Shown here piece by piece: positions 1 to 63,939 of a stretch of 63,939 nucleotides of DNA. The translations under genes and the position numbers were made by a program. Positions within the stretch are counted from its first letter, which is position 1. Each line of letters begins with the position of its first letter. The notes under the pieces are model-generated. The model saw nothing but the letters and a program-made list of their open reading frames with translations, made no database searches and was not told the DNA's origin. The stretch lies in assembly GCA_019119205.1 (NCBI GenBank), contig DWXK01000009.1, forward strand, positions 1 to 63,939, written 5' to 3'. This DNA is from Candidatus Mediterraneibacter intestinavium. GTDB lineage: Bacteria > Bacillota > Clostridia > Lachnospirales > Lachnospiraceae.

Positions 1-1
1 C

Positions 2-115
2 GATTTGGATTTGAATCAATTAGGGTCAGTGGAAACAGTAGGTATTACAGCAGGGGCATCCACGCCCAACAATATAATTGAGGAGGTTCAAAATAATGTC
101 AGAATTATCTTTTGA
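2..115 (+). CDS. ispH: 4-hydroxy-3-methylbut-2-enyl diphosphate reductase IspH, C-terminal end only (partial)
   Basis: The reading frame is open from the window edge to a TGA at 113-115. Its last 37 codons contain VGITAGASTPNNIIEE, the typical C-terminal signature of IspH/LytB, which makes IPP and DMAPP in the MEP isoprenoid pathway with a 4Fe-4S cluster. The N-terminal part lies outside the window. The stop is 20 nt inside the downstream S1-protein gene, in a different frame, so the two are translationally coupled. In many Clostridia IspH is fused to S1 domains; here they are separate overlapping frames. The call rests on the C-terminal motif plus this known neighbourhood. Confidence 0.8.
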   Translation, partial: DLDLNQLGSVETVGITAGASTPNNIIEEVQNNVRIIF

Positions 116-1178
116 ACAGATGTTAGACGAGTCATTTAAAACAATTCATAACGGTGAGGTGGTTGAAGGCACTGTGATCGATGTGAAACCGGATGAGATC
201 ATCCTGAACATCGGTTATAAGGCTGACGGTATCATCACAAAGAATGAATATTCAAATGATCAGTCGCTTGATCTGACAACAGTTGTGTCTGTAGGGGATA
301 CGATGACTGTCAAGGTATTGAAGGTGAATGACGGCGAGGGACAGGTCCTTCTTACATACAAGAGACTTGCAGCCGAAAAAGGAAATGAACGCCTGCGCGA
401 AGCGTTTGAGAATAAGGAAGTCCTGAAAGCGACAGTTACCCAGATCCTCGGAGGCGGCATCTGTGCGACAGTTGACGAGGTTCGCGTATTTATCCCGGCG
501 AGTCTTGTTTCTGATTCTTATGAAAAAGATCTCAGCAAATACGAAGGGAAAGAGATCGAGTTTGTGATCAGCGAGTTTAATCCGAGAAGGAACCGTGTGA
601 TCGGTGACAGACGCCAGCTCCTTGTCGCAGAGCGCGCTGAGAAACAGAAAGAGCTTTTCGCAAAACTGAAAGTTGGCGATACAGTAGAAGGAACTGTTAA
701 GAACGTGACAGATTTCGGAGCCTTTGTTGACCTTGGCGGTGTAGACGGACTGCTCCACATCTCCGAGATGTCCTGGGGACGGGTTGACAATCCGAAGAAA
801 CTCTTCCATGTAGGAGACCAGCTCAAAGTTCTCGTAAAAGATATCCACGATACAAAGATCGCGCTCAGCCTCAAATTCCCGGAGACAAATCCGTGGGCAA
901 ACGCGGCAGAGGATTTTGCTGTGGGAACTGTTATCACAGGAACAGTCGCACGTATGACAGATTTCGGAGCCTTTGTTGAACTTGCTCCAGGGGTTGACGC
1001 GCTGCTCCATGTTTCTCAGATCTCAAAAGCACATGTTGACAAACCGTCCGATGTCCTGTCGATCGGTCAGGAGATCACAGCGAAGATCGTTGATCTTAAT
1101 GAGGCGGAGAAGAAGATCAGCCTCAGCATGAAGGCTCTCGAGTCAGAGAATCCTACAGAGGAAGATGAAAACGAATAA
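96..1178 (+). CDS. rpsA: Ribosomal protein S1-like RNA-binding protein, four S1 domains
   Basis: The 360-residue protein consists of S1 OB-fold domains: roughly residues 17-85, 100-170, 190-260 and 275-345. The last two are the most canonical, with VTDFGAFVDLGGVDGLLHISE and a close second copy. S1 proteins bind mRNA at the 30S subunit and help initiation; the Clostridia version is shorter than the six-domain E. coli S1. The start is ATG 96, because AGGAGG at 81-86 lies 9 nt upstream; an in-frame TTG at 78 would run through that site. The gene overlaps the end of ispH by 20 nt and is closed by a terminator at 1190-1216. Confidence 0.93.
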   Translation: MSELSFEQMLDESFKTIHNGEVVEGTVIDVKPDEIILNIGYKADGIITKNEYSNDQSLDLTTVVSVGDTMTVKVLKVNDGEGQVLLTYKRLAAEKGNERLREAFENKEVLKATVTQILGGGICATVDEVRVFIPASLVSDSYEKDLSKYEGKEIEFVISEFNPRRNRVIGDRRQLLVAERAEKQKELFAKLKVGDTVEGTVKNVTDFGAFVDLGGVDGLLHISEMSWGRVDNPKKLFHVGDQLKVLVKDIHDTKIALSLKFPETNPWANAAEDFAVGTVITGTVARMTDFGAFVELAPGVDALLHVSQISKAHVDKPSDVLSIGQEITAKIVDLNEAEKKISLSMKALESENPTEEDENE

Positions 1179-1189
1179 GGAATAAGAAA

Positions 1190-1216
1190 ACAGCCGGAGT
1201 GCCGGCTGTTTTTTTA
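1190..1216 (+). terminator. Rho-independent terminator after rpsA
   Basis: The stem CAGCCGG (1191-1197) pairs with CCGGCTG (1202-1208) around a 4-nt loop and is followed by a run of T residues. It separates the ispH-rpsA unit from the rnf operon. The following 1217-1405 stretch is AT-rich and presumably holds the rnf promoter, but I could not pick a convincing -35/-10 pair. Confidence 0.85.
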
Positions 1217-1405
1217 TACTAGTTTTGCGAAAAAATGTATGATTTTTTGTTAAAAATTCGACAGCATGTTTATGAAAATATACAATGATTGTCGATAAAG
1301 TCCTGGATTTTAAAAGTATTTTTTAGTAGAATATTATTATTGTGAAAAATAAGCGGAGTTTCTGTTTTGCTGCGGAAGCCTCTGCAAAAAGAAAGGAAGA
1401 GTAAA

Positions 1406-2725
1406 ATGGGACTTTTGACATTTAAAGGCGGTATCCACCCGGACGATGGAAAACGTTTCTCGAAAGACCAGGCAGTTAAACCTCTTTTGCCGAAAGGAGA
1501 CATGGTTTATCCGCTCTCTCAGCATATAGGGGCGCCAGCCAATCCTGTCGTGAAGAAGGGGGATCATGTCCTGAAAGGACAGATGATCGCTGACGCGGGT
1601 GGATTTGTTTCTGCTCCGGTCTATTCCTCTGTTTCCGGAACTGTAAAAGGTCTGGAACAGCGCTTCAACCCGACCGGTACAAAAGTAGAATGTATCGTGA
1701 TCGAAAATGACGGCGAATACAAGGAAGTTGAGTATGGACCGGTGAAACCGCTGGATGAACTGAACAGAGAAGAGATCCTTGAGATGATCGCCCGTGCCGG
1801 TATCGTAGGAATGGGCGGTGCAGGATTTCCGACCAGAGTAAAACTTTCTCCGAAGGAGCCGGACAAGATCGATTACATCATCGCAAACTGTGCGGAATGT
1901 GAGCCGTATATCACTGCAGACTACAGAAGGATGCTTGAGAATACGGAAGACCTGGTCAGCGGAATGCGTGTCGTACTTTCTCTGTTTCCGAATGCGAAAG
2001 GTATCTTCGCAGTTGAGGACAACAAAAAAGACTGTATCGATAAACTGTCACAGGCAGTGGCAAATGAGCCCAGGATGGACGTGAAAGCACTGATGACAAA
2101 ATATCCGCAGGGAGCTGAGAGACAGCTGATCTATGCGGTGACAAAACGTGCGATCAATTCAAGTATGCTTCCGGCAGATGCAGGATGTATCGTAGACAAT
2201 GTGGAGACGCTGATCGGCATCCACAGCGCAGTCATCAACGGAAAACCTCTGACAGAACGTGTTGTCACGGTGAGCGGTGATGCGGTGGAAACACCCGGGA
2301 ACTTCCGTGTGCTCCTGGGAACGAACCACAGAGAGCTGATCGAGGCTGCAGGCGGATTTAAGGCAGAGCCTGAGAAGCTGATCTCGGGCGGTCCGATGAT
2401 GGGATTTGCCATGGTGACACTGGATGCACCAGTGACAAAGACTTCGTCTTCCATCCTTGCATTTAAGGAGGATGTGGTGGCAAAGAATCCGGAGACGGCA
2501 TGCATCAACTGCGGAAGATGCGTGGAGGTCTGCCCCAGCAGGATCATCCCGTCCAGGCTTGCGGATTATGCGAGACGCCAGGATGAAGAGTCCTTTGTAG
2601 CCATGAATGGTCTGGAGTGTGTAGAGTGCGGTTCCTGCAGCTATGTCTGTCCTGCAAAGCGTCAGCTGAAACAGGCGATCGGCGGAATGAGAAAGATCGC
2701 ACTCGCAAATAAGAGGAAAAAATAA
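1406..2725 (+). CDS. rnfC: Rnf complex subunit RnfC
   Basis: RnfC is the membrane-associated NADH-binding and FMN subunit of the Rnf complex, which couples electron flow between reduced ferredoxin and NAD+ to Na+ or H+ export. The 439-residue protein has the GGAGFPTRVK nucleotide-binding segment near residue 140 and two ferredoxin motifs near the C terminus, CINCGRCVEVCP and CVECGSCSYVCP. ATG 1406 is chosen because AAAGGAAG lies just upstream; the frame is open back to a TTG at 1367 but without a site there. It is the first gene of the rnfCDGEAB operon, the order usual in Clostridia. Confidence 0.96.
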   Translation: MGLLTFKGGIHPDDGKRFSKDQAVKPLLPKGDMVYPLSQHIGAPANPVVKKGDHVLKGQMIADAGGFVSAPVYSSVSGTVKGLEQRFNPTGTKVECIVIENDGEYKEVEYGPVKPLDELNREEILEMIARAGIVGMGGAGFPTRVKLSPKEPDKIDYIIANCAECEPYITADYRRMLENTEDLVSGMRVVLSLFPNAKGIFAVEDNKKDCIDKLSQAVANEPRMDVKALMTKYPQGAERQLIYAVTKRAINSSMLPADAGCIVDNVETLIGIHSAVINGKPLTERVVTVSGDAVETPGNFRVLLGTNHRELIEAAGGFKAEPEKLISGGPMMGFAMVTLDAPVTKTSSSILAFKEDVVAKNPETACINCGRCVEVCPSRIIPSRLADYARRQDEESFVAMNGLECVECGSCSYVCPAKRQLKQAIGGMRKIALANKRKK

Positions 2726-2741
2726 GAGAGGTGACTGAAAA

Positions 2742-3674
2742 GTGAACGAGAATTACAAAGTATCAGCTTCGCCGCATATCCGCGACAGGATAAAGAGCAG
2801 CAATATCATGCTTATGGTGGTCATCGCCCTTCTTCCGGCAACGGTCTTCGGAATCTGGAATTTCCGCCATGAGAATGCCTGGATCCTTGTTGTCGTAACG
2901 ACAGCTTCTGCGGTGCTGGCTGAATACATATATGAAAAACTGATGCATAAACCGATCACGATCAATGATTTCAGTGCGGTCGTCACAGGACTTCTGCTGG
3001 CGCTGAACCTTCCGCCCACGCTTCCGTGGTGGATGGGCGTTCTGGGATCTGTGTTTGCGATCGTTGTAGTAAAGCAGCTCTTCGGCGGACTGGGACAGAA
3101 CTTCATGAACCCGGCGCTGGCAGCAAGATGCTTCCTGCTGATCTCTTTTACGGGCGATATGACCTACTTCGTGTATGACGGAGTGACAGGCGCAACGCCT
3201 CTTGCACAGTTAAAAGCAGGTGAGGCAGTGAACACAATGGACATGCTGCTCGGAAACATCCGCGGAACGATCGGAGAGACTTCTGTCATCGCGATCATGA
3301 TCGGAGCAATGTTCCTGCTCCTGATGGGTGTGATCGACCTGACGATCCCCGCATCCTATCTGATCTCATTTGTTGTGTTTATCGTGATCTTCGGCGGACA
3401 CGGTCTGGATGCCCAGTATATCACAGCACATCTCTGCGGCGGCGGACTGATGCTCGGAGCATGGTTCATGGCAACTGACTACGTGACCTCGCCGATCACC
3501 ACAAAGGGAAGGATACTGTATGGAATATGCCTGGGGCTTCTGACCGGTCTGTTCCGTCTGTTTGGCGGTTCGGCGGAAGGCGTGTCCTATGCGATCATCA
3601 TCAGTAACCTTCTTGTTCCGCTGATCGAGAAGATCACGGTTCCTAAACCCTTCGGTAAAGGAGGAGAGAAGTGA
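2742..3674 (+). CDS. rnfD: Rnf complex subunit RnfD
   Basis: This 310-residue integral membrane subunit has about nine hydrophobic segments. RnfD carries a covalently bound FMN and belongs to the ion-translocating core. The segment GVTGATPLAQLK near residue 150 matches the flavinylated S-G-A-T/T-G-A-T region of RnfD/NqrB, the expected ApbE target. The start is GTG 2742, 8 nt after AGAGAGG. The stop overlaps the rnfG start in a TGATG junction, so the two are translationally coupled. Confidence 0.95.
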   Translation: MNENYKVSASPHIRDRIKSSNIMLMVVIALLPATVFGIWNFRHENAWILVVVTTASAVLAEYIYEKLMHKPITINDFSAVVTGLLLALNLPPTLPWWMGVLGSVFAIVVVKQLFGGLGQNFMNPALAARCFLLISFTGDMTYFVYDGVTGATPLAQLKAGEAVNTMDMLLGNIRGTIGETSVIAIMIGAMFLLLMGVIDLTIPASYLISFVVFIVIFGGHGLDAQYITAHLCGGGLMLGAWFMATDYVTSPITTKGRILYGICLGLLTGLFRLFGGSAEGVSYAIIISNLLVPLIEKITVPKPFGKGGEK

Positions 3675-4285
3675 TGAACAAGATAGTAAAAAATACATTG
3701 ATCCTGACTGCGATCACCGTGGTATCCGGACTGCTCCTTGGCGTAGTGTACGGGGTTACTAAAGAGCCGATCGCGGCAGCACAGGAAAATACTAAACAGG
3801 AAGCTTTCCGGGCTGTTATGGCGGATGCTTCTGAATTCGTTACCTATGAGGATTTTGACGCAGAGGCGGCTTCAGTTCTTCTGAGTGACAATGGCTACAC
3901 GTCCGATTCGATCTCTGAGGTCGCAGTAGCTCAGGACGCCGGCGGGGAGACCGTAGGATATGTGATCAACGTGACTTCAAGCGAAGCCTATGACGGAGAA
4001 CTGCAGCTTTCTGTCGGGATCGCTTCAGACGGAACGGTAAAGGGAGTTGAGATGCTCTCTATCAGCGAGACCGCCGGCCTTGGAATGAAGGCGGATGAAG
4101 CAGAGTTCAAGGACCAGTTCAAAGACAAAAATGTGGCACAGTTTTCCTATACGAAGACAGGTGAGGAAGGCGATGACAAGATCGACGCCATAAGCGGTGC
4201 GACGATCACAACGAATGCCGTTACAAACGCTGTCAATTCCGCACTGGTCTATTTTCAGAATGAGTTAGGAGGCGGTGCAGAATGA
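3674..4285 (+). CDS. rnfG: Rnf complex subunit RnfG (FMN-binding)
   Basis: The 203-residue protein has one N-terminal membrane anchor (about residues 7-27) and an extracytoplasmic FMN-binding domain. The C-terminal motif ISGATITTNAV contains the SGAT threonine to which ApbE attaches FMN by a phosphoester bond. ATG 3674 overlaps the rnfD stop by one base; a GTG three bases upstream is a possible alternative. GGAGAG at 3662-3667 serves as the ribosome binding site. The end overlaps rnfE by 4 nt (ATGA). Confidence 0.95.
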   Translation: MNKIVKNTLILTAITVVSGLLLGVVYGVTKEPIAAAQENTKQEAFRAVMADASEFVTYEDFDAEAASVLLSDNGYTSDSISEVAVAQDAGGETVGYVINVTSSEAYDGELQLSVGIASDGTVKGVEMLSISETAGLGMKADEAEFKDQFKDKNVAQFSYTKTGEEGDDKIDAISGATITTNAVTNAVNSALVYFQNELGGGAE

Positions 4286-5010
4286 ATAAATGTGTAGAAC
4301 GTATCTATAACGGTCTTATAAAAGAAAATCCGACCTTTGTCCTCATGCTTGGTATGTGTCCCACACTTGCGGTCACGACTTCTGCGGTCAACGGTATCGG
4401 AATGGGATTGTCCACAACGGCGGTTCTGATCATGTCAAATATGCTGATCTCCATGCTGAGAAAGATCATCCCGGATTCTGTCAGGATGCCGGCGTTTATC
4501 GTTGTGGTAGCATCTTTCGTTACGATCGTGGATTTCCTTCTGGAAGGTTTTGTGCCGAGCCTGTATGAATCACTCGGACTTTACATTCCGCTGATCGTTG
4601 TAAACTGTATCATCCTCGGAAGAGCCGAGAGTTACGCTTCAAAGAATCCGGTACTTCCGTCTATCTTTGATGGTATTGGTATGGGACTTGGATTTACTCT
4701 GGGCCTTACCTGCATCGGTATCGTGAGAGAACTGCTCGGAGCAGGGCAGATCTTCGGATTCCAGGTTATGCCGGAGTCCTATCAGCCGATCACGATCTTT
4801 ATCCTTGCGCCGGGAGCATTCTTCGTATTGTCCTGCCTTGTCGCACTTCAGAACAAGCTCAAGAAGGCTGCTGCCAAGAAAGGAAAAGCAGTACCGCAGT
4901 CTGCTGGATGTGGTGAAGGATGCGCATCATGCGGAAACCGCAGTGCATGCGGAGGCCATCTGATCAAGACAGAGGCGGAAGAAAAAGGAAAGGAACAGGG
5001 GGTACAGTAA
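4282..5010 (+). CDS. rnfE: Rnf complex subunit RnfE
   Basis: RnfE is a six-helix membrane subunit of the Rnf core, homologous to RnfA; the pair forms an inverted-topology dimer that binds a 2Fe-2S cluster. This 242-residue copy shows the family segments VVNCIILGRAE and DGIGMGLGF. It also carries a C-terminal tail of about 40 residues after the last helix with a cysteine cluster, GCGEGCASCGNRSACGG, longer than the minimal RnfE. The start is ATG 4282 inside the rnfG stop, and rnfA follows immediately at 5011. Confidence 0.95.
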   Translation: MNKCVERIYNGLIKENPTFVLMLGMCPTLAVTTSAVNGIGMGLSTTAVLIMSNMLISMLRKIIPDSVRMPAFIVVVASFVTIVDFLLEGFVPSLYESLGLYIPLIVVNCIILGRAESYASKNPVLPSIFDGIGMGLGFTLGLTCIGIVRELLGAGQIFGFQVMPESYQPITIFILAPGAFFVLSCLVALQNKLKKAAAKKGKAVPQSAGCGEGCASCGNRSACGGHLIKTEAEEKGKEQGVQ

Positions 5011-5601
5011 ATGCAGGAATTATTATTGATCGCAGTTGGATCTGCTTTTGTAAATAACGTCGTGCTCAGTCAGTTCCTCGGGATCTGTCCGTTCCTGGGC
5101 GTTTCTAAGAACGTCAAGACTGCTGCCGGAATGGGGAGCGCTGTTGTGTTTGTCATCACGATCGCATCCTTTGTTACCGGCTTGATCTATAAATTTATAC
5201 TCGGCAACCCGAACATCATGAACGGAGAACTGGAGTATCTGAATACGATCGTGTTCATCCTTGTTATCGCGGCTCTGGTGCAGTTCGTGGAAATGTTCCT
5301 GAAGAAATCCATGCCGTCCCTCTACAATGCGCTCGGTGTTTACCTTCCGCTGATCACCACAAACTGTGCGGTGCTCGGTGTCGCGCTGACTAACGTAGAG
5401 AGCGGATATGGGATCCTCACAGGTGTTGTGAACGGATTTGCCACAGCGTTCGGTTTCCTTGTATCCATCGTCCTGATGGCAGGTATCCGTGAGAAGATCG
5501 AACATAACGACATTACAGAATCATTCCAGGGAACGCCGATCGTACTTGTGACAGCAGGTCTGATGGCGATCGCATTCTTTGGATTTTCAGGTTTGATATA
5601 G
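5011..5601 (+). CDS. rnfA: Rnf complex subunit RnfA
   Basis: This 196-residue protein has six hydrophobic helices and the RnfA/NqrE signatures NNVVLSQFLGICPFLGVS near the N terminus and TTNCAVLGVAL near residue 115; the conserved cysteines in these loops ligate the membrane 2Fe-2S centre with RnfE. The gene starts one base after the rnfE stop, with AGGGGG at 4997-5002 as a plausible binding site. It is the fifth gene of the operon. Confidence 0.95.
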   Translation: MQELLLIAVGSAFVNNVVLSQFLGICPFLGVSKNVKTAAGMGSAVVFVITIASFVTGLIYKFILGNPNIMNGELEYLNTIVFILVIAALVQFVEMFLKKSMPSLYNALGVYLPLITTNCAVLGVALTNVESGYGILTGVVNGFATAFGFLVSIVLMAGIREKIEHNDITESFQGTPIVLVTAGLMAIAFFGFSGLI

Positions 5602-5614
5602 GAGGACAGAAGTT

Positions 5615-6415
5615 ATGAGCATAACTGCAATTATAATAGCCGCTGTCGTTGTCGGCGGTACAGGTTTATTCATCGGTGTCTTCCTTGGGATCTCAGGTAA
5701 AAAATTTGCCGTTGAAGTGGATGAGAGAGAAGAAGCTATCCTTGACGTGCTTCCGGGAAATAACTGTGGCGGGTGCGGATACGCTGGGTGTTCCGGTCTT
5801 GCGGCAGCGATCGCTGCCGGAGAGGCAGAAGTGGGCGGATGCCCTGTGGGCGGTGCGCCTGTTGCAGAGAAGATCGGTAAGATCATGGGAGTAGATGCCG
5901 GTGCGCAGGAGAGAAAAGTCGCATTTGTAAAATGTGGAGGAACCTGCGAGAAAGCGAAAAATGAATACGAATATCATGGGATCCAGGACTGTACTTTCGC
6001 GAGCCAGATGCAGGACGGCGGAGCAAAAGGCTGTGCTTACGGATGTCTCGGCTACGGTTCCTGTGTGAAGGCATGTCCGTTTGACGCTATCCACGTTGTG
6101 GACGGCATCGCAGTGGTAGATAAAGAGGCCTGCAAAGCCTGCGGAAAATGCGTTGCAGCATGTCCGAAACATCTGATCGAACTGATCCCGTATAAACAGC
6201 AGACATTTGTACAGTGTAACTCCAATGAAAAAGGAAAAGCACTCATGTCAGTCTGTGAAGTAGGCTGTATCGGCTGCCGCCTCTGCGAGAAAAACTGCGA
6301 TGCAGGCGCCATCACTGTAAACAACTTCCTGGCACATATCGATGCAGACAAGTGTACAAACTGCGGTCTGTGCGCAGAGAAGTGCCCGAGGAAGATCATT
6401 ACGATGCAGAGGTAA
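5615..6415 (+). CDS. rnfB: Rnf complex subunit RnfB (multi-cluster ferredoxin)
   Basis: RnfB accepts electrons from ferredoxin and passes them into the membrane arm. The 266-residue protein begins with one membrane helix (about residues 4-26), followed by a four-cysteine domain (GNNCGGCGYAGCSG) and several 4Fe-4S motifs, including CLGYGSCVKACP, CKACGKCVAACP, CIGCRLCEKNC and CTNCGLCAEKCP. The last two resemble the additional ferredoxin module common in clostridial RnfB. AGGAGG at 5602-5607 precedes ATG 5615. It is the last rnf gene; downstream lies the 6420-6946 palindrome, then convergent apbE. Confidence 0.96.
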   Translation: MSITAIIIAAVVVGGTGLFIGVFLGISGKKFAVEVDEREEAILDVLPGNNCGGCGYAGCSGLAAAIAAGEAEVGGCPVGGAPVAEKIGKIMGVDAGAQERKVAFVKCGGTCEKAKNEYEYHGIQDCTFASQMQDGGAKGCAYGCLGYGSCVKACPFDAIHVVDGIAVVDKEACKACGKCVAACPKHLIELIPYKQQTFVQCNSNEKGKALMSVCEVGCIGCRLCEKNCDAGAITVNNFLAHIDADKCTNCGLCAEKCPRKIITMQR

Positions 6416-6419
6416 AACT

Positions 6420-6557
6420 TCCGCCGGAGGTACATATTGTCTGCGGACACGCTTTCGCTCGGAAAACAATGCAGCGGACACGTAAGAGCGCAAAGGACGC
6501 GCTCTAAGTGCCGGCATTGTTTTAACGGTCCTTGGACAACACGTACCTCCGGCTGGG
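6420..6557. repeat. Palindromic hairpin element, copy 1 (138 bp)
   Basis: One arm of a giant inverted repeat; copy 2 is the reverse complement at 6809-6946 with 119 of 138 positions identical and no gaps. The copy also folds on itself: GCCGGAGGTAC (6423-6433) with 6543-6553, TTGTC (6437-6441) with 6535-6539, GGAC (6445-6448) with 6528-6531, AAAACAATGC (6463-6472) with 6514-6523, and AGAGCGC (6485-6491) with 6499-6505 around an AAAGGAC loop. Five T residues follow the outer stem at 6558-6562, so it could terminate rnf transcription. No open frame of note. Confidence 0.9.
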
Positions 6558-6586
6558 TTTTTACCTGCCAGCAAGATTAAGTGAGA

Positions 6587-6630
6587 AGGAGGGGGAGGGT
6601 GCGCGCCTTTGGCGCTGCCTTCCCCCTCCT
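6587..6630. repeat. Central hairpin H1
   Basis: A near-perfect stem of about 20 bp: AGGAGGGGGAGGG (from 6587) pairs with the end at 6611-6630 around a TTT loop. It is purine-rich on the 5' side. Its GC-rich core resembles the reverse complement of hairpin H3 at 6739-6771, so the pair extends the symmetry of the flanking inverted repeats. Confidence 0.8.
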
Positions 6631-6642
6631 AGCTTCTGAACT

Positions 6643-6703
6643 GAAAAGGGGAGCGTCCTTGGCTGAACAGCCATACTGTTCAGCCGAGAACGCTCCCCTT
6701 TTC
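6643..6703. repeat. Central hairpin H2, about 28-bp stem
   Basis: GAAAAGGGGAGCG (6643-6655) pairs perfectly with 6691-6703, and GGCTGAACAG (6661-6670) pairs with CTGTTCAGCC (6676-6685); the five bases between are partly matched and the loop is CCATA. It lies close to the dyad centre of the 6420-6946 palindrome. It has no T-run and no coding capacity. Confidence 0.85.
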
Positions 6704-6738
6704 AAGCACAAATTTCACCTTCACTTTTGATGCTCCCA

Positions 6739-6771
6739 GGGAGGCAGCGCCGCCCGCGGCGCGTTCCTCCC
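6739..6771. repeat. Central hairpin H3
   Basis: GGGAGGCAGCGCC (6739-6751) pairs with 6758-6771 with one internal mismatch region. Read on the other strand it resembles H1, consistent with an overall two-fold symmetric block between rnfB and apbE. Confidence 0.75.
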
Positions 6772-6808
6772 GCCCCCTGTCCAGCAGGCTCCTGCCGGCC
6801 GGAAGAAG

Positions 6809-6946
6809 CCCAGCCGGAGGCATCCGTTGTCTAAGGGCCGTTAAACCAATGCCGGCACTTGGCGTGCGTCCTTTGCGCGCCTACGTGTCCGCTGCATTGG
6901 TTTCCGAGCGCGAGCGTGCCCGCAGACAATGGATACCTCCGGCGGA
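6809..6946. repeat. Palindromic hairpin element, copy 2 (inverted)
   Basis: The reverse complement of copy 1 with 19 substitutions. In this copy the self-pairing is kept: the outer stem changes C-G to T-A and T-A to C-G, the AAAACAATGC stem becomes AAACCAATGC with a matching G on the other side, the AGAGCGC stem changes two pairs in a compensated way, and GGAC/GTCC becomes GGGC/GCCC. A short TTTT lies just outside on the rnfB-distal side (6948-6951). It is adjacent to the 3' end of apbE. Confidence 0.9.
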
Positions 6947-6970
6947 CTTTTATCCCCAAACGGCAGGAAC

Positions 6971-8014
6971 TCACTGCGACAGGGGCAGATCTTCAGTGGT
7001 GGTATGAAGTTCGTAGTCTGAGGTGACGAATACAGCCTCCACCCCGTCCAGGCTCCGGATCAGTTCCATCCCCTTTTCCAGTCCCAGCGCGTAGCAGGTG
7101 GTGCTGAGGGCGTCTCCATCCACAGATCTGTCGGAGATGATGGAAACCTGATACAGGTCGTTCTGAATGGGGTATCCTGTGTCGGGATTGAGGATGTGGT
7201 GGTAGATCGTTCCGTCTTTTTCGAAATATCGTTCGTAGTTTCCGGAGGTCACAACAGACTGATCGTCCACTTCAAGGACCGCGATCGGCGTCCCGTCAGG
7301 TTCAAAGGGCTTCTGAAGCCCGATCCGGAAAGAAGATCCGTCAGTCTTTGAGCCGACGGCGAGCATATTTCCGCCAAGATTGATCAGGGCGTGTTCTACA
7401 CCTTCGCTCTGAAGATAATCTTTCAGGCGGTCTGCGATATAGCCTTTTGCGATGCCTCCGAGATCAATCTTTGTCATGGGATCGGTCAGAGTGACTGTGT
7501 TTCCTTCTACTTTAACGTTATGGTAATCGATATGTGCGGCTGCTTCCGCGAGAACTTCGGAATCCGGAAACTTTTTTTCTTCATTATCGGTAAAATCCCA
7601 CAGTTCGCTGGCGGAAGCGATCGTGATATCAAAATATCCGTCTGAGATATCACCGTATTCCAGTCCCAGCCGGATCAGTTCGGCTGTCTCATCCGACACG
7701 GTGACAGGCTGACCGCCGGAATTGTTGATCTTCGACACTTCGCTGTCCTCAAGAGTGCGGCTGAACAGATGCTCATAGCGGTCACAGAGTTCTTCGCAGT
7801 GATCCAGGATGTCTCTTGACGTGCCCCAGGCCTCTATTGTTACGACAGTGTCAAAATACATCCCTGTCATAGTGAGGGACTCATCTTTCTGAGGGGACGT
7901 GCATCCGCCGAGGGAGGAAGCCAGGAGAACACCCATACAAAGAACGGAAAGAGTACGGAAAAATATTTTTTTGAGGGGTCTTTTTTTGCCTGACCACAGC
8001 GTGAATGTTTTCAT
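6971..8014 (-). CDS. apbE: FAD:protein FMN transferase ApbE (lipoprotein)
   Basis: ApbE transfers the FMN part of FAD to a threonine in target proteins such as RnfG and RnfD outside the membrane. The 347-residue protein has a lipoprotein signal ending in the lipobox LGGC near residue 38. Family motifs are visible: TGMYFDTVVTIEAWG, DLGGIAKGYIAD, HALINLGGNM and the HHILNPDTGYP segment. The start at 8014 has AAAGGAT upstream. It is transcribed toward the rnf operon across the palindrome and has its own promoter (8056-8084). The link to rnf is inferred from proximity and known biochemistry. Confidence 0.95.
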   Translation of the reverse strand: MKTFTLWSGKKRPLKKIFFRTLSVLCMGVLLASSLGGCTSPQKDESLTMTGMYFDTVVTIEAWGTSRDILDHCEELCDRYEHLFSRTLEDSEVSKINNSGGQPVTVSDETAELIRLGLEYGDISDGYFDITIASASELWDFTDNEEKKFPDSEVLAEAAAHIDYHNVKVEGNTVTLTDPMTKIDLGGIAKGYIADRLKDYLQSEGVEHALINLGGNMLAVGSKTDGSSFRIGLQKPFEPDGTPIAVLEVDDQSVVTSGNYERYFEKDGTIYHHILNPDTGYPIQNDLYQVSIISDRSVDGDALSTTCYALGLEKGMELIRSLDGVEAVFVTSDYELHTTTEDLPLSQ

Positions 8015-8055
8015 TATAAAATCCTTTTTATTGTCTTTTTTTCTGCCACGGTGCT

Positions 8056-8084
8056 ATTATAGCGGTTCAAACAAAAATGTACAA
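8056..8084 (-). promoter_or_regulatory. Sigma-A-type promoter for apbE
   Basis: Read on the - strand: TTGTAC (8084-8079), a 17-bp spacer, then a consensus TATAAT (8061-8056), about 40 nt upstream of the apbE start. Confidence 0.65.
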
Positions 8085-8167
8085 GCCGAACTGTTATATT
8101 TCTCCTTGCTGTGATATGATAAAACCATATGAGAACTGTAACATGATAAGGAAAAAGAAATGAGAAG

Positions 8168-10525
8168 ATGGGGGTGCAAAAAGCTGTGTTTACAACGGAA
8201 GAACTTTTAATGCTTGTGGAGAAAGCTCACGCGGACCGCTTTATACCGGCGGACAGAAAAAAAGAAAAGGTGATATCCAACGCGATAAAGAGCTATGCTT
8301 CTGACTGCCGCCGGGAGGATGTGGCGGCGGTATTTGACCGGACGGTCACCGGCAATGGAAAGAGCGGGTTTTTACTGGCGAGGAACGCATTGTACGGGGA
8401 TAACATGGGAAGGTTCAAAGAATACACGAAAGGCGGCAGGAAGATCCCTTTTGAGGAAATGGTAAGGTTTTACCGCCTGGATGAGAGCAAGGGAAATGAA
8501 CCCATGGCGGAATCCATCAGAAAATCTTTCTATCGCTTTGAGTATGAGGACGGGAGCGATATCGTGGTCTATCTTACCGATGTATACAGCGGGGATGTGA
8601 TTCCGCTGATCCGCGCCATACTTGACCATATCCGGGCAAAGACGGGAAGCGAAGGGACGGCACAGAGCACGGGAACTTCTCACGCAGAAATTCCGGCGGA
8701 AAATGCTTACACAGAAAGAGTGGAAGAATATACTGAGCCGCAGGAAGCGCCTCAGCCGGAAGTCCGAATCCAAAAGGAGAGTGAGGAAGTCTTTCCGGCG
8801 GAGACCTCAGGCCAGAGTGACATTGAACAACAGCAGGCTGAGATACAGCGCCAGATACAGCAGCTGATGCGCCGGCAGGAAGAACTGAACCGACAGGCGG
8901 AGGCGGAGAGAAGGCGCGCGGAAGAAGAGGCGCGCCGTAAAGCAGAGGAAGAGAGAAGGCAGGCAGAGGAAGAAGCGCGCCGGAAGGCAGAGGAAGAAAG
9001 AAGACGGGAAGAAGAGGCGCGCCGGAAAGCGGAGGAAGAGAGAAGGCGTGCGGAAGAAGAGGCACGCCGAAAAGCAGAGGAAGAGAGAAGACGGGAAGAA
9101 GAAGCGCGCCGGAAAGCGGAGGAAGAGAGAAGACGGGCAGAGGAAGAGGCACGCCGGAAAGCGGAGGAAGAGAGAAGACGGGCAGAGGAAGAGGCGCGCG
9201 CAGGAAAAGCGGAGGAACGAAAGGCAGCTGAACAAAGAGAACGGGAACTGGCAGCGGTCTTTGACCAGGGGGCGGCTGCATGCGCGCGCCAGGATTACGC
9301 TGCGGCGGTACCATATTTTGAAAAAGCTGCGATGGAATATGGCTATGTGCCTGCCATGGAAAATCTCGGATATATGTATACGAAGAAGGAGATGCTGGGT
9401 GAGCGTCCGGACATGGCGGAGAAATGGCTGGAGATGGCAGCGGAGCACGGCAGCAAGAAGGCGGCGGGCTCTCTTGAACTTCTCAGAAAGCGGGATATGT
9501 ACAAGATAAGGCTCAGCCATCGCAGGGACGCGGATGTAACCCGCCCGCTCCTGGCGAAGATGAGTTTTAACGACGCATTCATACTGTGGAGGAAGGGGCA
9601 GGATGCGCTGGAGGACGGGGAGGATCCGAAGAAAGCGTTCCAGCTTGTGAATGAATCCCTTCCCGGGCGGCTGAGCCAGACAAAATTTACCTTAGGCATG
9701 ATGTATCGCAAGGGGCTCGGTGTCCCTGTGGATAAAGCAAAGGCGGACGAACTTTTTGGAAGCCTCAGGAAGGAAGACCAGGTCATTTTCGGACGGTATC
9801 CGCAGACGGAGAAGGGCATGGAATGTGAGATCGCCTGGAAGGTGCTGCATGTGGACACGCAGAGGAAACGGCTTTTCCTTTTCAGCGAGAAGGTGCTGGA
9901 TATCCGTGTGTTCCAGCCGACTATGAAAAATTTTGACGCGGTGGTCAATGGGGCTGACCCGGACCGGGTGTATGACTCAAAAAAAGACGGAAATCTGGAG
10001 ATGAAAATGATCCTGGGACTTGCAGGCGGGCTTCGGTGGGATAAAAGCGAGATAAGAAAATGGCTGAACGGTCTTTTTGTCGGGCAGGCTTTCCGCTCCT
10101 ATGAGGAAGAGATGCTCTGCGAAACAGATTTTGAGACACTATACAACGTGGCAGACAGAAGCGGGAGGTTTACGACAAGAGACAGAGTGTCCCTGCTCAG
10201 CCTGGAGGAGTTTATCAAGTATATCGGAAACGGCGGCGATTCCATCACAGAGGATAAAAAGGGAGGTCTTGTCACTGCATACCGCTCGACCAGGGAGGAT
10301 CGCAAAGATTTTGGAGGTACAACAGCATATTCTGAGCGGATGGAAGAACTTGCATCAGGCGGATCTCCTTCCGACGGCGGGGGATGGTGGTGGCTCCGTA
10401 CACCGGGAGATTTTCCGGGAACGGTGATGTGCGGGCTGAAGGAATCGCTGGTGCTGGCGAAAGGGAATTATACGGGATGGAAACGGGGCGGCGTCCGTCC
10501 TGTGATCTGGATCACATGGGAATGA
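8168..10525 (+). CDS. Large unknown protein with charged repeat helix, Sel1-like and DUF6273-like regions
   Basis: I do not recognise a specific function for this 785-residue protein. Residues 1-170 form a globular domain with no family I can name. About residues 215-355 are nearly pure E, R, A, K and Q in alternating 14- and 15-residue units such as RRRAEEEARRKAEEE, a pattern expected of a long single alpha-helix or coiled coil. About residues 360-430 look like Sel1/TPR-type helical repeats (YFEKAAMEYGYVPAMENLGYMY). The last 250 residues (FGRYPQTEKG, IRKWLNGLF, WWWLRTPG, GVRPVIWI) resemble the DUF6273 domain seen in gut Clostridia. No signal peptide or membrane segment, so probably cytoplasmic. 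A terminator follows at 10569. Confidence 0.8.
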   Translation: MGVQKAVFTTEELLMLVEKAHADRFIPADRKKEKVISNAIKSYASDCRREDVAAVFDRTVTGNGKSGFLLARNALYGDNMGRFKEYTKGGRKIPFEEMVRFYRLDESKGNEPMAESIRKSFYRFEYEDGSDIVVYLTDVYSGDVIPLIRAILDHIRAKTGSEGTAQSTGTSHAEIPAENAYTERVEEYTEPQEAPQPEVRIQKESEEVFPAETSGQSDIEQQQAEIQRQIQQLMRRQEELNRQAEAERRRAEEEARRKAEEERRQAEEEARRKAEEERRREEEARRKAEEERRRAEEEARRKAEEERRREEEARRKAEEERRRAEEEARRKAEEERRRAEEEARAGKAEERKAAEQRERELAAVFDQGAAACARQDYAAAVPYFEKAAMEYGYVPAMENLGYMYTKKEMLGERPDMAEKWLEMAAEHGSKKAAGSLELLRKRDMYKIRLSHRRDADVTRPLLAKMSFNDAFILWRKGQDALEDGEDPKKAFQLVNESLPGRLSQTKFTLGMMYRKGLGVPVDKAKADELFGSLRKEDQVIFGRYPQTEKGMECEIAWKVLHVDTQRKRLFLFSEKVLDIRVFQPTMKNFDAVVNGADPDRVYDSKKDGNLEMKMILGLAGGLRWDKSEIRKWLNGLFVGQAFRSYEEEMLCETDFETLYNVADRSGRFTTRDRVSLLSLEEFIKYIGNGGDSITEDKKGGLVTAYRSTREDRKDFGGTTAYSERMEELASGGSPSDGGGWWWLRTPGDFPGTVMCGLKESLVLAKGNYTGWKRGGVRPVIWITWE

Positions 10526-10568
10526 GGAAAAAGAAGAAAAAGAGACGATAAGAGAAGAAAGAACTGCT

Positions 10569-10608
10569 GGGCGTCCCGGAGAGAACCTGGACGCCCGAAC
10601 TTTTGTTT
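10569..10608 (+). terminator. Rho-independent terminator after the 785-residue protein gene
   Basis: GGGCGTCC (10569-10576) pairs with GGACGCCC (10589-10596), followed by GAACTTTTGTTT. Confidence 0.8.
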
Positions 10609-10635
10609 GCTTTCTGCTTTCCTGTATGCTATGAT
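10607..10635 (+). promoter_or_regulatory. Promoter for the NusG-II / Gx transporter genes
   Basis: TTGCTT (10607-10612), a 17-bp spacer and TATGAT (10630-10635) lie directly after the preceding terminator and 22 nt before the next start codon. Confidence 0.55.
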
Positions 10636-10657
10636 ATTGGACGAAAGAGGTAACGGT

Positions 10658-11014
10658 ATGAAGAAAAATGACTGGATCCTTGCCGGAGTGATCGTCGTGA
10701 TCGCGGCTGCGATCCTGCTGTTTCAGTTTACAAGGGGAGACAGCGGTGCAGGAGAGGTGGCTGTCACTGTAGACGGGGAGATATTTGGGACTTACAGTCT
10801 GGCGGAAGACCAGAGTGTAGATATTGGCGGGACAAACCGTCTCATTATCCAGGACGGAACGGCGCAGATGGAATGGGCGGACTGCCCGGATCAGGTCTGC
10901 GTGGATCACAGCGCGATATCGAGGGAGGGGGAGAGTATCATCTGCCTCCCCAATCAGGTGGTCGTTTCTGTGGAAAGCGGCGAGGAAGCTGAACTGGACG
11001 GAGTGGTCCGCTAA
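10658..11014 (+). CDS. NusG domain II-containing membrane-anchored protein
   Basis: The 118-residue protein has a single N-terminal membrane anchor (about residues 6-24) followed by a small beta domain (VAVTVDGEIFGTYSLAED to the C terminus) with the paired-cysteine segment CPDQVCVDH and a later ICLPNQVVV. This matches the NusG_II family (unrelated in function to full NusG), often found next to Gx transporters and redox or flavin genes in Clostridia. ATG 10658 is chosen for AAAGAGG eight nt upstream. The molecular role is unknown; I infer an extracytoplasmic domain. Confidence 0.8.
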   Translation: MKKNDWILAGVIVVIAAAILLFQFTRGDSGAGEVAVTVDGEIFGTYSLAEDQSVDIGGTNRLIIQDGTAQMEWADCPDQVCVDHSAISREGESIICLPNQVVVSVESGEEAELDGVVR

Positions 11015-11026
11015 AGAGGTGCAGAA

Positions 11027-11527
11027 ATGAAGAGCAGAGCAGCTTATTTTGGAGTGTTCACAGCGCTGGCACTGATCCTGAGCTATGTGGAGATGCTGAT
11101 CCCGATCAATTTTGGCATTCCCGGCGCGAAGCTGGGACTTGCGAATCTCATCATCGTGATCGTACTTTATAAAACGGACTGGAAGGAGGCGCTGCTCCTT
11201 TCCGTTACAAGGATCGTGCTGGCAGGATTTATTTTTGGGAATATGTTCAGCATCCTTTACAGCCTGGCGGGAGGGATACTGAGCCTTGCGGTACAAGCTG
11301 TGCTGAAGAAACAGGGCAGCTTCAGTGTGGCAGGAGTCAGTATCGCGGGAGGAGTCAGCCATAATATCGGTCAGCTTATCGTGGCGATGATCGTTGTTGA
11401 GACATACCAGGTGGGCTATTATCTTCCGGTCCTGCTGATCTCTGGTCTGCTGACCGGGCTTTTGATCGGCGTTATTTCAGGGGAAGTGCTGAAACGGATC
11501 CGTCAGATCGACCTGATGTCGAAATGA
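11027..11527 (+). CDS. Gx transporter family protein (heptaprenyl diphosphate synthase component I-like)
   Basis: The 166-residue protein is almost entirely hydrophobic, with about five helices and glycine-rich motifs such as NFGIPGAKLGLANLI and AGGVSHNIGQLIVA, typical of the Hpre_diP_synt_I / Gx transporter family. Family members resemble ECF-type S components and are often annotated as heptaprenyl diphosphate synthase component I, which is not proven. It follows the NusG-II gene by 12 nt, the usual pairing, and probably forms an operon with it. Confidence 0.85.
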   Translation: MKSRAAYFGVFTALALILSYVEMLIPINFGIPGAKLGLANLIIVIVLYKTDWKEALLLSVTRIVLAGFIFGNMFSILYSLAGGILSLAVQAVLKKQGSFSVAGVSIAGGVSHNIGQLIVAMIVVETYQVGYYLPVLLISGLLTGLLIGVISGEVLKRIRQIDLMSK

Positions 11528-11596
11528 GGGGCTGCTCAGCGGTATATCGTGCAGAGATGCAGACAAAAAAGATGACAGAAAAGAAAGAGGAAAACC

Positions 11597-12208
11597 ATGA
11601 TATCATATGTGCGCGGAGAACTGGCGGCGGTGGAAGAGGATAAGGCGGTCGTTGATGTGGGAGGCGTCGGATACGGCGTCTTTATGTCAGGACAGGCGCT
11701 GAGCCTTCTGCCTCCGGTCGGAAATGAAGTGAAGATCTATACATATCTCAATGTAAAGGAAGATGCGATGCATCTCTTCGGATTCCTGACCCGGGAGGAT
11801 CTTGAGGTCTTCCGGCTCGTGATCGGGGTGAGCGGGATCGGACCGAAGGGCGGTCTTAATATCCTTTCCTGTCTGTCTCCGGATGAACTCCGCTTTGCGG
11901 TCATGTCGGGGGATGCAAAAGCGATCTCGGCGGCGCCGGGGATCGGGAAGAAGACGGCGGAGAAACTGATACTGGAGCTGAAAGATAAGATGAAGATCGA
12001 GGATGTGCTGGAACATGCAGCCCATGGCGATGAGGTGCCCGGCACTGTATCCGGAACATCGGAGAGCGGGATGCAGGCGGAGGCTGTGCAGGCTCTTGTG
12101 GCTCTCGGGTACGGGAGCGCGGAGAGCATGCGTGCCGTAAAGAAAACTTCGCCGGACTGCGTGACTGTGGAGGATATCCTGAAAGAGGCTTTGAAATATC
12201 TCTTTTGA
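11597..12208 (+). CDS. ruvA: Holliday junction branch migration protein RuvA
   Basis: RuvA binds four-way junctions and loads the RuvB motor. The 203-residue protein has the N-terminal OB domain (MISYVRGELAAVEED), helix-hairpin-helix segments (VSGIGPKGGLNIL and APGIGKKTAEKLILELKD) and the C-terminal RuvB-binding domain (AVQALVALGYGSAE). Its length is normal. AGAGGAAAA precedes ATG 11597. It is followed 56 nt later by ruvB. Confidence 0.97.
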   Translation: MISYVRGELAAVEEDKAVVDVGGVGYGVFMSGQALSLLPPVGNEVKIYTYLNVKEDAMHLFGFLTREDLEVFRLVIGVSGIGPKGGLNILSCLSPDELRFAVMSGDAKAISAAPGIGKKTAEKLILELKDKMKIEDVLEHAAHGDEVPGTVSGTSESGMQAEAVQALVALGYGSAESMRAVKKTSPDCVTVEDILKEALKYLF

Positions 12209-12264
12209 CCAGGAAAAGCGCCTGAACAGGCCAGGGAGAAAATGAAGTACAGCGAAAGGTGAGC

Positions 12265-13266
12265 ATGGTGGGAAAGCGAATCATAACAACGGAAAATCTG
12301 GAAGAAGATATTAAGATAGAGGGACAGCTTCGACCTCAGACTCTGGATGACTACATCGGTCAGGAGAAGGCGAAAAAAACACTGAAAGTTTATATTGAAG
12401 CTGCGAAAGCGAGGGGAGAGGCGCTGGATCATGTGCTTTTTTACGGCCCTCCCGGACTTGGAAAGACGACCCTGGCAGGGATCATCGCAAATGAGATGGG
12501 GGTCAATCTAAAAGTGACTTCCGGTCCTGCGATCGAGAAGCCAGGCGAGATCGCGGCGATCCTGAACAGTCTTCAGGAGAACGACGTACTCTTTGTGGAC
12601 GAGATCCACCGGCTGAACCGTCAGGTAGAAGAGGTGCTCTATCCGGCGATGGAAGATTATGCTATCGATATCATGATCGGCAAAGGCGCGAGCGCCAGGT
12701 CGATCCGGCTGAACCTGCCGAAATTTACCCTGGTGGGGGCAACGACGAGAGTGGGGATGCTGACAGCTCCCCTGCGTGACCGCTTCGGGGTGGTGGACCG
12801 GCTGGAGTTTTATACGAACGAGGAACTAAAGACCATTATCCTTCGGTCTGCCCGTGTGCTGGATGTGGAGATCGAGGAGGACGGTGCGCTGGAACTTGCG
12901 AGAAGGTCCCGGGGAACGCCCCGTCTGGCAAACCGCCTTCTGAAGAGGGTTCGGGATTTTGCCCAGGTAAAATATGACGGGAAGATCACCCGAAAGGTGG
13001 CGGATTATGCGCTGGACCTTCTGGATGTAGATAAATACGGGCTGGATCACAATGACAGGATGATCCTCCTGACTATGATCGAGAAATTCCAGGGAGGGCC
13101 TGTGGGGCTGGATACCCTTGCTGCTGCCATCTCGGAAGACGCCGGGACTCTGGAAGACGTGTACGAGCCGTATCTCCTGCAGAACGGATTTATCCAGAGG
13201 ACACCTCGCGGGCGGATCGTGACAGAGCGTGCATACGGGCACCTTGGGATACCGTCGCCCCTGTGA
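12265..13266 (+). CDS. ruvB: Holliday junction branch migration helicase RuvB
   Basis: RuvB is the AAA+ hexameric motor of branch migration. The 333-residue protein has Walker A GPPGLGKT at residues 61-68, Walker B FVDEIHRL, sensor segment [16 protein letters not shown] and the C-terminal winged helix ([10 protein letters not shown]). I chose ATG 12265 because AAAGG at 12255-12259 is 5 nt upstream; an in-frame GTG at 12259 would overlap that site. No ruvC is present nearby; recU at 37480 is the resolvase seen in this window. Confidence 0.97.
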
Positions 13267-13300
13267 AAGGTCCGGACCTGACATCTGTCCAAAAAAACTG

Positions 13301-13329
13301 TTGGTTTTTACTGGCAAATAGTTTATAAT
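13301..13329 (+). promoter_or_regulatory. Promoter for zapA
   Basis: TTGGTT (13301-13306), a 17-bp spacer and consensus TATAAT (13324-13329), 29 nt before the zapA start. Confidence 0.65.
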
Positions 13330-13357
13330 AGCTTTTAGGAAACACGAGGAGGATGCT

Positions 13358-13768
13358 ATGAGTTCGGCAAAACATTTTACAGAAGTATTGATCGGGGGAA
13401 AAGTATACACTCTCAGTGGATTTGAGGGAGAAGAGTATCTGCAGAAAGTATCTTCCTATCTGAACCATAAGATAACGGAGTGTGCGAACAGTGAAGGATA
13501 CCGGAAGCAGAGTGCGGATACAAGGAATGTTCTCCTTGCCCTGAATATCGCTGATGACTATTTCAAGGCGAAGAAGCAGGGGGATTCCCTTGAGAATGAT
13601 ATCGAGATGAAAGACAAAGAAATGTACGATCTGAAACACGAGCTGATCTCCGCGCAGATCAAACTGGAGAACGCGGAGAAAGAACTTGCGAAGATGAAAG
13701 AGGAGAATAACGACCTTCAGATGCAGATCGTCAAGCTGGAAACAGAGATGAAAAACCGGAGAAGGTAA
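13358..13768 (+). CDS. zapA: Cell division protein ZapA
   Basis: ZapA binds FtsZ and promotes Z-ring bundling. The 136-residue protein has the N-terminal ZapA fold (VLIGGKVYTLSGFEGEEYLQKVSSYL) and a long C-terminal coiled coil (residues 70-135, rich in E, K and L). ATG 13358 has AGGAGG 6 nt upstream and its own promoter; a terminator follows directly, so it is probably monocistronic. Confidence 0.88.
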   Translation: MSSAKHFTEVLIGGKVYTLSGFEGEEYLQKVSSYLNHKITECANSEGYRKQSADTRNVLLALNIADDYFKAKKQGDSLENDIEMKDKEMYDLKHELISAQIKLENAEKELAKMKEENNDLQMQIVKLETEMKNRRR

Positions 13769-13771
13769 AAG

Positions 13772-13800
13772 ATAGGCTGTCAGGTACGACAGCCTATTTC
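13772..13800 (+). terminator. Terminator after zapA
   Basis: ATAGGCTGTC (13772-13781) pairs perfectly with GACAGCCTAT (13788-13797) around AGGTAC; only a short T-run (TTTC) follows, so read-through into the U32 peptidase gene is possible. Confidence 0.65.
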
Positions 13801-13815
13801 ATTAATAAGAAAGAA

Positions 13816-16302
13816 ATGGAAAACAGTGATATGGACAGTGATAATTTACAGAGAAAGATAGAGATCCTCGCACCGGCAGGCTCCTACGACTGCTTCCTGG
13901 CAGCGGTGAATGCCGGTGCTGATGCCGTTTATGCAGGAGGTCCCAGGTTCGGGGCGAGGGCATACGCGGACAATTTTTCAGAAAAAGAACTTATCCAGGC
14001 GATCGGAGAGGCACATCTCCATGGACGCCGCTTTTATCTGACAGTGAACACGCTCCTGAAAGAGACGGAGATCGGAGAACTGTTCGACTATCTTGCGCCT
14101 CTTTATGAAGCAGGGCTTGACGCGGTCATAGTCCAGGATATGGGAGTGTTTGAGTTTGTGAGAACAAATTTCCCGGGAATGGACATCCATGCCAGCACGC
14201 AGATGACGATCACAAATGCCCGTGGAGCGAGATTTCTTGAAGAGCAGGGCGCAGTGAGAGTTGTCCCGGCGAGGGAACTTTCACTTTCCGAGATCCGAAA
14301 GATCCGGGAGGAGACAGGGCTGGAGATCGAGTGCTTTGTACATGGAGCTCTCTGTTACTGTTATTCGGGACAGTGCCTGCTGAGCAGTATGATCGGCGGA
14401 CGGAGCGGGAACCGGGGACAGTGCGCCCAGCCCTGCAGGCTTCCCTATACAGTGGACGGGGAGAAAAAATATTTTCTCAGTCTGAAGGACATCTGCACGC
14501 TCGAACTGATCCCGGAGATGATCGAGGCGGGGATCGATTCCTTCAAGATCGAGGGGAGGATGAAAAATCCGGAGTATGTCGCTGCTGTGACAGCGATGTA
14601 CAGAAAATATACGGATCTGTATCTGCAGAACGGAAAGAAAGATTTCCGGGTGGAGGACAGAGACAGGGAGATCCTGATGGATCTCTATAACCGGGGAGGG
14701 TCCCACACGGGGTATTATAAAGAGCACAACGGGCGGGACATGCTTGCCCTGGAAAGACCGAACCATGCAGGTGTGCCTGCGGTGCGTGTGACTGCACAGC
14801 AGGGAAGAGAGATCCGCGGGATCGCGCTGACCGGGCTGGAGCGGGGAGATGTACTGGAGACCGGCGGAGGCAGGAATAACTATACCCTTGGAAAAGAAGT
14901 GAAAAAAGGGGAGAGCCTGAGCTTTCTTGTACAGAAGGGAGCCGTGTTTAAAAAGGGAAGTGTATTTAACCGGATCCGAAACGAACAGCTCATCCGCAGG
15001 ATCCATGAGAGGTATCTGAGCGGGATGACGCAGGTGCGGGTCTCGGGGAACCTCGTCCTCTGCGAAGGGGCGCCCGCATATCTGACAGTAAGCTGTGGCG
15101 ATACTGTGTATATGGCAGAGTCATCGGAAACGGTGCAGGCTGCGCAGAACCGTCCTCTGACGGAGAGTGAGGCGGAATGCCAGATAAGGAAAACCGGGAA
15201 TTCCGAGTTCTGTTTCGAAAAGCTGGAGATCACTGCCGGCGACAATATCTTTCTTCCGGTCCAGCAGCTGAAAATGCTGAGGAGAGAGGCGTTCGCAGGA
15301 CTGAAAGAAGCGCTCCTTGATCGGAACAGGCGAAAAACCCCGGATAGAAAGCCCCTGTCTGTTGCTGACAGGGGACAGACGTCAGTTGGAAAGCAGACAC
15401 CTGTTATGGACAGCACAGAGGCGTCAGCCGGAACACGGGCAGAAGAGAATGCGCAGACGCTGCCTTTTTCGGTACTGGTCTCTACTGTCGAACAGTTACA
15501 GGCAGCGGAGCGGTTCCTCTCCGGACATCCGGACAGCGGGATACGGCGCGTATATGCGGAGTGCAGGATGAGCCGTGATTTCTTCCGTGATCCTGTGATC
15601 AGGCGTTCTGTTGAGAGGATAAAAGCCCTGAGAGTACAGGTGGTTCCGGCGCTGCCGCATATATTCCGCGATGAAGCGTCAGACACTCTTACAGCGGAGG
15701 CAGATCTGCTGTTATCTTTCACGGCAGACGGATTTCTGATCAGAAATCAAGAAAGCTTTCATTTCCTTAGAAAACTGCGATTTGACAAAACGGTCATATT
15801 AGACCATAATCTATATGTGTTCAACCGGTATGCAAAAGAGTTCTGGAAGCGACAGGGAGTGTGTCATTTTACGGCTCCCCTGGAGCTCAATGAAAGCGAA
15901 CTGGAAGCGCTGGGAGTGCAGGACTGTGAGATGGTCGCGTACGGATATCTTCCGGTAATGATCTCTGCGCAGTGTGTCAGGAAGACTGCTTCCGGCTGCA
16001 GCAAAAAGCCCGGTATCACGGTCCTGACCGACCGGTATAAAAAGAAATTTAAGGTGGAGAACTGCTGTCAGTTCTGTTACAATATCATTTATAATTCAGA
16101 ACCTCTTTATCTGGGAAATCAGATCCGGCGGATCGGGCAGCTTGCTCCCGCGTCTCTGAGGTTCCAGTTCAGCACAGAGTCCGGAGCAGATACAGAGAAG
16201 CTGCTTGCTGAACTCTGCGATGTATTTTCGGGGAAGGAGAAGAGCAGTTCCGTGCTGCAGACCGGATATACGCAGGGACACTTTAAAAGAGGAATCATAT
16301 AA
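13816..16302 (+). CDS. U32 family peptidase / RlhA-like protein
   Basis: The 828-residue protein begins with the U32 domain: EILAPAGSYDCFLAAVNAGADAVYAGG, VQDMGVFEFVR, DIHASTQMTITN, FVHGALCYCYSGQCLLSS with its cysteine cluster, and FKIEGRMKNPEYVAAV (about residue 240). A middle region (about 300-480) fits the DUF3656-type extension, and a second C-terminal cysteine-bearing part (VENCCQFCYNIIYN) follows. E. coli relatives include RlhA, needed for 23S rRNA C2501 hydroxylation, and TrhP for tRNA hydroxylation; peptidase activity is doubtful. ATG 13816 has only a weak site (AAGAAAG). Confidence 0.88.
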   Translation: MENSDMDSDNLQRKIEILAPAGSYDCFLAAVNAGADAVYAGGPRFGARAYADNFSEKELIQAIGEAHLHGRRFYLTVNTLLKETEIGELFDYLAPLYEAGLDAVIVQDMGVFEFVRTNFPGMDIHASTQMTITNARGARFLEEQGAVRVVPARELSLSEIRKIREETGLEIECFVHGALCYCYSGQCLLSSMIGGRSGNRGQCAQPCRLPYTVDGEKKYFLSLKDICTLELIPEMIEAGIDSFKIEGRMKNPEYVAAVTAMYRKYTDLYLQNGKKDFRVEDRDREILMDLYNRGGSHTGYYKEHNGRDMLALERPNHAGVPAVRVTAQQGREIRGIALTGLERGDVLETGGGRNNYTLGKEVKKGESLSFLVQKGAVFKKGSVFNRIRNEQLIRRIHERYLSGMTQVRVSGNLVLCEGAPAYLTVSCGDTVYMAESSETVQAAQNRPLTESEAECQIRKTGNSEFCFEKLEITAGDNIFLPVQQLKMLRREAFAGLKEALLDRNRRKTPDRKPLSVADRGQTSVGKQTPVMDSTEASAGTRAEENAQTLPFSVLVSTVEQLQAAERFLSGHPDSGIRRVYAECRMSRDFFRDPVIRRSVERIKALRVQVVPALPHIFRDEASDTLTAEADLLLSFTADGFLIRNQESFHFLRKLRFDKTVILDHNLYVFNRYAKEFWKRQGVCHFTAPLELNESELEALGVQDCEMVAYGYLPVMISAQCVRKTASGCSKKPGITVLTDRYKKKFKVENCCQFCYNIIYNSEPLYLGNQIRRIGQLAPASLRFQFSTESGADTEKLLAELCDVFSGKEKSSSVLQTGYTQGHFKRGII

Positions 16303-16315
16303 AGCAGGTGAACAA

Positions 16316-17776
16316 GTGGTCAATATAGTCATTCAAATATCAAAATACATCATCATCATCCTGATGGCGGCATATACATTCTCGTGTTTTTCGATCTTTA
16401 CGAGAAACTATGAGGATGAAGAAAAGCGGGTGCTGATCCGGCAGAACGTACTTATGTTCCTGCTGCAGTTTACCGCATTCGGCGCCATGTATCTGGCGAC
16501 GGACGACATCAGGATCATGTTTATCTATGCGGCGCTGGCAGTGACGCTCCTGGCGGTGATCCTTTTATACAATCTGATCTACCCGAATGTATCCAGACTG
16601 GTCGTCAATAATATGTGTATGCTGATCAGCGCGGGCATGATCATGATCACGAGGCTTTCGTCAGACAATGGATCTCCATATGGAAGTGCGGTGCGCCAGA
16701 TGATCTTCGTCATCCTTGGTATCGTCTTCGGACTGACGGTGCCGATCCTGATACGGAAGCTTAAATTTCTGGAGAACTGGACCTATATCTACGCTGGCGT
16801 GGGAGGGGCAGCGCTTCTGTTTGTTGCGGTTTTCGCAGTCTCATCCGGCGGAGCAAAACTGAGTTTTGACCTGGGACCGATCAGCATCCAGCCATCAGAA
16901 TTTGTAAAGATCCTGTTTGTTTTCTTTGTGGCAGCGAGCCTGAAGAAGTCAACGGAGTTTAAAAATGTGGTCGTGACTACCGCGATCGCAGCGGGGCATG
17001 TTCTGATACTCGTGCTGTCTACAGATCTTGGAGCGGCATTGATCTTTTTTGTCGTATATCTGGTCATGCTCTATGTGGCTACCAGACAGCCCCTGTATGC
17101 TCTGGCTGGAGTCGGAGCGGGAGTGTTGGCAGCCATAGTGGGATATAACCTGTTCTCCCATATCCAGGTGAGGGTCCAGGCATGGCAGGATCCGTTTGCA
17201 GCTTACAGTGGAGGCGGATATCAGCTTGCGCAGTCCCTCTTTGCCATCGGGACGGGGAGTTGGTTCGGGACCGGGCTGTTCCAGGGACAGCCGGACACGA
17301 TCCCTGTAGCGGAGACAGACTTTATCTTTTCGGCGATCACAGAGGAGATGGGCGTGATCTATGCGCTCTGTCTCATACTGATCTGTGTGAGTTGTTACGT
17401 GATGTTCTTAAACATCGCAATGGAACTGCGCGACCCTTTCTATAAGCTGATCGCGCTGGGATTAGGCACATGTTATATCTTTCAGGTGTTTCTCCAGATC
17501 GGAGGAGTGACAAAATTCATCCCTTCCACAGGAGTGACCCTTCCTCTTGTGAGTTACGGCGGAAGCTCCCTGCTGAGCACGATGATCATGTTCGGTATCA
17601 TCCAGGGGCTCTATATCATCCGCGAGGACGAGGAAGAAGAGAGGATTGAAAGAAAGAGAGAAAGAGAGTTGAGAAATGAGCCGAGAAAGACGAACAGAAA
17701 GAACACAGCGAAGGCAGGACCGAGGTTCGAAGAAGTCCCAAAACAGAGAACGCGCAAGAAACAAAGAGTTCGCTAG
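16316..17776 (+). CDS. FtsW/RodA/SpoVE (SEDS) family peptidoglycan polymerase
   Basis: SEDS proteins polymerise lipid II together with a class B penicillin-binding protein. The 486-residue protein has about ten membrane helices and family motifs FDLGPISIQPSEFVKI, LSTDLGAALIFF, PDTIPVAETDFIFSAITEEMG and GVTLPLVSYGGSS. I chose GTG 16316, with CAGG 7 nt upstream, because the U32 gene ends at 16302. The C-terminal tail is very basic and charged, and its last 101 nt also encode the start of the next gene. The partner PBP next door supports a SEDS-bPBP pair; whether for elongation, division or sporulation cannot be told. Confidence 0.92.
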   Translation: MVNIVIQISKYIIIILMAAYTFSCFSIFTRNYEDEEKRVLIRQNVLMFLLQFTAFGAMYLATDDIRIMFIYAALAVTLLAVILLYNLIYPNVSRLVVNNMCMLISAGMIMITRLSSDNGSPYGSAVRQMIFVILGIVFGLTVPILIRKLKFLENWTYIYAGVGGAALLFVAVFAVSSGGAKLSFDLGPISIQPSEFVKILFVFFVAASLKKSTEFKNVVVTTAIAAGHVLILVLSTDLGAALIFFVVYLVMLYVATRQPLYALAGVGAGVLAAIVGYNLFSHIQVRVQAWQDPFAAYSGGGYQLAQSLFAIGTGSWFGTGLFQGQPDTIPVAETDFIFSAITEEMGVIYALCLILICVSCYVMFLNIAMELRDPFYKLIALGLGTCYIFQVFLQIGGVTKFIPSTGVTLPLVSYGGSSLLSTMIMFGIIQGLYIIREDEEEERIERKRERELRNEPRKTNRKNTAKAGPRFEEVPKQRTRKKQRVR

Positions 17777-19163
17777 GGTAACATATTTCTTTGTCATCCT
17801 ATTTATCGCTCTGATCATTTACCTTTTATATTTTACGATAGTCAGGGCGCGGACGGTGGTGAACAGTCCTTATAATCAGCGCCAGGACAGTTTCGCGGAG
17901 ACTGTCGTCAGAGGAGATATCGTGGACCGGAACGGAAACGTGCTGGCGACGACGAACGTTGCGGACGACGGTACGGAGACGAGAAGTTATCCGTACGGCA
18001 ATGTATTTTCCCATGTGATCGGATACAGTGATCCGGAACTGGGCAATACAGGGCTTGAGTCTGTGGAGAACTTTGAACTTCTGACGTCCAATGCTTTTTT
18101 CCTTGAAAAACTGCAGAATCAGTTCACGGATTCAAAGAACCGCGGCGACACGGTGGTGACAACCCTGGATGCGGATCTTCAGCAGGCTTCCTATGATGCT
18201 CTTGGTGACAACCGGGGAGCCGTGGTGGTAATGGAGGCGAGCACTGGAAAGATCCTGTCCATGGTCTCCAAGCCGGATTATGACCCGAATTCTATATTAA
18301 GCGACTGGTCAACGCTCAATTCTGACGAGGAGAACAGTCCTCTCCTGAACAGGGCGACCCAGGGGTCTTACGCTCCGGGTTCTACATTTAAGATCGTGAC
18401 CACCCTTGCTTTTATGAGACAGAACAGTAACTTTGCTGATTATACGTATGACTGTTCCGGTGAGATCACCACAGGTGATACCACGATCCACTGCTTTAAC
18501 GGGACCGTACATGGATTTGAAGATCTGAGATCCTCGATCGCGAATTCCTGTAACGCATCTTTTGCCAATATAGGGACACTTCTGGATATTGACGGCTACC
18601 GGGATACGGCGGAGGACCTGCTGTTCAACAGTGATCTTCCCTCAGTTCTCGGATATACGAAGAGTTCTTTCGCACTGACATCGGAATCCAGTGAGGCGGA
18701 GATCATGATGACAGCAATGGGGCAGGGGAAGACTACGGTCAGTCCGTACCATATGGCACTGATCACGCAGGCGATCGCCAACGGCGGAACACTGATGGAG
18801 CCGTATCTTGTGGACAGCGTGACAAATTATACCGGGACAGAGATCCGCAGAAATGTCCCGAAGAGTTATCGGCGGCTTATGACTTCGGATGAGGCTGCCC
18901 AGCTGAAAGAATATATGACGGCTGTTGTGGAAGAAGGGACGGGGTCCGTGTTGAGCGGTTCGTCCTATACTGCTGCCGGAAAGACGGGGACTGCAGAGTA
19001 CAGTCTGTCAGACGGTGAGAAGACCCACTCCTGGTTCATGGGATTTACCAATGTGGATAATCCGGATCTGGTCATCAGTGTGATCACAGAAGGGTCGGAC
19101 GGAAGTGCGAGCGGCAAAGCGGTGTCAATCGCAAAACAGATACTTGATTCATATTATGATTGA
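17676..19163 (+). CDS. Class B penicillin-binding protein (transpeptidase, PbpA-like)
   Basis: The 495-residue enzyme cross-links peptidoglycan. An arginine-rich cytoplasmic tail (residues 1-35) precedes one membrane anchor (about 36-57). The transpeptidase motifs are complete: SxxK as STFK in SYAPGSTFKIV, SxN as SCN in SIANSCNASF, and KTGTA in AAGKTGTAEYS. It is shorter than the usual 600-700-residue PBP2/PBP3, like the actinobacterial RodA-linked PbpA type. ATG 17676 is the only start in frame before the anchor, so it overlaps the SEDS gene by 101 nt, a strong coupling of the two partners. Confidence 0.92.
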   Translation: MSRERRTERTQRRQDRGSKKSQNRERARNKEFARVTYFFVILFIALIIYLLYFTIVRARTVVNSPYNQRQDSFAETVVRGDIVDRNGNVLATTNVADDGTETRSYPYGNVFSHVIGYSDPELGNTGLESVENFELLTSNAFFLEKLQNQFTDSKNRGDTVVTTLDADLQQASYDALGDNRGAVVVMEASTGKILSMVSKPDYDPNSILSDWSTLNSDEENSPLLNRATQGSYAPGSTFKIVTTLAFMRQNSNFADYTYDCSGEITTGDTTIHCFNGTVHGFEDLRSSIANSCNASFANIGTLLDIDGYRDTAEDLLFNSDLPSVLGYTKSSFALTSESSEAEIMMTAMGQGKTTVSPYHMALITQAIANGGTLMEPYLVDSVTNYTGTEIRRNVPKSYRRLMTSDEAAQLKEYMTAVVEEGTGSVLSGSSYTAAGKTGTAEYSLSDGEKTHSWFMGFTNVDNPDLVISVITEGSDGSASGKAVSIAKQILDSYYD

Positions 19164-19178
19164 CGGGGATGACAACGT

Positions 19179-19523
19179 ATGCAGGTGAAATTTTACCATG
19201 ATCTCTATGTCAGTGAGACCTGGATGAATAAAAAGAAGAAGATCATGAAAAAATTACAGGAGAACAGACTGCAGCCTGCAGTGTATGTCATAACCCTTGC
19301 GGGAGGAGAACAGAACAACCTGGAGTTTTATTCCAGCATGCTCCTCAAACAGCACATTTTTGACAGGGAAGAACTCTTTGTCGTGGGGATCGCTGACGGA
19401 TATATGGATGCACTGTACATGGTAGAACGCATTACGGATGATGTGTTCCGGGAAACCGGAAATGCAGAGATCCGTCAGTATCTTCTGGCAAGGCAGGATG
19501 AATATGAAAGGACAGGAAGGTAA
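19179..19523 (+). CDS. Conserved unknown protein, 114 residues
   Basis: I do not recognise a family. The protein is soluble, with no membrane segment or signal. It starts 15 nt after the PBP gene with GGGGAT at 19166-19171 as a possible binding site, and the DUF2953 gene follows 5 nt later, so it is operonic. It contains mixed alpha/beta-looking segments (PAVYVITLAGGEQNNLEFYSS, ELFVVGIADGYMDALYMVER) and ends in a charged helix. Clean codon use and tight spacing argue for a real gene. Confidence 0.75.
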   Translation: MQVKFYHDLYVSETWMNKKKKIMKKLQENRLQPAVYVITLAGGEQNNLEFYSSMLLKQHIFDREELFVVGIADGYMDALYMVERITDDVFRETGNAEIRQYLLARQDEYERTGR

Positions 19524-19528
19524 TACTG

Positions 19529-20485
19529 ATGTTACATATACTTCTGCTAATTTTAAAGATCATCGGGATCCTGCTCCTGGTCCTGCTCCTGCTGATCCTT
19601 CTTCTCTTTCTGACGGTCTCGCTCTCGCCTCTTTGCTACAGAGCGGAAGGATCCTGCCGGGGAAATCCGGATACTCTTTTCGGAAAGGTGAGATTTCACT
19701 GGCTCTTCCGCTTACTCTCAGGAGAAGCTGTCTATCACGGTGGTGAAGTGAGCTGGAGGCTGCGGATCGCCTGGAAACATATGGGAGGCGAAGAGGAGGA
19801 AGACGCAGAACAGGATGCACAGTGTCTGGAGAAAGCACCCGACCCGGAGCAGCACGAAACGCGAAATGAGGCGGAGCGGGAAAATGTACCTGACCGGGAA
19901 GCGCCGAAACCGGAAAGTACACCCAAAGAAGAACGAAAAACAGCTCCAGCCAAAACTGTGCAGCACCGTGAGGATTCACGGAAAGAAGCGAGGGGGCCGG
20001 AGGCGCGGACAAAGAAAAAAGCGCCGGAGAAAGAATCTATGTCAAAACGCTTTGAAAAATATTTGGGGCGGATAAAATATACATTCCGAAAATTCTGTGA
20101 TAAAATGAAGGTGCTGACAAGAAAAAAGGACAGGCTGAAGGCATTCATAGAAAGTGAAGTGCACAGAAACGCTTTTTTCAGAGTGTTGAAGGAACTGAAG
20201 AGATTTCTCGGCTTTCTCCGACCGAAAAAAATGGATTTCAATGTGGAGTTTGGATGCAGGAACCCGGAGCATACGGGATATATCCTGGCTGGGATCAGTA
20301 TGATCTATCCGATGATCGGGGAGTTTACTCAGCTGCAGCCGAATTTCGAACAGAGGATCCTAAAAGGGAATGCTTATATTGAAGGAAAATTCAGGATCAT
20401 ATATGTCCTGATCACAGCCTGGAACCTGATCTGGGATAAAAATGTAAGGATAACATACCGGCATATCCGGAAGTTCAAGTTATAA
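19529..20485 (+). CDS. DUF2953 domain-containing protein (YtfI-like)
   Basis: The 318-residue protein has one N-terminal membrane anchor (residues 3-30, mostly L and I), a long lysine/glutamate-rich linker (about 85-180) and a C-terminal domain (FGCRNPEHTGYILAGISMIYP and NAYIEGKFRIIYVLITAWNL) typical of DUF2953. In Bacillus subtilis the DUF2953 gene ytfI is next to ytfJ; the same pairing is seen here, with ytfJ 23 nt downstream. A sporulation role is inferred from that neighbour only. Confidence 0.82.
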   Translation: MLHILLLILKIIGILLLVLLLLILLLFLTVSLSPLCYRAEGSCRGNPDTLFGKVRFHWLFRLLSGEAVYHGGEVSWRLRIAWKHMGGEEEEDAEQDAQCLEKAPDPEQHETRNEAERENVPDREAPKPESTPKEERKTAPAKTVQHREDSRKEARGPEARTKKKAPEKESMSKRFEKYLGRIKYTFRKFCDKMKVLTRKKDRLKAFIESEVHRNAFFRVLKELKRFLGFLRPKKMDFNVEFGCRNPEHTGYILAGISMIYPMIGEFTQLQPNFEQRILKGNAYIEGKFRIIYVLITAWNLIWDKNVRITYRHIRKFKL

Positions 20486-20508
20486 AACCATAAGAGGAGG
20501 ATACAAAA

Positions 20509-20904
20509 ATGGCTGACGGTAATAATTTTAAAGAGACAGTAGAGGCGCTCTTTCAGGGAATGGACAGTGTCGTCACATCAAAAACGGTAGTGGGAGAAGC
20601 GATCCATATCAACGGGACGATCATACTTCCTCTTGTGGATGTGTCTTTTGGGATCGGCGCGGGAGCGTTCAATGCGGAGAAGAAAGAGAAAGGCATGGGC
20701 GGTATGGGAGGAAAGATATCTCCCAGCGCGGTGATCGTGATCCAGGATGGGCAGACAAAACTTGTAAATATCAAGAACCAGGATACGATCACGAAGATCC
20801 TTGATATGATCCCGGATGTGGTTGACCGTTTTACAGCGGATAAAGAAGAGCGGATGACCGAAAAAGAAGTGATGGATATCCTGGATTCAGAAGAAGAGGC
20901 ATAA
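20509..20904 (+). CDS. ytfJ: GerW family sporulation protein YtfJ
   Basis: The 131-residue protein matches YtfJ/GerW: VETLFQ-like N terminus, TVVGEAIHINGTIILPLVDVSFGIG, a glycine-rich stretch (GMGGMGGKISPSAVIVIQ) and a C-terminal helix. YtfJ is made under sigma-F/G in the forespore in Bacilli; here no sporulation promoter could be identified. AGAGGAGG at 20492-20499 precedes ATG 20509. It follows the DUF2953 gene. Confidence 0.9.
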   Translation: MADGNNFKETVEALFQGMDSVVTSKTVVGEAIHINGTIILPLVDVSFGIGAGAFNAEKKEKGMGGMGGKISPSAVIVIQDGQTKLVNIKNQDTITKILDMIPDVVDRFTADKEERMTEKEVMDILDSEEEA

Positions 20905-20956
20905 AGCTGAGATCAAAAGCATAGAATGTGTTAAGAAAAATATCGGAAGTGGCAGA

Positions 20957-21094
20957 ATGAAAAAGGTACTGGGTTTTGCGCTGTTTTGCATGGCACTTGG
21001 AATGTTTATCATGATGCTGCTTCCTAATCTTGTCTGGGGCGTGATCATACTGGTGGGGCTGCTGCTGACAGGGTACCGGCTGTTCTGCTGTTAG
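20957..21094 (+). CDS. Small hydrophobic membrane protein, 45 residues
   Basis: ATG 20957 opens a 45-codon frame ending in TAG at 21092-21094. It encodes MKKVLGFALF followed by two adjoining hydrophobic stretches separated by PN, and ends in YRLFCC. The ribosome binding site is weak (GGAAG at 20945-20949). It lies 52 nt after ytfJ and before the terminator repeats. Function unknown; the Lys-Lys start, two-helix hairpin layout and position suggest a genuine small membrane protein expressed with the sporulation genes. Confidence 0.5.
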   Translation: MKKVLGFALFCMALGMFIMMLLPNLVWGVIILVGLLLTGYRLFCC

Positions 21095-21124
21095 AGGATG
21101 CATTGATCGGCTGCTCGATAAGAA

Positions 21125-21241
21125 TTATGGCTGCGTTCGTTTGAACCTGCAGCTCGATTTCGCTGCGCTGCATCTCGCTCAGGGCGTTCGCCCTATAAAA
21201 GAATAAAAAAGAGATTGATTACAAGCCAGCTTGCATCAATC
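21125..21241. repeat. Direct repeat, copy 1 (truncated terminator element)
   Basis: This 117-bp unit begins TTATGGCTGCG, contains GTTTGAACCTGC, TGCAGC...GCTGCA, the UUCG-type mini-hairpin GGGCGTTCGCCC, and an A-rich arm ending in GATTGAT...ATCAATC. It repeats almost exactly at 21258-21375 with four changes in the first half. In this copy the complementary T-rich arm is missing after ATCAATC, so the long stem cannot form. Confidence 0.85.
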
Positions 21242-21257
21242 GGGCAAATGATAAAAG

Positions 21258-21375
21258 TTATGGCAGCGTCCGTTTGAACCTGCAGCTCGATTCCGCTGCG
21301 CTGCATCTCGCTCAAGGGCGTTCGCCCTATAAAAGAATAAAAAAGAGATTGATTACAAGCCAGCTTGCATCAATC
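21258..21375. repeat. Direct repeat, copy 2 (intact terminator element)
   Basis: The second unit, offset 133 bp from copy 1, runs straight into the T-rich arm of a long stem and then GCAGGTTCAAAC (21392-21403), which pairs with GTTTGAACCTGC (21272-21283). The whole 21272-21403 stretch is therefore one nested hairpin. Together with copy 1 it fills the 312-nt gap between the + strand small ORF and the - strand rpmB; I see no gene in that gap. Confidence 0.85.
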
Positions 21376-21391
21376 TCTTTTTTATTCTTTT
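21331..21391. terminator. Bidirectional terminator, 23-bp stem
   Basis: An A-rich arm (21331-21353) pairs perfectly with a T-rich arm (21369-21391) around a 15-nt loop that itself contains CAAGC/GCTTG. Both strands end in T-runs, so it can stop the ytfJ-side transcripts and the convergent rpmB transcript. Confidence 0.85.
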
Positions 21392-21406
21392 GCAGGTTCA
21401 AACTGT

Positions 21407-21592
21407 TTATGCACGCTCTACGCGTCCTGACTTTAAGCAGGATGTGCAAACGTACATTTTCTTGGATCCGCCTTCTGTTTTTACTCTAACGGACTTTACG
21501 TTTGATTTCCACATTTTTGGTGTTTTTCTATGAGAGTGGCTTACACTGTTACCAAAGTGAGCACCCTTTTCGCAAATAGCACATTTAGCCAT
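21407..21592 (-). CDS. rpmB: 50S ribosomal protein L28
   Basis: The 61-residue protein starts MAKCAICEKG and has the L28 core (HSHRKTPKMWKSNVKSVRV) and a second cysteine pair, CTSC, so it is the zinc-binding four-cysteine (C+) form. The start at 21592 has AGGAGGTG 6 nt upstream; an in-frame ATG 14 codons earlier lacks a site. It is transcribed alone from a promoter at 21644-21672 and ends at the bidirectional terminator. Monocistronic rpmB is usual in Bacillota. Confidence 0.96.
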   Translation of the reverse strand: MAKCAICEKGAHFGNSVSHSHRKTPKMWKSNVKSVRVKTEGGSKKMYVCTSCLKSGRVERA

Positions 21593-21643
21593 GACTGCAC
21601 CTCCTAACGATCTGAACTGGTCATTTAGACTCATAACAATGAT

Positions 21644-21672
21644 ATTCTAGCAGAAAGATATTTTGTTTGCAA
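21644..21672 (-). promoter_or_regulatory. Promoter for rpmB
   Basis: On the - strand: TTGCAA (21672-21667), a 17-bp spacer and TAGAAT (21649-21644). Confidence 0.65.
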
Positions 21673-21699
21673 GTATTTTTTAAAAAAAGTGAAACAATG

Positions 21700-21728
21700 T
21701 TGTAAAAATACGGAACTGATAGTATAAT
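21700..21728 (+). promoter_or_regulatory. Promoter for the Asp23/Gls24-fakA genes
   Basis: TTGTAA (21700-21705), a 17-bp spacer and consensus TATAAT (21723-21728); divergent from the rpmB promoter 28 bp away. Confidence 0.65.
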
Positions 21729-21776
21729 AATCATGTTATTTGTGGAAAAATCCAATAGTAGAACTGGAGGTAATAA

Positions 21777-22139
21777 ATGATGAAGGGAAGTATGAGCACG
21801 GATCTTGGAATCATTACGATCAACCCTGAAGTTATAGCAAAGTACGCAGGGTCAGTCGCAGTCGAGTGTTTCGGCATTGTGGGAATGGCTGCAGTGAATA
21901 TGAAGGACGGGCTGGTGCGTCTTCTGAAAAGGGACAGCCTGACGCATGGGATCCAGGTTGAGATCTCGGATGAGAACACCCTCACACTGAATTTCCATGT
22001 GATAGTATCCTATGGCGTAAATATCCTTTCGGTCTCTGATAACCTTATGAGCAATGTAAAATATAAGGTAGAAGAATTTACCGGTATGACGGTGGATAAG
22101 ATCAACATCTTCGTTGAAGGTGTGAGAGTGATAGATTAA
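21777..22139 (+). CDS. Asp23/Gls24 family protein (YloU-like)
   Basis: The 120-residue protein has the Asp23/Gls24 pattern: ITINPEVIAKYAGSVAVECFGIVGMAAVN, a central SDENTLTLNFHVIVSYGVNI and the C-terminal VDKINIFVEGVRV. Family members are membrane-associated or cytoplasmic envelope-stress proteins. In Bacillus yloU precedes yloV; the same order occurs here with fakA 13 nt downstream, and rpmB is the divergent neighbour as in Bacillus. GGAGG at 21764-21768 precedes ATG 21777; a second ATG follows immediately. Confidence 0.93.
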   Translation: MMKGSMSTDLGIITINPEVIAKYAGSVAVECFGIVGMAAVNMKDGLVRLLKRDSLTHGIQVEISDENTLTLNFHVIVSYGVNILSVSDNLMSNVKYKVEEFTGMTVDKINIFVEGVRVID

Positions 22140-22152
22140 GGAGGATTTTGTC

Positions 22153-23826
22153 GTGGCTGTTAAGACGATAAATACGGAGATGCTTCAGAAGATGTTTCTT
22201 GCCGGAGCAGCGAATCTGGAAGCGAAAAAAGAATACATTAATGAACTGAATGTATTCCCTGTACCTGACGGGGATACAGGGACCAATATGACGCTGACTA
22301 TCATGTCGGCAGCAAAGGAAGTGCGTGCTCTTGAAAACCCGGACATGGTATCGACAGCGAAGGCGATCTCTTCCGGTTCCCTCAGAGGAGCAAGAGGTAA
22401 CTCGGGCGTGATCCTTTCCCAGCTTCTCCGTGGATTTACAAAAGAGATCAGAGAGTACGAGGAGATCGACGTCAATATACTCGCGCAGGCTTGCGAGCGG
22501 GCGACGGCGACAGCCTACAAGGCGGTCATGAAGCCAAAAGAAGGAACGATCCTGACCGTGGCAAAGGGAGCTGCGCAGAAAGCAGCGGAACTTGCTGAGA
22601 CGACAGAGGACCTTGAAGTGTTCATCCCTGAGGTCATCAGCTATGCAGAGGAAGTCCTGAAGCAGACACCGGAGATGCTCCCGGTACTCAAGGAAGCCGG
22701 TGTTGTAGATTCCGGCGGACAGGGACTCATCGAAGTGCTCCGTGGAGCGTACGATGCGTTTCTTGGAAAAGAGATCGATTATTCTGCGATCGAGGCAGGA
22801 CCGGCGACAAAGATGGTCAAGCCATCACAGCAGGTGGAGACAGATATCAAGTTTGGTTACTGTACAGAATTCATTATCATGACAGAGAAAGAATTCACAG
22901 AGAAAGATGAGACAGAGTTCAAGGGATATCTGGAATCTATCGGTGACTCCATCGTCTGTGTCGCGGATGAAGACGTGGTCAAAGTCCATGTTCACACCAA
23001 TGATCCGGGTCTTGCGATCCAGAAGGGGCTCTCCTACGGACAGCTCTCACGGATGAAGATCGACAACATGCGTGAGGAACATCACGAGAAACTGATCCGT
23101 GATGCGGAGAAGGTTGCTGCACAGCAGGCGGAGACTGCACAGGAGAAGAAAAAGAAAGAGCCGAGAAAGCCGGTAGGATTCATCGCTGTTTCTATAGGAG
23201 AAGGGATGAATGAGATCTTCCGGGAACTGGGAGTGGACTACATCATAGAGGGCGGTCAGACGATGAACCCGAGTACAGACGATATGCTGACGGCCATCGA
23301 CAATGTGAATGCAGACCATATCTTTATCCTTCCGAACAATAAGAACATTATCCTTGCGGCAAACCAGGCACAGTCGCTCACAAAGGACAAGGACATCCTT
23401 GTGATTCCGACAAAGACAGTGCCCCAGGGTATCACCGCTGTTATCAGCTATATGCCGGAGGCTGATGTGGACACAAACTTTGAGTCCATGAAGGAAGCGA
23501 TCGGGAATGTGAAGACCGGACAGGTGACTTATGCAGTTCGGGATACCCATATTGACGACAAAGAGATCCATGAGGGAGATATCATGGGAATCGGTGATAA
23601 GGGGATCCTCTCAGTCGGACAGTCTGTGGAAGAGACAACGAAAGAAATGCTCGGACATATGGTCGATGAGGATTCAGAACTGATCAGCCTTTATTACGGA
23701 CAGGATGTCCTTGCTGAAGATGCGGAGAGATTCGCGGCAGCTGTGGAAGAAATTTATCCGGATGTGGATATCGACCTTCATGCGGGCGGACAGCCGATCT
23801 ACTATTATGTGATCTCTGTAGAATAG
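22153..23826 (+). CDS. fakA: Fatty acid kinase subunit FakA / DAK2-domain protein YloV
   Basis: FakA phosphorylates fatty acids bound to FakB proteins, feeding exogenous fatty acids into phospholipids. The 557-residue protein has the N-terminal DAK2 kinase domain with NVFPVPDGDTGTNM (Mg-ATP aspartates) and GARGNSGVILSQLLRG, then the DegV-like C-terminal domain (GEGMNEIFRELGVDYIIEGG, ILPNNKNIILAANQA). The start is GTG 22153 with AAGGAGG at 22138-22144. No fakB is seen in the window. Confidence 0.94.
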   Translation: MAVKTINTEMLQKMFLAGAANLEAKKEYINELNVFPVPDGDTGTNMTLTIMSAAKEVRALENPDMVSTAKAISSGSLRGARGNSGVILSQLLRGFTKEIREYEEIDVNILAQACERATATAYKAVMKPKEGTILTVAKGAAQKAAELAETTEDLEVFIPEVISYAEEVLKQTPEMLPVLKEAGVVDSGGQGLIEVLRGAYDAFLGKEIDYSAIEAGPATKMVKPSQQVETDIKFGYCTEFIIMTEKEFTEKDETEFKGYLESIGDSIVCVADEDVVKVHVHTNDPGLAIQKGLSYGQLSRMKIDNMREEHHEKLIRDAEKVAAQQAETAQEKKKKEPRKPVGFIAVSIGEGMNEIFRELGVDYIIEGGQTMNPSTDDMLTAIDNVNADHIFILPNNKNIILAANQAQSLTKDKDILVIPTKTVPQGITAVISYMPEADVDTNFESMKEAIGNVKTGQVTYAVRDTHIDDKEIHEGDIMGIGDKGILSVGQSVEETTKEMLGHMVDEDSELISLYYGQDVLAEDAERFAAAVEEIYPDVDIDLHAGGQPIYYYVISVE

Positions 23827-23911
23827 GCTGAGTCTGTATGAGTGTGGCGCCCTGAATGTGCATGCACAGAAAACGGGACGATACGTCAGAACATATTATG
23901 ACAGAAAAAGA

Positions 23912-23950
23912 GGGACACTCTTCGGGAAGGAGGAGGGTCCCGATTTTTTA
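23912..23950 (+). terminator. Probable terminator after fakA
   Basis: GGGAC (23913-23917) and GGTCCC (23937-23942) bracket a partly paired CTCTTC/GAGGAG segment, followed by GATTTTTTA. The stem has mismatches. Confidence 0.55.
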
Positions 23951-23985
23951 ATCCTACAGGGATATGACGACAGGAGAATTTGAGG

Positions 23986-26046
23986 ATGAATGAAAATTCG
24001 CGAATCATTGAGATGAAAGGGATCGGGGAGAAGACAGCGGAACTTTTTGCCCGGGTCGGGATCCGGACAGTGGGTGACCTGATCCGTTATTATCCAAGGA
24101 GCTACGAGATCTTTGAGGACCCGGTACCGATCGCTGAAGTATGTGAGGGTAAGGTATGTACGGTGACAGGAGCAGTGTTCGGACGGATCCAGGTGTCGGG
24201 AACAAGGAATATGCAGGTGACCACACTCTATCTGAAAGACCTGACCGGGACTTTGAAAGTGATCTGGTTCCGTATGCCGTTCCTGAGGAATACGCTGGGC
24301 AAAGGCGGAGCGCTGACCCTGCGGGGGCGTGTGATGCGGAAACGGGACGGACTTGTCATGGAGCATCCCGAGATCTTCTATCCGGCGGCAAAATATGAAG
24401 AAAAGAGAGATTCCATGCAGCCGGTCTATACGCTGACGGCAGGCCTGTCAAACAATGCGGTCGTCAAGGCGGTCAGGCAGGCGCTGGAGTGTGTGAACGC
24501 CCGGCAGGACATCCTTCCTGAGGCACTGACAGAGAAGTATCATTTCATGCCCTATGAGGCGGCAGTAAGGAGGATGCATTTCCCGGAAAGTAAAGAAGGG
24601 TTTCTGGAAGCACGGAAACGGTTTGTTTTTGAAGAATTCCTGATATTTACCCTTTCCCTGCGCAGGCTGAAAGACAGAGAGGACCGGGCGGGGAATCCCT
24701 TTGAACTTGCGGACCGCCCGGAGATAGACCGGTTTCTGGAAGAGCTGCCTTACAGCCTTACCGGAGCGCAGAGGAAGGTGTGGGATGAGATCCGCTCTGA
24801 CATGCAGGGAGAGTTTGTCATGTCAAGGCTGGTACAGGGAGATGTGGGGTCCGGCAAGACCGTGGTGGCTTTCCTTGCCCTTCTGCTCGCCGGACTGAAC
24901 AGATATCAGGGGGCTCTGATGGCACCTACGGAAGTGCTGGCGAGACAGCATTACGAGAACATATCAGGCATGCTTGGAGAATATCACATCCCTCTTCGGG
25001 CGGAACTGCTCACCGGATCGATGACTGCGAAACAGAAGCGGGAGGCATACGGGCGGATCGAGAGCGGCGAAGTATCGATCGTGATCGGGACCCATGCCCT
25101 GATCCAGGAAAAAGTATCCTACAGGGATCTTGCCCTTGTAGTGACGGACGAACAGCACCGGTTCGGCGTGAAACAGAGGGAGGCTCTGGCGGGAAAGGGG
25201 AATATGCCCCATATCCTGGTGATGAGCGCGACACCTATCCCAAGGACACTGGCGATCATCCTCTATGGAGATCTGGATATCTCCGTGATCGATGAGATGC
25301 CAAAGAACCGTCTGCCGATCAAGAACTGCGTGGTGGATACCGGATATCGTAAAACGGCATACAATTTCATGAAAAAGCAGGTGGAAGAGGGGCGGCAGTG
25401 CTATGTGATCTGTCCCATGGTGGAAGAGAGTGAGGCACTTGAGGCGGAAAACGTCCTTGATTATTCGGAAATGCTCTCCGAAACGATGGGGGATCAGGTC
25501 CGTGTCGGCTGTCTTCACGGCAGGATGAAACAGCAGGAGAAGGATGAGATCATGGATGCGTTCGGAAGGAACGAGATACAGATCCTGGTGTCCACGACAG
25601 TGGTGGAAGTTGGGATCGACGTACCAAACGCCACTGTGATCATGATAGAAAATGCAGAACGGTTCGGGCTTGCACAGCTCCATCAGCTCCGGGGAAGAGT
25701 CGGGAGAGGAAAATATCAGTCCTATTGTATTTTTATGACAGGCTCAAAGTCGGACGAGACAAAGGAACGTCTGGACATCCTGAACCATTCCAACGACGGT
25801 TTCTTTATCGCGAGTGAGGATCTCAGGCTCAGGGGACCGGGAGACCTCTTTGGGATCCGCCAGAGCGGGATCATGGATTTTAAATTGGGCGATGTGTTCC
25901 AGGATTCTGTCATCTTAAAGCAGGCTGCAGAGGCGGCAGGTGAGATGCTTAAAGCTGATCCGGAACTGAAGAGTCCGGAATATGCGAGACTTTCCTCTGC
26001 ACTGGAGCGGTACATCACAGACCAGAATCTGGAAGCGACATTGTGA
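23986..26046 (+). CDS. recG: ATP-dependent DNA helicase RecG
   Basis: RecG remodels stalled replication forks and branched DNA. The 686-residue protein has the N-terminal wedge/OB domain (about residues 50-150), Walker A GDVGSGKTVVAF near residue 288, the DEQHR box, SATPIPRTLAI, and helicase C motifs (STTVVEVGIDVPNATVM-like, QLRGRVGRG). ATG 23986 is preferred with AGGAG 9 nt upstream; an in-frame TTG lies at 23980. Its position after yloV/fakA matches the Bacillus order. Confidence 0.96.
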   Translation: MNENSRIIEMKGIGEKTAELFARVGIRTVGDLIRYYPRSYEIFEDPVPIAEVCEGKVCTVTGAVFGRIQVSGTRNMQVTTLYLKDLTGTLKVIWFRMPFLRNTLGKGGALTLRGRVMRKRDGLVMEHPEIFYPAAKYEEKRDSMQPVYTLTAGLSNNAVVKAVRQALECVNARQDILPEALTEKYHFMPYEAAVRRMHFPESKEGFLEARKRFVFEEFLIFTLSLRRLKDREDRAGNPFELADRPEIDRFLEELPYSLTGAQRKVWDEIRSDMQGEFVMSRLVQGDVGSGKTVVAFLALLLAGLNRYQGALMAPTEVLARQHYENISGMLGEYHIPLRAELLTGSMTAKQKREAYGRIESGEVSIVIGTHALIQEKVSYRDLALVVTDEQHRFGVKQREALAGKGNMPHILVMSATPIPRTLAIILYGDLDISVIDEMPKNRLPIKNCVVDTGYRKTAYNFMKKQVEEGRQCYVICPMVEESEALEAENVLDYSEMLSETMGDQVRVGCLHGRMKQQEKDEIMDAFGRNEIQILVSTTVVEVGIDVPNATVIMIENAERFGLAQLHQLRGRVGRGKYQSYCIFMTGSKSDETKERLDILNHSNDGFFIASEDLRLRGPGDLFGIRQSGIMDFKLGDVFQDSVILKQAAEAAGEMLKADPELKSPEYARLSSALERYITDQNLEATL

Positions 26047-26113
26047 CAGCTGATGATTCAGGAAAAGAAATGATTTCCAGTTTAAAAGTGAAGATCCTCC
26101 ATATACTAACAGC

Positions 26114-26203
26114 GTAACAGAAAGACAGACGGAAGCAGATGTATGGCAGACGGCTGCATCAGGCGGCAGACTACATACAGATGCAGCCGGAAGGATCTGT
26201 TAC
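26114..26203 (+). other. Structured 5' leader of the SASP gene
   Basis: GTAACAG (26114-26120) can pair with CTGTTAC (26197-26203), enclosing a 9-bp stem GGCTGCATC (26152-26160) with GATGCAGCC (26180-26188). The structure ends about 40 nt before the SASP ribosome binding site. I did not find a convincing sigma-G promoter in 26047-26113. Confidence 0.5.
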
Positions 26204-26258
26204 AGAACACAAGAATGTAACTGATACAGTTACTAAAATGCAGAAGGAGGAAACAAAA

Positions 26259-26465
26259 ATGGCAAGTCGTTCATCTAACAGAGCAGCAGTGCCTGAAGCA
26301 AAGGGCGCTCTGGACAAATTCAAGTACGAGGTAGCTAACGAACTCGGAGTACCGTTATCTGACGGTTACAACGGAGACCTTACCTCCAAGCAGAACGGAT
26401 CTGTAGGTGGATATATGGTCAAAAAAATGATCGAACAGCAGGAGAAACAGATGGCAGGAAAATAA
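26259..26465 (+). CDS. Alpha/beta-type small acid-soluble spore protein (SASP)
   Basis: These proteins coat spore DNA and are degraded on germination. The 68-residue protein has the SASP core: DKFKYEVANELGVPL, including the E-(V/I)-A protease site, then GDLTSKQNGSVGGYMVKKMI. ATG 26259 is chosen with AAGGAGG at 26244-26250; the frame is open further upstream but without homology. It is flanked by a structured leader and a terminator, so it is a single-gene unit. This is direct evidence that the organism sporulates. Confidence 0.93.
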   Translation: MASRSSNRAAVPEAKGALDKFKYEVANELGVPLSDGYNGDLTSKQNGSVGGYMVKKMIEQQEKQMAGK

Positions 26466-26564
26466 CATTTCCAGCCGGGAACTGTGCCGAACAGTGATCG
26501 AAGGCATGACAGTATGCCAAAGAGCAGACCCTGAAATGCCGGGATCATCAAAGTGAGGCGGAGA

Positions 26565-26596
26565 AAAGCACTCGGGATTGACCTGGGTGCTTTTTT
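26565..26596 (+). terminator. Terminator after the SASP gene
   Basis: AAGCAC (26566-26571) pairs with GTGCTT (26587-26592), with GGG/CCT-rich pairs inside, followed by a T-run to 26596. The loop carries the -35 element of the next promoter. Confidence 0.75.
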
Positions 26597-26606
26597 CTGC
26601 TAAAAT
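26578..26606 (+). promoter_or_regulatory. Promoter for rsmD-coaD, overlapping the SASP terminator
   Basis: TTGACC (26578-26583), a 17-bp spacer and TAAAAT (26601-26606). The -35 lies in the terminator loop and the spacer contains its T-run. Confidence 0.65.
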
Positions 26607-26638
26607 TCAGCATAGTTAAGTAAGAGAGGTGTCGAAAT

Positions 26639-27208
26639 ATGAGAGTGATCGCCGGAAGTGCGAAGCGGCTTCGGCTTAAGACCCTGGAAGGGCTGGATAC
26701 AAGACCGACGACAGACCGGATCAAGGAGACCCTGTTCAATATGATCGGACCGTCCATGTATGACTGTGTGTTCCTGGATCTGTTCAGCGGGAGCGGCGGT
26801 ATCGGGATCGAGGCGCTGAGCAGGGGCGCGAAGGAAGCTGTGTTTGTGGAGAACAATCCGAAAGCTATGGCATGTATCAAGGAAAACCTGAAGTTCACGC
26901 GGCTTGAGGCGAAAGCGCTCACGATGACGCGAGATGTGATGAACGCCCTGTATCAGCTGGAAGGGGAAAAGGTTTTTGATTTCGTCTTCATGGATCCTCC
27001 ATATGACCGTGGGCTGGAGAAGATGGTGCTGGAGTATCTTTCGGATTCTGAACTGATATATGAGGATACGGTCATTATCGTGGAGGCTTCAAAGGAGACA
27101 GACTTTTCCTACGCAGAGCGGCTCGGATTTGAAGTCACGAGAGAGAAGGTCTATAAGACGAACAAACATGTGTTTCTGGAAAAGTCAGGAAGGAAAGAAA
27201 TATGTTAA
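26639..27208 (+). CDS. rsmD: 16S rRNA (guanine966-N2)-methyltransferase RsmD
   Basis: The 189-residue enzyme begins [18 protein letters not shown] and has the SAM-binding motif [17 protein letters not shown] (about residues 42-58) and the catalytic DPPY (FMDPPY). It methylates G966 of 16S rRNA. It overlaps coaD by 7 nt, and the rsmD-coaD-ylbJ order matches Bacillus ylbH-coaD-ylbJ. Confidence 0.95.
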
Positions 27209-27693
27209 GAGCAGTTTATCCGGGAAGCTTTGACCCGGTTACATACGGGCACTATGACATCATATTGAGATCGTGTAAGATCGTGGATGAATTAATTGTC
27301 GGAGTGCTGAACAATAAAGCGAAAATGCCGTTGTTTTCTGTGGAAGAACGTGTTAAAATGTTAGAGGAAGTGACGAAAGATCTGCCGAATGTCAGGATCC
27401 TTCCGTTTGACGGGCTTCTGGTAGACTTTGCAAAGAGAGTCGGAGCAGATGTCGTCATCAGAGGTCTGAGAGCGATCACAGATTTTGAGTATGAACTGCA
27501 GATGTCTCAGACAAATCATAAGCTTGCTCCCGAAGTGGAGACTATGTTTTTGACTACAAGTATTGAATATTCCTATTTGAGTTCCACTACAGTGAGAGAG
27601 ATCGCTGCTTTTGGGGGAGATCTGTCACAGTTTGTGCCGGAAGCAGTGGCTGAAGAACTTAGGAAAAAGATGAATACAAAAAGGAGAGTGTAA
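27202..27693 (+). CDS. coaD: Phosphopantetheine adenylyltransferase CoaD
   Basis: CoaD makes dephospho-CoA from phosphopantetheine and ATP. The 163-residue protein has the T/HxGH nucleotidyltransferase motif in [10 protein letters not shown] and the C-terminal SSTTVRE signature ([14 protein letters not shown]). Length and start are standard. It overlaps rsmD by 7 nt. Confidence 0.97.
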
Positions 27694-27695
27694 CA

Positions 27696-28274
27696 ATGAG
27701 CAGCCGTATTGAGCAGATTATTGAAGAGATCGAGGAATACATCGACAGAGATTGTAAATTCCAGCCTCTTTCCACGACAAAGATCATCGTGAACAAGGAA
27801 CACCTGGATGAACTTCTCAGAGAACTGCGCATGAAGACGCCGGATGAGATCAAACGTTATCAGAAGATCATCGCCAACAGGGATGCGATTCTTGCTGATG
27901 CAAAGGCGAAGGCGGACGCCATGATCGAGGAGGCACAGGTTCAGACAACGGAACTTGTGAGCGAACATGAGATCATGCAGCAGGCGTATGCACAGGCAAA
28001 CGAGATCGTGACTCAGGCGACCGCGCAGGCACAGGAGATCATAGATAATGCGACCCGGGATGCGAACACCATCCGCATCGGGGCGATCCAGTATACGGAC
28101 GACCTTCTTGCCAATGCCGAGAGCATTATCGGACATACACTCGACAGCTACACAACGAAGTATGACGGTCTGATCAACTCCCTCCAGGAATGCTACGATA
28201 CAGTCCGTTCCAACCGTGCTGAACTGGATATCCCGGAAGAGGAAGGATATGACTCTCAGGACGGGATCAGCTAG
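27696..28274 (+). CDS. Coiled-coil protein of unknown function (ATP-synthase-B-like)
   Basis: The 192-residue protein is soluble and mostly helical. Residues 50-140 form a long alanine/glutamine/glutamate-rich helix (ADAKAKADAMIEEAQ, AYAQANEIVTQATAQ) reminiscent of the ATP synthase b-subunit stalk or DivIVA-like proteins. It starts 3 nt after coaD. The function is not known; similar proteins next to coaD in Lachnospiraceae are annotated only as ATPase or hypothetical. Its 3' end overlaps convergent ylbJ by 8 nt. Confidence 0.75.
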   Translation: MSSRIEQIIEEIEEYIDRDCKFQPLSTTKIIVNKEHLDELLRELRMKTPDEIKRYQKIIANRDAILADAKAKADAMIEEAQVQTTELVSEHEIMQQAYAQANEIVTQATAQAQEIIDNATRDANTIRIGAIQYTDDLLANAESIIGHTLDSYTTKYDGLINSLQECYDTVRSNRAELDIPEEEGYDSQDGIS

Positions 28275-29208
28275 GATAGAGGAAAAGAACATACAGGATA
28301 GCCAACAGACTGGCTGCCAATGCGGCAGCCAGTTTTTCTATGATATAAGGAAAAAAAGGCAGTCCGGTGCCGTCCAGCATGCACTGGGTCTGTGCTGCCG
28401 CACACAGCCCGCCGAAGGAAGTCAGGGCGAGGACCGCAGGATAACATAGGAGAAAGTTATCGATCCGCTCTTTCAGGAGGAGTATCCCGTTTGTCATCTC
28501 AAGCGCCGGCGCTGTCATCAGGAAAAGGTCTTCCCGGATCGGCAGGATGCTCAGAAGGGAGAGGAGGACGGAAAAAATGATGATATATCCGCCTACTTTT
28601 ACGATCGCCTCGAAACTGTCGTTCAGGCAGGCATCCAGATCCGAAAAATGAAACGATGGTCCCGCTGTGCGCGGATCCTGCACAGGGTCTGTGAAATACT
28701 TCCGCCCATGCAGATAAAATCTGCGGAAGATAAAACTCAAAAGCACCGGTGTGAGGATCAGGATGCAAAGTGTGGGAATGAGCAGTTTTTCCTGTCCGAA
28801 GGTTTTCCAGACGATGAAATTTATGATAAAGATCGGGCTTGTATTATTGCAGAAAGAGAGGAGATACTGCGCTTCGTCTTTCGTGATCAGCTTTTTTCTG
28901 AGAAGATCGGCCGTTACTTTGGCGCCCATGGGATATCCGCACAGGAACCCTGAGAGCACGGCAAAAGCACCGTTTTGTGAGGCACGGAGCAGACACCGGA
29001 AGGGTTTTCCTAACACGCCTGCGATAAAACGGAGACCGCCTGAGGACATCAGGAGATTTGTGATCACAAGAAAGGGGAAGAGGGTCGGGAAGATGATCTG
29101 AAACCACAGCAGAAGTCCTTCGCTTGCCCCGATAAAAACTGCTTTCGGGAAAAAGAGCATGGCGGCAAACAGTGCGGTGACAGCGATCCCTGCCGGAAAA
29201 TGTTTCAT
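28267..29208 (-). CDS. ylbJ: Sporulation integral membrane protein YlbJ
   Basis: The 313-residue protein has eight or so membrane helices and nucleoside-recognition (Gate) motifs: FQIIFPTLFPFLVITNLLMSSGG, GFLCGYPMGAKV, and LTSFGGLCAAAQTQ. YlbJ is needed for sporulation in Bacillus, where it is also next to coaD. Here it is inverted relative to coaD and converges on it, overlapping the coiled-coil gene by 8 nt. The ribosome binding site before the start at 29208 is weak (AAGG). Confidence 0.9.
   Translation of the reverse strand: MKHFPAGIAVTALFAAMLFFPKAVFIGASEGLLLWFQIIFPTLFPFLVITNLLMSSGGLRFIAGVLGKPFRCLLRASQNGAFAVLSGFLCGYPMGAKVTADLLRKKLITKDEAQYLLSFCNNTSPIFIINFIVWKTFGQEKLLIPTLCILILTPVLLSFIFRRFYLHGRKYFTDPVQDPRTAGPSFHFSDLDACLNDSFEAIVKVGGYIIIFSVLLSLLSILPIREDLFLMTAPALEMTNGILLLKERIDNFLLCYPAVLALTSFGGLCAAAQTQCMLDGTGLPFFPYIIEKLAAALAASLLAILYVLFLYPS
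28309..28337 (+). terminator. Terminator of the rsmD-coaD operon inside ylbJ coding sequence
   Basis: ACTGGCTGCC (28309-28318) pairs perfectly with GGCAGCCAGT (28324-28333) around AATGC, followed by five T residues. It lies 35 nt past the coiled-coil stop codon and within the C-terminal codons of convergent ylbJ, where it encodes an alanine-rich helix. Confidence 0.8.
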
Positions 29209-29281
29209 GGAAATACCAGCCTTGCGTGTCCGTTGTTATTTCAGATATATGATGCGGGAATGATTTTTATGAGCAGGTCAT

Positions 29282-30151
29282 ATGGTAAAAGAAAAAGGTG
29301 ATTTTCTGAGAAAGGCGAAGTTGTCGGTACCAGCTTTCTCTCTCTTTCTTTTCGTCCTTTTTTCAGCTGTCTGGATCCCGCATCTCAAAGAGGTCAGCCA
29401 GGTGGGCAGGCTGACAGAGGAGATCCTTTTCTCCGCAGATCTCAGGAGGCAGCCGTCCAGTGAGGAGATGCTGGAACTGGCAGGCGAGTGGGAGTCTCCG
29501 GGAGAAGCTGTGGCACTGTACTGGCTGGAGAGCGATTTTTTAAGAGAAGAGACAGACCTCTCAGCAGAGAACCTGGCAGAAAAAAGAGAACGCTGGGCAG
29601 TCCGGCCGGAATGGAGTGGATATGTCTCGGCGTGCCGGGCGGTCTGGGATGATGTGGTATATTTTCCGGTGGCAGAGGTCTCAGGTCACAGGAAACTGAC
29701 GGTGTCCTTTGAGGATTCCTGGCTGTTCGGGCGAAGCTATGGAGGAGAGCGGGGACATGAGGGGACGGATCTTATGCCGTCGGTCAATGAGAGAGGGCTC
29801 TACCCTGTAGTGAGCATGACTGACGGGACTGTGGAGAGCAAAGGCTGGCTGGAGCTGGGAGGATACCGTCTGGGGATCAGTGCGCCGGGCGGAGCGTATT
29901 TTTACTATGCCCATCTGGACTCCTATGCGGATATCGAAGAAGGGGACCAGGTAAAAGCGGGCGACCTGCTGGGGTACATGGGGGATACGGGATACAGTGA
30001 GGTGGAAGGCACGACAGGGAATTTCCCGGTACATCTGCACCTGGGGATCTATATTTATCCCGGCGGGAAGGAAATCAGCGTGAACCCGTATCCTGTACTG
30101 AAGCTTGTCGAGGATGCACAGATAAAGTGCCTCGGTCCGGCCATGCGGTGA
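29282..30151 (+). CDS. M23 family metallopeptidase (LytM-type), membrane-anchored
   Basis: The 289-residue protein has an N-terminal membrane segment (about residues 13-32) and a C-terminal LytM domain with the zinc ligands H-x3-D in RGHEGTDLMP and HLH in VHLHLGIYI, plus FYYAHLDSYADIEEGDQVKAGDLLGYMG. It is a probable peptidoglycan endopeptidase acting outside the membrane. It is divergent from ylbJ. Spore-cortex or engulfment work is possible from context but not shown. Confidence 0.88.
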   Translation: MVKEKGDFLRKAKLSVPAFSLFLFVLFSAVWIPHLKEVSQVGRLTEEILFSADLRRQPSSEEMLELAGEWESPGEAVALYWLESDFLREETDLSAENLAEKRERWAVRPEWSGYVSACRAVWDDVVYFPVAEVSGHRKLTVSFEDSWLFGRSYGGERGHEGTDLMPSVNERGLYPVVSMTDGTVESKGWLELGGYRLGISAPGGAYFYYAHLDSYADIEEGDQVKAGDLLGYMGDTGYSEVEGTTGNFPVHLHLGIYIYPGGKEISVNPYPVLKLVEDAQIKCLGPAMR

Positions 30152-30292
30152 ATTGGATGGAAGAGCAGCGTATCCTGGCTGCATGACTGAATGGATGCGC
30201 TAAACTGAACGGATGCTATAAAGAGCAATTTTCCGAGGAAGCTGGCTTACTGGATGAAATCATGTTATACTGTCCACTATGGAGGAAGAACA

Positions 30293-31678
30293 ATGGATTT
30301 ACCAAAAGCATTTGAAGAAGAGATGATCTCCCTTTTAGGAGCGGAGGATTATAAAAAATATACAGACTGTTTTGATGAGAGCAGACATTACGGGCTGCGG
30401 GTGAACACAGCGAAGATCTCTGTGGAGGAATTTCTGAAGATCGCTCCCTGGCCGTTAAGACCTGTGCCCTGGATCCACAACGGTTTCTATTATGATGGGG
30501 AAAAGTTCCAGCCCGCGAAGCATCCGTACTATTTTGCGGGACTCTATTACCTTCAGGAACCCAGTGCCATGACACCGGCGGACCGTCTGCCTGTGGAGCC
30601 GGGAGACCGGGTGCTGGACGTGTGCGCCGCGCCCGGAGGAAAGGCGACGGAGCTTGGGGCAAAGCTTCAAGGTGCGGGGGTGCTGGCGGCAAATGACCTG
30701 AGCAGTTCCCGTGCAAAAGGACTTTTAAAGAACCTGGAACTCTTCGGCATCGGAAATGTGCTGGTATTGAGCGAGGAGCCGGGAAAACTGGTACCGTATT
30801 TCCGGGAGTATTTTGACAAGATACTGATCGATGCGCCCTGTTCCGGGGAGGGCATGTTTCGGAAAGACCGGAAGATGGTCCGCGCCTGGGAGGAGCACGG
30901 ACCGGAATTTTTCTCTAAGATCCAGCGCAGCATCGTGACCCAGGCGGCCCAGATGCTCCGGCCGGGCGGCATGCTGCTGTACTCGACCTGTACCTTCTCT
31001 CCGCTTGAGAATGAACAGACAGTGGAATATCTCCTGGAACAGTATCCGGAGTTTGATATCTGTGAGATGGAGGGATATGAAGGCTTTTCAGAGGGAATGC
31101 CGGAAGTGGCGGAAAATAGAGATGAGAACCTGAAAAAGACGGTGCGGATCTTCCCTCACCGTATGGAGGGCGAGGGGCATTTTATCGCGCTGTTAAGAAA
31201 AGGAGACGGCGTCCCGTCACACCATGCTCCCGGAAAGGGAAAGGCAGGGAAGATCCCGGAGGAACTGGGTGAGTTCATGAAACTGGTGGACAGGCCGTTC
31301 GATCTGTCCAGGATAGAGATCCGTGGCGAGAAAGTCTACTACATGCCGGAAGGCGTCCCGGATCTGAAGGGAGTCCGGTTCTTAAGGACAGGCCTGCTCC
31401 TTGGAGAACTCAAAAAGAAACGGTTTGAGCCCAGCCAGGCGCTCGCGATGAACCTGAAGAAGGAGGAGTACCGGTATACACTGGACCTTCCCGCTTCCGA
31501 CGAGCGTGTGATCCGTTATCTCAAAGGGGAGACTCTGGATGTAGAAGACCTTGCCGGTCCGAAGGAAAAGGGATGGTATCTCGTCTGTGTGGACGGATAT
31601 CCGCTGGGGTTTGGAAAACTGGGGAATCAGACCCTGAAGAATAAATATCTCCCGGGATGGCGGTGGATGTCACTGTGA
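30293..31678 (+). CDS. RsmF-type rRNA cytosine-C5-methyltransferase
   Basis: The 461-residue protein belongs to the NOL1/NOP2/Sun family. SAM binding: LDVCAAPGGKATELGA (about residue 107). Catalytic cysteines: DAPCSGEGMFRKD and YSTCTFSPLENEQ. A C-terminal extension (about 290-461) fits the RsmF N-terminal/PUA-like architecture seen in Bacillota. ATG 30293 is chosen because GGAGGAAG lies at 30281-30288. It overlaps the next gene. Confidence 0.92.
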   Translation: MDLPKAFEEEMISLLGAEDYKKYTDCFDESRHYGLRVNTAKISVEEFLKIAPWPLRPVPWIHNGFYYDGEKFQPAKHPYYFAGLYYLQEPSAMTPADRLPVEPGDRVLDVCAAPGGKATELGAKLQGAGVLAANDLSSSRAKGLLKNLELFGIGNVLVLSEEPGKLVPYFREYFDKILIDAPCSGEGMFRKDRKMVRAWEEHGPEFFSKIQRSIVTQAAQMLRPGGMLLYSTCTFSPLENEQTVEYLLEQYPEFDICEMEGYEGFSEGMPEVAENRDENLKKTVRIFPHRMEGEGHFIALLRKGDGVPSHHAPGKGKAGKIPEELGEFMKLVDRPFDLSRIEIRGEKVYYMPEGVPDLKGVRFLRTGLLLGELKKKRFEPSQALAMNLKKEEYRYTLDLPASDERVIRYLKGETLDVEDLAGPKEKGWYLVCVDGYPLGFGKLGNQTLKNKYLPGWRWMSL

Positions 31679-32382
31679 AGATCAGGCTGGACAAATATCT
31701 CGCTGACATGGGGTACGGGACCCGCAGCGAGGTAAAAAAAGAGATCACAAGAGGAAATGTGCAGATAAACGGTATCCCCGTACGGAGACCGGAGACAAAG
31801 CTCGATACGGAGAAAGATGAAGTGACCTGCCAGGGCCATCAGGCTGTCTATGAGGAATATGAGTACTATATGCTGAACAAGCCGGCAGGCGTTGTCTCTG
31901 CGACTTTCGACCGGAAAGACCGGACTGTCCTTGATCTGATCGGGGAGAGGCAGAGAAAGGACCTGTTCCCTGTGGGGCGTCTGGATAAGGATACAGAAGG
32001 GCTCCTGCTGATCACAAATGACGGGGAACTGGCACACCGGCTGCTCTCGCCGAAGAAGCATGTGGACAAGGTCTACTATGTAAAAGTACAGGGGCAGCTC
32101 ACTTCAGAGGACGAAGAAAGGCTGGCGGAAGGGATCGATATCGGTGAGGCGAAGCCTGTGCTCCCGGCAGGGCTTTCCATCCTGAAGAGCGGAGAGATCT
32201 CCGAGGCGGAGATCACCATACAGGAAGGAAAGTTCCACCAGGTGAAGAGAATGTTCCATGCGCTTGGGAAAGAGGTCCTGTATCTAAAAAGGCTGCGCAT
32301 GGGGACTCTGGTGCTGGACGAAGAACTGAGACCGGGGCAGTACAGAAGACTGACGGAGGCGGAAAAAGAAAGATTATGCTGA
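31657..32382 (+). CDS. RsuA/RluB family pseudouridine synthase
   Basis: The protein (241 residues from ATG 31657) has an N-terminal S4 RNA-binding domain (RLDKYLADMGYGTRSEVKK) and the catalytic motif GRLDKDTEGLLLIT with the essential aspartate; the target is a uridine in 16S or 23S rRNA. A GTG at 31675, overlapping the upstream stop and preceded by GGTGG, is an equally plausible start and would give MKIRLDKYL, the usual family N terminus. It overlaps the HAD gene by 7 nt. Confidence 0.93.
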   Translation: MAVDVTVKIRLDKYLADMGYGTRSEVKKEITRGNVQINGIPVRRPETKLDTEKDEVTCQGHQAVYEEYEYYMLNKPAGVVSATFDRKDRTVLDLIGERQRKDLFPVGRLDKDTEGLLLITNDGELAHRLLSPKKHVDKVYYVKVQGQLTSEDEERLAEGIDIGEAKPVLPAGLSILKSGEISEAEITIQEGKFHQVKRMFHALGKEVLYLKRLRMGTLVLDEELRPGQYRRLTEAEKERLC

Positions 32383-33056
32383 GAGGAAAGAAAGCAGTGA
32401 TATTTGACATGGACGGCTCTCTGGTGGATTCCATGTGGATCTGGCCGGAGGTGGACCGCATCTATATGGAGAAATACGGACTGGAGCAGCCGGCGGATTT
32501 TCACAAGGCGATCGAAGGAAAGAGCTACACTGAGACTGCACAGTATTTTGTGGATACGTTCCATGATCTTCACCGGAGTGTGGAGCAGGTCAAGGAAGAG
32601 TGGAAAGAGATGACCCTGGAACTGTACTCCACAAAGGTGCTCCCCAAACCGGGTGCGGTAGAGTTTTTAAAGGCGATGAAGGAGAGAGGCGTTCTTCTCG
32701 GGATCGCCACAAGCAATGACCGTGTCCTGGCGGAGGCGGCGCTGAAAGCACAGGGTATGTTAGGATACTTTGACTCTGTGCGGACCTCCTGTGAGGTGGC
32801 TGCGGGAAAACCGGCGCCGGACGTTTACCTGAAGGTGGCGGAGGACCTGCGTGTCAGCCCGTCAACCTGTCTTGTGTTTGAGGATGTACCAAACGGGATC
32901 CTTGCAGGGAAGAATGCCGGGATGGAAGTATGTGCTGTGGACGATGAGTTTTCCAGACCGGATGAGCAGGAAAAGAAACGGCTGGCTGACTATTTCATCC
33001 ACGATTTTAATGAGATCAGAGACAATACCTATGAAAGGTGCAGACAGAATGGATAA
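32376..33056 (+). CDS. HAD family hydrolase (beta-phosphoglucomutase-like)
   Basis: The 226-residue protein has HAD motif I DMDGSLVDS, motif II ATSND, and motif III/IV GKPAPDVYLK and FEDVPNGILAGKNAG. The helical cap between motifs I and II fits the phosphoglucomutase/phosphatase subgroup. Substrate unknown. It overlaps both neighbours by 7-8 nt in the rRNA-modification operon. Confidence 0.92.
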   Translation: MLRGKKAVIFDMDGSLVDSMWIWPEVDRIYMEKYGLEQPADFHKAIEGKSYTETAQYFVDTFHDLHRSVEQVKEEWKEMTLELYSTKVLPKPGAVEFLKAMKERGVLLGIATSNDRVLAEAALKAQGMLGYFDSVRTSCEVAAGKPAPDVYLKVAEDLRVSPSTCLVFEDVPNGILAGKNAGMEVCAVDDEFSRPDEQEKKRLADYFIHDFNEIRDNTYERCRQNG

Positions 33057-34974
33057 CAGATTCTTACCGGTATGCAGAAATGATATGGAAGAGCGTGGAT
33101 GGGACGGGGTGGATTTTGCCTATGTGATCGGGGATGCCTATGTGGACCATCCTTCTTTCGGGCATGCCATCATAAGCCGTCTTTTAGAGGCAAAGGGCTA
33201 CCGGGTCGGGATCATCTCCCAGCCCGACTGGAAAGATCCTGAGAGCGTCGCAATATACGGGGAACCCCGGCTTGCCTTTCTCGTCTCAGCGGGAAATATG
33301 GACTCCATGGTGAACCATTATTCTGTCTCTAAGAAACGGAGAAGGACGGATGCCTACACACCCGGCGGCGTGATGGGAAAACGTCCGGATCACGCCTGCA
33401 CGGTCTATGGGAATCTGATCCGGCAGACTTTTAAGAAGACACCGGTGATCCTGGGCGGTATCGAGGCAAGCCTGAGGCGCCTGGCACATTACGATTACTG
33501 GTCTGACAGACTTAAGCGCTCTGTGCTTCTGGACTCCGGTGCAGATATCATTTCCTACGGAATGGGAGAGCGCTCCATCCTGGAGATCGCAGAGGCGCTG
33601 GAGGCGGGGATCCCTGTGGAAGAACTGACTTATATCGACGGCACTGCGGTAAAAGCACGTTCGTTGGACAATGTGTATGATGCTGAACTGCTCCCTTCTT
33701 TTGACAAGCTCAGAGAAGATAAACGGGAGTATGCAAAGAGCTTTTATACGCAGTATCTGAACACGGATCCGTTTACGGCAAAACGCCTTGTCGAGCCTTA
33801 CTCAGACCACTTATATGTGATACAGAATCCTCCTGCGAAACCGCTCTCAGAGGCGGAGATGGATGACGTCTACGGGCTTCCCTACATGCGGACTTATCAT
33901 CCTTCCTATGAGGAGGCGGGAGGCGTCCCGGCGATCTCGGAGATCCGGTTCAGCCTGACCAGCAGCCGCGGATGTTTCGGCGGATGCAGCTTCTGCGCGC
34001 TGACCTTCCACCAGGGAAGGATCGTCCAGGTGAGGAGCCACGATTCACTCCTGAAAGAAGCGGAGGCGATCACAGAAGAAAAGGTTTTCAAGGGATATAT
34101 CCATGACGTGGGCGGTCCCACGGCGAACTTCCGGCATCCGTCCTGTAAAAAGCAGATGGAGCACGGTGTGTGCAGGAACCGGCAGTGCCTTTTCCCGGCA
34201 CCCTGTCCGAACCTGGATGCAGATCACAGCGATTATGTGGAACTCCTGAAAAAGCTGCGGGAGATCCCGAAGGTGAAGAAAGTGTTCATACGGTCAGGGA
34301 TCCGTTTTGACTATCTCCTTGCAGATAAGAAGAAGGAATTCCTGAGGGAACTGTGCGAGTATCATGTCAGCGGACAGCTGAAAGTGGCGCCGGAACATGT
34401 GGCGGCGCCTGTCCTGTCTCTGATGGGAAAGCCGGAACATAAGGTATACGAAGAGTTTACACGGCAGTTTGAAAAGATGAACCAGAAGATCGGCAAAAAG
34501 CAGTACCTGGTCCCCTATCTGATGTCATCCCATCCGGGATCCGGGCTGAAAGAAGCTGTAGAACTGGCTGAATACTGCAGAGATCTGGGGTATATGCCGG
34601 AGCAGGTGCAGGATTTTTATCCAACTCCGTCAACTTTGTCCACTTGTATGTATTATACCGGACTTGACCCGAGAAATATGAAACCGGTCTACGTGCCCAA
34701 AAATCCTCACGAGAAGGCAATGCAGAGAGCGCTGATCCAGTACAGGAATCCGGAACTTTACGATCTGGTATACGAGGCGCTCCAGAAAGCCGGGAGGCGG
34801 GATCTGATCGGATACGGTCCGAAATGTCTGATCCGTCCACGGCGGGATGATAATGTCCGGGGAAGAACGGATCTGGGAAACCGGGGGAAGAAAAAGGAGG
34901 ACCGGTCCGGGAACGGCGGGACAAAGAGACCGAAAAAGAAGAAGACGATCCGGAACGTCCACAGAAAAAAGTGA
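33049..34974 (+). CDS. YgiQ family radical SAM protein
   Basis: The 641-residue protein has the N-terminal YgiQ domain (RFLPVCRNDMEERGWDGVDF, VILGGIEASLRRLAHYDYW), a radical SAM CxxxCxxC motif in SSRGCFGGCSFC near residue 310, and a lysine/arginine-rich C-terminal tail (about residues 600-641). The reaction is not established for the family. ATG 33049 is chosen because AAAGG at 33034-33038 lies 10 nt upstream; the frame is open through the HAD gene, but that part shows no homology. Confidence 0.92.
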   Translation: MDNRFLPVCRNDMEERGWDGVDFAYVIGDAYVDHPSFGHAIISRLLEAKGYRVGIISQPDWKDPESVAIYGEPRLAFLVSAGNMDSMVNHYSVSKKRRRTDAYTPGGVMGKRPDHACTVYGNLIRQTFKKTPVILGGIEASLRRLAHYDYWSDRLKRSVLLDSGADIISYGMGERSILEIAEALEAGIPVEELTYIDGTAVKARSLDNVYDAELLPSFDKLREDKREYAKSFYTQYLNTDPFTAKRLVEPYSDHLYVIQNPPAKPLSEAEMDDVYGLPYMRTYHPSYEEAGGVPAISEIRFSLTSSRGCFGGCSFCALTFHQGRIVQVRSHDSLLKEAEAITEEKVFKGYIHDVGGPTANFRHPSCKKQMEHGVCRNRQCLFPAPCPNLDADHSDYVELLKKLREIPKVKKVFIRSGIRFDYLLADKKKEFLRELCEYHVSGQLKVAPEHVAAPVLSLMGKPEHKVYEEFTRQFEKMNQKIGKKQYLVPYLMSSHPGSGLKEAVELAEYCRDLGYMPEQVQDFYPTPSTLSTCMYYTGLDPRNMKPVYVPKNPHEKAMQRALIQYRNPELYDLVYEALQKAGRRDLIGYGPKCLIRPRRDDNVRGRTDLGNRGKKKEDRSGNGGTKRPKKKKTIRNVHRKK

Positions 34975-35029
34975 CGGAAAAGGTAAAGGATGAACCAGTG
35001 CCGGATCAGAGAAAGGGGAGATGCCACAA

Positions 35030-35794
35030 ATGAAGATCGCAGTTGTGACCGGAGCTTCCTCCGGAATAGGGAGAGAATTTGTACAGCAGCTCGGGTACTT
35101 TTATAAAAATCTGGATGAGATCTGGGTGATCGCGAGGCGCCGGGAGCGGCTGGAGGAACTTGCAGAAAAGAGCAGGGTGCCTCTCAGGATCTTTGACGGG
35201 GATCTCCAGAAGAAAAAAGTGTATAAAAAGTTCTGTGAGGCGCTCAAAGAAGAGCGGCCGGATATCCGGATGCTGGTAAACAGCGCGGGATTCGGAAAAT
35301 CCGGAGCAGTGACGGAGATCGCAGGGGAAGAATTCCGCACACAGCCGGACATGGTGGATCTGAACTGCCGCGCCCTCACAAGGATGACACTTCTGTGCCT
35401 TCCATATATGAAAAAGGGGAGCCGCATCGTGAACCTTGCGTCTGCGGCGGCTTTCTGTCCTCAGCCCTCTTTCGCGGTCTATGCGGCGACAAAAGCTTAT
35501 GTGCTCAGTTTTTCCAGAGCGCTGGGAGCGGAGCTCGCTTCCAGAGGGATCCCGGTCACGGCAGTATGTCCGGGACCGGTCGACACAGAATTCTTCGATG
35601 TGAGCGGAAAGCTGGAGGATCCCCTGAAGAGACTGACACTGGCGCAGGCCCCCAAAGTTGTTCATCAGGCGCTGAAGGACAGCCGTGCAGGAAAGCCTGT
35701 TTCCATCTATGGCATTCCCATGAAAGCTGCATATCTGGGGGCAAAACTGGTCCCGCACGGGCTGATCCTCAGACTGGCATCCATGGGAAGATAA
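35030..35794 (+). CDS. SDR family NAD(P)-dependent oxidoreductase
   Basis: The 254-residue protein has the Rossmann motif TGASSGIG (residues 8-15), NSAGFG, the catalytic serine region NLASAAAF and YxxxK as YAATK, so it is an active classical short-chain dehydrogenase. Substrate unknown. ATG 35030 has GGGGAG 9 nt upstream; ATG 35021 lies directly behind that site and is less likely. Confidence 0.92.
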   Translation: MKIAVVTGASSGIGREFVQQLGYFYKNLDEIWVIARRRERLEELAEKSRVPLRIFDGDLQKKKVYKKFCEALKEERPDIRMLVNSAGFGKSGAVTEIAGEEFRTQPDMVDLNCRALTRMTLLCLPYMKKGSRIVNLASAAAFCPQPSFAVYAATKAYVLSFSRALGAELASRGIPVTAVCPGPVDTEFFDVSGKLEDPLKRLTLAQAPKVVHQALKDSRAGKPVSIYGIPMKAAYLGAKLVPHGLILRLASMGR

Positions 35795-35828
35795 AACATG
35801 AACAATACATCAGAGGAAAGAAGATACG

Positions 35829-36401
35829 ATGAAAAAGATAGAAAAAGGAGATCCGGGATATCTGGATCAGATAAAAAAGGGAGAGATCATCCGGACAACC
35901 GTGTGTTTTGTGATAGCGGCTGTCCTCCTGTGTGTTGGATATGACTGGGCGCATACGGTCCTGAACCTGCTGTCCGCCGCGGCAGTCCTTATGTGTATCC
36001 CGGCGATAATGTCATTGATGCACGTGATCGCGCACAGTTCCTGGTCTTCCATTGACCGTGAGAAGGCAGAGGAGATCAGAGCGAAAGCGGACCTTCTGAC
36101 AGTCTGTTACGATGTTCTTGCAGATGATGGGCGGCAGAAAACCCCTGTGGACTGTATCGTGATCTCCGGACATAATGTTTTCGGATATACACACTATGAA
36201 AAAGCGGATACTGAAGGATTATCTGTAAAGATACGAAGTATACTGGAAGAGAATGGATATACCGGGATCACAGTAAAAGTCCTGGAGCGTTACAAACCTT
36301 TTCTTGCGCGGGTAGAAGGACTGAACAATATCGCGGCAGTGGAGAGAGAAGACACGAAAGAGAGAGAAAAGGCGATCCGGAGGATCGTCCTTGAGATGTA
36401 G
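35829..36401 (+). CDS. Unknown membrane protein, 190 residues
   Basis: I do not recognise a family. Two adjacent membrane segments (about residues 25-42 and 45-64) follow a charged N terminus, and the rest is a soluble C-terminal domain (VISGHNVFGYTHYEKADTEG, VKVLERYKPFLARVEGLNNI). It lies between the SDR and RluA-family genes in the same orientation with 35-nt spacing on each side. Confidence 0.75.
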   Translation: MKKIEKGDPGYLDQIKKGEIIRTTVCFVIAAVLLCVGYDWAHTVLNLLSAAAVLMCIPAIMSLMHVIAHSSWSSIDREKAEEIRAKADLLTVCYDVLADDGRQKTPVDCIVISGHNVFGYTHYEKADTEGLSVKIRSILEENGYTGITVKVLERYKPFLARVEGLNNIAAVEREDTKEREKAIRRIVLEM

Positions 36402-36437
36402 GGATCTGGAAAACTGAAACGGAACGGGAGACGTAAG

Positions 36438-37478
36438 ATGAGAGAGATCAGGATACGGGAAAATGAATCCGGCCAGCGGCTGGACAAATTCCTGGCAAAG
36501 TATATGGGACTTGCCCCGAAGAGCTTCTTCTACAAAATGATGCGGAAGAAGAACATCACGCTGAATGGAAAAAAAGCTCAGGGAAACGAACATCTGAAAA
36601 GCGGTGATGTGGTGAAACTCTTCCTTTCGGATGAGACGATCGAGAAGTTTACGGAAAGGCAGAGTGTTGTTAAGAGCGGAACGCTCAAGAAAGAAAAACT
36701 GGATATCCTGTATGAAGATGCCAATGTGCTGATCCTCAATAAACCGGCGGGAATGCTCTCTCAGAAGGCAAAGCCTTCCGACCTGTCCCTGGTGGAATAT
36801 CTGACTGCATATATGCTGGACTCCGGTCAGATCACGGGGGAGGAACTTAAGACTTTCCGCCCTTCCATATGCAACCGTCTGGACCGGAATACGAGCGGTA
36901 TCGTGGCGGCGGGCAAGACGCTGACGGCTCTGCAGGAGTTAAGCCGCATGTTCAGGGAACGCACGGTGCGGAAATACTATCTCTGCCTGGTACAGGGAAC
37001 TGTGACCGGTGAGCGGCGGATCAGGGGGACCCTTACAAAAGACGAGAAGACGAACCGGGTGACGGTCAGAAGGGGAGAAACTGTGAAGGGACCCCTCTTC
37101 TCAGACAATTTGGAAGAAGAGATCTCCGCAGAAGGGACTGCCGTAGAAGGAAGCTTCATTGAGACGGAATACCGTGCCCTGCGGTCAGCGGGAGGGGTCA
37201 CCCTTCTCGAGGTCCATCTGATCACTGGGAAAACCCATCAGATCCGTGCCCACCTGGCGTCAGAGGGGCATCCGATCATCGGTGACTATAAATATGGAGT
37301 CCGTGCAGTGAATGACAGATTCCAAAAGAAATACGGGCTGTCGTTCCAGCTTCTCCATTCGTACCGGCTCTGCTTTCCGGAGATTGACGGTGCACTGGCG
37401 TCCCTGTCCGGAAAAGAGATCAAAGCTCCGGTCCCGGAAATGTTCCGGAAGATCTGTAAGGACAGCGGGGTGATGTGA
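36438..37478 (+). CDS. RluA family pseudouridine synthase
   Basis: The 346-residue protein has an N-terminal S4 domain (SGQRLDKFLAKYM), the bridging segment LYEDANVLILNKPAGMLS, the catalytic motif RLDRNTSGIV with its aspartate, and THQIRAHLASEGHPIIGDYKYG. It modifies uridines in 23S rRNA (RluC/RluD type) or a related RNA. ATG 36438; recU starts 1 nt after the stop. Confidence 0.94.
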   Translation: MREIRIRENESGQRLDKFLAKYMGLAPKSFFYKMMRKKNITLNGKKAQGNEHLKSGDVVKLFLSDETIEKFTERQSVVKSGTLKKEKLDILYEDANVLILNKPAGMLSQKAKPSDLSLVEYLTAYMLDSGQITGEELKTFRPSICNRLDRNTSGIVAAGKTLTALQELSRMFRERTVRKYYLCLVQGTVTGERRIRGTLTKDEKTNRVTVRRGETVKGPLFSDNLEEEISAEGTAVEGSFIETEYRALRSAGGVTLLEVHLITGKTHQIRAHLASEGHPIIGDYKYGVRAVNDRFQKKYGLSFQLLHSYRLCFPEIDGALASLSGKEIKAPVPEMFRKICKDSGVM

Positions 37479-37479
37479 G

Positions 37480-38013
37480 ATGGCGACATGGAATTCAAGA
37501 GGGCTGAGAGGCTCCACGCTGGAAGATCTGGTGAACCGCACCAATGAGCGGTATGGCGAGCTGGGGCTGGCGCTGATCCAGAAGATCCCTACCCCGATCA
37601 CACCGGTGCGCATCGACAAGGAGCACAGACATATCACCCTCGCCTATTTTGACAAGATCAGTACCGTGGATTACATCGGAGCTGTACAGGGGATCCCGGT
37701 ATGCTTTGACGCAAAGGAATGCAGCGCAGACACGTTCCCACTCCAGAATGTGCACGAGCATCAGATGGATTTTATGGAGAAGTTCGAGAAACAGGGCGGG
37801 ATCTCTTTCCTGCTGATCTATTACAGCACGAGAAATGAACTGTACTATATGAGGTTCGAGCAGATCAAAAAGTTCTGGGACAGGGCTGCACAGGGAGGAA
37901 GGAAGAGTTTCCGTCTGGAGGAACTGGAGCCGGGATGGTTCATGGAACTGAAAAACGGATGTTTTGTTCCTTATCTTGACTGTATCCAGAAGGATTTGGA
38001 CCTGAGGGATTGA
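37480..38013 (+). CDS. recU: Holliday junction resolvase RecU
   Basis: RecU cuts four-way junctions in Bacillota that lack RuvC. The 177-residue protein has the RecU opening WNSRGLRGSTLEDLVNRTN, the nuclease motif STVDYIGAVQGIPVCFDAKE and the GGISFLLIYYS segment. Length is normal. It is the only resolvase in the window and complements ruvAB at 11.6-13.3 kb. Its stop codon overlaps the -35 element of the hisZ promoter. Confidence 0.93.
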   Translation: MATWNSRGLRGSTLEDLVNRTNERYGELGLALIQKIPTPITPVRIDKEHRHITLAYFDKISTVDYIGAVQGIPVCFDAKECSADTFPLQNVHEHQMDFMEKFEKQGGISFLLIYYSTRNELYYMRFEQIKKFWDRAAQGGRKSFRLEELEPGWFMELKNGCFVPYLDCIQKDLDLRD

Positions 38014-38039
38014 CAGACTGACACTAAATTCGATATAAT
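38010..38039 (+). promoter_or_regulatory. Consensus promoter for the his operon
   Basis: A perfect TTGACA (38010-38015), an 18-bp spacer and a perfect TATAAT (38034-38039). The -35 covers the recU stop codon. Confidence 0.8.
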
Positions 38040-38051
38040 AGCAAAAGGTTT

Positions 38052-38071
38052 TTAACGTGGTAGCACGTTAA
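38052..38071 (+). promoter_or_regulatory. Hairpin in the hisZ 5' leader
   Basis: TTAACGTG (38052-38059) pairs with CACGTTAA (38064-38071) around GTAG, just downstream of the predicted transcription start and about 10 nt before the GAAAGGGG ribosome binding site. The leader of about 45 nt is too short for a T-box. Confidence 0.6.
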
Positions 38072-38089
38072 AGTGAAAGGGGACTGTAT

Positions 38090-39343
38090 ATGGAACAAAA
38101 ACTTCATACTCCTGAGGGAGTAAGGGATATTTACAACAGAGAATGCGAGACAAAACTTACATTACAGACAAAGCTGGGCAATGTGCTCCATCTGTACGGA
38201 TATCAGGATATACAGACACCGACGTTTGAATATGACGATGTGTTCCGCAAAGAGATCGGCTCCACCTCAACGAAGGAACTGTACCGCTTCTTTGACAGAG
38301 AAGGAAACATCCTCGCGCTGCGCCCTGATATCACGCCTTCTGTCGCCAGGGCAGCGGCGACGCTGTTTGAGGGGGAGGACCTTCCGATCCGTCTGTGCTA
38401 TGTAGGAAACACATTTATCAATCATTCCAGCTATCAGGGACGCCTGAAAGAGAATACTCAGATGGGAGCAGAGCTGATCGGTCTGGATTCCGTGGAGGCG
38501 GATGCGGAGATGCTCGCCATGGTGGTTGACGGACTGAAGAAGACCGGGCTTACGGAATTCCAGGTCAATATCGGGCACGTCGACTTTATCCAGAGCCTTC
38601 TGGAATCTACCGGACTGGAAGAGGAAGAAAAAGATGAGATCCGTGAACTCATCGCGAACCGGAACTACTTTGGAGTGGAAGAGATCCTGGATAACCGCAG
38701 TGTCAAGGGAAGTGTAAAAGAGGCTTTCCGCGTCCTCCCGGAACTGGTCGGCGGACAGGAGATCCTGGAGCGGGCCGCGAGGATCGCGCCGACGGTCAAT
38801 GCACGTCTTGCGCTCACGCGACTCCAGCAGATCTATCGGCTGCTCATGATCTACAAGGCGGAGGAGCATATCACCTTTGATCTGAGCATGAGCGGAAGCT
38901 ACGGATACTATACCGGGATCATCTTCCGGGCCTATACATACGGGACAGGTGATGCGGTCGTCCGGGGAGGAAGATATGACCATCTGCTCGAAAAATTCGG
39001 GAAGAGCACTCCGTCTATCGGATTTGCGATCATAGTGGATGAATTGATGAACGCGCTGAACCGGCAGAAGATCACTGTGGAGACTTCTCACAGAAATCTT
39101 CTGGTCTATACAGAGGAGACACAGCGGTGGGCGATCTTCCTTGCGAGAGATTTCAGGGAAAAAGGGAAAAATATCGAGATGCTCAAAAGAGAGCAGGAAG
39201 ACCGGCGGGAAAAATACGAGAAGTATGGAAAGCGTAACGGGATCATCAGCATGTTGTATCTCAGGGATGATTTTAAGATCGAGATGGTGAATCTCCGTAC
39301 CGGCGAAGAAAAGATCATAGATGCAAAGAAGAAGCGGAGATAA
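38090..39343 (+). CDS. hisZ: ATP phosphoribosyltransferase regulatory subunit HisZ
   Basis: HisZ is a catalytically inactive histidyl-tRNA synthetase paralogue that activates short HisG and mediates histidine inhibition. The 417-residue protein has class II motifs: LHTPEGVRDIYNREC, TPTFEYDDVFRKE, LRPDITPSVARAAATLF, and SYGYYTGIIFRAYTYG. AAAGGGGA precedes ATG 38090. It is the first gene of the hisZGDB-IE operon. Confidence 0.95.
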   Translation: MEQKLHTPEGVRDIYNRECETKLTLQTKLGNVLHLYGYQDIQTPTFEYDDVFRKEIGSTSTKELYRFFDREGNILALRPDITPSVARAAATLFEGEDLPIRLCYVGNTFINHSSYQGRLKENTQMGAELIGLDSVEADAEMLAMVVDGLKKTGLTEFQVNIGHVDFIQSLLESTGLEEEEKDEIRELIANRNYFGVEEILDNRSVKGSVKEAFRVLPELVGGQEILERAARIAPTVNARLALTRLQQIYRLLMIYKAEEHITFDLSMSGSYGYYTGIIFRAYTYGTGDAVVRGGRYDHLLEKFGKSTPSIGFAIIVDELMNALNRQKITVETSHRNLLVYTEETQRWAIFLARDFREKGKNIEMLKREQEDRREKYEKYGKRNGIISMLYLRDDFKIEMVNLRTGEEKIIDAKKKRR

Positions 39344-39357
39344 AGGAGCAAAGATTT

Positions 39358-40002
39358 ATGAGATATCTGACATTTGCCCTGACAAAGGGACGTCTCGCCA
39401 GCAAGACGCTTGACATGCTGGAACAGCTTGGGATCACCTGTGATGAGATGAAAGATAAAGATTCGAGAAAACTGATCTTTACAAATGAAGAACTTAAGCT
39501 TAAATTTTTCCTGGCAAAAGGTCCTGATGTACCGACTTACGTGGAGTACGGAGCCGCTGATATCGGTGTCGTGGGAAAGGATACGATCATCGAGGAGGGC
39601 AGGAAAGTCCATGAGGTGCTGGATCTTGGATTTGGAAAATGCAGGATGTGCGTGTGCGGGTACGAATCCGCTGCAGAGTGTCTGAAACATCACGAGCTGA
39701 TCCGTGTGGCGACAAAGTATCCGAACATTGCAAAGGACTATTTCTATAATAAAAAGCATCAGACCGTGGAGATCATCAAAATGAACGGATCCATTGAACT
39801 GGCTCCCATAGTTGGGCTGTCGGAGGTGATCGTGGACATCGTCGAGACCGGGTCTACGCTGAAAGAGAACGGCCTTGTCGTCCTGGAGGAAGTGTGCCCG
39901 CTTTCCGCGCGCATGATCGTCAATCCGGTCAGCATGAGGATGGAGAACGACAGGATCCGTGAACTGATCAACAATCTGAGAAATCTGGTCAGGGAGGGCT
40001 AG
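39358..40002 (+). CDS. hisG: ATP phosphoribosyltransferase HisG (short form)
   Basis: HisG condenses ATP and PRPP in the first histidine step. At 214 residues it is the short form that needs HisZ, encoded just upstream. Motifs: FALTKGRLASKTLDML, PTYVEYGAADIGVVGKD and EVIVDIVETGSTLKENGL (PRPP loop). The stop overlaps the region just before hisD. Confidence 0.96.
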   Translation: MRYLTFALTKGRLASKTLDMLEQLGITCDEMKDKDSRKLIFTNEELKLKFFLAKGPDVPTYVEYGAADIGVVGKDTIIEEGRKVHEVLDLGFGKCRMCVCGYESAAECLKHHELIRVATKYPNIAKDYFYNKKHQTVEIIKMNGSIELAPIVGLSEVIVDIVETGSTLKENGLVVLEEVCPLSARMIVNPVSMRMENDRIRELINNLRNLVREG

Positions 40003-40007
40003 TGACT

Positions 40008-41306
40008 ATGCGAATCGAAAAACTGGACGAAAGTACGAAAAAAAATCTGCTTGAGGACCTGCTGAAGCGCAGTCCTAACAGTTACGGCAAATATGAGGAG
40101 AGTGTTCAGCAGATCCTTGCCGATGTAAAAGAAAAACGGGATGCAGCTGTTTTTGAATATACAAAGAAATTTGACGGCGTGGAGATCAATGCTTCGAATC
40201 TTGAGGTGACTGAAGCGGAGATCAATGAGGCTTATCAGGAAGTGGGAGAGGAGCTGCTTGGGATCATTCGCAGAGCTCTGAAAAACATTGAATCCTACCA
40301 CGCAAAACAGATGCAGTACAGCTGGTTTGACAGCAGACCGGACGGCACCATCCTGGGCCAGAAAGTGACTGCTCTTCAGAGAGTCGGCGTCTATGTCCCG
40401 GGAGGAAAAGCTGCGTATCCGTCATCCGTGCTCATGAACATCCTGCCGGCAAAAGTAGCGGGAGTGGACGAGATCATCATGGTGACTCCTCCCGGAAAAG
40501 ACGGGAAAGTCACGCCCACCACGCTGGTCGCTGCTAAAGAGGCAGGAGCTGATAAAATCTATAAAGCAGGCGGGGCACAAGCGATCGGAGCGCTTGCCTA
40601 TGGAACAGAGAGCATTCCGAAGGTGGACAAGATCGTGGGTCCGGGAAATATCTATGTGGCTCTGGCAAAAAAGGCGGTTTACGGACATGTGAGTATCGAT
40701 TCCATCGCCGGACCAAGCGAGATCCTGGTACTTGCGGATGAGTCTGCGAACCCGCGCTACGTTGCGGCAGATCTTTTATCCCAGGCAGAACACGACGAGA
40801 TGGCGAGCGCGATCCTTGTCACCACCAGTATGGAACTGGCGGAAAAGGTATCCGCTCAGACGGATGAATTCATCAGAGAACTTTCCCGAGGAGAGATCAT
40901 ACAGAGATCTCTGGATAACTACGGACATATCCTTGTTGCAGAGACTCTGGAGGATGCCATTGATGCGGCAAACGAGATCGCTTCCGAGCATCTGGAGATC
41001 GTGACCGCGAATCCCTTTGAGGTGATGACAAAGATCCGCAATGCGGGCGCGATCTTTATCGGAGAATACTCCAGCGAGCCGCTGGGAGACTATTTTGCAG
41101 GACCGAACCATGTCCTTCCGACAAACGGTACGGCGAAATTTTTCTCGCCCCTTTCCGTGGATGATTTTATCAAGAAATCAAGTATCATTTCGTATTCCAG
41201 AGATGCGCTTGAAAAGATCCACACAGATATTGAGAGATTCGCGGAGGCAGAGCATCTGACAGCCCATGCCAATTCGATCCGCGTGCGGTTTGAGGAAACG
41301 AGATAA
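40008..41306 (+). CDS. hisD: Histidinol dehydrogenase HisD
   Basis: HisD oxidises histidinol to histidine in two NAD+-dependent steps with zinc. The 432-residue protein has VYVPGGKAAYPSSVLMN, VGPGNIYVALAKK, IDSIAGPSEILVLAD, LLSQAEHDEMASAILVT (zinc ligands Q and H) and GPNHVLPTNGTAKF. ATG 40008 is chosen with GGAGGG 9 nt upstream; GTG 40002 would overlap the hisG stop. Confidence 0.97.
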   Translation: MRIEKLDESTKKNLLEDLLKRSPNSYGKYEESVQQILADVKEKRDAAVFEYTKKFDGVEINASNLEVTEAEINEAYQEVGEELLGIIRRALKNIESYHAKQMQYSWFDSRPDGTILGQKVTALQRVGVYVPGGKAAYPSSVLMNILPAKVAGVDEIIMVTPPGKDGKVTPTTLVAAKEAGADKIYKAGGAQAIGALAYGTESIPKVDKIVGPGNIYVALAKKAVYGHVSIDSIAGPSEILVLADESANPRYVAADLLSQAEHDEMASAILVTTSMELAEKVSAQTDEFIRELSRGEIIQRSLDNYGHILVAETLEDAIDAANEIASEHLEIVTANPFEVMTKIRNAGAIFIGEYSSEPLGDYFAGPNHVLPTNGTAKFFSPLSVDDFIKKSSIISYSRDALEKIHTDIERFAEAEHLTAHANSIRVRFEETR

Positions 41307-41331
41307 AACAGGACTTCGGAGGTAAAATGAT

Positions 41332-41922
41332 ATGAGAGAAAGGATCGGGCGGGTATCAAGGAAGACAAAAGAGACGGATATCACTCTGAGCATCAACCTT
41401 GACGGCCAGGGGAAGAACCAGATCGATACGGGAATCCCCTTTTTTGACCATATGCTGGACGGATTTGCGCGTCACGGGCTTTTTGACCTGGAAGTGTCAG
41501 TGAAAGGTGACGTGGAGGTAGACAGCCATCACACCATTGAGGATACCGGGATCGTGCTGGGGCAGGCGGTCGCTGAAGCCCTGGGCGACAAGAAAGGAAT
41601 TAGGAGGTACGGTTATTTTATCCTCCCCATGGACGAGACACTGGCTCTGGGAGCTGTGGACCTCTCCGGAAGACCGTTCCTGAATTTTCAGGCAGAATTT
41701 ACCGTTCCCAGACTGGGAGATATGGATACGGAGATGGTGCGCGAATTTTTTTATGCGGTCTCCTACAGCGCAGCCATGAACCTGCATCTCAAGATCCTGG
41801 ATGCAGGGAACAACCATCATATGGCGGAAGCGCTCTTCAAGGCGTTCGGGAAGGCTTTGGACATGGCGGTATCAGAAGAACCCAGGATAAAGGACGTGTG
41901 GTCCACAAAAGGCAGTTTATAA
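41332..41922 (+). CDS. hisB: Imidazoleglycerol-phosphate dehydratase HisB
   Basis: The 196-residue monofunctional dehydratase has FFDHMLDGFARHGLF, DVEVDSHHTIEDTGIVLGQA and NNHHMAEALFKAFGKAL, the histidine clusters that bind Mn. There is no fused histidinol-phosphatase domain. CGGAGG at 41317-41322 precedes ATG 41332; a nearer ATG at 41328 hits a stop after one codon. Confidence 0.96.
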   Translation: MRERIGRVSRKTKETDITLSINLDGQGKNQIDTGIPFFDHMLDGFARHGLFDLEVSVKGDVEVDSHHTIEDTGIVLGQAVAEALGDKKGIRRYGYFILPMDETLALGAVDLSGRPFLNFQAEFTVPRLGDMDTEMVREFFYAVSYSAAMNLHLKILDAGNNHHMAEALFKAFGKALDMAVSEEPRIKDVWSTKGSL

Positions 41923-41937
41923 AGGAGATTACGATAC

Positions 41938-43221
41938 ATGAGCTATAAAAGATTAACCCCGTCTATCTTCATCAGTCATGGGAAGGCGGTGAAATGGTTC
42001 GATGACAGTACGATCGTCTCGGAGGATGTCATCGGGCTTGCAAAACAGTACTGCGAGAGGGGAGCGGATGAACTGATCGTGTTCGACCTTTCCAATTCGG
42101 ACGAGGAACACGATGAATCCATTGATCTGCTCAAGAAGATCAGCCGGGTCATCAGCATCCCCATGATCGCAGGGGGAAATATACGCAGGATGGAGGACGT
42201 GAAAAAGATCCTTTATGCAGGGGCAAAGCGTGCTCTGCTCAATTTCTCGAAGAGGGTCTCCATCGACCTGATCGAGGAGGTGTCAAAACGCTTCGGAAAA
42301 GAACGGATCGCAGTGTCGCTGAATGATTTTGACGCCCTGTTCAAGCAGCAGCATCTGATCGAAGAGTACAGCACGGAGATCATCTTCATGCACCGTCTCG
42401 ATCTGAATTCAGTCATGAACGTGACGGAGATCCCGTGTGTTGTCCTCACGGACACCATGGAGCAGAGTGAGATCCTGCGTATCTTAAAAAGCGACGGTGT
42501 AAAAGGCGTATCCGGTATGTTTATCAGCCGTCCGGAGATGGATTTCAGTGCGTTTAAAGAAATCTGTGCCAGGGAAGGGATCCAGATGACTTCCTTTGAA
42601 AGCCTGATGGACTTCTCTGAGTTCAAGCTGAATTCGGACGGGCTGATCCCGGTCATCGTCCAGGATTATAAGACAAACGAGGTCCTGATGATGGCATACA
42701 TGAATGAGGAAGCCTTTGACAACACAGTCAAGACCGGCAGGATGACCTACTACAGCAGGAGCAGGCAGTGCCTGTGGTTAAAGGGAGAGACTTCCGGACA
42801 TTTCCAGTATGTGAAAGGAATCTCTGTGGACTGCGATAAAGATACCCTTCTGGCAAAAGTGGATCAGGTCGGCGCGGCATGCCACACCGGAAACCGTTCC
42901 TGCTTCTATACATCGATCGCTGGGAATGATTATGATGCAAAGAATCCTCTTCAGGTATTTGAATCCGTCTACGCCACCATCCTGGACCGCAGGCAGAATC
43001 CGAAGGAAGGGTCTTATACCAACTATCTCTTTGAGAAAGGGATCGACAAGATCCTGAAAAAAGTCGGCGAGGAGGCGACAGAGATCGTCATCGCGGCAAA
43101 AAATCCGAATCCGGAAGAGATAAAATATGAGATCAGTGATTTCCTCTATCACGCGATGGTGCTCATGGTAGATCGGGGCGTGACATGGGAAGATATCACG
43201 AATGAGCTGGCGGAAAGATAA
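41938..43221 (+). CDS. hisIE: Trifusion: degenerate HisA/HisF-like domain + HisI + HisE
   Basis: The 427-residue protein has three parts. Residues 1-220 align with the HisF/HisA TIM barrel ([12 protein letters not shown] at the position of [31 protein letters not shown] phosphate loop). Residues 225-325 are HisI, phosphoribosyl-AMP cyclohydrolase, with the zinc/Mg signatures [17 protein letters not shown] and VDCDKDTLL and [13 protein letters not shown]. Residues 330-427 are HisE pyrophosphatase with [14 protein letters not shown]. In the first domain both HisF catalytic aspartates are replaced (Asp11 position is F, Asp130 position is N) and the second phosphate loop is lost, so it is probably non-catalytic. 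HisA, F, H and C are absent nearby. The operon ends here. Confidence 0.93.
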
Positions 43222-43243
43222 AAAAGTTCTATCGTAAATATCA

Positions 43244-43283
43244 GGGACATAAGTTATTGTGATCAGAAACTTATGTCCCTTTA
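43244..43283 (+). terminator. Terminator of the his operon
   Basis: GGGACATAAGTT (43244-43255) pairs perfectly with AACTTATGTCCC (43268-43279), followed by TTTATC. It contains an ATG (43273) that is therefore unlikely to start the next gene. Confidence 0.8.
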
Positions 43284-43338
43284 TCGTGGAAGTGCTGTGG
43301 TAAGGATGCCTGCAGCGGGTTCCATTGCAGGGTCGGAA

Positions 43339-43671
43339 ATGGATATTGATATGAATGATTCGGAAATGCGGCGGAGAGAACTGCTGAGGCAGACAAGGAA
43401 ACTCTATGACGAAAGGCGGGAGGTCCCTGCCGTACATCCACGGTACGGCAGCGTCTACCACAGCCTGTATGACGATGAGGAGGAAGAGCGGACGTCACTG
43501 GCGGGAAGTTTCTACATAAGGCTTGTGATAGGGATCCTCTGCTTTGCAGGTTTTGTCTATATGGATCAGAGTAAGGTCAGTGTTGCCGAGGTGGACAGTA
43601 CTGCGATCGTCAACCAGATCGAAAAGAATGTAGACGCGGATACGATCAAAGAAGTGTGGAAAAATCTGTAG
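43339..43671 (+). CDS. Unknown single-pass membrane protein, about 110 residues
   Basis: The protein has an acidic/basic N-terminal part (DSEMRRRELLRQTRKLYDE), one membrane segment (FYIRLVIGILCFAGFVYM, near residue 60-78) and a short extracytoplasmic tail with alternating charged residues. No family recognised. The start is uncertain: ATG 43339 has AGGG/CGGA just upstream; earlier in-frame ATGs at 43273 (in a terminator stem) and 43306 lack sites. It lies between the his terminator and the pgsA promoter. Confidence 0.65.
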   Translation: MDIDMNDSEMRRRELLRQTRKLYDERREVPAVHPRYGSVYHSLYDDEEEERTSLAGSFYIRLVIGILCFAGFVYMDQSKVSVAEVDSTAIVNQIEKNVDADTIKEVWKNL

Positions 43672-43673
43672 AC

Positions 43674-43712
43674 ATAGTTCAGCTCTTTTATCATGGCGCA
43701 TGGCTGAACTAT
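43674..43712 (+). other. Hairpin after the membrane protein gene
   Basis: ATAGTTCAGC (43674-43683) pairs perfectly with GCTGAACTAT (43703-43712); no T-run follows, so it may stabilise the transcript end or act as a weak terminator. Confidence 0.5.
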
Positions 43713-43740
43713 TCAAGCTGCAAGTATTTTCAGAAAAACA

Positions 43741-43769
43741 TTGACAGAACGCTGCAGTCAGCCTATCAT
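43741..43769 (+). promoter_or_regulatory. Promoter for pgsA
   Basis: Perfect TTGACA (43741-43746), a 17-bp spacer and TATCAT (43764-43769), giving a leader of about 110 nt before pgsA. Confidence 0.7.
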
Positions 43770-43885
43770 TTACTATGTATGGCGTTCAGGCGTATACATA
43801 CATGCGGACATGAAAGTGATATGTCTGCACAAGGCAATGTACTTATATTTGACAGACAAAAAGAAAAAGTAAAGAGGATGAACGA

Positions 43886-44470
43886 ATGAAATCAAAAGCA
43901 GAAAACACAAACAGCGCACGCAGCAAGATCCTGACGATCCCGAATATGCTGTCACTTTTCAGGCTCTGTCTGATCCCGGTCTTTATGTGGCTGTATTGTG
44001 TGGAAAAAGACTATATATGGACGGGGATCATACTGATCATATCCGGTATCACAGACACGGTGGATGGATTTGTCGCAAGACATTTTAATATGGTCAGCGA
44101 TCTGGGAAAGGTGCTGGATCCGATCGCAGACAAGATGACGCAGGCAGCCATGCTGTTCTGTCTTCTGACGCGTTTCCCGCTTATGATCCTGCCTCTTGGA
44201 CTCATGGTCCTGAAAGAGTTCTTTATGGGAGTGACAGGATTCCTTGTCATACAGAAGACAGGGAAAGTGTTCGGAGCAGAATGGCACGGAAAGGCAGCCA
44301 CCTGGCTTCTGTACATTATGATGATCCTGCATGTGTTCTGGTACAATATCCCGGATGCTGTGTCAAAGGTCCTGATCGGTGCGTGTGTGTTCATGATGGC
44401 GATCTCACTGGTACTCTATGGAAGACATAATCTGAAGGCGCTGGCACAGGATGAGACAAAAGGAGAATAA
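43886..44470 (+). CDS. pgsA: CDP-diacylglycerol-glycerol-3-phosphate 3-phosphatidyltransferase PgsA
   Basis: PgsA makes phosphatidylglycerol phosphate. The 194-residue membrane protein has the CDP-alcohol phosphotransferase motif with all conserved residues in DTVDGFVARHFNMVSD followed by GKVLDPIADKM, and about five to six helices. GAGG upstream of ATG 43886 is the ribosome binding site. It has its own promoter. Confidence 0.95.
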   Translation: MKSKAENTNSARSKILTIPNMLSLFRLCLIPVFMWLYCVEKDYIWTGIILIISGITDTVDGFVARHFNMVSDLGKVLDPIADKMTQAAMLFCLLTRFPLMILPLGLMVLKEFFMGVTGFLVIQKTGKVFGAEWHGKAATWLLYIMMILHVFWYNIPDAVSKVLIGACVFMMAISLVLYGRHNLKALAQDETKGE

Positions 44471-44478
44471 AGTGCAGA

Positions 44479-44524
44479 CAGGCAAGGCAGAATTACTGAG
44501 TTTTTCAAAATTCTGCCTTGCCTG
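44479..44524. terminator. Long hairpin between pgsA and the convergent genes
   Basis: A perfect 16-bp stem, CAGGCAAGGCAGAATT (44479-44494) with 44509-44524, around a 14-nt loop containing TTTTT. There is no T-run after the stem on either strand, so termination is uncertain, but the position between convergent units fits. Confidence 0.5.
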
Positions 44525-44563
44525 CTGATATCACATACTCAAGTATCATCAGACCATATCTTT

Positions 44564-44775
44564 TCACTCATCATCGACCTCGATCAGTTCATGTGCAGTT
44601 CCTTTTCCGTCGTGCAATTCCTGAACCGATTTTTGTACATAAGCCAGATTTCGCTCAGAAAAAAATGGGTCAGGAGACTGTTGGATCTCAAAGGGTATAC
44701 GCCGTTCGCGAAGAACTGCTTTTACAAAAAGATTGATAGCTGTAGATGGATTTAGCCCTACATTTGCAAAAACAA
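44564..44775 (-). pseudogene. RelB/DinJ-type antitoxin remnant, N-terminus lost
   Basis: Reading the - strand from about 44775 to the TGA at 44566-44564 gives a frame with GLNPSTAINLFVKAVLRERR, IPFEIQ, DPFFSERNLAYVQKSV and the terminal HELIEVDDE, the typical body and C terminus of RelB/DinJ antitoxins. There is no start codon in frame and the first 20-25 residues (the dimer/DNA-binding strand) are missing. The stretch abuts and slightly overlaps the 3' end of the histidine kinase gene in another frame. No YafQ/RelE toxin follows it, so it is an orphan scar. Confidence 0.75.
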
Positions 44776-46065
44776 TACAATGTCTGTAATATATCTCCCT
44801 TTCGCCACCTCCGTCTTCATCGTCCCGGAGTATTTCCGGACGACTTCCTCAACATTTTTCATCCCGATGCCGTAATCTGCCACCGTGTCAGCTGCGCATG
44901 GATTGCTCATATGCAGGAACAGCGTGCCCTGCTGCCAGATGACAGATAAATCTACAGAAGATTTGTTCTCAGGCTGAGCAGGAAACTCTTTTTCCTGTAT
45001 GTTCGCCGTCTGCCGGAACGCCCCTGTCTGAAGCTGCCGGGATACGGACGCATGAAGGGCATTGTCCAGAAGATTCCCCAGGATCGTCACAGCATCGGAA
45101 AAGGGCAGTCCCATATCTTTCGGAATGGAAAGGGTGGGAGAGCAGAGGAGGCCTTCTTCTTTCATTTCTCTTATTTTAATATTCAGTACCGCATCAAATG
45201 CAGGATTCCCTGTGGAAATAACCTGTTCTGTCTGTCCCAGCGCCCCGGATGTCGTATGAAGATAATCCAGAAGATCATCCGTAGAACCGTTCTGGCAGAG
45301 AAGGGCAATGGCGTTCAGATGATTTTTCATATCATGTCTCAGTTTTCGGATCTGTCCGTAGGACTCGATCAGCTGTTTATAGTGTGTTTCCTGATATCTG
45401 AGCTGCTGGCCAAGAAGCTGACGTTCCTTCTCCCTCTGATAATATCCTGTAAATCGCCGGAGAAACTCAAGAAGGGCAAGGTCGATGAGCAGGAGAGTTG
45501 TCTGTATGACCAGATGGCAGAGATCTCCCATCGGTCTGGAAATGATGCTCCCCTCAAAGAGAAAGATCAGCGCCACTGAACTTGCAAAGGTGCAGAACGG
45601 GATAAGAAGAAAAAGCAGTGACAGAGAAAGAGGTAGATCTGTATCAATATTCCTGCACAGTCTGAGACAGAAAAACAGAACCAGCCAGACCACGGCATGG
45701 ATCATCATGATGTAGACCATGCCCCAGCGGATGGAAGGGGGAAACATATTTGTGAGATCATTGAGGATCATCAGGCAGGAGAACAGGATGGAGATCAGGC
45801 ACGTCTCAAAGAACACTTTTTTCTTCAGGTTTTTCGGATAAAAGGGCAGAAGAAGACAGCTTGCCGGGATCACATAGATAGAATTTTCATAGGCACAGGG
45901 CGGGATCATCAGGATCAGAGCGAGCGCGACGGCAAGAAAAGCGCAGAGACGCCGTCCCCGCCGGATACGCCCGTAGACCTGTTCTCTCAGTTCCCAGACC
46001 AGGAGCATATCGATCAGACAGAGGAAGGCGTTCAGTATAAAGTCCCAGTCATTTACATAGATCAT
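44758..46065 (-). CDS. AgrC-like sensor histidine kinase (GHKL family)
   Basis: The 435-residue kinase has about six membrane helices (residues 5-190) and a cytoplasmic kinase part: H-box LRHDMKNHLNAIALL and N-box ILGNLLDNALHAS, then YGIGMKNVEEVVRKYSG. This is the AgrC/ComD-type peptide-sensing or envelope-sensing class paired with LytTR regulators. The start at 46065 (ATGA overlap with the regulator stop) has GGAGGG 7 nt upstream; a second ATG at 46080 is possible. The last few codons run into the antitoxin remnant. Confidence 0.88.
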   Translation of the reverse strand: MIYVNDWDFILNAFLCLIDMLLVWELREQVYGRIRRGRRLCAFLAVALALILMIPPCAYENSIYVIPASCLLLPFYPKNLKKKVFFETCLISILFSCLMILNDLTNMFPPSIRWGMVYIMMIHAVVWLVLFFCLRLCRNIDTDLPLSLSLLFLLIPFCTFASSVALIFLFEGSIISRPMGDLCHLVIQTTLLLIDLALLEFLRRFTGYYQREKERQLLGQQLRYQETHYKQLIESYGQIRKLRHDMKNHLNAIALLCQNGSTDDLLDYLHTTSGALGQTEQVISTGNPAFDAVLNIKIREMKEEGLLCSPTLSIPKDMGLPFSDAVTILGNLLDNALHASVSRQLQTGAFRQTANIQEKEFPAQPENKSSVDLSVIWQQGTLFLHMSNPCAADTVADYGIGMKNVEEVVRKYSGTMKTEVAKGRYITDIVLFLQM

Positions 46066-46772
46066 TGTGCAGCCCTCCATTTCATATACTCAAGATGTTT
46101 GTCACGCACAGACGGACGGTATTTCCTGCTGACAGGGATATGCTCTCCTGTGCTCAGAAGGACCTCCGCATCCCGGATGCTCCGGATATACTCCATATTT
46201 ACAAGATAAGATGCATGTGTACGTACAAAAAGGATTGGATTTAAGTGTTCTGACAGATCACGCAGCCTGCCGTAGAAAGAGAACGCTTCTTTTCCGGTAT
46301 GGAGGGTAACTCTGCGCAGATTGGACTCAAAATAAATGATCTCCTGAAAAGGGATCTGATACTGTACCCGGTCCACATGGAAATGGAACAGTTCTCCACG
46401 GTCTGTGATGTAGTTCACTGCGTCGGAAATGGCTTTGTGAAAGATATCTTTATCGATCGGTTTTGTGATAAAGCGGTAGGGCAGTGTCTCGAAGACCTCG
46501 TATACATACTCCTTATAGTCCGTGATAAAGATGATCAGAGCGTAGGGATCTCTCTCCCGGATCGCCGCCGCGGTCTCGATCCCTGAAATGCCGGGCAGGG
46601 AGATGTCCATGAGATAGAGGGAAAATCTACGCTTTTCACGGGAAAGAAAGGAGAGCAGTTCCTCTCCGGAAGAAAATACCTCTACCGGACAATCCGTCAG
46701 CATTTCTGATATATGGTCTTCAATCTGTGCCTGAACAGGGATACTGTCCTCACAGACCGCGATACGTATCAT
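46062..46772 (-). CDS. LytTR-family response regulator (AgrA-like)
   Basis: The 236-residue regulator has an N-terminal receiver domain with the acidic pair ED near residue 8-9, phospho-acceptor D in YLMDISLPG, and K in the FITKPID region, then a LytTR DNA-binding domain (FHVDRVQYQIPFQEIIYFESNLRRVTLH, FVRTHASYLVNMEYI). It is the first gene of the two-gene operon, with AGAAGGGGG before the start, and has a predicted promoter at 46840-46868. Confidence 0.92.
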   Translation of the reverse strand: MIRIAVCEDSIPVQAQIEDHISEMLTDCPVEVFSSGEELLSFLSREKRRFSLYLMDISLPGISGIETAAAIRERDPYALIIFITDYKEYVYEVFETLPYRFITKPIDKDIFHKAISDAVNYITDRGELFHFHVDRVQYQIPFQEIIYFESNLRRVTLHTGKEAFSFYGRLRDLSEHLNPILFVRTHASYLVNMEYIRSIRDAEVLLSTGEHIPVSRKYRPSVRDKHLEYMKWRAAQ

Positions 46773-46820
46773 ACACTGTCCCCCTTCTTATTAATGTTCT
46801 GCATCAGTCTTTTTTGTATT

Positions 46821-46831
46821 CTGTCATTTTA
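46821..46831 (-). promoter_or_regulatory. Possible LytTR box at the regulator's own promoter
   Basis: CTGTCATTTTA on the + strand, i.e. TAAAATGACAG on the - strand, the same word as the two boxes at 46883-46916. It sits at about +2 to +12 relative to the predicted - strand start, a position that would repress. Confidence 0.4.
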
Positions 46832-46839
46832 CACTCTAT

Positions 46840-46868
46840 AGTATAGTGCTTTTGGAGAAGGCTGACAA
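46840..46868 (-). promoter_or_regulatory. Promoter for the two-component operon
   Basis: On the - strand: TTGTCA (46868-46863), a 17-bp spacer and TATACT (46845-46840). Confidence 0.6.
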
Positions 46869-46882
46869 GCAGTGCCGGATGC

Positions 46883-46916
46883 TAAAAATGACAGAACGGG
46901 ATACCTAAAGTGACAG
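46883..46916 (+). promoter_or_regulatory. Two direct-repeat LytTR-like boxes
   Basis: TAAAAATGACAG (46883-46894) and TAAAGTGACAG (46906-46916); the ACAG cores are 22 bp apart, two helical turns. The proximal box is centred about 45 bp upstream of the start expected from the extended -10 TGGTATGAT (TATGAT at 46944-46949), whose -35 is poor. This is the layout of LytTR-activated promoters. Confidence 0.55.
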
Positions 46917-46986
46917 GCGCGCAGTCTCATCTGTTTTCTCTGGTATGATATTGAAAAAGAAAGATCCAGAAAAGGGAGATGACAAT

Positions 46987-47406
46987 ATGGATGAAAAGAG
47001 AAATGTGATCTTATGGACCTGCCTGGCGGCAGGGACATTCTGTATGGAACTGGTAATGGTCACCCTTACGCCGCTTGCAGAGACAGGGACTCGTTTTGGA
47101 AGTTACGGGATGTTCTATAACCTGCTCTGGTGTGGCGGAAGCTACATCATCCCGCTGATCCTGTACTGTCTGGAGATCAGACTGATGAAATATGTGATCG
47201 GCTGCGTGAACGGATTCTGGCTGATCTGTCATCCGGCGATCGCTGTTTTCTGTTTTGGAGGAGCGGCAATGGGATATTCCGGGATATGGAAAGCCGCCTC
47301 CGGTGTGTTGGAGACGGCCATCCTTATGACAGCTGGAGTGCTGTCGGTAACTGCATTTGTGACAGGTATCCTCTGGTACCCCATGTGCCGGAAGAAAAAG
47401 GCATAG
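46987..47406 (+). CDS. Small four-helix membrane protein, candidate target of the LytTR system
   Basis: The 139-residue protein has about four membrane helices and a basic end (CRKKKA). No family recognised. ATG 46987 is chosen with AAGGGAG 7-8 nt upstream. It is divergent from the regulator gene and lies behind two LytTR-like boxes and an extended -10 without a good -35, so activation by the neighbouring system is inferred. Confidence 0.7.
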   Translation: MDEKRNVILWTCLAAGTFCMELVMVTLTPLAETGTRFGSYGMFYNLLWCGGSYIIPLILYCLEIRLMKYVIGCVNGFWLICHPAIAVFCFGGAAMGYSGIWKAASGVLETAILMTAGVLSVTAFVTGILWYPMCRKKKA

Positions 47407-47445
47407 AGGAAAAGAGAGATTTCTTTAAAGATCAATGATCCAGGA

Positions 47446-48891
47446 TCAATAATCCGGAACCGTGGGCACGGCGTCTTCCGGGATCGGGCATACATATCCT
47501 GACGCTGTGCTCTTTTCAAATTCTGCCCGTGCTTTTTTAAGAAGTTCAGGATCCTGGAACAGATCGACCGCAGAAGCAGCGATCACTTTTGCCGCGCAGA
47601 CAGCTGCTTTTTTCCCGATGGAAGTACCGTCGCAGGAAACGTTCTGCCAGCTGTGTCCGGGACAGCCGTTCGGCCATGATGCCACATGGATCTGCGCTGT
47701 AGGAGTCAGCCAGCTCACATCGCCTACATCTGTGGAGCCGGGATTGAATGCCTCACCCTGATAGAGAGGACAGAGGAAATCGTTCATCGCATGTCCGGCT
47801 TCTTTCTGAAGACGGATCACTTCATCACGCAGGGCTGCATCGTTTGCCGCGCCCAGGCCGGGCACATGATCATTTCCATCATAAGTCCCGGCAAGTTTGT
47901 CTGCAAAGTCCAGTTCTTCGGGCGTGTGATCCGGCACACCGATCTCCCGGAAGTTACGGTACAGGACATTCTCAAGCGTATGGTTGCTGACAGTATCGGC
48001 AAGTCCGTCAATAAACTTCCGTTCCATTGTAGTGTCAGTCATCAGAGCAGCACCGTCTGCGATCCTGTCTACTCTCGCCTGGAGCTGTACTGCCTCTGCC
48101 ACATGGTTGGAGCGGATCATATAGAGAACGCTTGCTTTTGGCTGGACCACGTTGGGACTGACTCCGCCGGCGTCAGTGATGGCATAGTGGATCCTTGCCC
48201 GGTCGCTCATATGCTCCCTCAGAAACTGGACTCCGATATTCATCAGTTCTACCGCATCCAGGGCGCTGCGTCCCATCTCAGGAGCTCCTGCTGCATGGGA
48301 GGCGGTTCCGGTGAATTTATACTGGATCTGGATGCAGGAGTTGGATGAACCTGTCCGGACCTCATTCACATCTTCCGGATGCCAGGTGAGAGCAGCATCC
48401 AGTGATTTCCAAAGCCCTTCCCTCGCCATAAAAGCTTTCGCGGCGCCGCCTTCCTCACCCGGGCACCCGAACAGGATCACCGTTCCTTCATGTCCAGTTT
48501 CCTCGAGATATGCTTTTACACCGAGGGCGGCTCCGAAGGCTCCGGCACCCAGCAGGTTATGTCCGCATCCATGTCCGCATCCTCCCGGAACGATCTCTTT
48601 TTGCTCAAGACTTCCCGCCTCCTGGGAAAGTCCGGAGAGGGCGTCATACTCCGCCAGGATGCCGATCTTCGGGCTGCCGTTCCCAAAACTGGCTGAAAAT
48701 GCGGTGCGTATCCCGCAGATCCCGCGCTCTACCCGGAACCCCTCTTTCTCAAGGATATCACAGTAGTATGCCGCGGACTCGTCTTCCATGAGAGAGAGTT
48801 CCGGATTGCTCCAAATGTGGTCTGCCGCCTGGCAGATCAGTTCTTTTTTCTCTTCAACAGCATTTACTGCAGTCTGTTTTTCGTGTGTCAT
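47446..48891 (-). CDS. M20 family amidohydrolase (AbgB-like)
   Basis: The 481-residue protein resembles AbgB, a subunit of p-aminobenzoyl-glutamate hydrolase, and related M20 peptidases/amidohydrolases: ILAEYDALSGL, the metal-binding GCGHGCGHNLLGAG, GCPGEEGGAAK with the catalytic glutamate, and TASHAAGAPEMGRSALDAV. The start at 48891 (MTHEK) lies 9 nt after AGGAG; an ATG three codons earlier touches that site. It is a cytoplasmic enzyme without signal peptide; the true substrate (amide, dipeptide or folate fragment) is unknown. It lies between the LytTR target and the amino-acid importer. Confidence 0.88.
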   Translation of the reverse strand: MTHEKQTAVNAVEEKKELICQAADHIWSNPELSLMEDESAAYYCDILEKEGFRVERGICGIRTAFSASFGNGSPKIGILAEYDALSGLSQEAGSLEQKEIVPGGCGHGCGHNLLGAGAFGAALGVKAYLEETGHEGTVILFGCPGEEGGAAKAFMAREGLWKSLDAALTWHPEDVNEVRTGSSNSCIQIQYKFTGTASHAAGAPEMGRSALDAVELMNIGVQFLREHMSDRARIHYAITDAGGVSPNVVQPKASVLYMIRSNHVAEAVQLQARVDRIADGAALMTDTTMERKFIDGLADTVSNHTLENVLYRNFREIGVPDHTPEELDFADKLAGTYDGNDHVPGLGAANDAALRDEVIRLQKEAGHAMNDFLCPLYQGEAFNPGSTDVGDVSWLTPTAQIHVASWPNGCPGHSWQNVSCDGTSIGKKAAVCAAKVIAASAVDLFQDPELLKKARAEFEKSTASGYVCPIPEDAVPTVPDY

Positions 48892-48967
48892 TTTCTGCAT
48901 CTCCTTATTTTGTCATTTCTTTTTCTTCTGAAACAGCATAAGACATCTGAACCAGTATAAGACAGTA

Positions 48968-49009
48968 TGGATAAAATGAGATCCCGAAAGAGAATCTCCC
49001 CGGGATCTC
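48968..49009 (-). terminator. Terminator of the amino-acid ABC operon
   Basis: On the - strand GAGATCCCG (49009-49001) pairs with CGGGATCTC (48986-48978), followed by ATTTTAT. Confidence 0.65.
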
Positions 49010-49099
49010 AGATCCGGTCCGGCAGCCTTTACATCCCGGACGGAACATACATTTTAATATATCTTATCAAATAACTTATTTATTTTGAACGCCAGGATC

Positions 49100-49876
49100 T
49101 TACAGAACCTTGGAAAGGAAATCCTGCAGACGCGGATTCTGGGGATTATCAAAGAGTTCCTTCGGATCTCCCTGCTCCAGAAGCTTTCCGTCCGCCATGA
49201 ACAGAAGACGGTTTCCTACCTCGCGTGCAAATCCCATCTCGTGTGTGACAACGACCATTGTCATCCCTTCCTCTGCCAGTTCTTTCATAACGTCCAGAAC
49301 CTCGCCGACCATCTCAGGGTCCAGGGCGGAAGTAGGCTCGTCAAAGAGCATGACTTCCGGCTCCATAGCCAGGGCGCGGACGATAGCGACACGCTGTTTC
49401 TGCCCGCCGGAGAGCTGGATCGGATAAGCGTCAGCACGGTCTTTCAGCCCGACACGGTCGAGCAGTTCCAGTGCTTTCTTTTCGGCTTCAGCTTTGGAGA
49501 TGCCTTTGACTTTCATTGGTGCAAGGGTCATATTGTCGAGGATAGTCATGTGCGGGAACAGGTTGAAATGCTGGAACACCATTCCCATTTTCTGACGGAG
49601 TTCGTCAATATTGAGCTTTACAGTCTTTCCGCTGGCATCTTTATATTTCTTTTTAGTGATATCGATCCCTTTAAATACGATGGATCCCCCAGTTGGTTCC
49701 TCTAAAAGGTTCAGGCTCCGGAGAAATGTTGACTTTCCGGATCCGGAAGGTCCGATGACCGCGATCACGTCGCCCTTATTGATATCAACACTCACTCCGT
49801 CCAAAGCTTTGATGCTTCCGCCTTTATAATGTTTCTTCAGGTCTGTGACCCGGATCATATTATCTCTTGTCTCCAC
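49100..49876 (-). CDS. Polar amino-acid ABC transporter ATP-binding protein
   Basis: The 258-residue ATPase has Walker [10 protein letters not shown], signature LSGGQKQRV, Walker [12 protein letters not shown] and the H-loop VVTHEMG, matching the GlnQ/HisP/ArtP family. The start is GTG 49876, 7 nt after AAAGGAGG, overlapping the permease end by 17 nt; an ATG at 49858 is weaker. It is the last gene of the substrate-binding protein, permease, ATPase operon. Confidence 0.94.
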
Positions 49877-50645
49877 GGCTCATCCTCCTTTCTACGTATG
49901 CGATGATCTTGGAGGTGGGGAAACAGAGACAGAAGTAGATCGCTGTTGCCACCAGCAACGGTTCAATGATGATAAATGTAGCGCCGCGCACTGCGTTGAC
50001 CGCAGACATGATATCCTGCACACCGATAGTATAGGTGATGGCAGATTCCTTGATGATAACGACAAATTCGTTCGCGATCGACGGAAGGATGTTCTTGATC
50101 GCCTGGGGCAGGATGATATACCGCATATTCTGTCCCTGAGACATACCAAGAGAACGCGCCGCCTCTGTCTGTCCGGAATCGATAGACTGGATACCGGAAC
50201 GGATGATCTCGCAGAGGTATGCGCCGGAGTTCATTCCCAGGGCTACGACGCCGGGAAGGAAACGGTCAAATTTAATGAAACCGAAAAGCTGAAAACCGGG
50301 CAGTTCGATAATGCTGAACACACCGTAATATATGATGAAGACCTGTACAAGCACCGGGGTGGACCGCAGGATCTCCACATAAGCGGTCGCGATGAACTCC
50401 AGCGGGTTGAACCGGCTTAACAGAGCCAGGAACCCTTTCTCACGGGGATGACCGTCTGAGTCAAGCCCGAGCGCACGGAACGGTCTGATGTTAGACATAC
50501 GCATCAGAGCCAGGATCAGCGCAAGGCAGAAACCGATAACGACGGTAAAAAGCGCCAGCAGGACTGTTACCAGCGTTCCCTGCCAGAACAGTTCGGCGTA
50601 CGGTGCGATCTTAGGAAAATTTTCCAACTGTATAAATTGATCCAT
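49860..50645 (-). CDS. Polar amino-acid ABC transporter permease
   Basis: The 261-residue protein has five or so membrane helices and the HisM/GlnP-type motif [18 protein letters not shown] plus the EAA loop in [22 protein letters not shown]. One permease gene implies a homodimer. AAGGAG precedes the start at 50645. Confidence 0.94.
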
Positions 50646-50671
50646 CAGTTACTCCTTTCATTCAGGAAAAT

Positions 50672-50689
50672 GGGCCCCCGAGGGAGCCC
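50672..50689 (-). terminator. Attenuating hairpin between the binding-protein and permease genes
   Basis: On the - strand GGGCTCCC and GGGGGCCC form a stem followed by ATTTT. Such hairpins reduce permease/ATPase expression relative to the binding protein. Confidence 0.55.
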
Positions 50690-50700
50690 TGTCATTCAAA

Positions 50701-51606
50701 TTACTGAACGTTTCCGCTTTCATCAAGCAGACCTTCATAAGTCTGTCCTGCTGCAAGATCTGTTGCTTTTGCGATAAAGTCGTCAAGGCTTCCGTCCTCG
50801 GTAGCCGCTGCGATCGCTTCGTTTACCGCTGCGAGAAGTTCCGGATTGTCCTTGCAGACACCGATAGCAGATCCTTCGGTATCATAAGGAACCTCCATTA
50901 CGATCTCGAGTTCCGGATAATTTTTCTGGTAGCTCTCTGCAACAACTGTCTCGATGTATGCTGCATCCATCTTTCCGGAGATCAGTTCGGAGATGATGTC
51001 CGTTACTTTCGGAAGAGAGACGATATCAGCATCCGGTGTGTTCTCGTTTGCAAGGTCAAGCTGGATGGAACCGGTCTGCGCGCCTACTGTAACGTCGGAC
51101 TTGTTGATAGCCTCAAAGGAATTGTACTTGTCGGCATTATCCTTTACTGTTACCAGAGACTGACCTCCCATGTAGTAGATGTCACTGAAATCCATGATGG
51201 ATTCACGTTTTTCATCCGGGGAAAGACCAGCCATCCCAAGATCGACTGACTTTGTCTGCAGTTCACTGAGAACGCCGTCAAAATCAACTGTGACGATCTC
51301 AAGCTCAAGTCCCATATAGTCTGCGATGTACTGAGCGAGATCCATATCAAATCCGGAAAGTGTCGGATTTCCGTCCTCGTCGATCGCATAGAACTCATAC
51401 GGAGCGAAATCCGGGCTGGTAGCGACAGTGAGTTTACCTTCCGTTACCGTCTCGACCGCTGACGCGTCACCTGTTTCGCCAGAATCCGTTGCCTCAGCAG
51501 AATCTGTTGATTCGCTTGATGCGGCGTCGTCGCTGCTGCTTCCGCATGCTGCAAGTGACATTACTGTGCATGCTGCAAGAAGAACTGCAAATATTCTCTT
51601 TTTCAT
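50701..51606 (-). CDS. Polar amino-acid ABC transporter substrate-binding lipoprotein
   Basis: The 301-residue protein has a lipoprotein signal with the lipobox LAAC (Cys21), then an acidic serine-rich linker and a type II binding fold: TSPDFAPYEFYAIDEDG, SGFDMDLAQYIADYMG, VDLGMAGLSPDEKR. The ligand (glutamine, arginine, cystine or other) cannot be assigned. TGAGGAGG precedes the start, with its own promoter at 51663-51691. Confidence 0.94.
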   Translation of the reverse strand: MKKRIFAVLLAACTVMSLAACGSSSDDAASSESTDSAEATDSGETGDASAVETVTEGKLTVATSPDFAPYEFYAIDEDGNPTLSGFDMDLAQYIADYMGLELEIVTVDFDGVLSELQTKSVDLGMAGLSPDEKRESIMDFSDIYYMGGQSLVTVKDNADKYNSFEAINKSDVTVGAQTGSIQLDLANENTPDADIVSLPKVTDIISELISGKMDAAYIETVVAESYQKNYPELEIVMEVPYDTEGSAIGVCKDNPELLAAVNEAIAAATEDGSLDDFIAKATDLAAGQTYEGLLDESGNVQ

Positions 51607-51662
51607 AATGATTCCTCCTCAGATTGATTGAATAAATATGTAAATAAAATTCATATTTATTA

Positions 51663-51691
51663 ATCATACTCGATTTGTCTTAAATTATCAA
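51663..51691 (-). promoter_or_regulatory. Promoter for the amino-acid ABC operon
   Basis: On the - strand: TTGATA (51691-51686), a 17-bp spacer and TATGAT (51668-51663), about 57 nt before the binding-protein start. Confidence 0.65.
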
Positions 51692-51720
51692 GATATATTG
51701 ACAACTTTTTTATAGAAATC

Positions 51721-51834
51721 ATGTGCCGTGTCCCTGCCGGCAGGATCTGCCTTGCCGTTGTCTGGATCTGCCACCTGCTGTATTTCCTGCTGAGAGTAAA
51801 GACGATACGCATAGAAGAAGCGACAGAAGTCTGA
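51721..51834 (+). pseudogene. Possible DUF454/YbaN-type C-terminal remnant
   Basis: An in-frame stretch of 37 codons from ATG 51721 encodes a hydrophobic helix followed by [15 protein letters not shown], which looks like the C-terminal end of an inner-membrane DUF454 protein. There is no ribosome binding site and the frame lies just downstream (on the other strand) of the importer promoter. It may be the end of a gene removed by deletion. The stretch 51607-51897 otherwise contains only the - strand promoter. Weak evidence. Confidence 0.3.
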
Positions 51835-51897
51835 GTGCCGGGCAGGATCAGAACGATGGCTTAAATATCAAAAAATACAGAAGTAAGAGAGAAGGAT

Positions 51898-53012
51898 ATG
51901 ATCAAGAAAAGACTTGTGGGACTTTTATCCCACGCCAAAAAATATATCATCTATCAGGTGGTCTGGCAGTGGCTTGCCCTGCTCTGTCAGGTCGTCATGA
52001 TCTACAGTGCATCCATGCTCCTGGAGACCGCGCTGTTCCGGGAGGTGACAGCCCGGACAGCGGCTCGCTGCGGAGTGCTGGTACTCGCGGCGCTGATCCT
52101 GCGTTTTGTCTGTGACAGGCAGGCATCCCATGCGTCATACCGCGCCAGTGTGGATGTAAAACGGATCTTGAGAGACAAGATCTACAGCAAACTGCTCCGT
52201 CTCGGGGCGTCATACAGGGAAAAGGTGACCACGTCCGAAGTCGTACAGATGGCGGCGGAAGGCGTAGAGCAGCTGGAGACATATTTCGGAAAATACCTCT
52301 CACAGCTGTTCTACAGCCTTCTCGCGCCGGTGACCCTGTTTGTCATCCTGTCGTTCGTGAACTGGCAGGCAAGCCTTGTCCTGCTCGTCTGTGTGCCGCT
52401 GATCCCCATTTCTATCGTCGCGGTACAGAAGATCGCTAAGAAACTTCTTAATAAATACTGGGGGATCTATACAGAACTGGGCGACAGTTTTCTGGAGAAC
52501 CTTCAGGGACTGACCACATTAAAGATCTACCGTTCGGATGAAAAGAAAGCGGAGGAGATGGATGAGGAATCCCAGAGGTTCCGCCAGATCACCATGAAGG
52601 TGCTGACCATGCAGCTCAATTCGACCAGCGTGATGGATATCATCGCTTACTCGCGATAGGAAAGCCCGGTGCATCAAGGGAGGAGATCATGGAGGCTGCA
52701 AAGAAAGCATCCATCCACGACTTTATCATGACGCTGCCCAGAGGATATGACACAGAGGTGGGAGAACTGGGAGACACCTTATCCGGCGGAGAGAAGCAGC
52801 GGATCGGGATCGCCAGGGCGTTCCTGCATGACGCGCCCTTTATCCTGCTGGACGAGCCTACCAGCAACCTTGACTCCCTGAATGAGGGGATCATCCTGAG
52901 ATCCCTGAAAGAAGGAAAGGGGGATAAGACCGTGCTGCTCGTATCCCACAGAAGATCCACCATGAATCTGGCGGATGTCGTGTATGAGATGGATAATGGG
53001 CGGCTTTCCTGA
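51898..53012 (+). pseudogene. CydD-like ABC exporter gene with a large internal deletion
   Basis: The first 253 codons (ATG 51898, AGAAGGAT upstream) match the membrane domain of a CydD-type ABC ATPase/permease up to LNSTSVMDIIAYSR, then hit a stop at 52657-52659. From about 52649, in another frame, the gene continues IGKPGASREEIMEAAKK and the C-terminal half of the nucleotide-binding domain: LSGGEKQRIGIARAFL signature, FILLDEPTSNLD Walker B, VLLVSHRRST. The last membrane helices, Walker A and Q-loop are missing (roughly 200 residues). No partner CydC gene is left. It cannot make a working transporter. Confidence 0.88.
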
Positions 53013-53041
53013 AACTGATGCAGCAGTATCTGAGAAATAAA

Positions 53042-53070
53042 TTTACTTTACAGAGGAATTCCCTTATAAT
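53042..53070 (+). promoter_or_regulatory. Promoter for the radical-SAM/RNase G genes
   Basis: TTTACT (53042-53047), a 17-bp spacer and consensus TATAAT (53065-53070), 57 nt before the next start codon. Confidence 0.6.
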
Positions 53071-53126
53071 ATGTCAGGAAGAAAAACTTTTCAGTTTGAA
53101 AAACAGAATGACGAAGAGAGGTTTTT

Positions 53127-54992
53127 ATGAGAAAACTGGCATTAAACGATGAAATATTACTTAGTATCGAGAAGCCTGCCCGATATATCGGCGGGGAGGT
53201 GAACTCGGTCATGAAGGACAAGGACCAGGTGGACATCCGTTTTGCGATGTGCTTCCCGGACGTCTATGAGATCGGGGAATCCCATCTGGGGATCAAGATC
53301 CTCTACGATATGTTTAACCGCAGGGAGGACGTGTGGTGCGAGAGGGTCTATTCTCCATGGACAGATCTTGACAGAGTGATGCGGGAAAAGGACATCCCGC
53401 TCTTTGCACTGGAGTCACAGGCCCCGGTCAGAGAGTTCGATTTTCTGGGGATCACGATCCAGTTCGAGATGTGTTATACCAATATCCTGCAGGTACTGGA
53501 CCTGAGCAGGATACCGCTGCATGCCTGCGACCGGTCTGAGGAGGATCCCATTGTGATCGGCGGCGGTCCCTGTGCTTATAACCCGGAACCGCTGGCGGAC
53601 TTTTTTGATATTTTCTATATCGGAGAAGGCGAGACCGCCTATGATGAACTGCTGGATGTGTATAAAGAATACAAGTCAGCAGGAAGATCGAGAAAAGAAT
53701 TCCTTGAGGCTGCGGCGCAGATCGAAGGGCTCTATGTCCCTCAGTTCTATGATGCAGAGTACCACGAAGACGGAACGCTGAGATCATTTACACCGAATAA
53801 CCCGAGCGCGCCGGAACGGGTGAGGAAACAGGTTGTCATGGAAGTGACGGACGCTCCCTATCCGATGAAGCCGGTTGTGCCTTTTATCAAGGCGACCCAG
53901 GACCGTGTTGTGCTGGAGATCCAGAGAGGCTGTATCCGGGGCTGCAGGTTCTGCCAGGCGGGGATGATCTACCGCCCCACAAGAGAACGGGATGTGGAGA
54001 GGCTGAAAGAATACGCACGCGCCATGCTGAAAAACACGGGACATGAAGAGATCTCTTTAAGTTCCCTGAGTTCCAGTGACTACTCGGAGCTGAAGGAACT
54101 TGTCCTTTTCCTGATCGATGAATTCAAAGAGCAGGGGATCAATATTTCCCTTCCATCTCTGCGCATCGACGCCTTTTCGCTGGATGTCATGAGCAAGGTA
54201 CAGGATGTGCGAAAGAGCAGCCTGACGTTCGCGCCGGAAGCCGGCTCCCAGAGGATGAGGGATGTGATCAACAAAGGGCTGACCGAGGAGGATATCCTGG
54301 AAGGCGCCGGACAGGCTTTTGAGGGCGGATGGACAAAGGTGAAACTCTATTTTATGCTGGGACTCCCAACGGAGACAGAAGAGGATATGAAAGAGATCGC
54401 CCGTCTTTCTGACAAGGTGGCGCGCAGATACTATGAGATCCCCAAGGATCAGAGGCAGGGGAAATGTCAGATCACTGCAAGTTCTTCCTTCTTTGTCCCG
54501 AAACCGTTCACGCCCTTCCAGTGGGCGTCCATGTGTACGTCGGAAGAGTACATGAGGCGTGCCTCTGTTGTAAAGCAGGAATTCCAGGAGCAGCTGAACA
54601 GAAAAAGCCTGCGTTACAACTGGCATGACGCGCAGGTGACTGTCCTGGAAGGCGTTATGGCGAGAGGTGACCGGAATGTCGCAAAGGTGATCGAGCGCGC
54701 TTACCGTCTGGGATGCCTGTTTGATTCCTGGACAGAGAGCTTCCGCAACGATCTCTGGATGCAGGCGTTCGAGGAAACAGGGGTTGATATCGGATTTTAC
54801 AATCTGCGGGAGCGAAGACCGGATGAACTTTTCCCCTGGGACTTTATCGATACCGGTGTAAAGAAAACTTTCTTATATAAAGAGTGGGAACGGGCGATGC
54901 AGGGCGTTGTGACGCCGAACTGCAGGATGCAGTGTTCCGGCTGCGGAGCCGCAGGATTCGGAGGAGGTGTCTGCTATGAAGGCGAGAATTAA
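53127..54992 (+). CDS. TIGR03960 family B12-binding radical SAM protein
   Basis: The 621-residue protein has an N-terminal B12-binding-like domain (FAMCFPDVYEIGESHLGIKILYD, VIGGGPCAYNPEPLADFFD), a radical SAM core with CxxxCxxC in QRGCIRGCRFCQAGMIYRP near residue 270, and a C-terminal cysteine cluster (CRMQCSGCGAAGFGGGVC). The substrate is unknown. The end overlaps the following DUF2344 gene, its constant partner; the TIGR03960-TIGR03936-rng order is typical of Clostridia. Confidence 0.93.
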   Translation: MRKLALNDEILLSIEKPARYIGGEVNSVMKDKDQVDIRFAMCFPDVYEIGESHLGIKILYDMFNRREDVWCERVYSPWTDLDRVMREKDIPLFALESQAPVREFDFLGITIQFEMCYTNILQVLDLSRIPLHACDRSEEDPIVIGGGPCAYNPEPLADFFDIFYIGEGETAYDELLDVYKEYKSAGRSRKEFLEAAAQIEGLYVPQFYDAEYHEDGTLRSFTPNNPSAPERVRKQVVMEVTDAPYPMKPVVPFIKATQDRVVLEIQRGCIRGCRFCQAGMIYRPTRERDVERLKEYARAMLKNTGHEEISLSSLSSSDYSELKELVLFLIDEFKEQGINISLPSLRIDAFSLDVMSKVQDVRKSSLTFAPEAGSQRMRDVINKGLTEEDILEGAGQAFEGGWTKVKLYFMLGLPTETEEDMKEIARLSDKVARRYYEIPKDQRQGKCQITASSSFFVPKPFTPFQWASMCTSEEYMRRASVVKQEFQEQLNRKSLRYNWHDAQVTVLEGVMARGDRNVAKVIERAYRLGCLFDSWTESFRNDLWMQAFEETGVDIGFYNLRERRPDELFPWDFIDTGVKKTFLYKEWERAMQGVVTPNCRMQCSGCGAAGFGGGVCYEGEN

Positions 54993-55686
54993 GTTTAAAA
55001 AATACGGTGCGCTCCGTTTTATCGGGCACCTTGATGTCATGCGGTTCTTCCAGAAGGTCATGCGCAGAGCTGAGATACCGATCGCATTTACAGGCGGGTT
55101 CAGCCCGCATATGATCATGTCCTTTGCAAGCCCGCTGGGGATAGGACTTTCGAGCGAGGGAGAATATTTTGATATCGAGCTTACCCGTCAGATCGACAGT
55201 GCGGAGGCTGTAAGGAGGATGAACGAAGCCTGTGTGGAAGGCATAGAGGTCATAAGTTTCCGACAGATCCGCGAGGAGAAAAAGATGACCGGTATGACGA
55301 TCCTTGCCGGAGCGGATTATCTGGTCGACGTCAGCGGAAGTCCTATGCCGGAAGGATGGGAGGAAAAGTTCCGGGAGTTCATGGCGCAGCCCGAGATCAA
55401 AGTGATAAAGCAGACAAAGAGAAGCGAGAGAGAAGTGGACATCCGTCCCCAGATCTTCCGCTGGGAACTCCGCGAAGAAGGGATCTATCTCCAGCTCGCT
55501 GCGGGAAGTTCACAGAATCTGAAGCCGGATCTGGTCATGGACACTTTCTGCCGGTCTCTGGGGCTTGCAGAGGAAGATGCGAAGTTCGCTTACTGCCGGC
55601 TGGAGATGTACGCATACGGCGAAGATGGGAAAGAACTTGTCACACTGGAGTCCCTGGGATGGGACATGGAGGGGGACGGAGAATGA
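54976..55686 (+). CDS. TIGR03936 / DUF2344 radical-SAM-associated protein
   Basis: The 236-residue protein shows the family signatures ALRFIGHLDVMRFFQKVMRRA and GFSPHMIMSFASPLGIGLSS. Its function is unknown but it always accompanies the TIGR03960 radical SAM protein, and fused versions exist. ATG 54976 is chosen with GGAGGAGG 9 nt upstream; GTG 54967 touches that site. It overlaps its neighbours by 17 and 4 nt. Confidence 0.92.
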   Translation: MKARIKFKKYGALRFIGHLDVMRFFQKVMRRAEIPIAFTGGFSPHMIMSFASPLGIGLSSEGEYFDIELTRQIDSAEAVRRMNEACVEGIEVISFRQIREEKKMTGMTILAGADYLVDVSGSPMPEGWEEKFREFMAQPEIKVIKQTKRSEREVDIRPQIFRWELREEGIYLQLAAGSSQNLKPDLVMDTFCRSLGLAEEDAKFAYCRLEMYAYGEDGKELVTLESLGWDMEGDGE

Positions 55687-56921
55687 AGAGGAAGATTCTG
55701 ATCGAAAAGACCGAAGGTCAGGTTCGGACTTTTCTCCTTGAAAATGACATTGTGGTCGAGATCCACTGTGCCTCTTCGGATGAAAAGGGAACAGAGGGCC
55801 ACAAGATCGGGGATATCTATATCGGAAAAGTGAAGAATATCGTCCGCAATATCGGCGCCGCTTTCATTGAGATCGAAAGCGGCGTAAACTGCTATTATGA
55901 TATGAAAGATGCGGAGAATGCCATCTTTACGGAAAAGACAGGGAAAAAGCCTCTCTGCATCGGAGATGAATTGGTAGTACAGATCAGCCGGGAGGCAGTA
56001 AAGACGAAAGCGCCGACAGTGACGAGCAATATCAGCCTTACAGGACGGTACGCTGTCCTGACTCACGGGAATACCAGGATCGGCGTCTCGTCCAAACTTC
56101 CCAGGAAGATGAGGGATGAGTACCGAGAAAAACTGCAGTCCTATCAGAATGACCGGTTCGGTATCATCGTGCGCACGAATGCAAAAGACGTATCTATCCG
56201 GGAAGTCGAAGAAGAGATCCGCAAATTGAAAGAGGAATATGAGAGGATCACGTCAGCGGCTCCGACCAGAACCTGTTTTTCCTGCCTGAAGTCAGCTCCG
56301 CCGTCCTATATAACAGACCTTAAAAACGTATATACAGAGGGGCTGGACGAGATCGTGATAGGAGATGCAGAATTGTATGCAAGAATACACTCTTTTTTTA
56401 CAGCGGAATTTCCGGACGGAGCGGGAATGCTCCGTCTCTGTGACGACCCGGACTTTCCTCTCGGCAAACGATATGGAACAGAGACGATCCTCGAGAAAGC
56501 CCTTCGCGAGAAGGTATGGCTGCGAAACGGAGGATATCTTGTGATCCAGCCGACGGAGGCGCTCACCGTGATCGATGTGAACTCCGGAAAGAGCATCGGA
56601 AAAGAAAAAAATGAAGCCGGGATCATGAAGATCAACCTGGAGGCGGCGAGAGAGGCGGCCCATCAGATCCGGCTCAGAAATCTCTCGGGGATCATCATCG
56701 TGGATTTTATCAATCTGGAAGATAAAGAAAATACTGCCGCTCTTTTGAGAGAATTCCGACGCTGCCTGGCACAGGATCCAATCCAGGCAACTCTGGTCGA
56801 TATCACTCCCCTGAATCTTGTTGAAGTGACCAGAAAGAAGGTGCGAAAACCTCTTTACGAGACCGTTCAAAGGCGTTATAATAGTGAACCGAGAGTGTCG
56901 GAAGAGAGTATTCCGATGTAA
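55683..56921 (+). CDS. rng: Ribonuclease E/G family protein
   Basis: The 412-residue endoribonuclease has the N-terminal S1 domain (IGDIYIGKVKNIVRNIGAAFIEI), RNase H-like part, and the DNase I-like catalytic site with Mg aspartates in VIDVNSGKS and IIVDFINLEDKEN. The start ATG 55683 overlaps the upstream stop as ATGA. The usual C-terminal zinc-link CPxCxG motif of RNase G is absent: the protein ends shortly after TRKKVRKPLYETV. A TCFSC pair at about residue 200 lies elsewhere. It matures rRNA and turns over mRNA. Confidence 0.92.
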   Translation: MKRKILIEKTEGQVRTFLLENDIVVEIHCASSDEKGTEGHKIGDIYIGKVKNIVRNIGAAFIEIESGVNCYYDMKDAENAIFTEKTGKKPLCIGDELVVQISREAVKTKAPTVTSNISLTGRYAVLTHGNTRIGVSSKLPRKMRDEYREKLQSYQNDRFGIIVRTNAKDVSIREVEEEIRKLKEEYERITSAAPTRTCFSCLKSAPPSYITDLKNVYTEGLDEIVIGDAELYARIHSFFTAEFPDGAGMLRLCDDPDFPLGKRYGTETILEKALREKVWLRNGGYLVIQPTEALTVIDVNSGKSIGKEKNEAGIMKINLEAAREAAHQIRLRNLSGIIIVDFINLEDKENTAALLREFRRCLAQDPIQATLVDITPLNLVEVTRKKVRKPLYETVQRRYNSEPRVSEESIPM

Positions 56922-56977
56922 AAACGTACATATATAATGGAACGGATCATTACAAAAGGTTTGGAGGAAGAAAAAAG

Positions 56978-58297
56978 ATGAAAAAAGTTGTCAAGTTTGG
57001 CGGCAGTTCCCTTGCAAGCGCCGAGCAGTTCAAAAAAGTAGGGGATATCATCCGCGAAGACAGCGCAAGAAGATATGTCGTGCCGTCTGCGCCCGGAAAA
57101 CGTTTTCCGAAAGATATCAAAGTCACAGATATGCTCTACGACTGTTATGAAGCAGCGGCAGGCGGAGAGGGATTTGCTGAGAAGCTGGAGAAGATCGAGG
57201 AGAGATACCAGGAGATCATAGACGGTCTGAACCTGGATTTTTCACTGGAGGAGGACTTTGCAGTCATCAGTGAAAATTTCAAAAAAGGTGTTGGAAAAGA
57301 TTATGCTGCGTCCCGCGGAGAATATCTGAACGGTAAGGTCATGGCTGCCTATCTTGGGATCCCCTTTATAGATGCGGCGGAAGTCGTTCGTTTCGATGAG
57401 GACGGAAACTTTGATGATGCGGTCACAGATGAACTGCTCTCTGCCCGCCTGGCAGATCTTGAGAGGGCTGTCATTCCGGGATTCTATGGAGCGAAGGAAG
57501 ACGGGACTGTAGTGACCTTTTCCAGAGGCGGCTCTGATATCACCGGTTCTCTGGTGGCACTTGCGGTCCACGCTGACCTGTACGAGAACTGGACCGACGT
57601 GTCCGGATTTCTCATCGCAGATCCCAGGATCGTGCGGAATTCTAAATCCATCGAGATCATCACATACAAGGAACTGCGCGAGCTCTCCTACATGGGCGCC
57701 AGCGTTCTCCACGAAGACGCGATCTTCCCGGTACGCAAAGCCGGCATCCCGATCAATATCAGGAACACAAACGCGCCGGAAGATAAAGGGACTCTGATCG
57801 TTGAGAGCACCTGCAGGAAATCCAAATACACGATCACCGGAATCGCCGGGACTGACGGATTTGCTGCGATCACAGTCGAGAAGGCGATGATGAACTCTGA
57901 GGTCGGATTCTGCCGGAAAGTGCTGCAGGTATTCGAGGAGAACCAGGTGTCGATCGAGCATATGCCTTCCGGCATCGACACGATGACGATCTTTGTGCAT
58001 AAAAATGAATTTGAGGAAAAAGAGCAGAAGATCCTCGCTGATATCACGAAAGCCGTGAATCCGGATCATATCGAACTGGAATCCGACCTTGCACTCATCG
58101 CGGTCGTTGGGAGAGGGATGAAGTCTACGCGCGGCACAGCGGGACGTATCTTTTCCGCCCTGGCACATGCACATATCAATGTCAAGATGATCGACCAGGG
58201 ATCCAGCGAACTGAATATCATCGTCGGCGTCCGGCACGAAGATTTCAAAAATGCGATCCGTGCCCTGTACGAGATTTTTGTCCTGACACAGCTGTAA
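56978..58297 (+). CDS. lysC: Aspartate kinase (LysC-type, two ACT domains)
   Basis: The 439-residue enzyme phosphorylates aspartate at the entry of lysine, threonine and methionine synthesis. KVVKFGGSSLAS starts the kinase domain; the substrate segment TFSRGGSDITGSL lies near residue 185, and two ACT domains form the C-terminal 150 residues (TGIAGTDGFAAITVEKAM, LALIAVVGRGMKSTRGTAGRIF). GGAGGAAG precedes ATG 56978. No lysine riboswitch fits in the 56-nt gap upstream. Confidence 0.94.
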   Translation: MKKVVKFGGSSLASAEQFKKVGDIIREDSARRYVVPSAPGKRFPKDIKVTDMLYDCYEAAAGGEGFAEKLEKIEERYQEIIDGLNLDFSLEEDFAVISENFKKGVGKDYAASRGEYLNGKVMAAYLGIPFIDAAEVVRFDEDGNFDDAVTDELLSARLADLERAVIPGFYGAKEDGTVVTFSRGGSDITGSLVALAVHADLYENWTDVSGFLIADPRIVRNSKSIEIITYKELRELSYMGASVLHEDAIFPVRKAGIPINIRNTNAPEDKGTLIVESTCRKSKYTITGIAGTDGFAAITVEKAMMNSEVGFCRKVLQVFEENQVSIEHMPSGIDTMTIFVHKNEFEEKEQKILADITKAVNPDHIELESDLALIAVVGRGMKSTRGTAGRIFSALAHAHINVKMIDQGSSELNIIVGVRHEDFKNAIRALYEIFVLTQL

Positions 58298-58377
58298 AAA
58301 TGCACCGGGCATGTAAGTCTGTCCGGGTGGAAAACACAATACAGAATACATGACGAGAAAGGCGGACGATACAAAAA

Positions 58378-58797
58378 ATGAACATTCTGTTCTTCTTGAA
58401 ACCGAAAAACGAAGTTGCTTATATCTATGATCACAGCACGCTCCGGCAGGTTCTTGAGACAATGGAGTATCATAAATATGCATCGATCCCCATGCTGAAC
58501 AAAAAAGGGGAATACACAGGTACGATCACCGAGGGAGACCTGCTCTGGGGGATCAAGAAATATACGAACCTTAATCTTAAGGAAGCAGAGAACATCTTCA
58601 TACAGGATTTCCCCAGAAGAGCAGATTATGAGGCTGTCTCAGCAGATTCCGATATGGAGGACCTGATCCAGAAGGCGATGAACCAGAATTTCGTGCCGGT
58701 GGTTGACGACCAGAAAAAGTTCATCGGGATCATCACCCGGAAGAGCATCATCGAATATTGTTATGAAAAGCTCAAAAAAAGTGATGAACCCTATTGA
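58378..58797 (+). CDS. CBS domain-containing protein
   Basis: The 139-residue protein consists of a CBS pair: YHKYASIPMLNKKGEYTGTITEGDLLW and MNQNFVPVVDDQKKFIGIITRKSIIEY. CBS pairs bind adenosyl ligands and often regulate. No other domain is attached. The ribosome binding site is weak (GAAAGG at 58359-58364). The rplU promoter -35 overlaps its stop codon. Confidence 0.88.
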   Translation: MNILFFLKPKNEVAYIYDHSTLRQVLETMEYHKYASIPMLNKKGEYTGTITEGDLLWGIKKYTNLNLKEAENIFIQDFPRRADYEAVSADSDMEDLIQKAMNQNFVPVVDDQKKFIGIITRKSIIEYCYEKLKKSDEPY

Positions 58798-58823
58798 CTT
58801 ATCAAAAAGTCATATGCTATACT
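58794..58823 (+). promoter_or_regulatory. Promoter for rplU-prp-rpmA
   Basis: TTGACT (58794-58799), an 18-bp spacer and TATACT (58818-58823); the -35 covers the stop codon of the CBS gene. Confidence 0.7.
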
Positions 58824-58829
58824 ACAACA

Positions 58830-58908
58830 GTATGCCGCACAGTGAGGTTTTAAAGTTCTGCTCAGGCAGACACCGCAACTGGCGAGTAATGATAATAGGA
58901 GGTGCCAT
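58830..58908 (+). promoter_or_regulatory. Probable L21 leader (autoregulatory 5' UTR)
   Basis: The leader of about 80 nt before rplU contains CCGCACAG, CTGCTCAGGCAG and ACACCGCAACTGGCGAG, then AGGAGG. Bacillota carry a structured L21 leader here by established knowledge; I inferred identity from position and did not fold it. Confidence 0.45.
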
Positions 58909-59217
58909 ATGTACGCGATTATAGCAACAGGTGGTAAACAGTACAAAGTAGCTGAAGGCGATATCATTAAAGTGGAGAAACTTGGTGTTGAAGCTGGAGA
59001 GACTTATACGTTCGACCAGGTGCTTGCAGTGAGCAACGACAAGCTCGTAGTCGGAAACCCGACAGTCGAGGGCGCAACAGTCACAGCTTCTGTAGTAGGA
59101 AACGGCAAAGCAAAGAAAGTCGTTGTCTACAAGTATAAGAGAAAAACTGGATACCATAAGAAAAACGGACACAGACAGCAGTATACAGCAGTGAAGATCG
59201 ACAAGATCAACGCTTAA
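58909..59217 (+). CDS. rplU: 50S ribosomal protein L21
   Basis: The 102-residue protein is L21: [25 protein letters not shown], then [10 protein letters not shown] and [25 protein letters not shown] lies 6 nt before ATG 58909. First gene of the L21-Prp-L27 operon. Confidence 0.98.
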
Positions 59218-59229
59218 TCCTGTGTCACG

Positions 59230-59562
59230 ATGATCAGGGTAACCGTTTATAAGACCAGAAGGCATGAATATGTGGGGTTCGATGTGTCCGGTCACGCCGG
59301 ATATGCCGAAGCGGGCAGCGACATCGTCTGTGCGGCAGTCTCTGCACTGGTGATCACCACGGTCAATTCGATCGGGAAGTTCACCGAAGACGAGACAAGC
59401 TGTGTATCTGACGAAGATTCCGGGAGCATCACATTCCGGTTTGCGGAAGCTCCATCCCACGATGCCGGACTTCTGCTGGATTCCATGATTCTTGGTCTGG
59501 AAGAAATAGAAGACAGCAGTGAACACGAAGAATATATCGACATAATTTTCAAGGAGGTGTAA
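59230..59562 (+). CDS. prp: Ribosomal-processing cysteine protease Prp
   Basis: Prp cleaves the N-terminal extension of L27 before it enters the ribosome. The 110-residue protein has the catalytic histidine in [13 protein letters not shown] and the catalytic cysteine in [10 protein letters not shown]. It lies between rplU and rpmA as in other Bacillota, 12 nt after the L21 stop. The downstream L27 carries the matching site. Confidence 0.95.
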
Positions 59563-59567
59563 GAACC

Positions 59568-59852
59568 ATGATGAAAATGAATCTTCAGTTTTTCGCTCAT
59601 AAAAAGGGAGTTGGTTCTACAAAGAACGGACGTGATTCCGAAGCGAAGAGACTTGGTGCAAAAAGAGCGGACGGACAGTTTGTCAAGGCTGGAAACATCC
59701 TTTACAGACAGCGCGGCACAAAGATCCATCCGGGTCTGAACGTAGGACGCGGTGGAGACGACACTCTGTTTGCGCTTGTAGACGGTGTTGTAAGATATGA
59801 AAGAAAAGGAAGAGATAAGAAACAGGTTTCTATCTATCCGGCAGCGGAGTAA
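59568..59852 (+). CDS. rpmA: 50S ribosomal protein L27 with Prp-cleaved extension
   Basis: The 94-residue protein starts [14 protein letters not shown]: the MNLQFFA segment ahead of the mature AHKKG is the Prp cleavage site (after FF). The body ([33 protein letters not shown]) is L27. AAGGAGG at 59550-59556 overlaps the prp end; ATGs at 59571 and 59577 are possible alternatives. Confidence 0.97.
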
Positions 59853-59905
59853 CATATAGGCGAAAAGCAGAGTCGGAACTTTTCACTCGTATATTATAAT
59901 CAGTA

Positions 59906-59936
59906 AGCCTCAGACTTTTCGGTCTGGGGCTTTTGT
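59906..59936 (+). terminator. Terminator after rpmA
   Basis: AGCCTCAGAC (59906-59915) pairs with GTCTGGGGCT (59922-59931, with one G-U pair) and is followed by TTT. Confidence 0.75.
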
Positions 59937-59960
59937 GACATTAGCTGAAAAGGAGTATTT

Positions 59961-61244
59961 ATGTTTGCAGACAGAGCAAAAATATATATCAGATCAGGAA
60001 AAGGCGGAGATGGTCACTGCAGTTTCCGGCGTGAACTGTACGTCCCGAACGGCGGCCCCGACGGCGGAGACGGAGGAAAAGGCGGAGACCTGATCTTCGA
60101 AGTTGACAAAGGGCTCAATACCCTCGCAGATTACCGCCACAGACGCAAATATGCGGCAGGAGACGGCGAACAGGGAGGAAAGCGCCGGTGCCATGGAAAG
60201 GACGGAAAGGATCTTGTCCTCTATGTCCCGGAAGGCACCGTCATCAAAGAAGCATCGAGCGGCAAGGTGATCGCCGATATGTCAGGAGAGAACAAAAGAC
60301 AGGTGGTGCTCAAAGGGGGAAAAGGCGGGCTGGGGAACCAGCATTTCGCGACTGCCACCATGCAGGTGCCAAAATACGCGCAGCCCGGACAGCCGGCAAG
60401 AGAGCTGGAAGTCAACCTGGAGCTGAAAGTGATCGCGGATGTTGGCCTGATCGGCTTCCCCAATGTCGGTAAATCGACCCTTCTTTCCCGTGTGACCAAT
60501 GCAGAGCCGAAGATCGCCAACTATCATTTTACCACCCTGAACCCGAACCTGGGTGTAGTGGACCTGGAAGGGGCAAAGGGATTCGTCATGGCGGATATCC
60601 CCGGGCTGATCGAAGGGGCTTCTGAAGGCGTCGGGCTTGGCCATGAATTCCTCCGCCATATCGAGCGGACAAAGATGATGATCCATGTGGTCGATGCGGC
60701 GGGCAGTGAAGGGCGTGATCCTGTAGACGATATCTATAAGATCAACACGGAACTTGAGAATTATAATCCGGAGATCGCAAAGCGTCCCCAGGTCATCGCG
60801 GCAAACAAAACAGATCTGATCTACGACGGGAGCGATGAGCAGATCAAAAGACTGAAAGAGGAATTTGAACCGAAGGGGATACGTGTATTTCCGATCTCCG
60901 GTGTATCCGGAAAAGGAATCTCCGAACTTCTCTACTACGTGAGTTCAGAACTTGGAAAAATGGATGACACTCCGGTCGTATTTGAACAGGAATTCTTCCC
61001 GGAGGATGAACTGATCTACGAGGATCTTCCGTATACAGTTGAGAAGGAAGGCGAAGTATACGTTGTCGAGGGACCCAAGATCGAAAAGATGCTTGGATAC
61101 ACGAATCTCGACTCAGAAAAAGGGTTCGCATTTTTCCAGAAATTCCTCAAAGATACCGGGATCCTTGATGAGTTGGAAGCGGCCGGTATCCAGGAAGGCG
61201 ATACTGTAAAGATGTATGGACTGCAGTTTGATTATTATAAATAA
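59961..61244 (+). CDS. obg: GTPase Obg
   Basis: The 427-residue protein has the glycine-rich N-terminal Obg fold (IYIRSGKGGDGHCSFRRE), G1 GFPNVGKST near residue 167, G3 DIPGLIEG, G4 NKTD, and the C-terminal OCT domain. Obg acts in 50S subunit assembly and stress signalling. AAAGGAG precedes ATG 59961. The rplU-rpmA-obg order is the standard one. Confidence 0.97.
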   Translation: MFADRAKIYIRSGKGGDGHCSFRRELYVPNGGPDGGDGGKGGDLIFEVDKGLNTLADYRHRRKYAAGDGEQGGKRRCHGKDGKDLVLYVPEGTVIKEASSGKVIADMSGENKRQVVLKGGKGGLGNQHFATATMQVPKYAQPGQPARELEVNLELKVIADVGLIGFPNVGKSTLLSRVTNAEPKIANYHFTTLNPNLGVVDLEGAKGFVMADIPGLIEGASEGVGLGHEFLRHIERTKMMIHVVDAAGSEGRDPVDDIYKINTELENYNPEIAKRPQVIAANKTDLIYDGSDEQIKRLKEEFEPKGIRVFPISGVSGKGISELLYYVSSELGKMDDTPVVFEQEFFPEDELIYEDLPYTVEKEGEVYVVEGPKIEKMLGYTNLDSEKGFAFFQKFLKDTGILDELEAAGIQEGDTVKMYGLQFDYYK

Positions 61245-61307
61245 GGCGCACGCTCCGGAGACGGGACGGCAGCGCCGCGTGAATAGACAGAGACAGGAGA
61301 AGAGGAT

Positions 61308-61598
61308 ATGACTACAAAACAGAGAGCTTATCTCAAAAGCCTTGCCATGACCACTGAACCGATCTTTCAGATCGGAAAATCCAGCATGACGCCCGGCCTC
61401 ACCGAGGCGATCTCCGAGGCACTGGCTGCCCGGGAACTGATCAAGATCAGCGTGCTGCAGAACTGCGCAGACGATCCGCGTGAACTTGCTGAGATCATTG
61501 CGGAGAGGACACACTCAGAGATCGTGCAGGTGATCGGAAAGAAGATCGTTCTGTACAGAGAAGGCAAGGATGACAAGAAAAAGATCGTGCTTCCGTGA
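61308..61598 (+). CDS. yhbY: YhbY family RNA-binding protein (CRM domain)
   Basis: The 96-residue CRM protein has LTTKQRAYLKSLA-like start (MTTKQRAYLKSLAMTTEPIF), IGKSSMTPGLTEAISEALAARELIK and the GKKIVLYR end. YhbY binds pre-50S particles. Between obg and nadD, the usual neighbourhood. Confidence 0.94.
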   Translation: MTTKQRAYLKSLAMTTEPIFQIGKSSMTPGLTEAISEALAARELIKISVLQNCADDPRELAEIIAERTHSEIVQVIGKKIVLYREGKDDKKKIVLP

Positions 61599-61643
61599 TC
61601 TTGCGCAGAGAAGATCCGGAATCGCATTGCGAGGAATTAGATT

Positions 61644-62264
61644 ATGAAGATTGGAATCATGGGAGGGACCTTTGACCCGATCCACATCGGGCATCTCCTT
61701 CTTGGAGAGTTTGCATATGAAGATTTCGGGCTGGATGAGATCTGGTTCCTGCCAAACGGGAATCCTCCCCATAAGGATACGGCATCAAATGAAAAGGAAC
61801 TGAAAGACGCCCTGTTCCACCGTGTGGAGATGGTAAAGAAAGCCATCGAGGGCGTGCCCTACTTCCGCATCAACCTGTGTGAGGCGGTGGTAGACTTTCA
61901 TTCCTATACCTACAGGACAATGCAGATGTTCAACAGGCTCTATCCGGACGATGAGTTTTTCTTTATCCTGGGAGCGGATTCCCTGTTCTCCATTGAAAAA
62001 TGGATGTATTTCAGGGAGATCTTTCCCACGTGCACGATCCTCGCAGCCATGCGGGATGATAAGGATGCAGAAGAGATGAAACGCCAGATCGGATATCTGC
62101 GGGAAAGATACGGTGCACGGATCGAACTGCTCCAGGCGCCGCTGGTAGAGATCTCTTCCACAACGATACGGGAACGTGTCGGTGGCAGCCGCAGCGTCCG
62201 CTATATGGTGCCGGATGCAGTGGGAGAGTATATTACAGAACACAGATTATACAGAGAGCAGTGA
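61644..62264 (+). CDS. nadD: Nicotinate-nucleotide adenylyltransferase NadD
   Basis: The 206-residue enzyme makes deamido-NAD from nicotinate mononucleotide. It has the nucleotidyltransferase motif GGTFDPIHIGHLLLGE and the end ISSTTIRERV. The yhbY-nadD-yqeK-rsfS order is conserved in Bacillota. The start of yqeK lies 8 nt after its stop. Confidence 0.96.
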   Translation: MKIGIMGGTFDPIHIGHLLLGEFAYEDFGLDEIWFLPNGNPPHKDTASNEKELKDALFHRVEMVKKAIEGVPYFRINLCEAVVDFHSYTYRTMQMFNRLYPDDEFFFILGADSLFSIEKWMYFREIFPTCTILAAMRDDKDAEEMKRQIGYLRERYGARIELLQAPLVEISSTTIRERVGGSRSVRYMVPDAVGEYITEHRLYREQ

Positions 62265-62272
62265 AGGTTATC

Positions 62273-62842
62273 ATGACAGAGAAATTGCTTGAGATCAAAA
62301 AGGATCTCACAAAAAAATTGAAGAAAGACCGCTTTGAGCATACTATCGGAGTGATGTATACCGCCTCATCCCTTGCCATGCGGTACGGTGAGGATATCCA
62401 GGAGGCGCTCACGGCAGGGCTGCTCCACGACTGCGGGAAATTCTGTCCCGCAAAAGAGCAGATCAAACTGTGCAGGAAAAAGGGCATCAGCCTGACAGAT
62501 TCTGAGATCGACATGCCCGCCCTCGTCCATGCGAAGCTGGGAGCATATCTTGCAGAGCACGAATACGGCATCAAAGATCCCGCTGTGCTGGATGCGATCA
62601 CGTATCATACCACCGGACGTCCGGATATGACGATGCTGGAGAAGATCATTTATATCGCTGATTATATCGAGCCGAATCGCGCAGAGATCCCCGGTCTGGA
62701 TGAGGTGAGGTTTCTCGCGTTCGAGGATATTGACCAGGCTGTCTGCCGTTCAGCGGGCGGGACAGTCCGATATCTCCGGGATGGAGGAAAAGCGGTTGAC
62801 CCTATGACCATCAGAACGTATAATTTCTATAAAAAGGAGTAG
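62273..62842 (+). CDS. yqeK: YqeK family HD-domain protein (diadenosine tetraphosphatase, symmetrical)
   Basis: The 189-residue HD-fold protein has the metal ligands H in RFEHTIGVM, HD in LLHDCGKFCP, and later HAKLGAYLAEHEYG and ITYHTTGRPDM. YqeK hydrolyses Ap4A symmetrically. ATG 62273 with AAGG 5 nt upstream is preferred; a GTG at 62261 overlaps the nadD stop. Confidence 0.93.
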   Translation: MTEKLLEIKKDLTKKLKKDRFEHTIGVMYTASSLAMRYGEDIQEALTAGLLHDCGKFCPAKEQIKLCRKKGISLTDSEIDMPALVHAKLGAYLAEHEYGIKDPAVLDAITYHTTGRPDMTMLEKIIYIADYIEPNRAEIPGLDEVRFLAFEDIDQAVCRSAGGTVRYLRDGGKAVDPMTIRTYNFYKKE

Positions 62843-62846
62843 TGAT

Positions 62847-63197
62847 ATGAACCAGTCAAAAGAAATGGCAAAGATCGCTTACAATGCGTTGAGCGACAAA
62901 AAAGGCGAAGACATCAAGATCATTGACATTACAGGTATCTCCGTGCTTGCAGATTATTTTCTCATCGCAAACGGTAACAGTGACAGCCAGGTGAGTGCCC
63001 TGGTAGACAATGTGGAAGAGGAACTCCACAAAGCAGGTTATCCACTCCGCCAGAGAGAAGGGCAGGCTTCCGGGAGCTGGGTACTGCTGGATTTCGGCGA
63101 TATCATCGTCCATGTATTTGACAAAGAAAACAGGCTGTTCTACGATCTTGAGAGGATCTGGAAGGATGGAAAGGACGTCACGATAGACGAACTGTAA
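62847..63197 (+). CDS. rsfS: Ribosomal silencing factor RsfS
   Basis: RsfS binds L14 and blocks subunit joining when nutrients are low. The 116-residue protein has DIKIIDITGISVLADYFLIANGNSDSQV, the GQASGSWVLLDFGDIIVHVF core and the C-terminal YDLERIW. AAAGGAG precedes ATG 62847. It ends the obg-rsfS cluster before a strong terminator. Confidence 0.95.
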   Translation: MNQSKEMAKIAYNALSDKKGEDIKIIDITGISVLADYFLIANGNSDSQVSALVDNVEEELHKAGYPLRQREGQASGSWVLLDFGDIIVHVFDKENRLFYDLERIWKDGKDVTIDEL

Positions 63198-63258
63198 GAC
63201 TGCAAAGGTCTTGCTTCAAGCGGATCGCATTTTATATGATAAACATATGCAGACATTG

Positions 63259-63296
63259 AAACTGCCGGCAGGAGAGAGGTACCTGCCGGCAGTTTT
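63259..63296. terminator. Bidirectional terminator between rsfS and lexA
   Basis: AAACTGCCGGCAGG (63259-63272) pairs with CCTGCCGGCAGTTT (63282-63295) around a 9-nt loop; T residues follow on the + strand and A residues precede, so it can serve both convergent genes. Confidence 0.85.
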
Positions 63297-63307
63297 GCTC
63301 TGTTATA

Positions 63308-63925
63308 TCATTTAAAGAAACGGAATACACCGATCACTTTTCCGAGTATCGTAACTTCCTGTACGATGATCGGATCCATTGAATCATTCTCAGGCTGGAG
63401 CCGGAAAACTCCTTCTTCCTTATAAAAAGTCTTAACTGTCGCCCCGTCCTCGATAAGAGCAACGACCATATCACCGTTCGATGCAGAGGGGGTCTGCTCA
63501 ACAAGGACCATATCACCGTCCAGGATCCCCGCATTGATCATACTTTCTCCCTTTACTTTGAGAAGAAATGTCTGATTGTTCGGCATGAACTCTGTCGGGA
63601 CAGGAAAATAATTTTCTACATTTTCCTGCGCGAGGATAGGCTCACCTGCAGCAATACGCCCCACGATCGGAACATTGACCATCTCACGGCGTGTCAGATT
63701 AAATGTATCATCCAGGATCTCGATCGCCCTTGGTTTCGTCGGATCGCGGTGTATGTAGCCATTCTTCTCAAGTGTCTCAAGGTGGGAGTGTACGGAGGAA
63801 GTGGACTTCAGATTCACCGCTTCACAAATCTCCCTCACAGCAGGAGGATAGCCCCTCTCAAGTATCTGCGATTTGATATATTCAAGAATTTCTTTCTGTT
63901 TCTTACTGATCTTACCCTGTGCCAT
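63308..63925 (-). CDS. lexA: SOS repressor LexA
   Basis: LexA represses DNA-damage genes and cuts itself when RecA is activated. The 205-residue protein has the N-terminal winged helix (KQKEILEYIKSQILERGYPP, VHSHLETLEKNGYIHR), the self-cleavage Ala-Gly in VGRIAAGEP, the catalytic serine in KGESMINAGILDGD and the lysine in ATVKTFYKEEG. AGGAGGAGAT lies 5 nt before the start at 63925. Its own operator region lies beyond the window edge. Confidence 0.96.
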   Translation of the reverse strand: MAQGKISKKQKEILEYIKSQILERGYPPAVREICEAVNLKSTSSVHSHLETLEKNGYIHRDPTKPRAIEILDDTFNLTRREMVNVPIVGRIAAGEPILAQENVENYFPVPTEFMPNNQTFLLKVKGESMINAGILDGDMVLVEQTPSASNGDMVVALIEDGATVKTFYKEEGVFRLQPENDSMDPIIVQEVTILGKVIGVFRFFK

Positions 63926-63939
63926 GGGATCTCCTCCTG

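Follow-up and report, generated by a model that had tools for sequence, protein, structure and literature searches.

A dispersed palindromic repeat of Lachnospiraceae with a folded three-way-junction tip, in the host's genus mostly placed behind genes

Introduction

The EFAR elements of Enterococcus faecalis are modular palindromes, about 170 bp long, which enter stem-loops and retain a portion of the stem into which they insert. The attC sites of integrons are folded DNA sites with extrahelical bases, which stand behind a stop codon in constant orientation and are homogeneous within a genome. YPAL (RU-2) of Yersinia is a mobile 168 bp repeat without classical TIRs, whose targets span or adjoin dyad symmetry and for which empty and occupied sites as well as target duplications are known (PMC2229807). 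BOX and SPRITE of Streptococcus pneumoniae are both modular intergenic stem-loop repeats, one BOX forming a composite with T-box riboswitches and SPRITE being terminator-like (PMC3049150, PMC10969869). REPs are 20–40 bp long and carry GTAG or CGTC tags (PMC3733652).

Here we analysed a large palindrome between rnfB and apbE in the window, that is, the 63,939 nt stretch that forms one whole contig (DWXK01000009.1) of the Candidatus Mediterraneibacter intestinavium assembly GCA_019119205.1 (2.62 Mb, 104 contigs, 82% complete). Its arms are members of a repeat that is scattered through one family of gut bacteria, often in dozens of copies per genome, and the literature that we searched held no description recognisable as this repeat. 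By analogy, the repeat would resemble an attC site as a folded site behind a stop codon, in constant orientation and homogeneous within a genome, but it is dispersed and lies outside cassette arrays. Set against EFAR, it is family-wide and has a conserved tip. The repeat resembles YPAL in its probable mobility, in targets that would contain or adjoin dyad symmetry, and in being present at some and absent from other orthologous sites, but its tip is a three-way junction, it is placed against stop codons and its range is an entire family. Like BOX and SPRITE it is a modular intergenic stem-loop repeat, and it is reminiscent of BOX in that two copies adjoin sub-threshold T-box matches, but by description both BOX and SPRITE differ from it in architecture, and it occurs in 14 genera. 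REPs and BIMEs are likewise extragenic palindromes that occur in facing pairs and are possibly recognised as single-stranded DNA (PMC3733652), but the present repeat has a 113-position core in a unit of about 140–310 bp and no RAYT linked to it at 20 loci; it thus departs from REPs in both features tested, namely unit length and a RAYT gene flanked by the repeat.

Results

The rnfB–apbE palindrome consists of two folded arms and central hairpins

An inverted-repeat search of the window placed the arms of the palindrome, 162 nt each, at 6415–6576 and 6790–6951, with 83% complementarity and a spacer of 213 nt. The initial annotation of this DNA, made from the sequence alone, had described two gap-free arms of 138 nt with 19 differences, which was borne out, the inverted repeat being a little longer; it had also located the palindrome where the Rnf operon and its FMN transferase converge, and the rnfB and apbE ORFs do converge there. 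The features of the locus are as follows.

5615–6415, plus strand: rnfB, an ORF matching the NCBIfam RnfB families, whose stop codon abuts the left element.
6410–6566, plus strand: left arm, the first copy of the element, in the sense orientation of rnfB, recognised by the inverted repeat 6410–6448/6528–6566 and by its fold.
6450–6462, plus strand: P2, the mini-hairpin GC-TTTC-GC of the three-way junction, with the bases that follow it.
6473–6507, plus strand: conserved tip, recognised by unpaired columns in 48 copies and by folds.
6587–6630, plus strand: module B hairpin, GGAGGGGGAGGG...CCTTCCCCCTCC, z −5.3 against shuffles.
6642–6704, no strand assigned: central 29 bp hairpin flanked by A4 and T4, z −11.1, stable on both strands.
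6739–6775, minus strand: module B′ hairpin, the mirror of B, weak (z −0.6).
6790–6951, minus strand: right arm, the second copy of the element, in the sense orientation of apbE, recognised by inverted repeat and fold.
6971–8014, minus strand: apbE, the converging gene, an ORF with a Pfam ApbE match at E 1.6e-90.

The rnfB stop codon is included in the outer stem of the left-arm element. Each arm had been said to fold on itself, and both did so well below the level of shuffles (z −7.2 and −6.8), the entire 556 nt folding at z −27. The folds of the two 138 nt arms have 50 base pairs in common, and five of these, at 6433–6543, 6447–6529, 6466–6520, 6485–6505 and 6487–6503, are changed on both sides and still paired, against 0.9 expected under random placement of changes (P = 0.0003); six had been counted, and a sixth candidate, 6434/6542, is a non-standard A–C pair in the left arm. 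Of three central hairpins that had been proposed, those at 6587–6630 and 6642–6704 are strong, but the third, at 6739–6775, folds at shuffle level. The central hairpin at 6642–6704 is terminator-like in shape only, its tail being just four T, and a scan of 6380–7000 for intrinsic terminators returned no site under its rule of a G+C-rich stem, a short loop and a T-run. Rfam gave no match in the window at gathering score, and relaxed thresholds gave 24 sub-threshold hits around the locus, mostly to microRNA models and none of them meaningful. By eye, hairpins resembling module B follow several other copies of the element. Beyond apbE lies a long ORF (8168–10525) whose middle part is a highly repetitive EEARRKAEEERR sequence.

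The arms belong to a dispersed repeat family

Using the left arm as a blastn query, 23 places were found in the host genome at E below 1e-8, both window arms counted. A covariance model with a core of 113 positions, built from 48 copies of the genus, matched the left arm at 6434–6548 (118 bits) and the right arm at 6818–6932 (112 bits). With stricter filters and no more than 65, 12 and 9 candidates scored for each genome, the model searches gave counts that are lower bounds: at least 28 matches in the host genome; matches in at least 45 of the 58 genomes of the genus, host included, with 13 giving none; at least 30 of the 295 genomes of the order sample, all in the host's family and from 14 genera, with no match in 18 further listed genomes of that family or in any of the remaining 247; and at least 4 of the 398 genomes of the phylum sample, again all of the host's family. 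A pattern scan of named contigs pointed, among the matches listed, mostly to Lachnospiraceae or its genera, many being Candidatus Mediterraneibacter, with some Clostridium, Clostridiales and Clostridiaceae and two MAGs labelled Gastranaerophilales and Muribaculaceae. Neither blastn against plasmids nor exact pattern search of viral contigs returned the repeat. The proposal of a REP/MITE-like repeat family was right in kind, with further copies located by both blastn and the model in the host, and by the model in other Lachnospiraceae.

The best host match of the left arm is a copy on another contig (94%), as is that of the right arm (88%), compared with 86% between the two arms, and among five facing pairs the partner was the closest relative in the host in only 1 of 10 directional checks. 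Since the arms are closer to copies on other contigs than to each other, the giant palindrome represents two copies facing each other behind convergent genes, and its arms are two members of a dispersed repeat and no local inverted duplication. The earlier view that it is more than an old inverted duplication agrees with the extreme covariation and with a facing partner that is not the closest host relative in 9 of the 10 checks. Genome G007 holds an orthologue of each window arm, at 98.6% and 99.3%.

Each long hairpin unit ends in a covarying three-way junction

The repeat unit, about 140–310 bp in length, is a long hairpin in which an outer stem of locus-specific sequence leads to a three-way-junction tip. 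The junction carries a mini-hairpin, in which GC and GC enclose a four-base loop, and a long stem. This stem is interrupted by an AG bulge and a UA/AA internal loop and closes in an apical loop, which in the left arm lie at 6473–6474, at 6483–6484 with 6506–6507, and at 6492–6498 (AAAGGAC), respectively. Several unpaired columns of the tip are invariant or nearly so in the 48 copies, several of the invariant columns falling on unpaired bases, and both pairs of P2 are swapped for A–U or U–A in some copies. Double changes were found at 40 of 44 pairs among the 48 genus copies and at all 33 of the 33 model pairs among 72 matches from other genera, where 93.3% of the alignment cells were paired, against at most 43.1% when the partners were slid, in an alignment that was fitted to the structure and therefore leans to it.

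The long form in genome G337, of about 310 bp, carries a further hairpin block inside the same element; at L205–L224 this block consists of covarying hairpins with TTCG loops. In the same 2.45 Mb genome, a 20 nt end sequence occurs 56 times with up to 3 mismatches (reversed control, 0), and these ends border 204 bp, about 310 bp and core-less hairpins. Ends are common to the copies within a genome (G337, G020), and by eye no common end was seen across genera. Considered as transposon TIRs, the G337 ends turned out to be terminator-like hairpins, of which some have no core; in nine G337 stretches with ORFs read by eye, no obvious transposase of a parent transposon lay between the ends.

In the genus most copies lie behind stop codons, and facing pairs occur

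For placement in the genus, 80 loci were oriented, of which 75 held a core, and removal of 2 double entries and 7 loci near contig ends left 66. A same-strand coding stop lay within 120 nt upstream in 49 of these 66 copies, compared with an opposite-strand stop at the mirror position in 8. In genome G020, where five further loci gave no core match, 22 of 25 cores followed a coding sequence, 19 of the 22 at 56–60 nt from its stop. Stem tracing of 55 loci, two of them entered twice, put the outermost stem pair no more than 12 nt from the stop codon in 38 of them, with the median at the last base of the stop, and at L005 the 3′ arm mirrors the last codons and the stop codon of the coding sequence. 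Placement against stop codons is less regular in other genera: of the 55 loci examined among the 60 fetched, 29 were in the sense and 16 in the mirror position, and by genome the placement held in 10 of 11 (G337), 5 of 6 (G291) and 0 of 7 (G085).

Two matches at most 700 bp apart were found at 15 loci of the host, G007 and other genera, plus followed by minus in every case and hence facing, with an additional minus match at L128, three weak partners of 23–25 bits, and G007 pairs that are partly orthologues of host pairs; L199, with overlapping matches on both strands, was left out of this count. At 0.8–1.1 kb, three pairs face and one (L120) diverges.

Six genus copies stand, by eye, behind a T-run (L014, L032, L035, L045, L046 and L053), and five of them precede a putative isoleucyl-tRNA synthetase gene (ileS-like), so called from a sequence motif. 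A T-box search of G000 and G020 gave in each a sub-threshold match adjoining a T-run copy (63.4 and 61.1 bits; gathering score, 93). Elements before the ileS-like gene were seen in several species (L014/L018, L032, L045, L046, L053), apparently in the same place, and the site looks retained across species. The L017 copy is flanked by genes running in the same direction, the downstream one presumably fabF as it reads, so that this copy is not a complete terminator unless the second gene has its own promoter. Downstream of L005, L008, L079 and L086, in 3′ regions of these genomes, there are hairpins of a different family, whose loop region contains the motif TGAG...CGAGTT; it is perhaps a terminator repeat.

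Sites behind rnfB are occupied in some genomes and empty in others

RnfB was found in 57 genomes, and the 30 most similar loci were fetched. The initial annotation had asked whether other genomes keep hairpins between rnf and apbE: an element stands behind rnfB in six of the 30 (G000, G007, G045, G055, G066 and G020, the last with its own sequence type) and is missing in the other 24, three of which have less than 350 nt behind rnfB. In G013 the rnfB–apbE interval is 63 bp long and contains one hairpin; it measures 109 bp in G003, 548–555 bp in G000, G007 and G045, and 753–757 bp in G055 and G066, two genomes in which a weak remnant (17 bits) is left of the copy on the apbE side. In G020 the gene after rnfB is not similar to apbE, and the 686 bp between the facing stop codons have mirrored ends within about two bases of each stop. 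At L182 and L184, the rnfB–apbE interval is occupied by stop-to-stop composites with mirrored ends and no core (TAAATTCGTATTT...AAATACGAATTTA in L182), and L185 and L187 begin like these.

Three upstream genes have the element in both the host and G020 (L001–L068, L002–L075 and L021–L062), indicating that favoured or retained sites exist. By their flanks, 19 of 23 host copies matched G007 stretches, all of which had been chosen for holding copies, so that empty sites could not show in this comparison. Within G020, near-identical copies stand behind unrelated genes. Mobility is supported by these copies together with the occupied and unoccupied rnfB sites, and we infer insertion from presence and absence at orthologous sites and from the near-identical copies.

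Pairing looks maintained as DNA

Selection on a sense RNA would accept G–U in stems, and A–C would not be expected. The counts were G–U 37 and A–C 45 of 2274 cells in the alignment of other genera, and 25 and 21 of 1294 cells in the genus core, 18 of these G–U falling in one pair, compared with 20 and 0 of 300 cells in the acceptor and T stems of 25 host tRNAs (other genera versus tRNAs, Fisher P 1e-7 with one pair set aside). Isolated 1×1 mismatches agreed, with G–U against A–C at 44 versus 48 and 27 versus 31 in the repeat, 10 versus 4 in T-boxes, a weak control, and 2 versus 0 in the few tRNAs. Folding favoured the sense strand in 15 of 49 and 8 of 50 repeat copies, compared with 24 of 25 T-boxes and 23 of 25 tRNAs; because the sense-minus-antisense energy is shifted by conserved loops, the pair counts are preferred as evidence. 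Double and single changes numbered 740 and 30 cells in the repeat and 114 and 13 in tRNAs. Since G–U is no commoner than A–C, pairing looks kept at the DNA level, which speaks against a sense RNA stabiliser. Selection on a DNA hairpin, copying from arm to arm, or the two together would account for this apparent maintenance as DNA. The suggestion of a stabilising 3′ element selected as RNA was not supported, as wobble pairs are not favoured and 24 of 30 rnfB loci have no element.

Discussion

The reading that we favour, and consider somewhat likelier than its negation, is that of a non-autonomous, dispersed palindromic DNA repeat which, in Lachnospiraceae, colonises the short stretch after a gene where its terminator lies. 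Its most serious competitor is inert debris, in which template switching copies arm from arm, so that the palindrome stays perfect and covariation arises without structural selection. Such copying would suit the almost invariable change of both sides of a pair (740 double against 30 single), the strand symmetry of the mismatches and the 3′ arm at L005 that mirrors a coding end with its stop codon, but arm copying alone would erase the bulge, internal loop and apical loop, which stay unpaired across genera, and near-identical G020 copies behind different genes need dispersal; we therefore hold it rather unlikely. A host-beneficial 3′ RNA element, in which the three-way junction, once transcribed, would shield mRNA 3′ ends or be bound by a regulatory protein and would be conserved on that account, seems to us unlikely to a slightly greater degree. 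The sense orientation directly after stop codons, the conserved unpaired bases, the very stable fold and the long G337 form with its extra TTCG-loop hairpins would all be natural for it, but G–U is no commoner than A–C, the sense strand folds better in only a minority of copies, and the element is missing behind rnfB in most fetched genomes and unmatched in 13 of 58 genomes of the genus.

The two remaining explanations are both improbable. If each copy were an elaborated intrinsic terminator evolved in place behind its gene, the terminator position of the element and the A-run/T-run hairpins at the outer ends of G337 units, with and without core, would follow, but within a genome the copies after unrelated genes are alike in sequence, the core is matched by the model in 14 genera, and the L017 copy lies between co-directional genes. 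A REP/BIME family mobilised by RAYT, an HUH tyrosine transposase, would account for palindromes in facing pairs, as in BIMEs, and many genus genomes do encode proteins of about 250–300 aa with a Y1_Tnp match (L352–L371), putatively RAYT-like. However, the model found no match in 20 loci (120,740 bases) around these genes, with flanks mostly of 2.6–3.3 kb a side, shorter at contig ends and 0.2 kb at least; the genes also occur in genomes without repeat matches (G006, G023 and G051); no Y1 match was found in G056 (100% complete, 28 matches) or G060 (16 matches); and the units are several times longer than REPs. RAYT was accordingly rejected as the mobiliser for want of flanking copies and of a Y1 match in copy-rich G056. 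A group II maturase was rejected as well, its domain occurring in 19 of 58 genus genomes and being absent from copy-rich G012, G045 and G067.

Returning to the dispersed mobile repeat, the unit would act as folded DNA, either as a hairpin on single-stranded DNA or as a cruciform, and its folded tip may be recognised by a putative trans-acting recombinase or transposase. Once in place, the palindrome would grow as one arm is copied from the other until the selected coding sequence at the stop codon is reached. Its tendency to end at the stop codon, together with the mirroring at L005, points to template switching as the means of outward growth, with selection on the coding sequence setting its limit. 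Two copies and central hairpins would make up a stop-to-stop palindrome between convergent genes. Such a composite probably hinders transcription from both sides as a by-product, and the bidirectional transcription barrier raised initially is plausible, with the composite palindrome as candidate. The conservation of loop bases across genera could equally reflect a host function. Bolder, and on balance doubtful, is the idea of a new class of mobile DNA in Lachnospiraceae, in which a folded single-stranded three-way junction serves as substrate, is moved to gene ends by a putative recombinase, and turns the entire stretch separating convergent genes, from stop to stop, into one palindrome; if true, integron attC sites would have a dispersed counterpart in this class.

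Small palindromic repeats of bacteria have, to our knowledge, mostly been described from one species or one genus. Across 14 genera of a dominant gut family, the folded tip of the present repeat stays recognisable while the stems are rewritten; the repeat is homogeneous within some genomes and, in the host's genus, stops where coding begins. Its strand-symmetric, wobble-poor covariation offers a simple test of DNA-level versus RNA-level conservation, and warns that covariation alone is no proof of a functional RNA. The agent behind the movement of such repeats, and their influence on where transcription ends, become testable.
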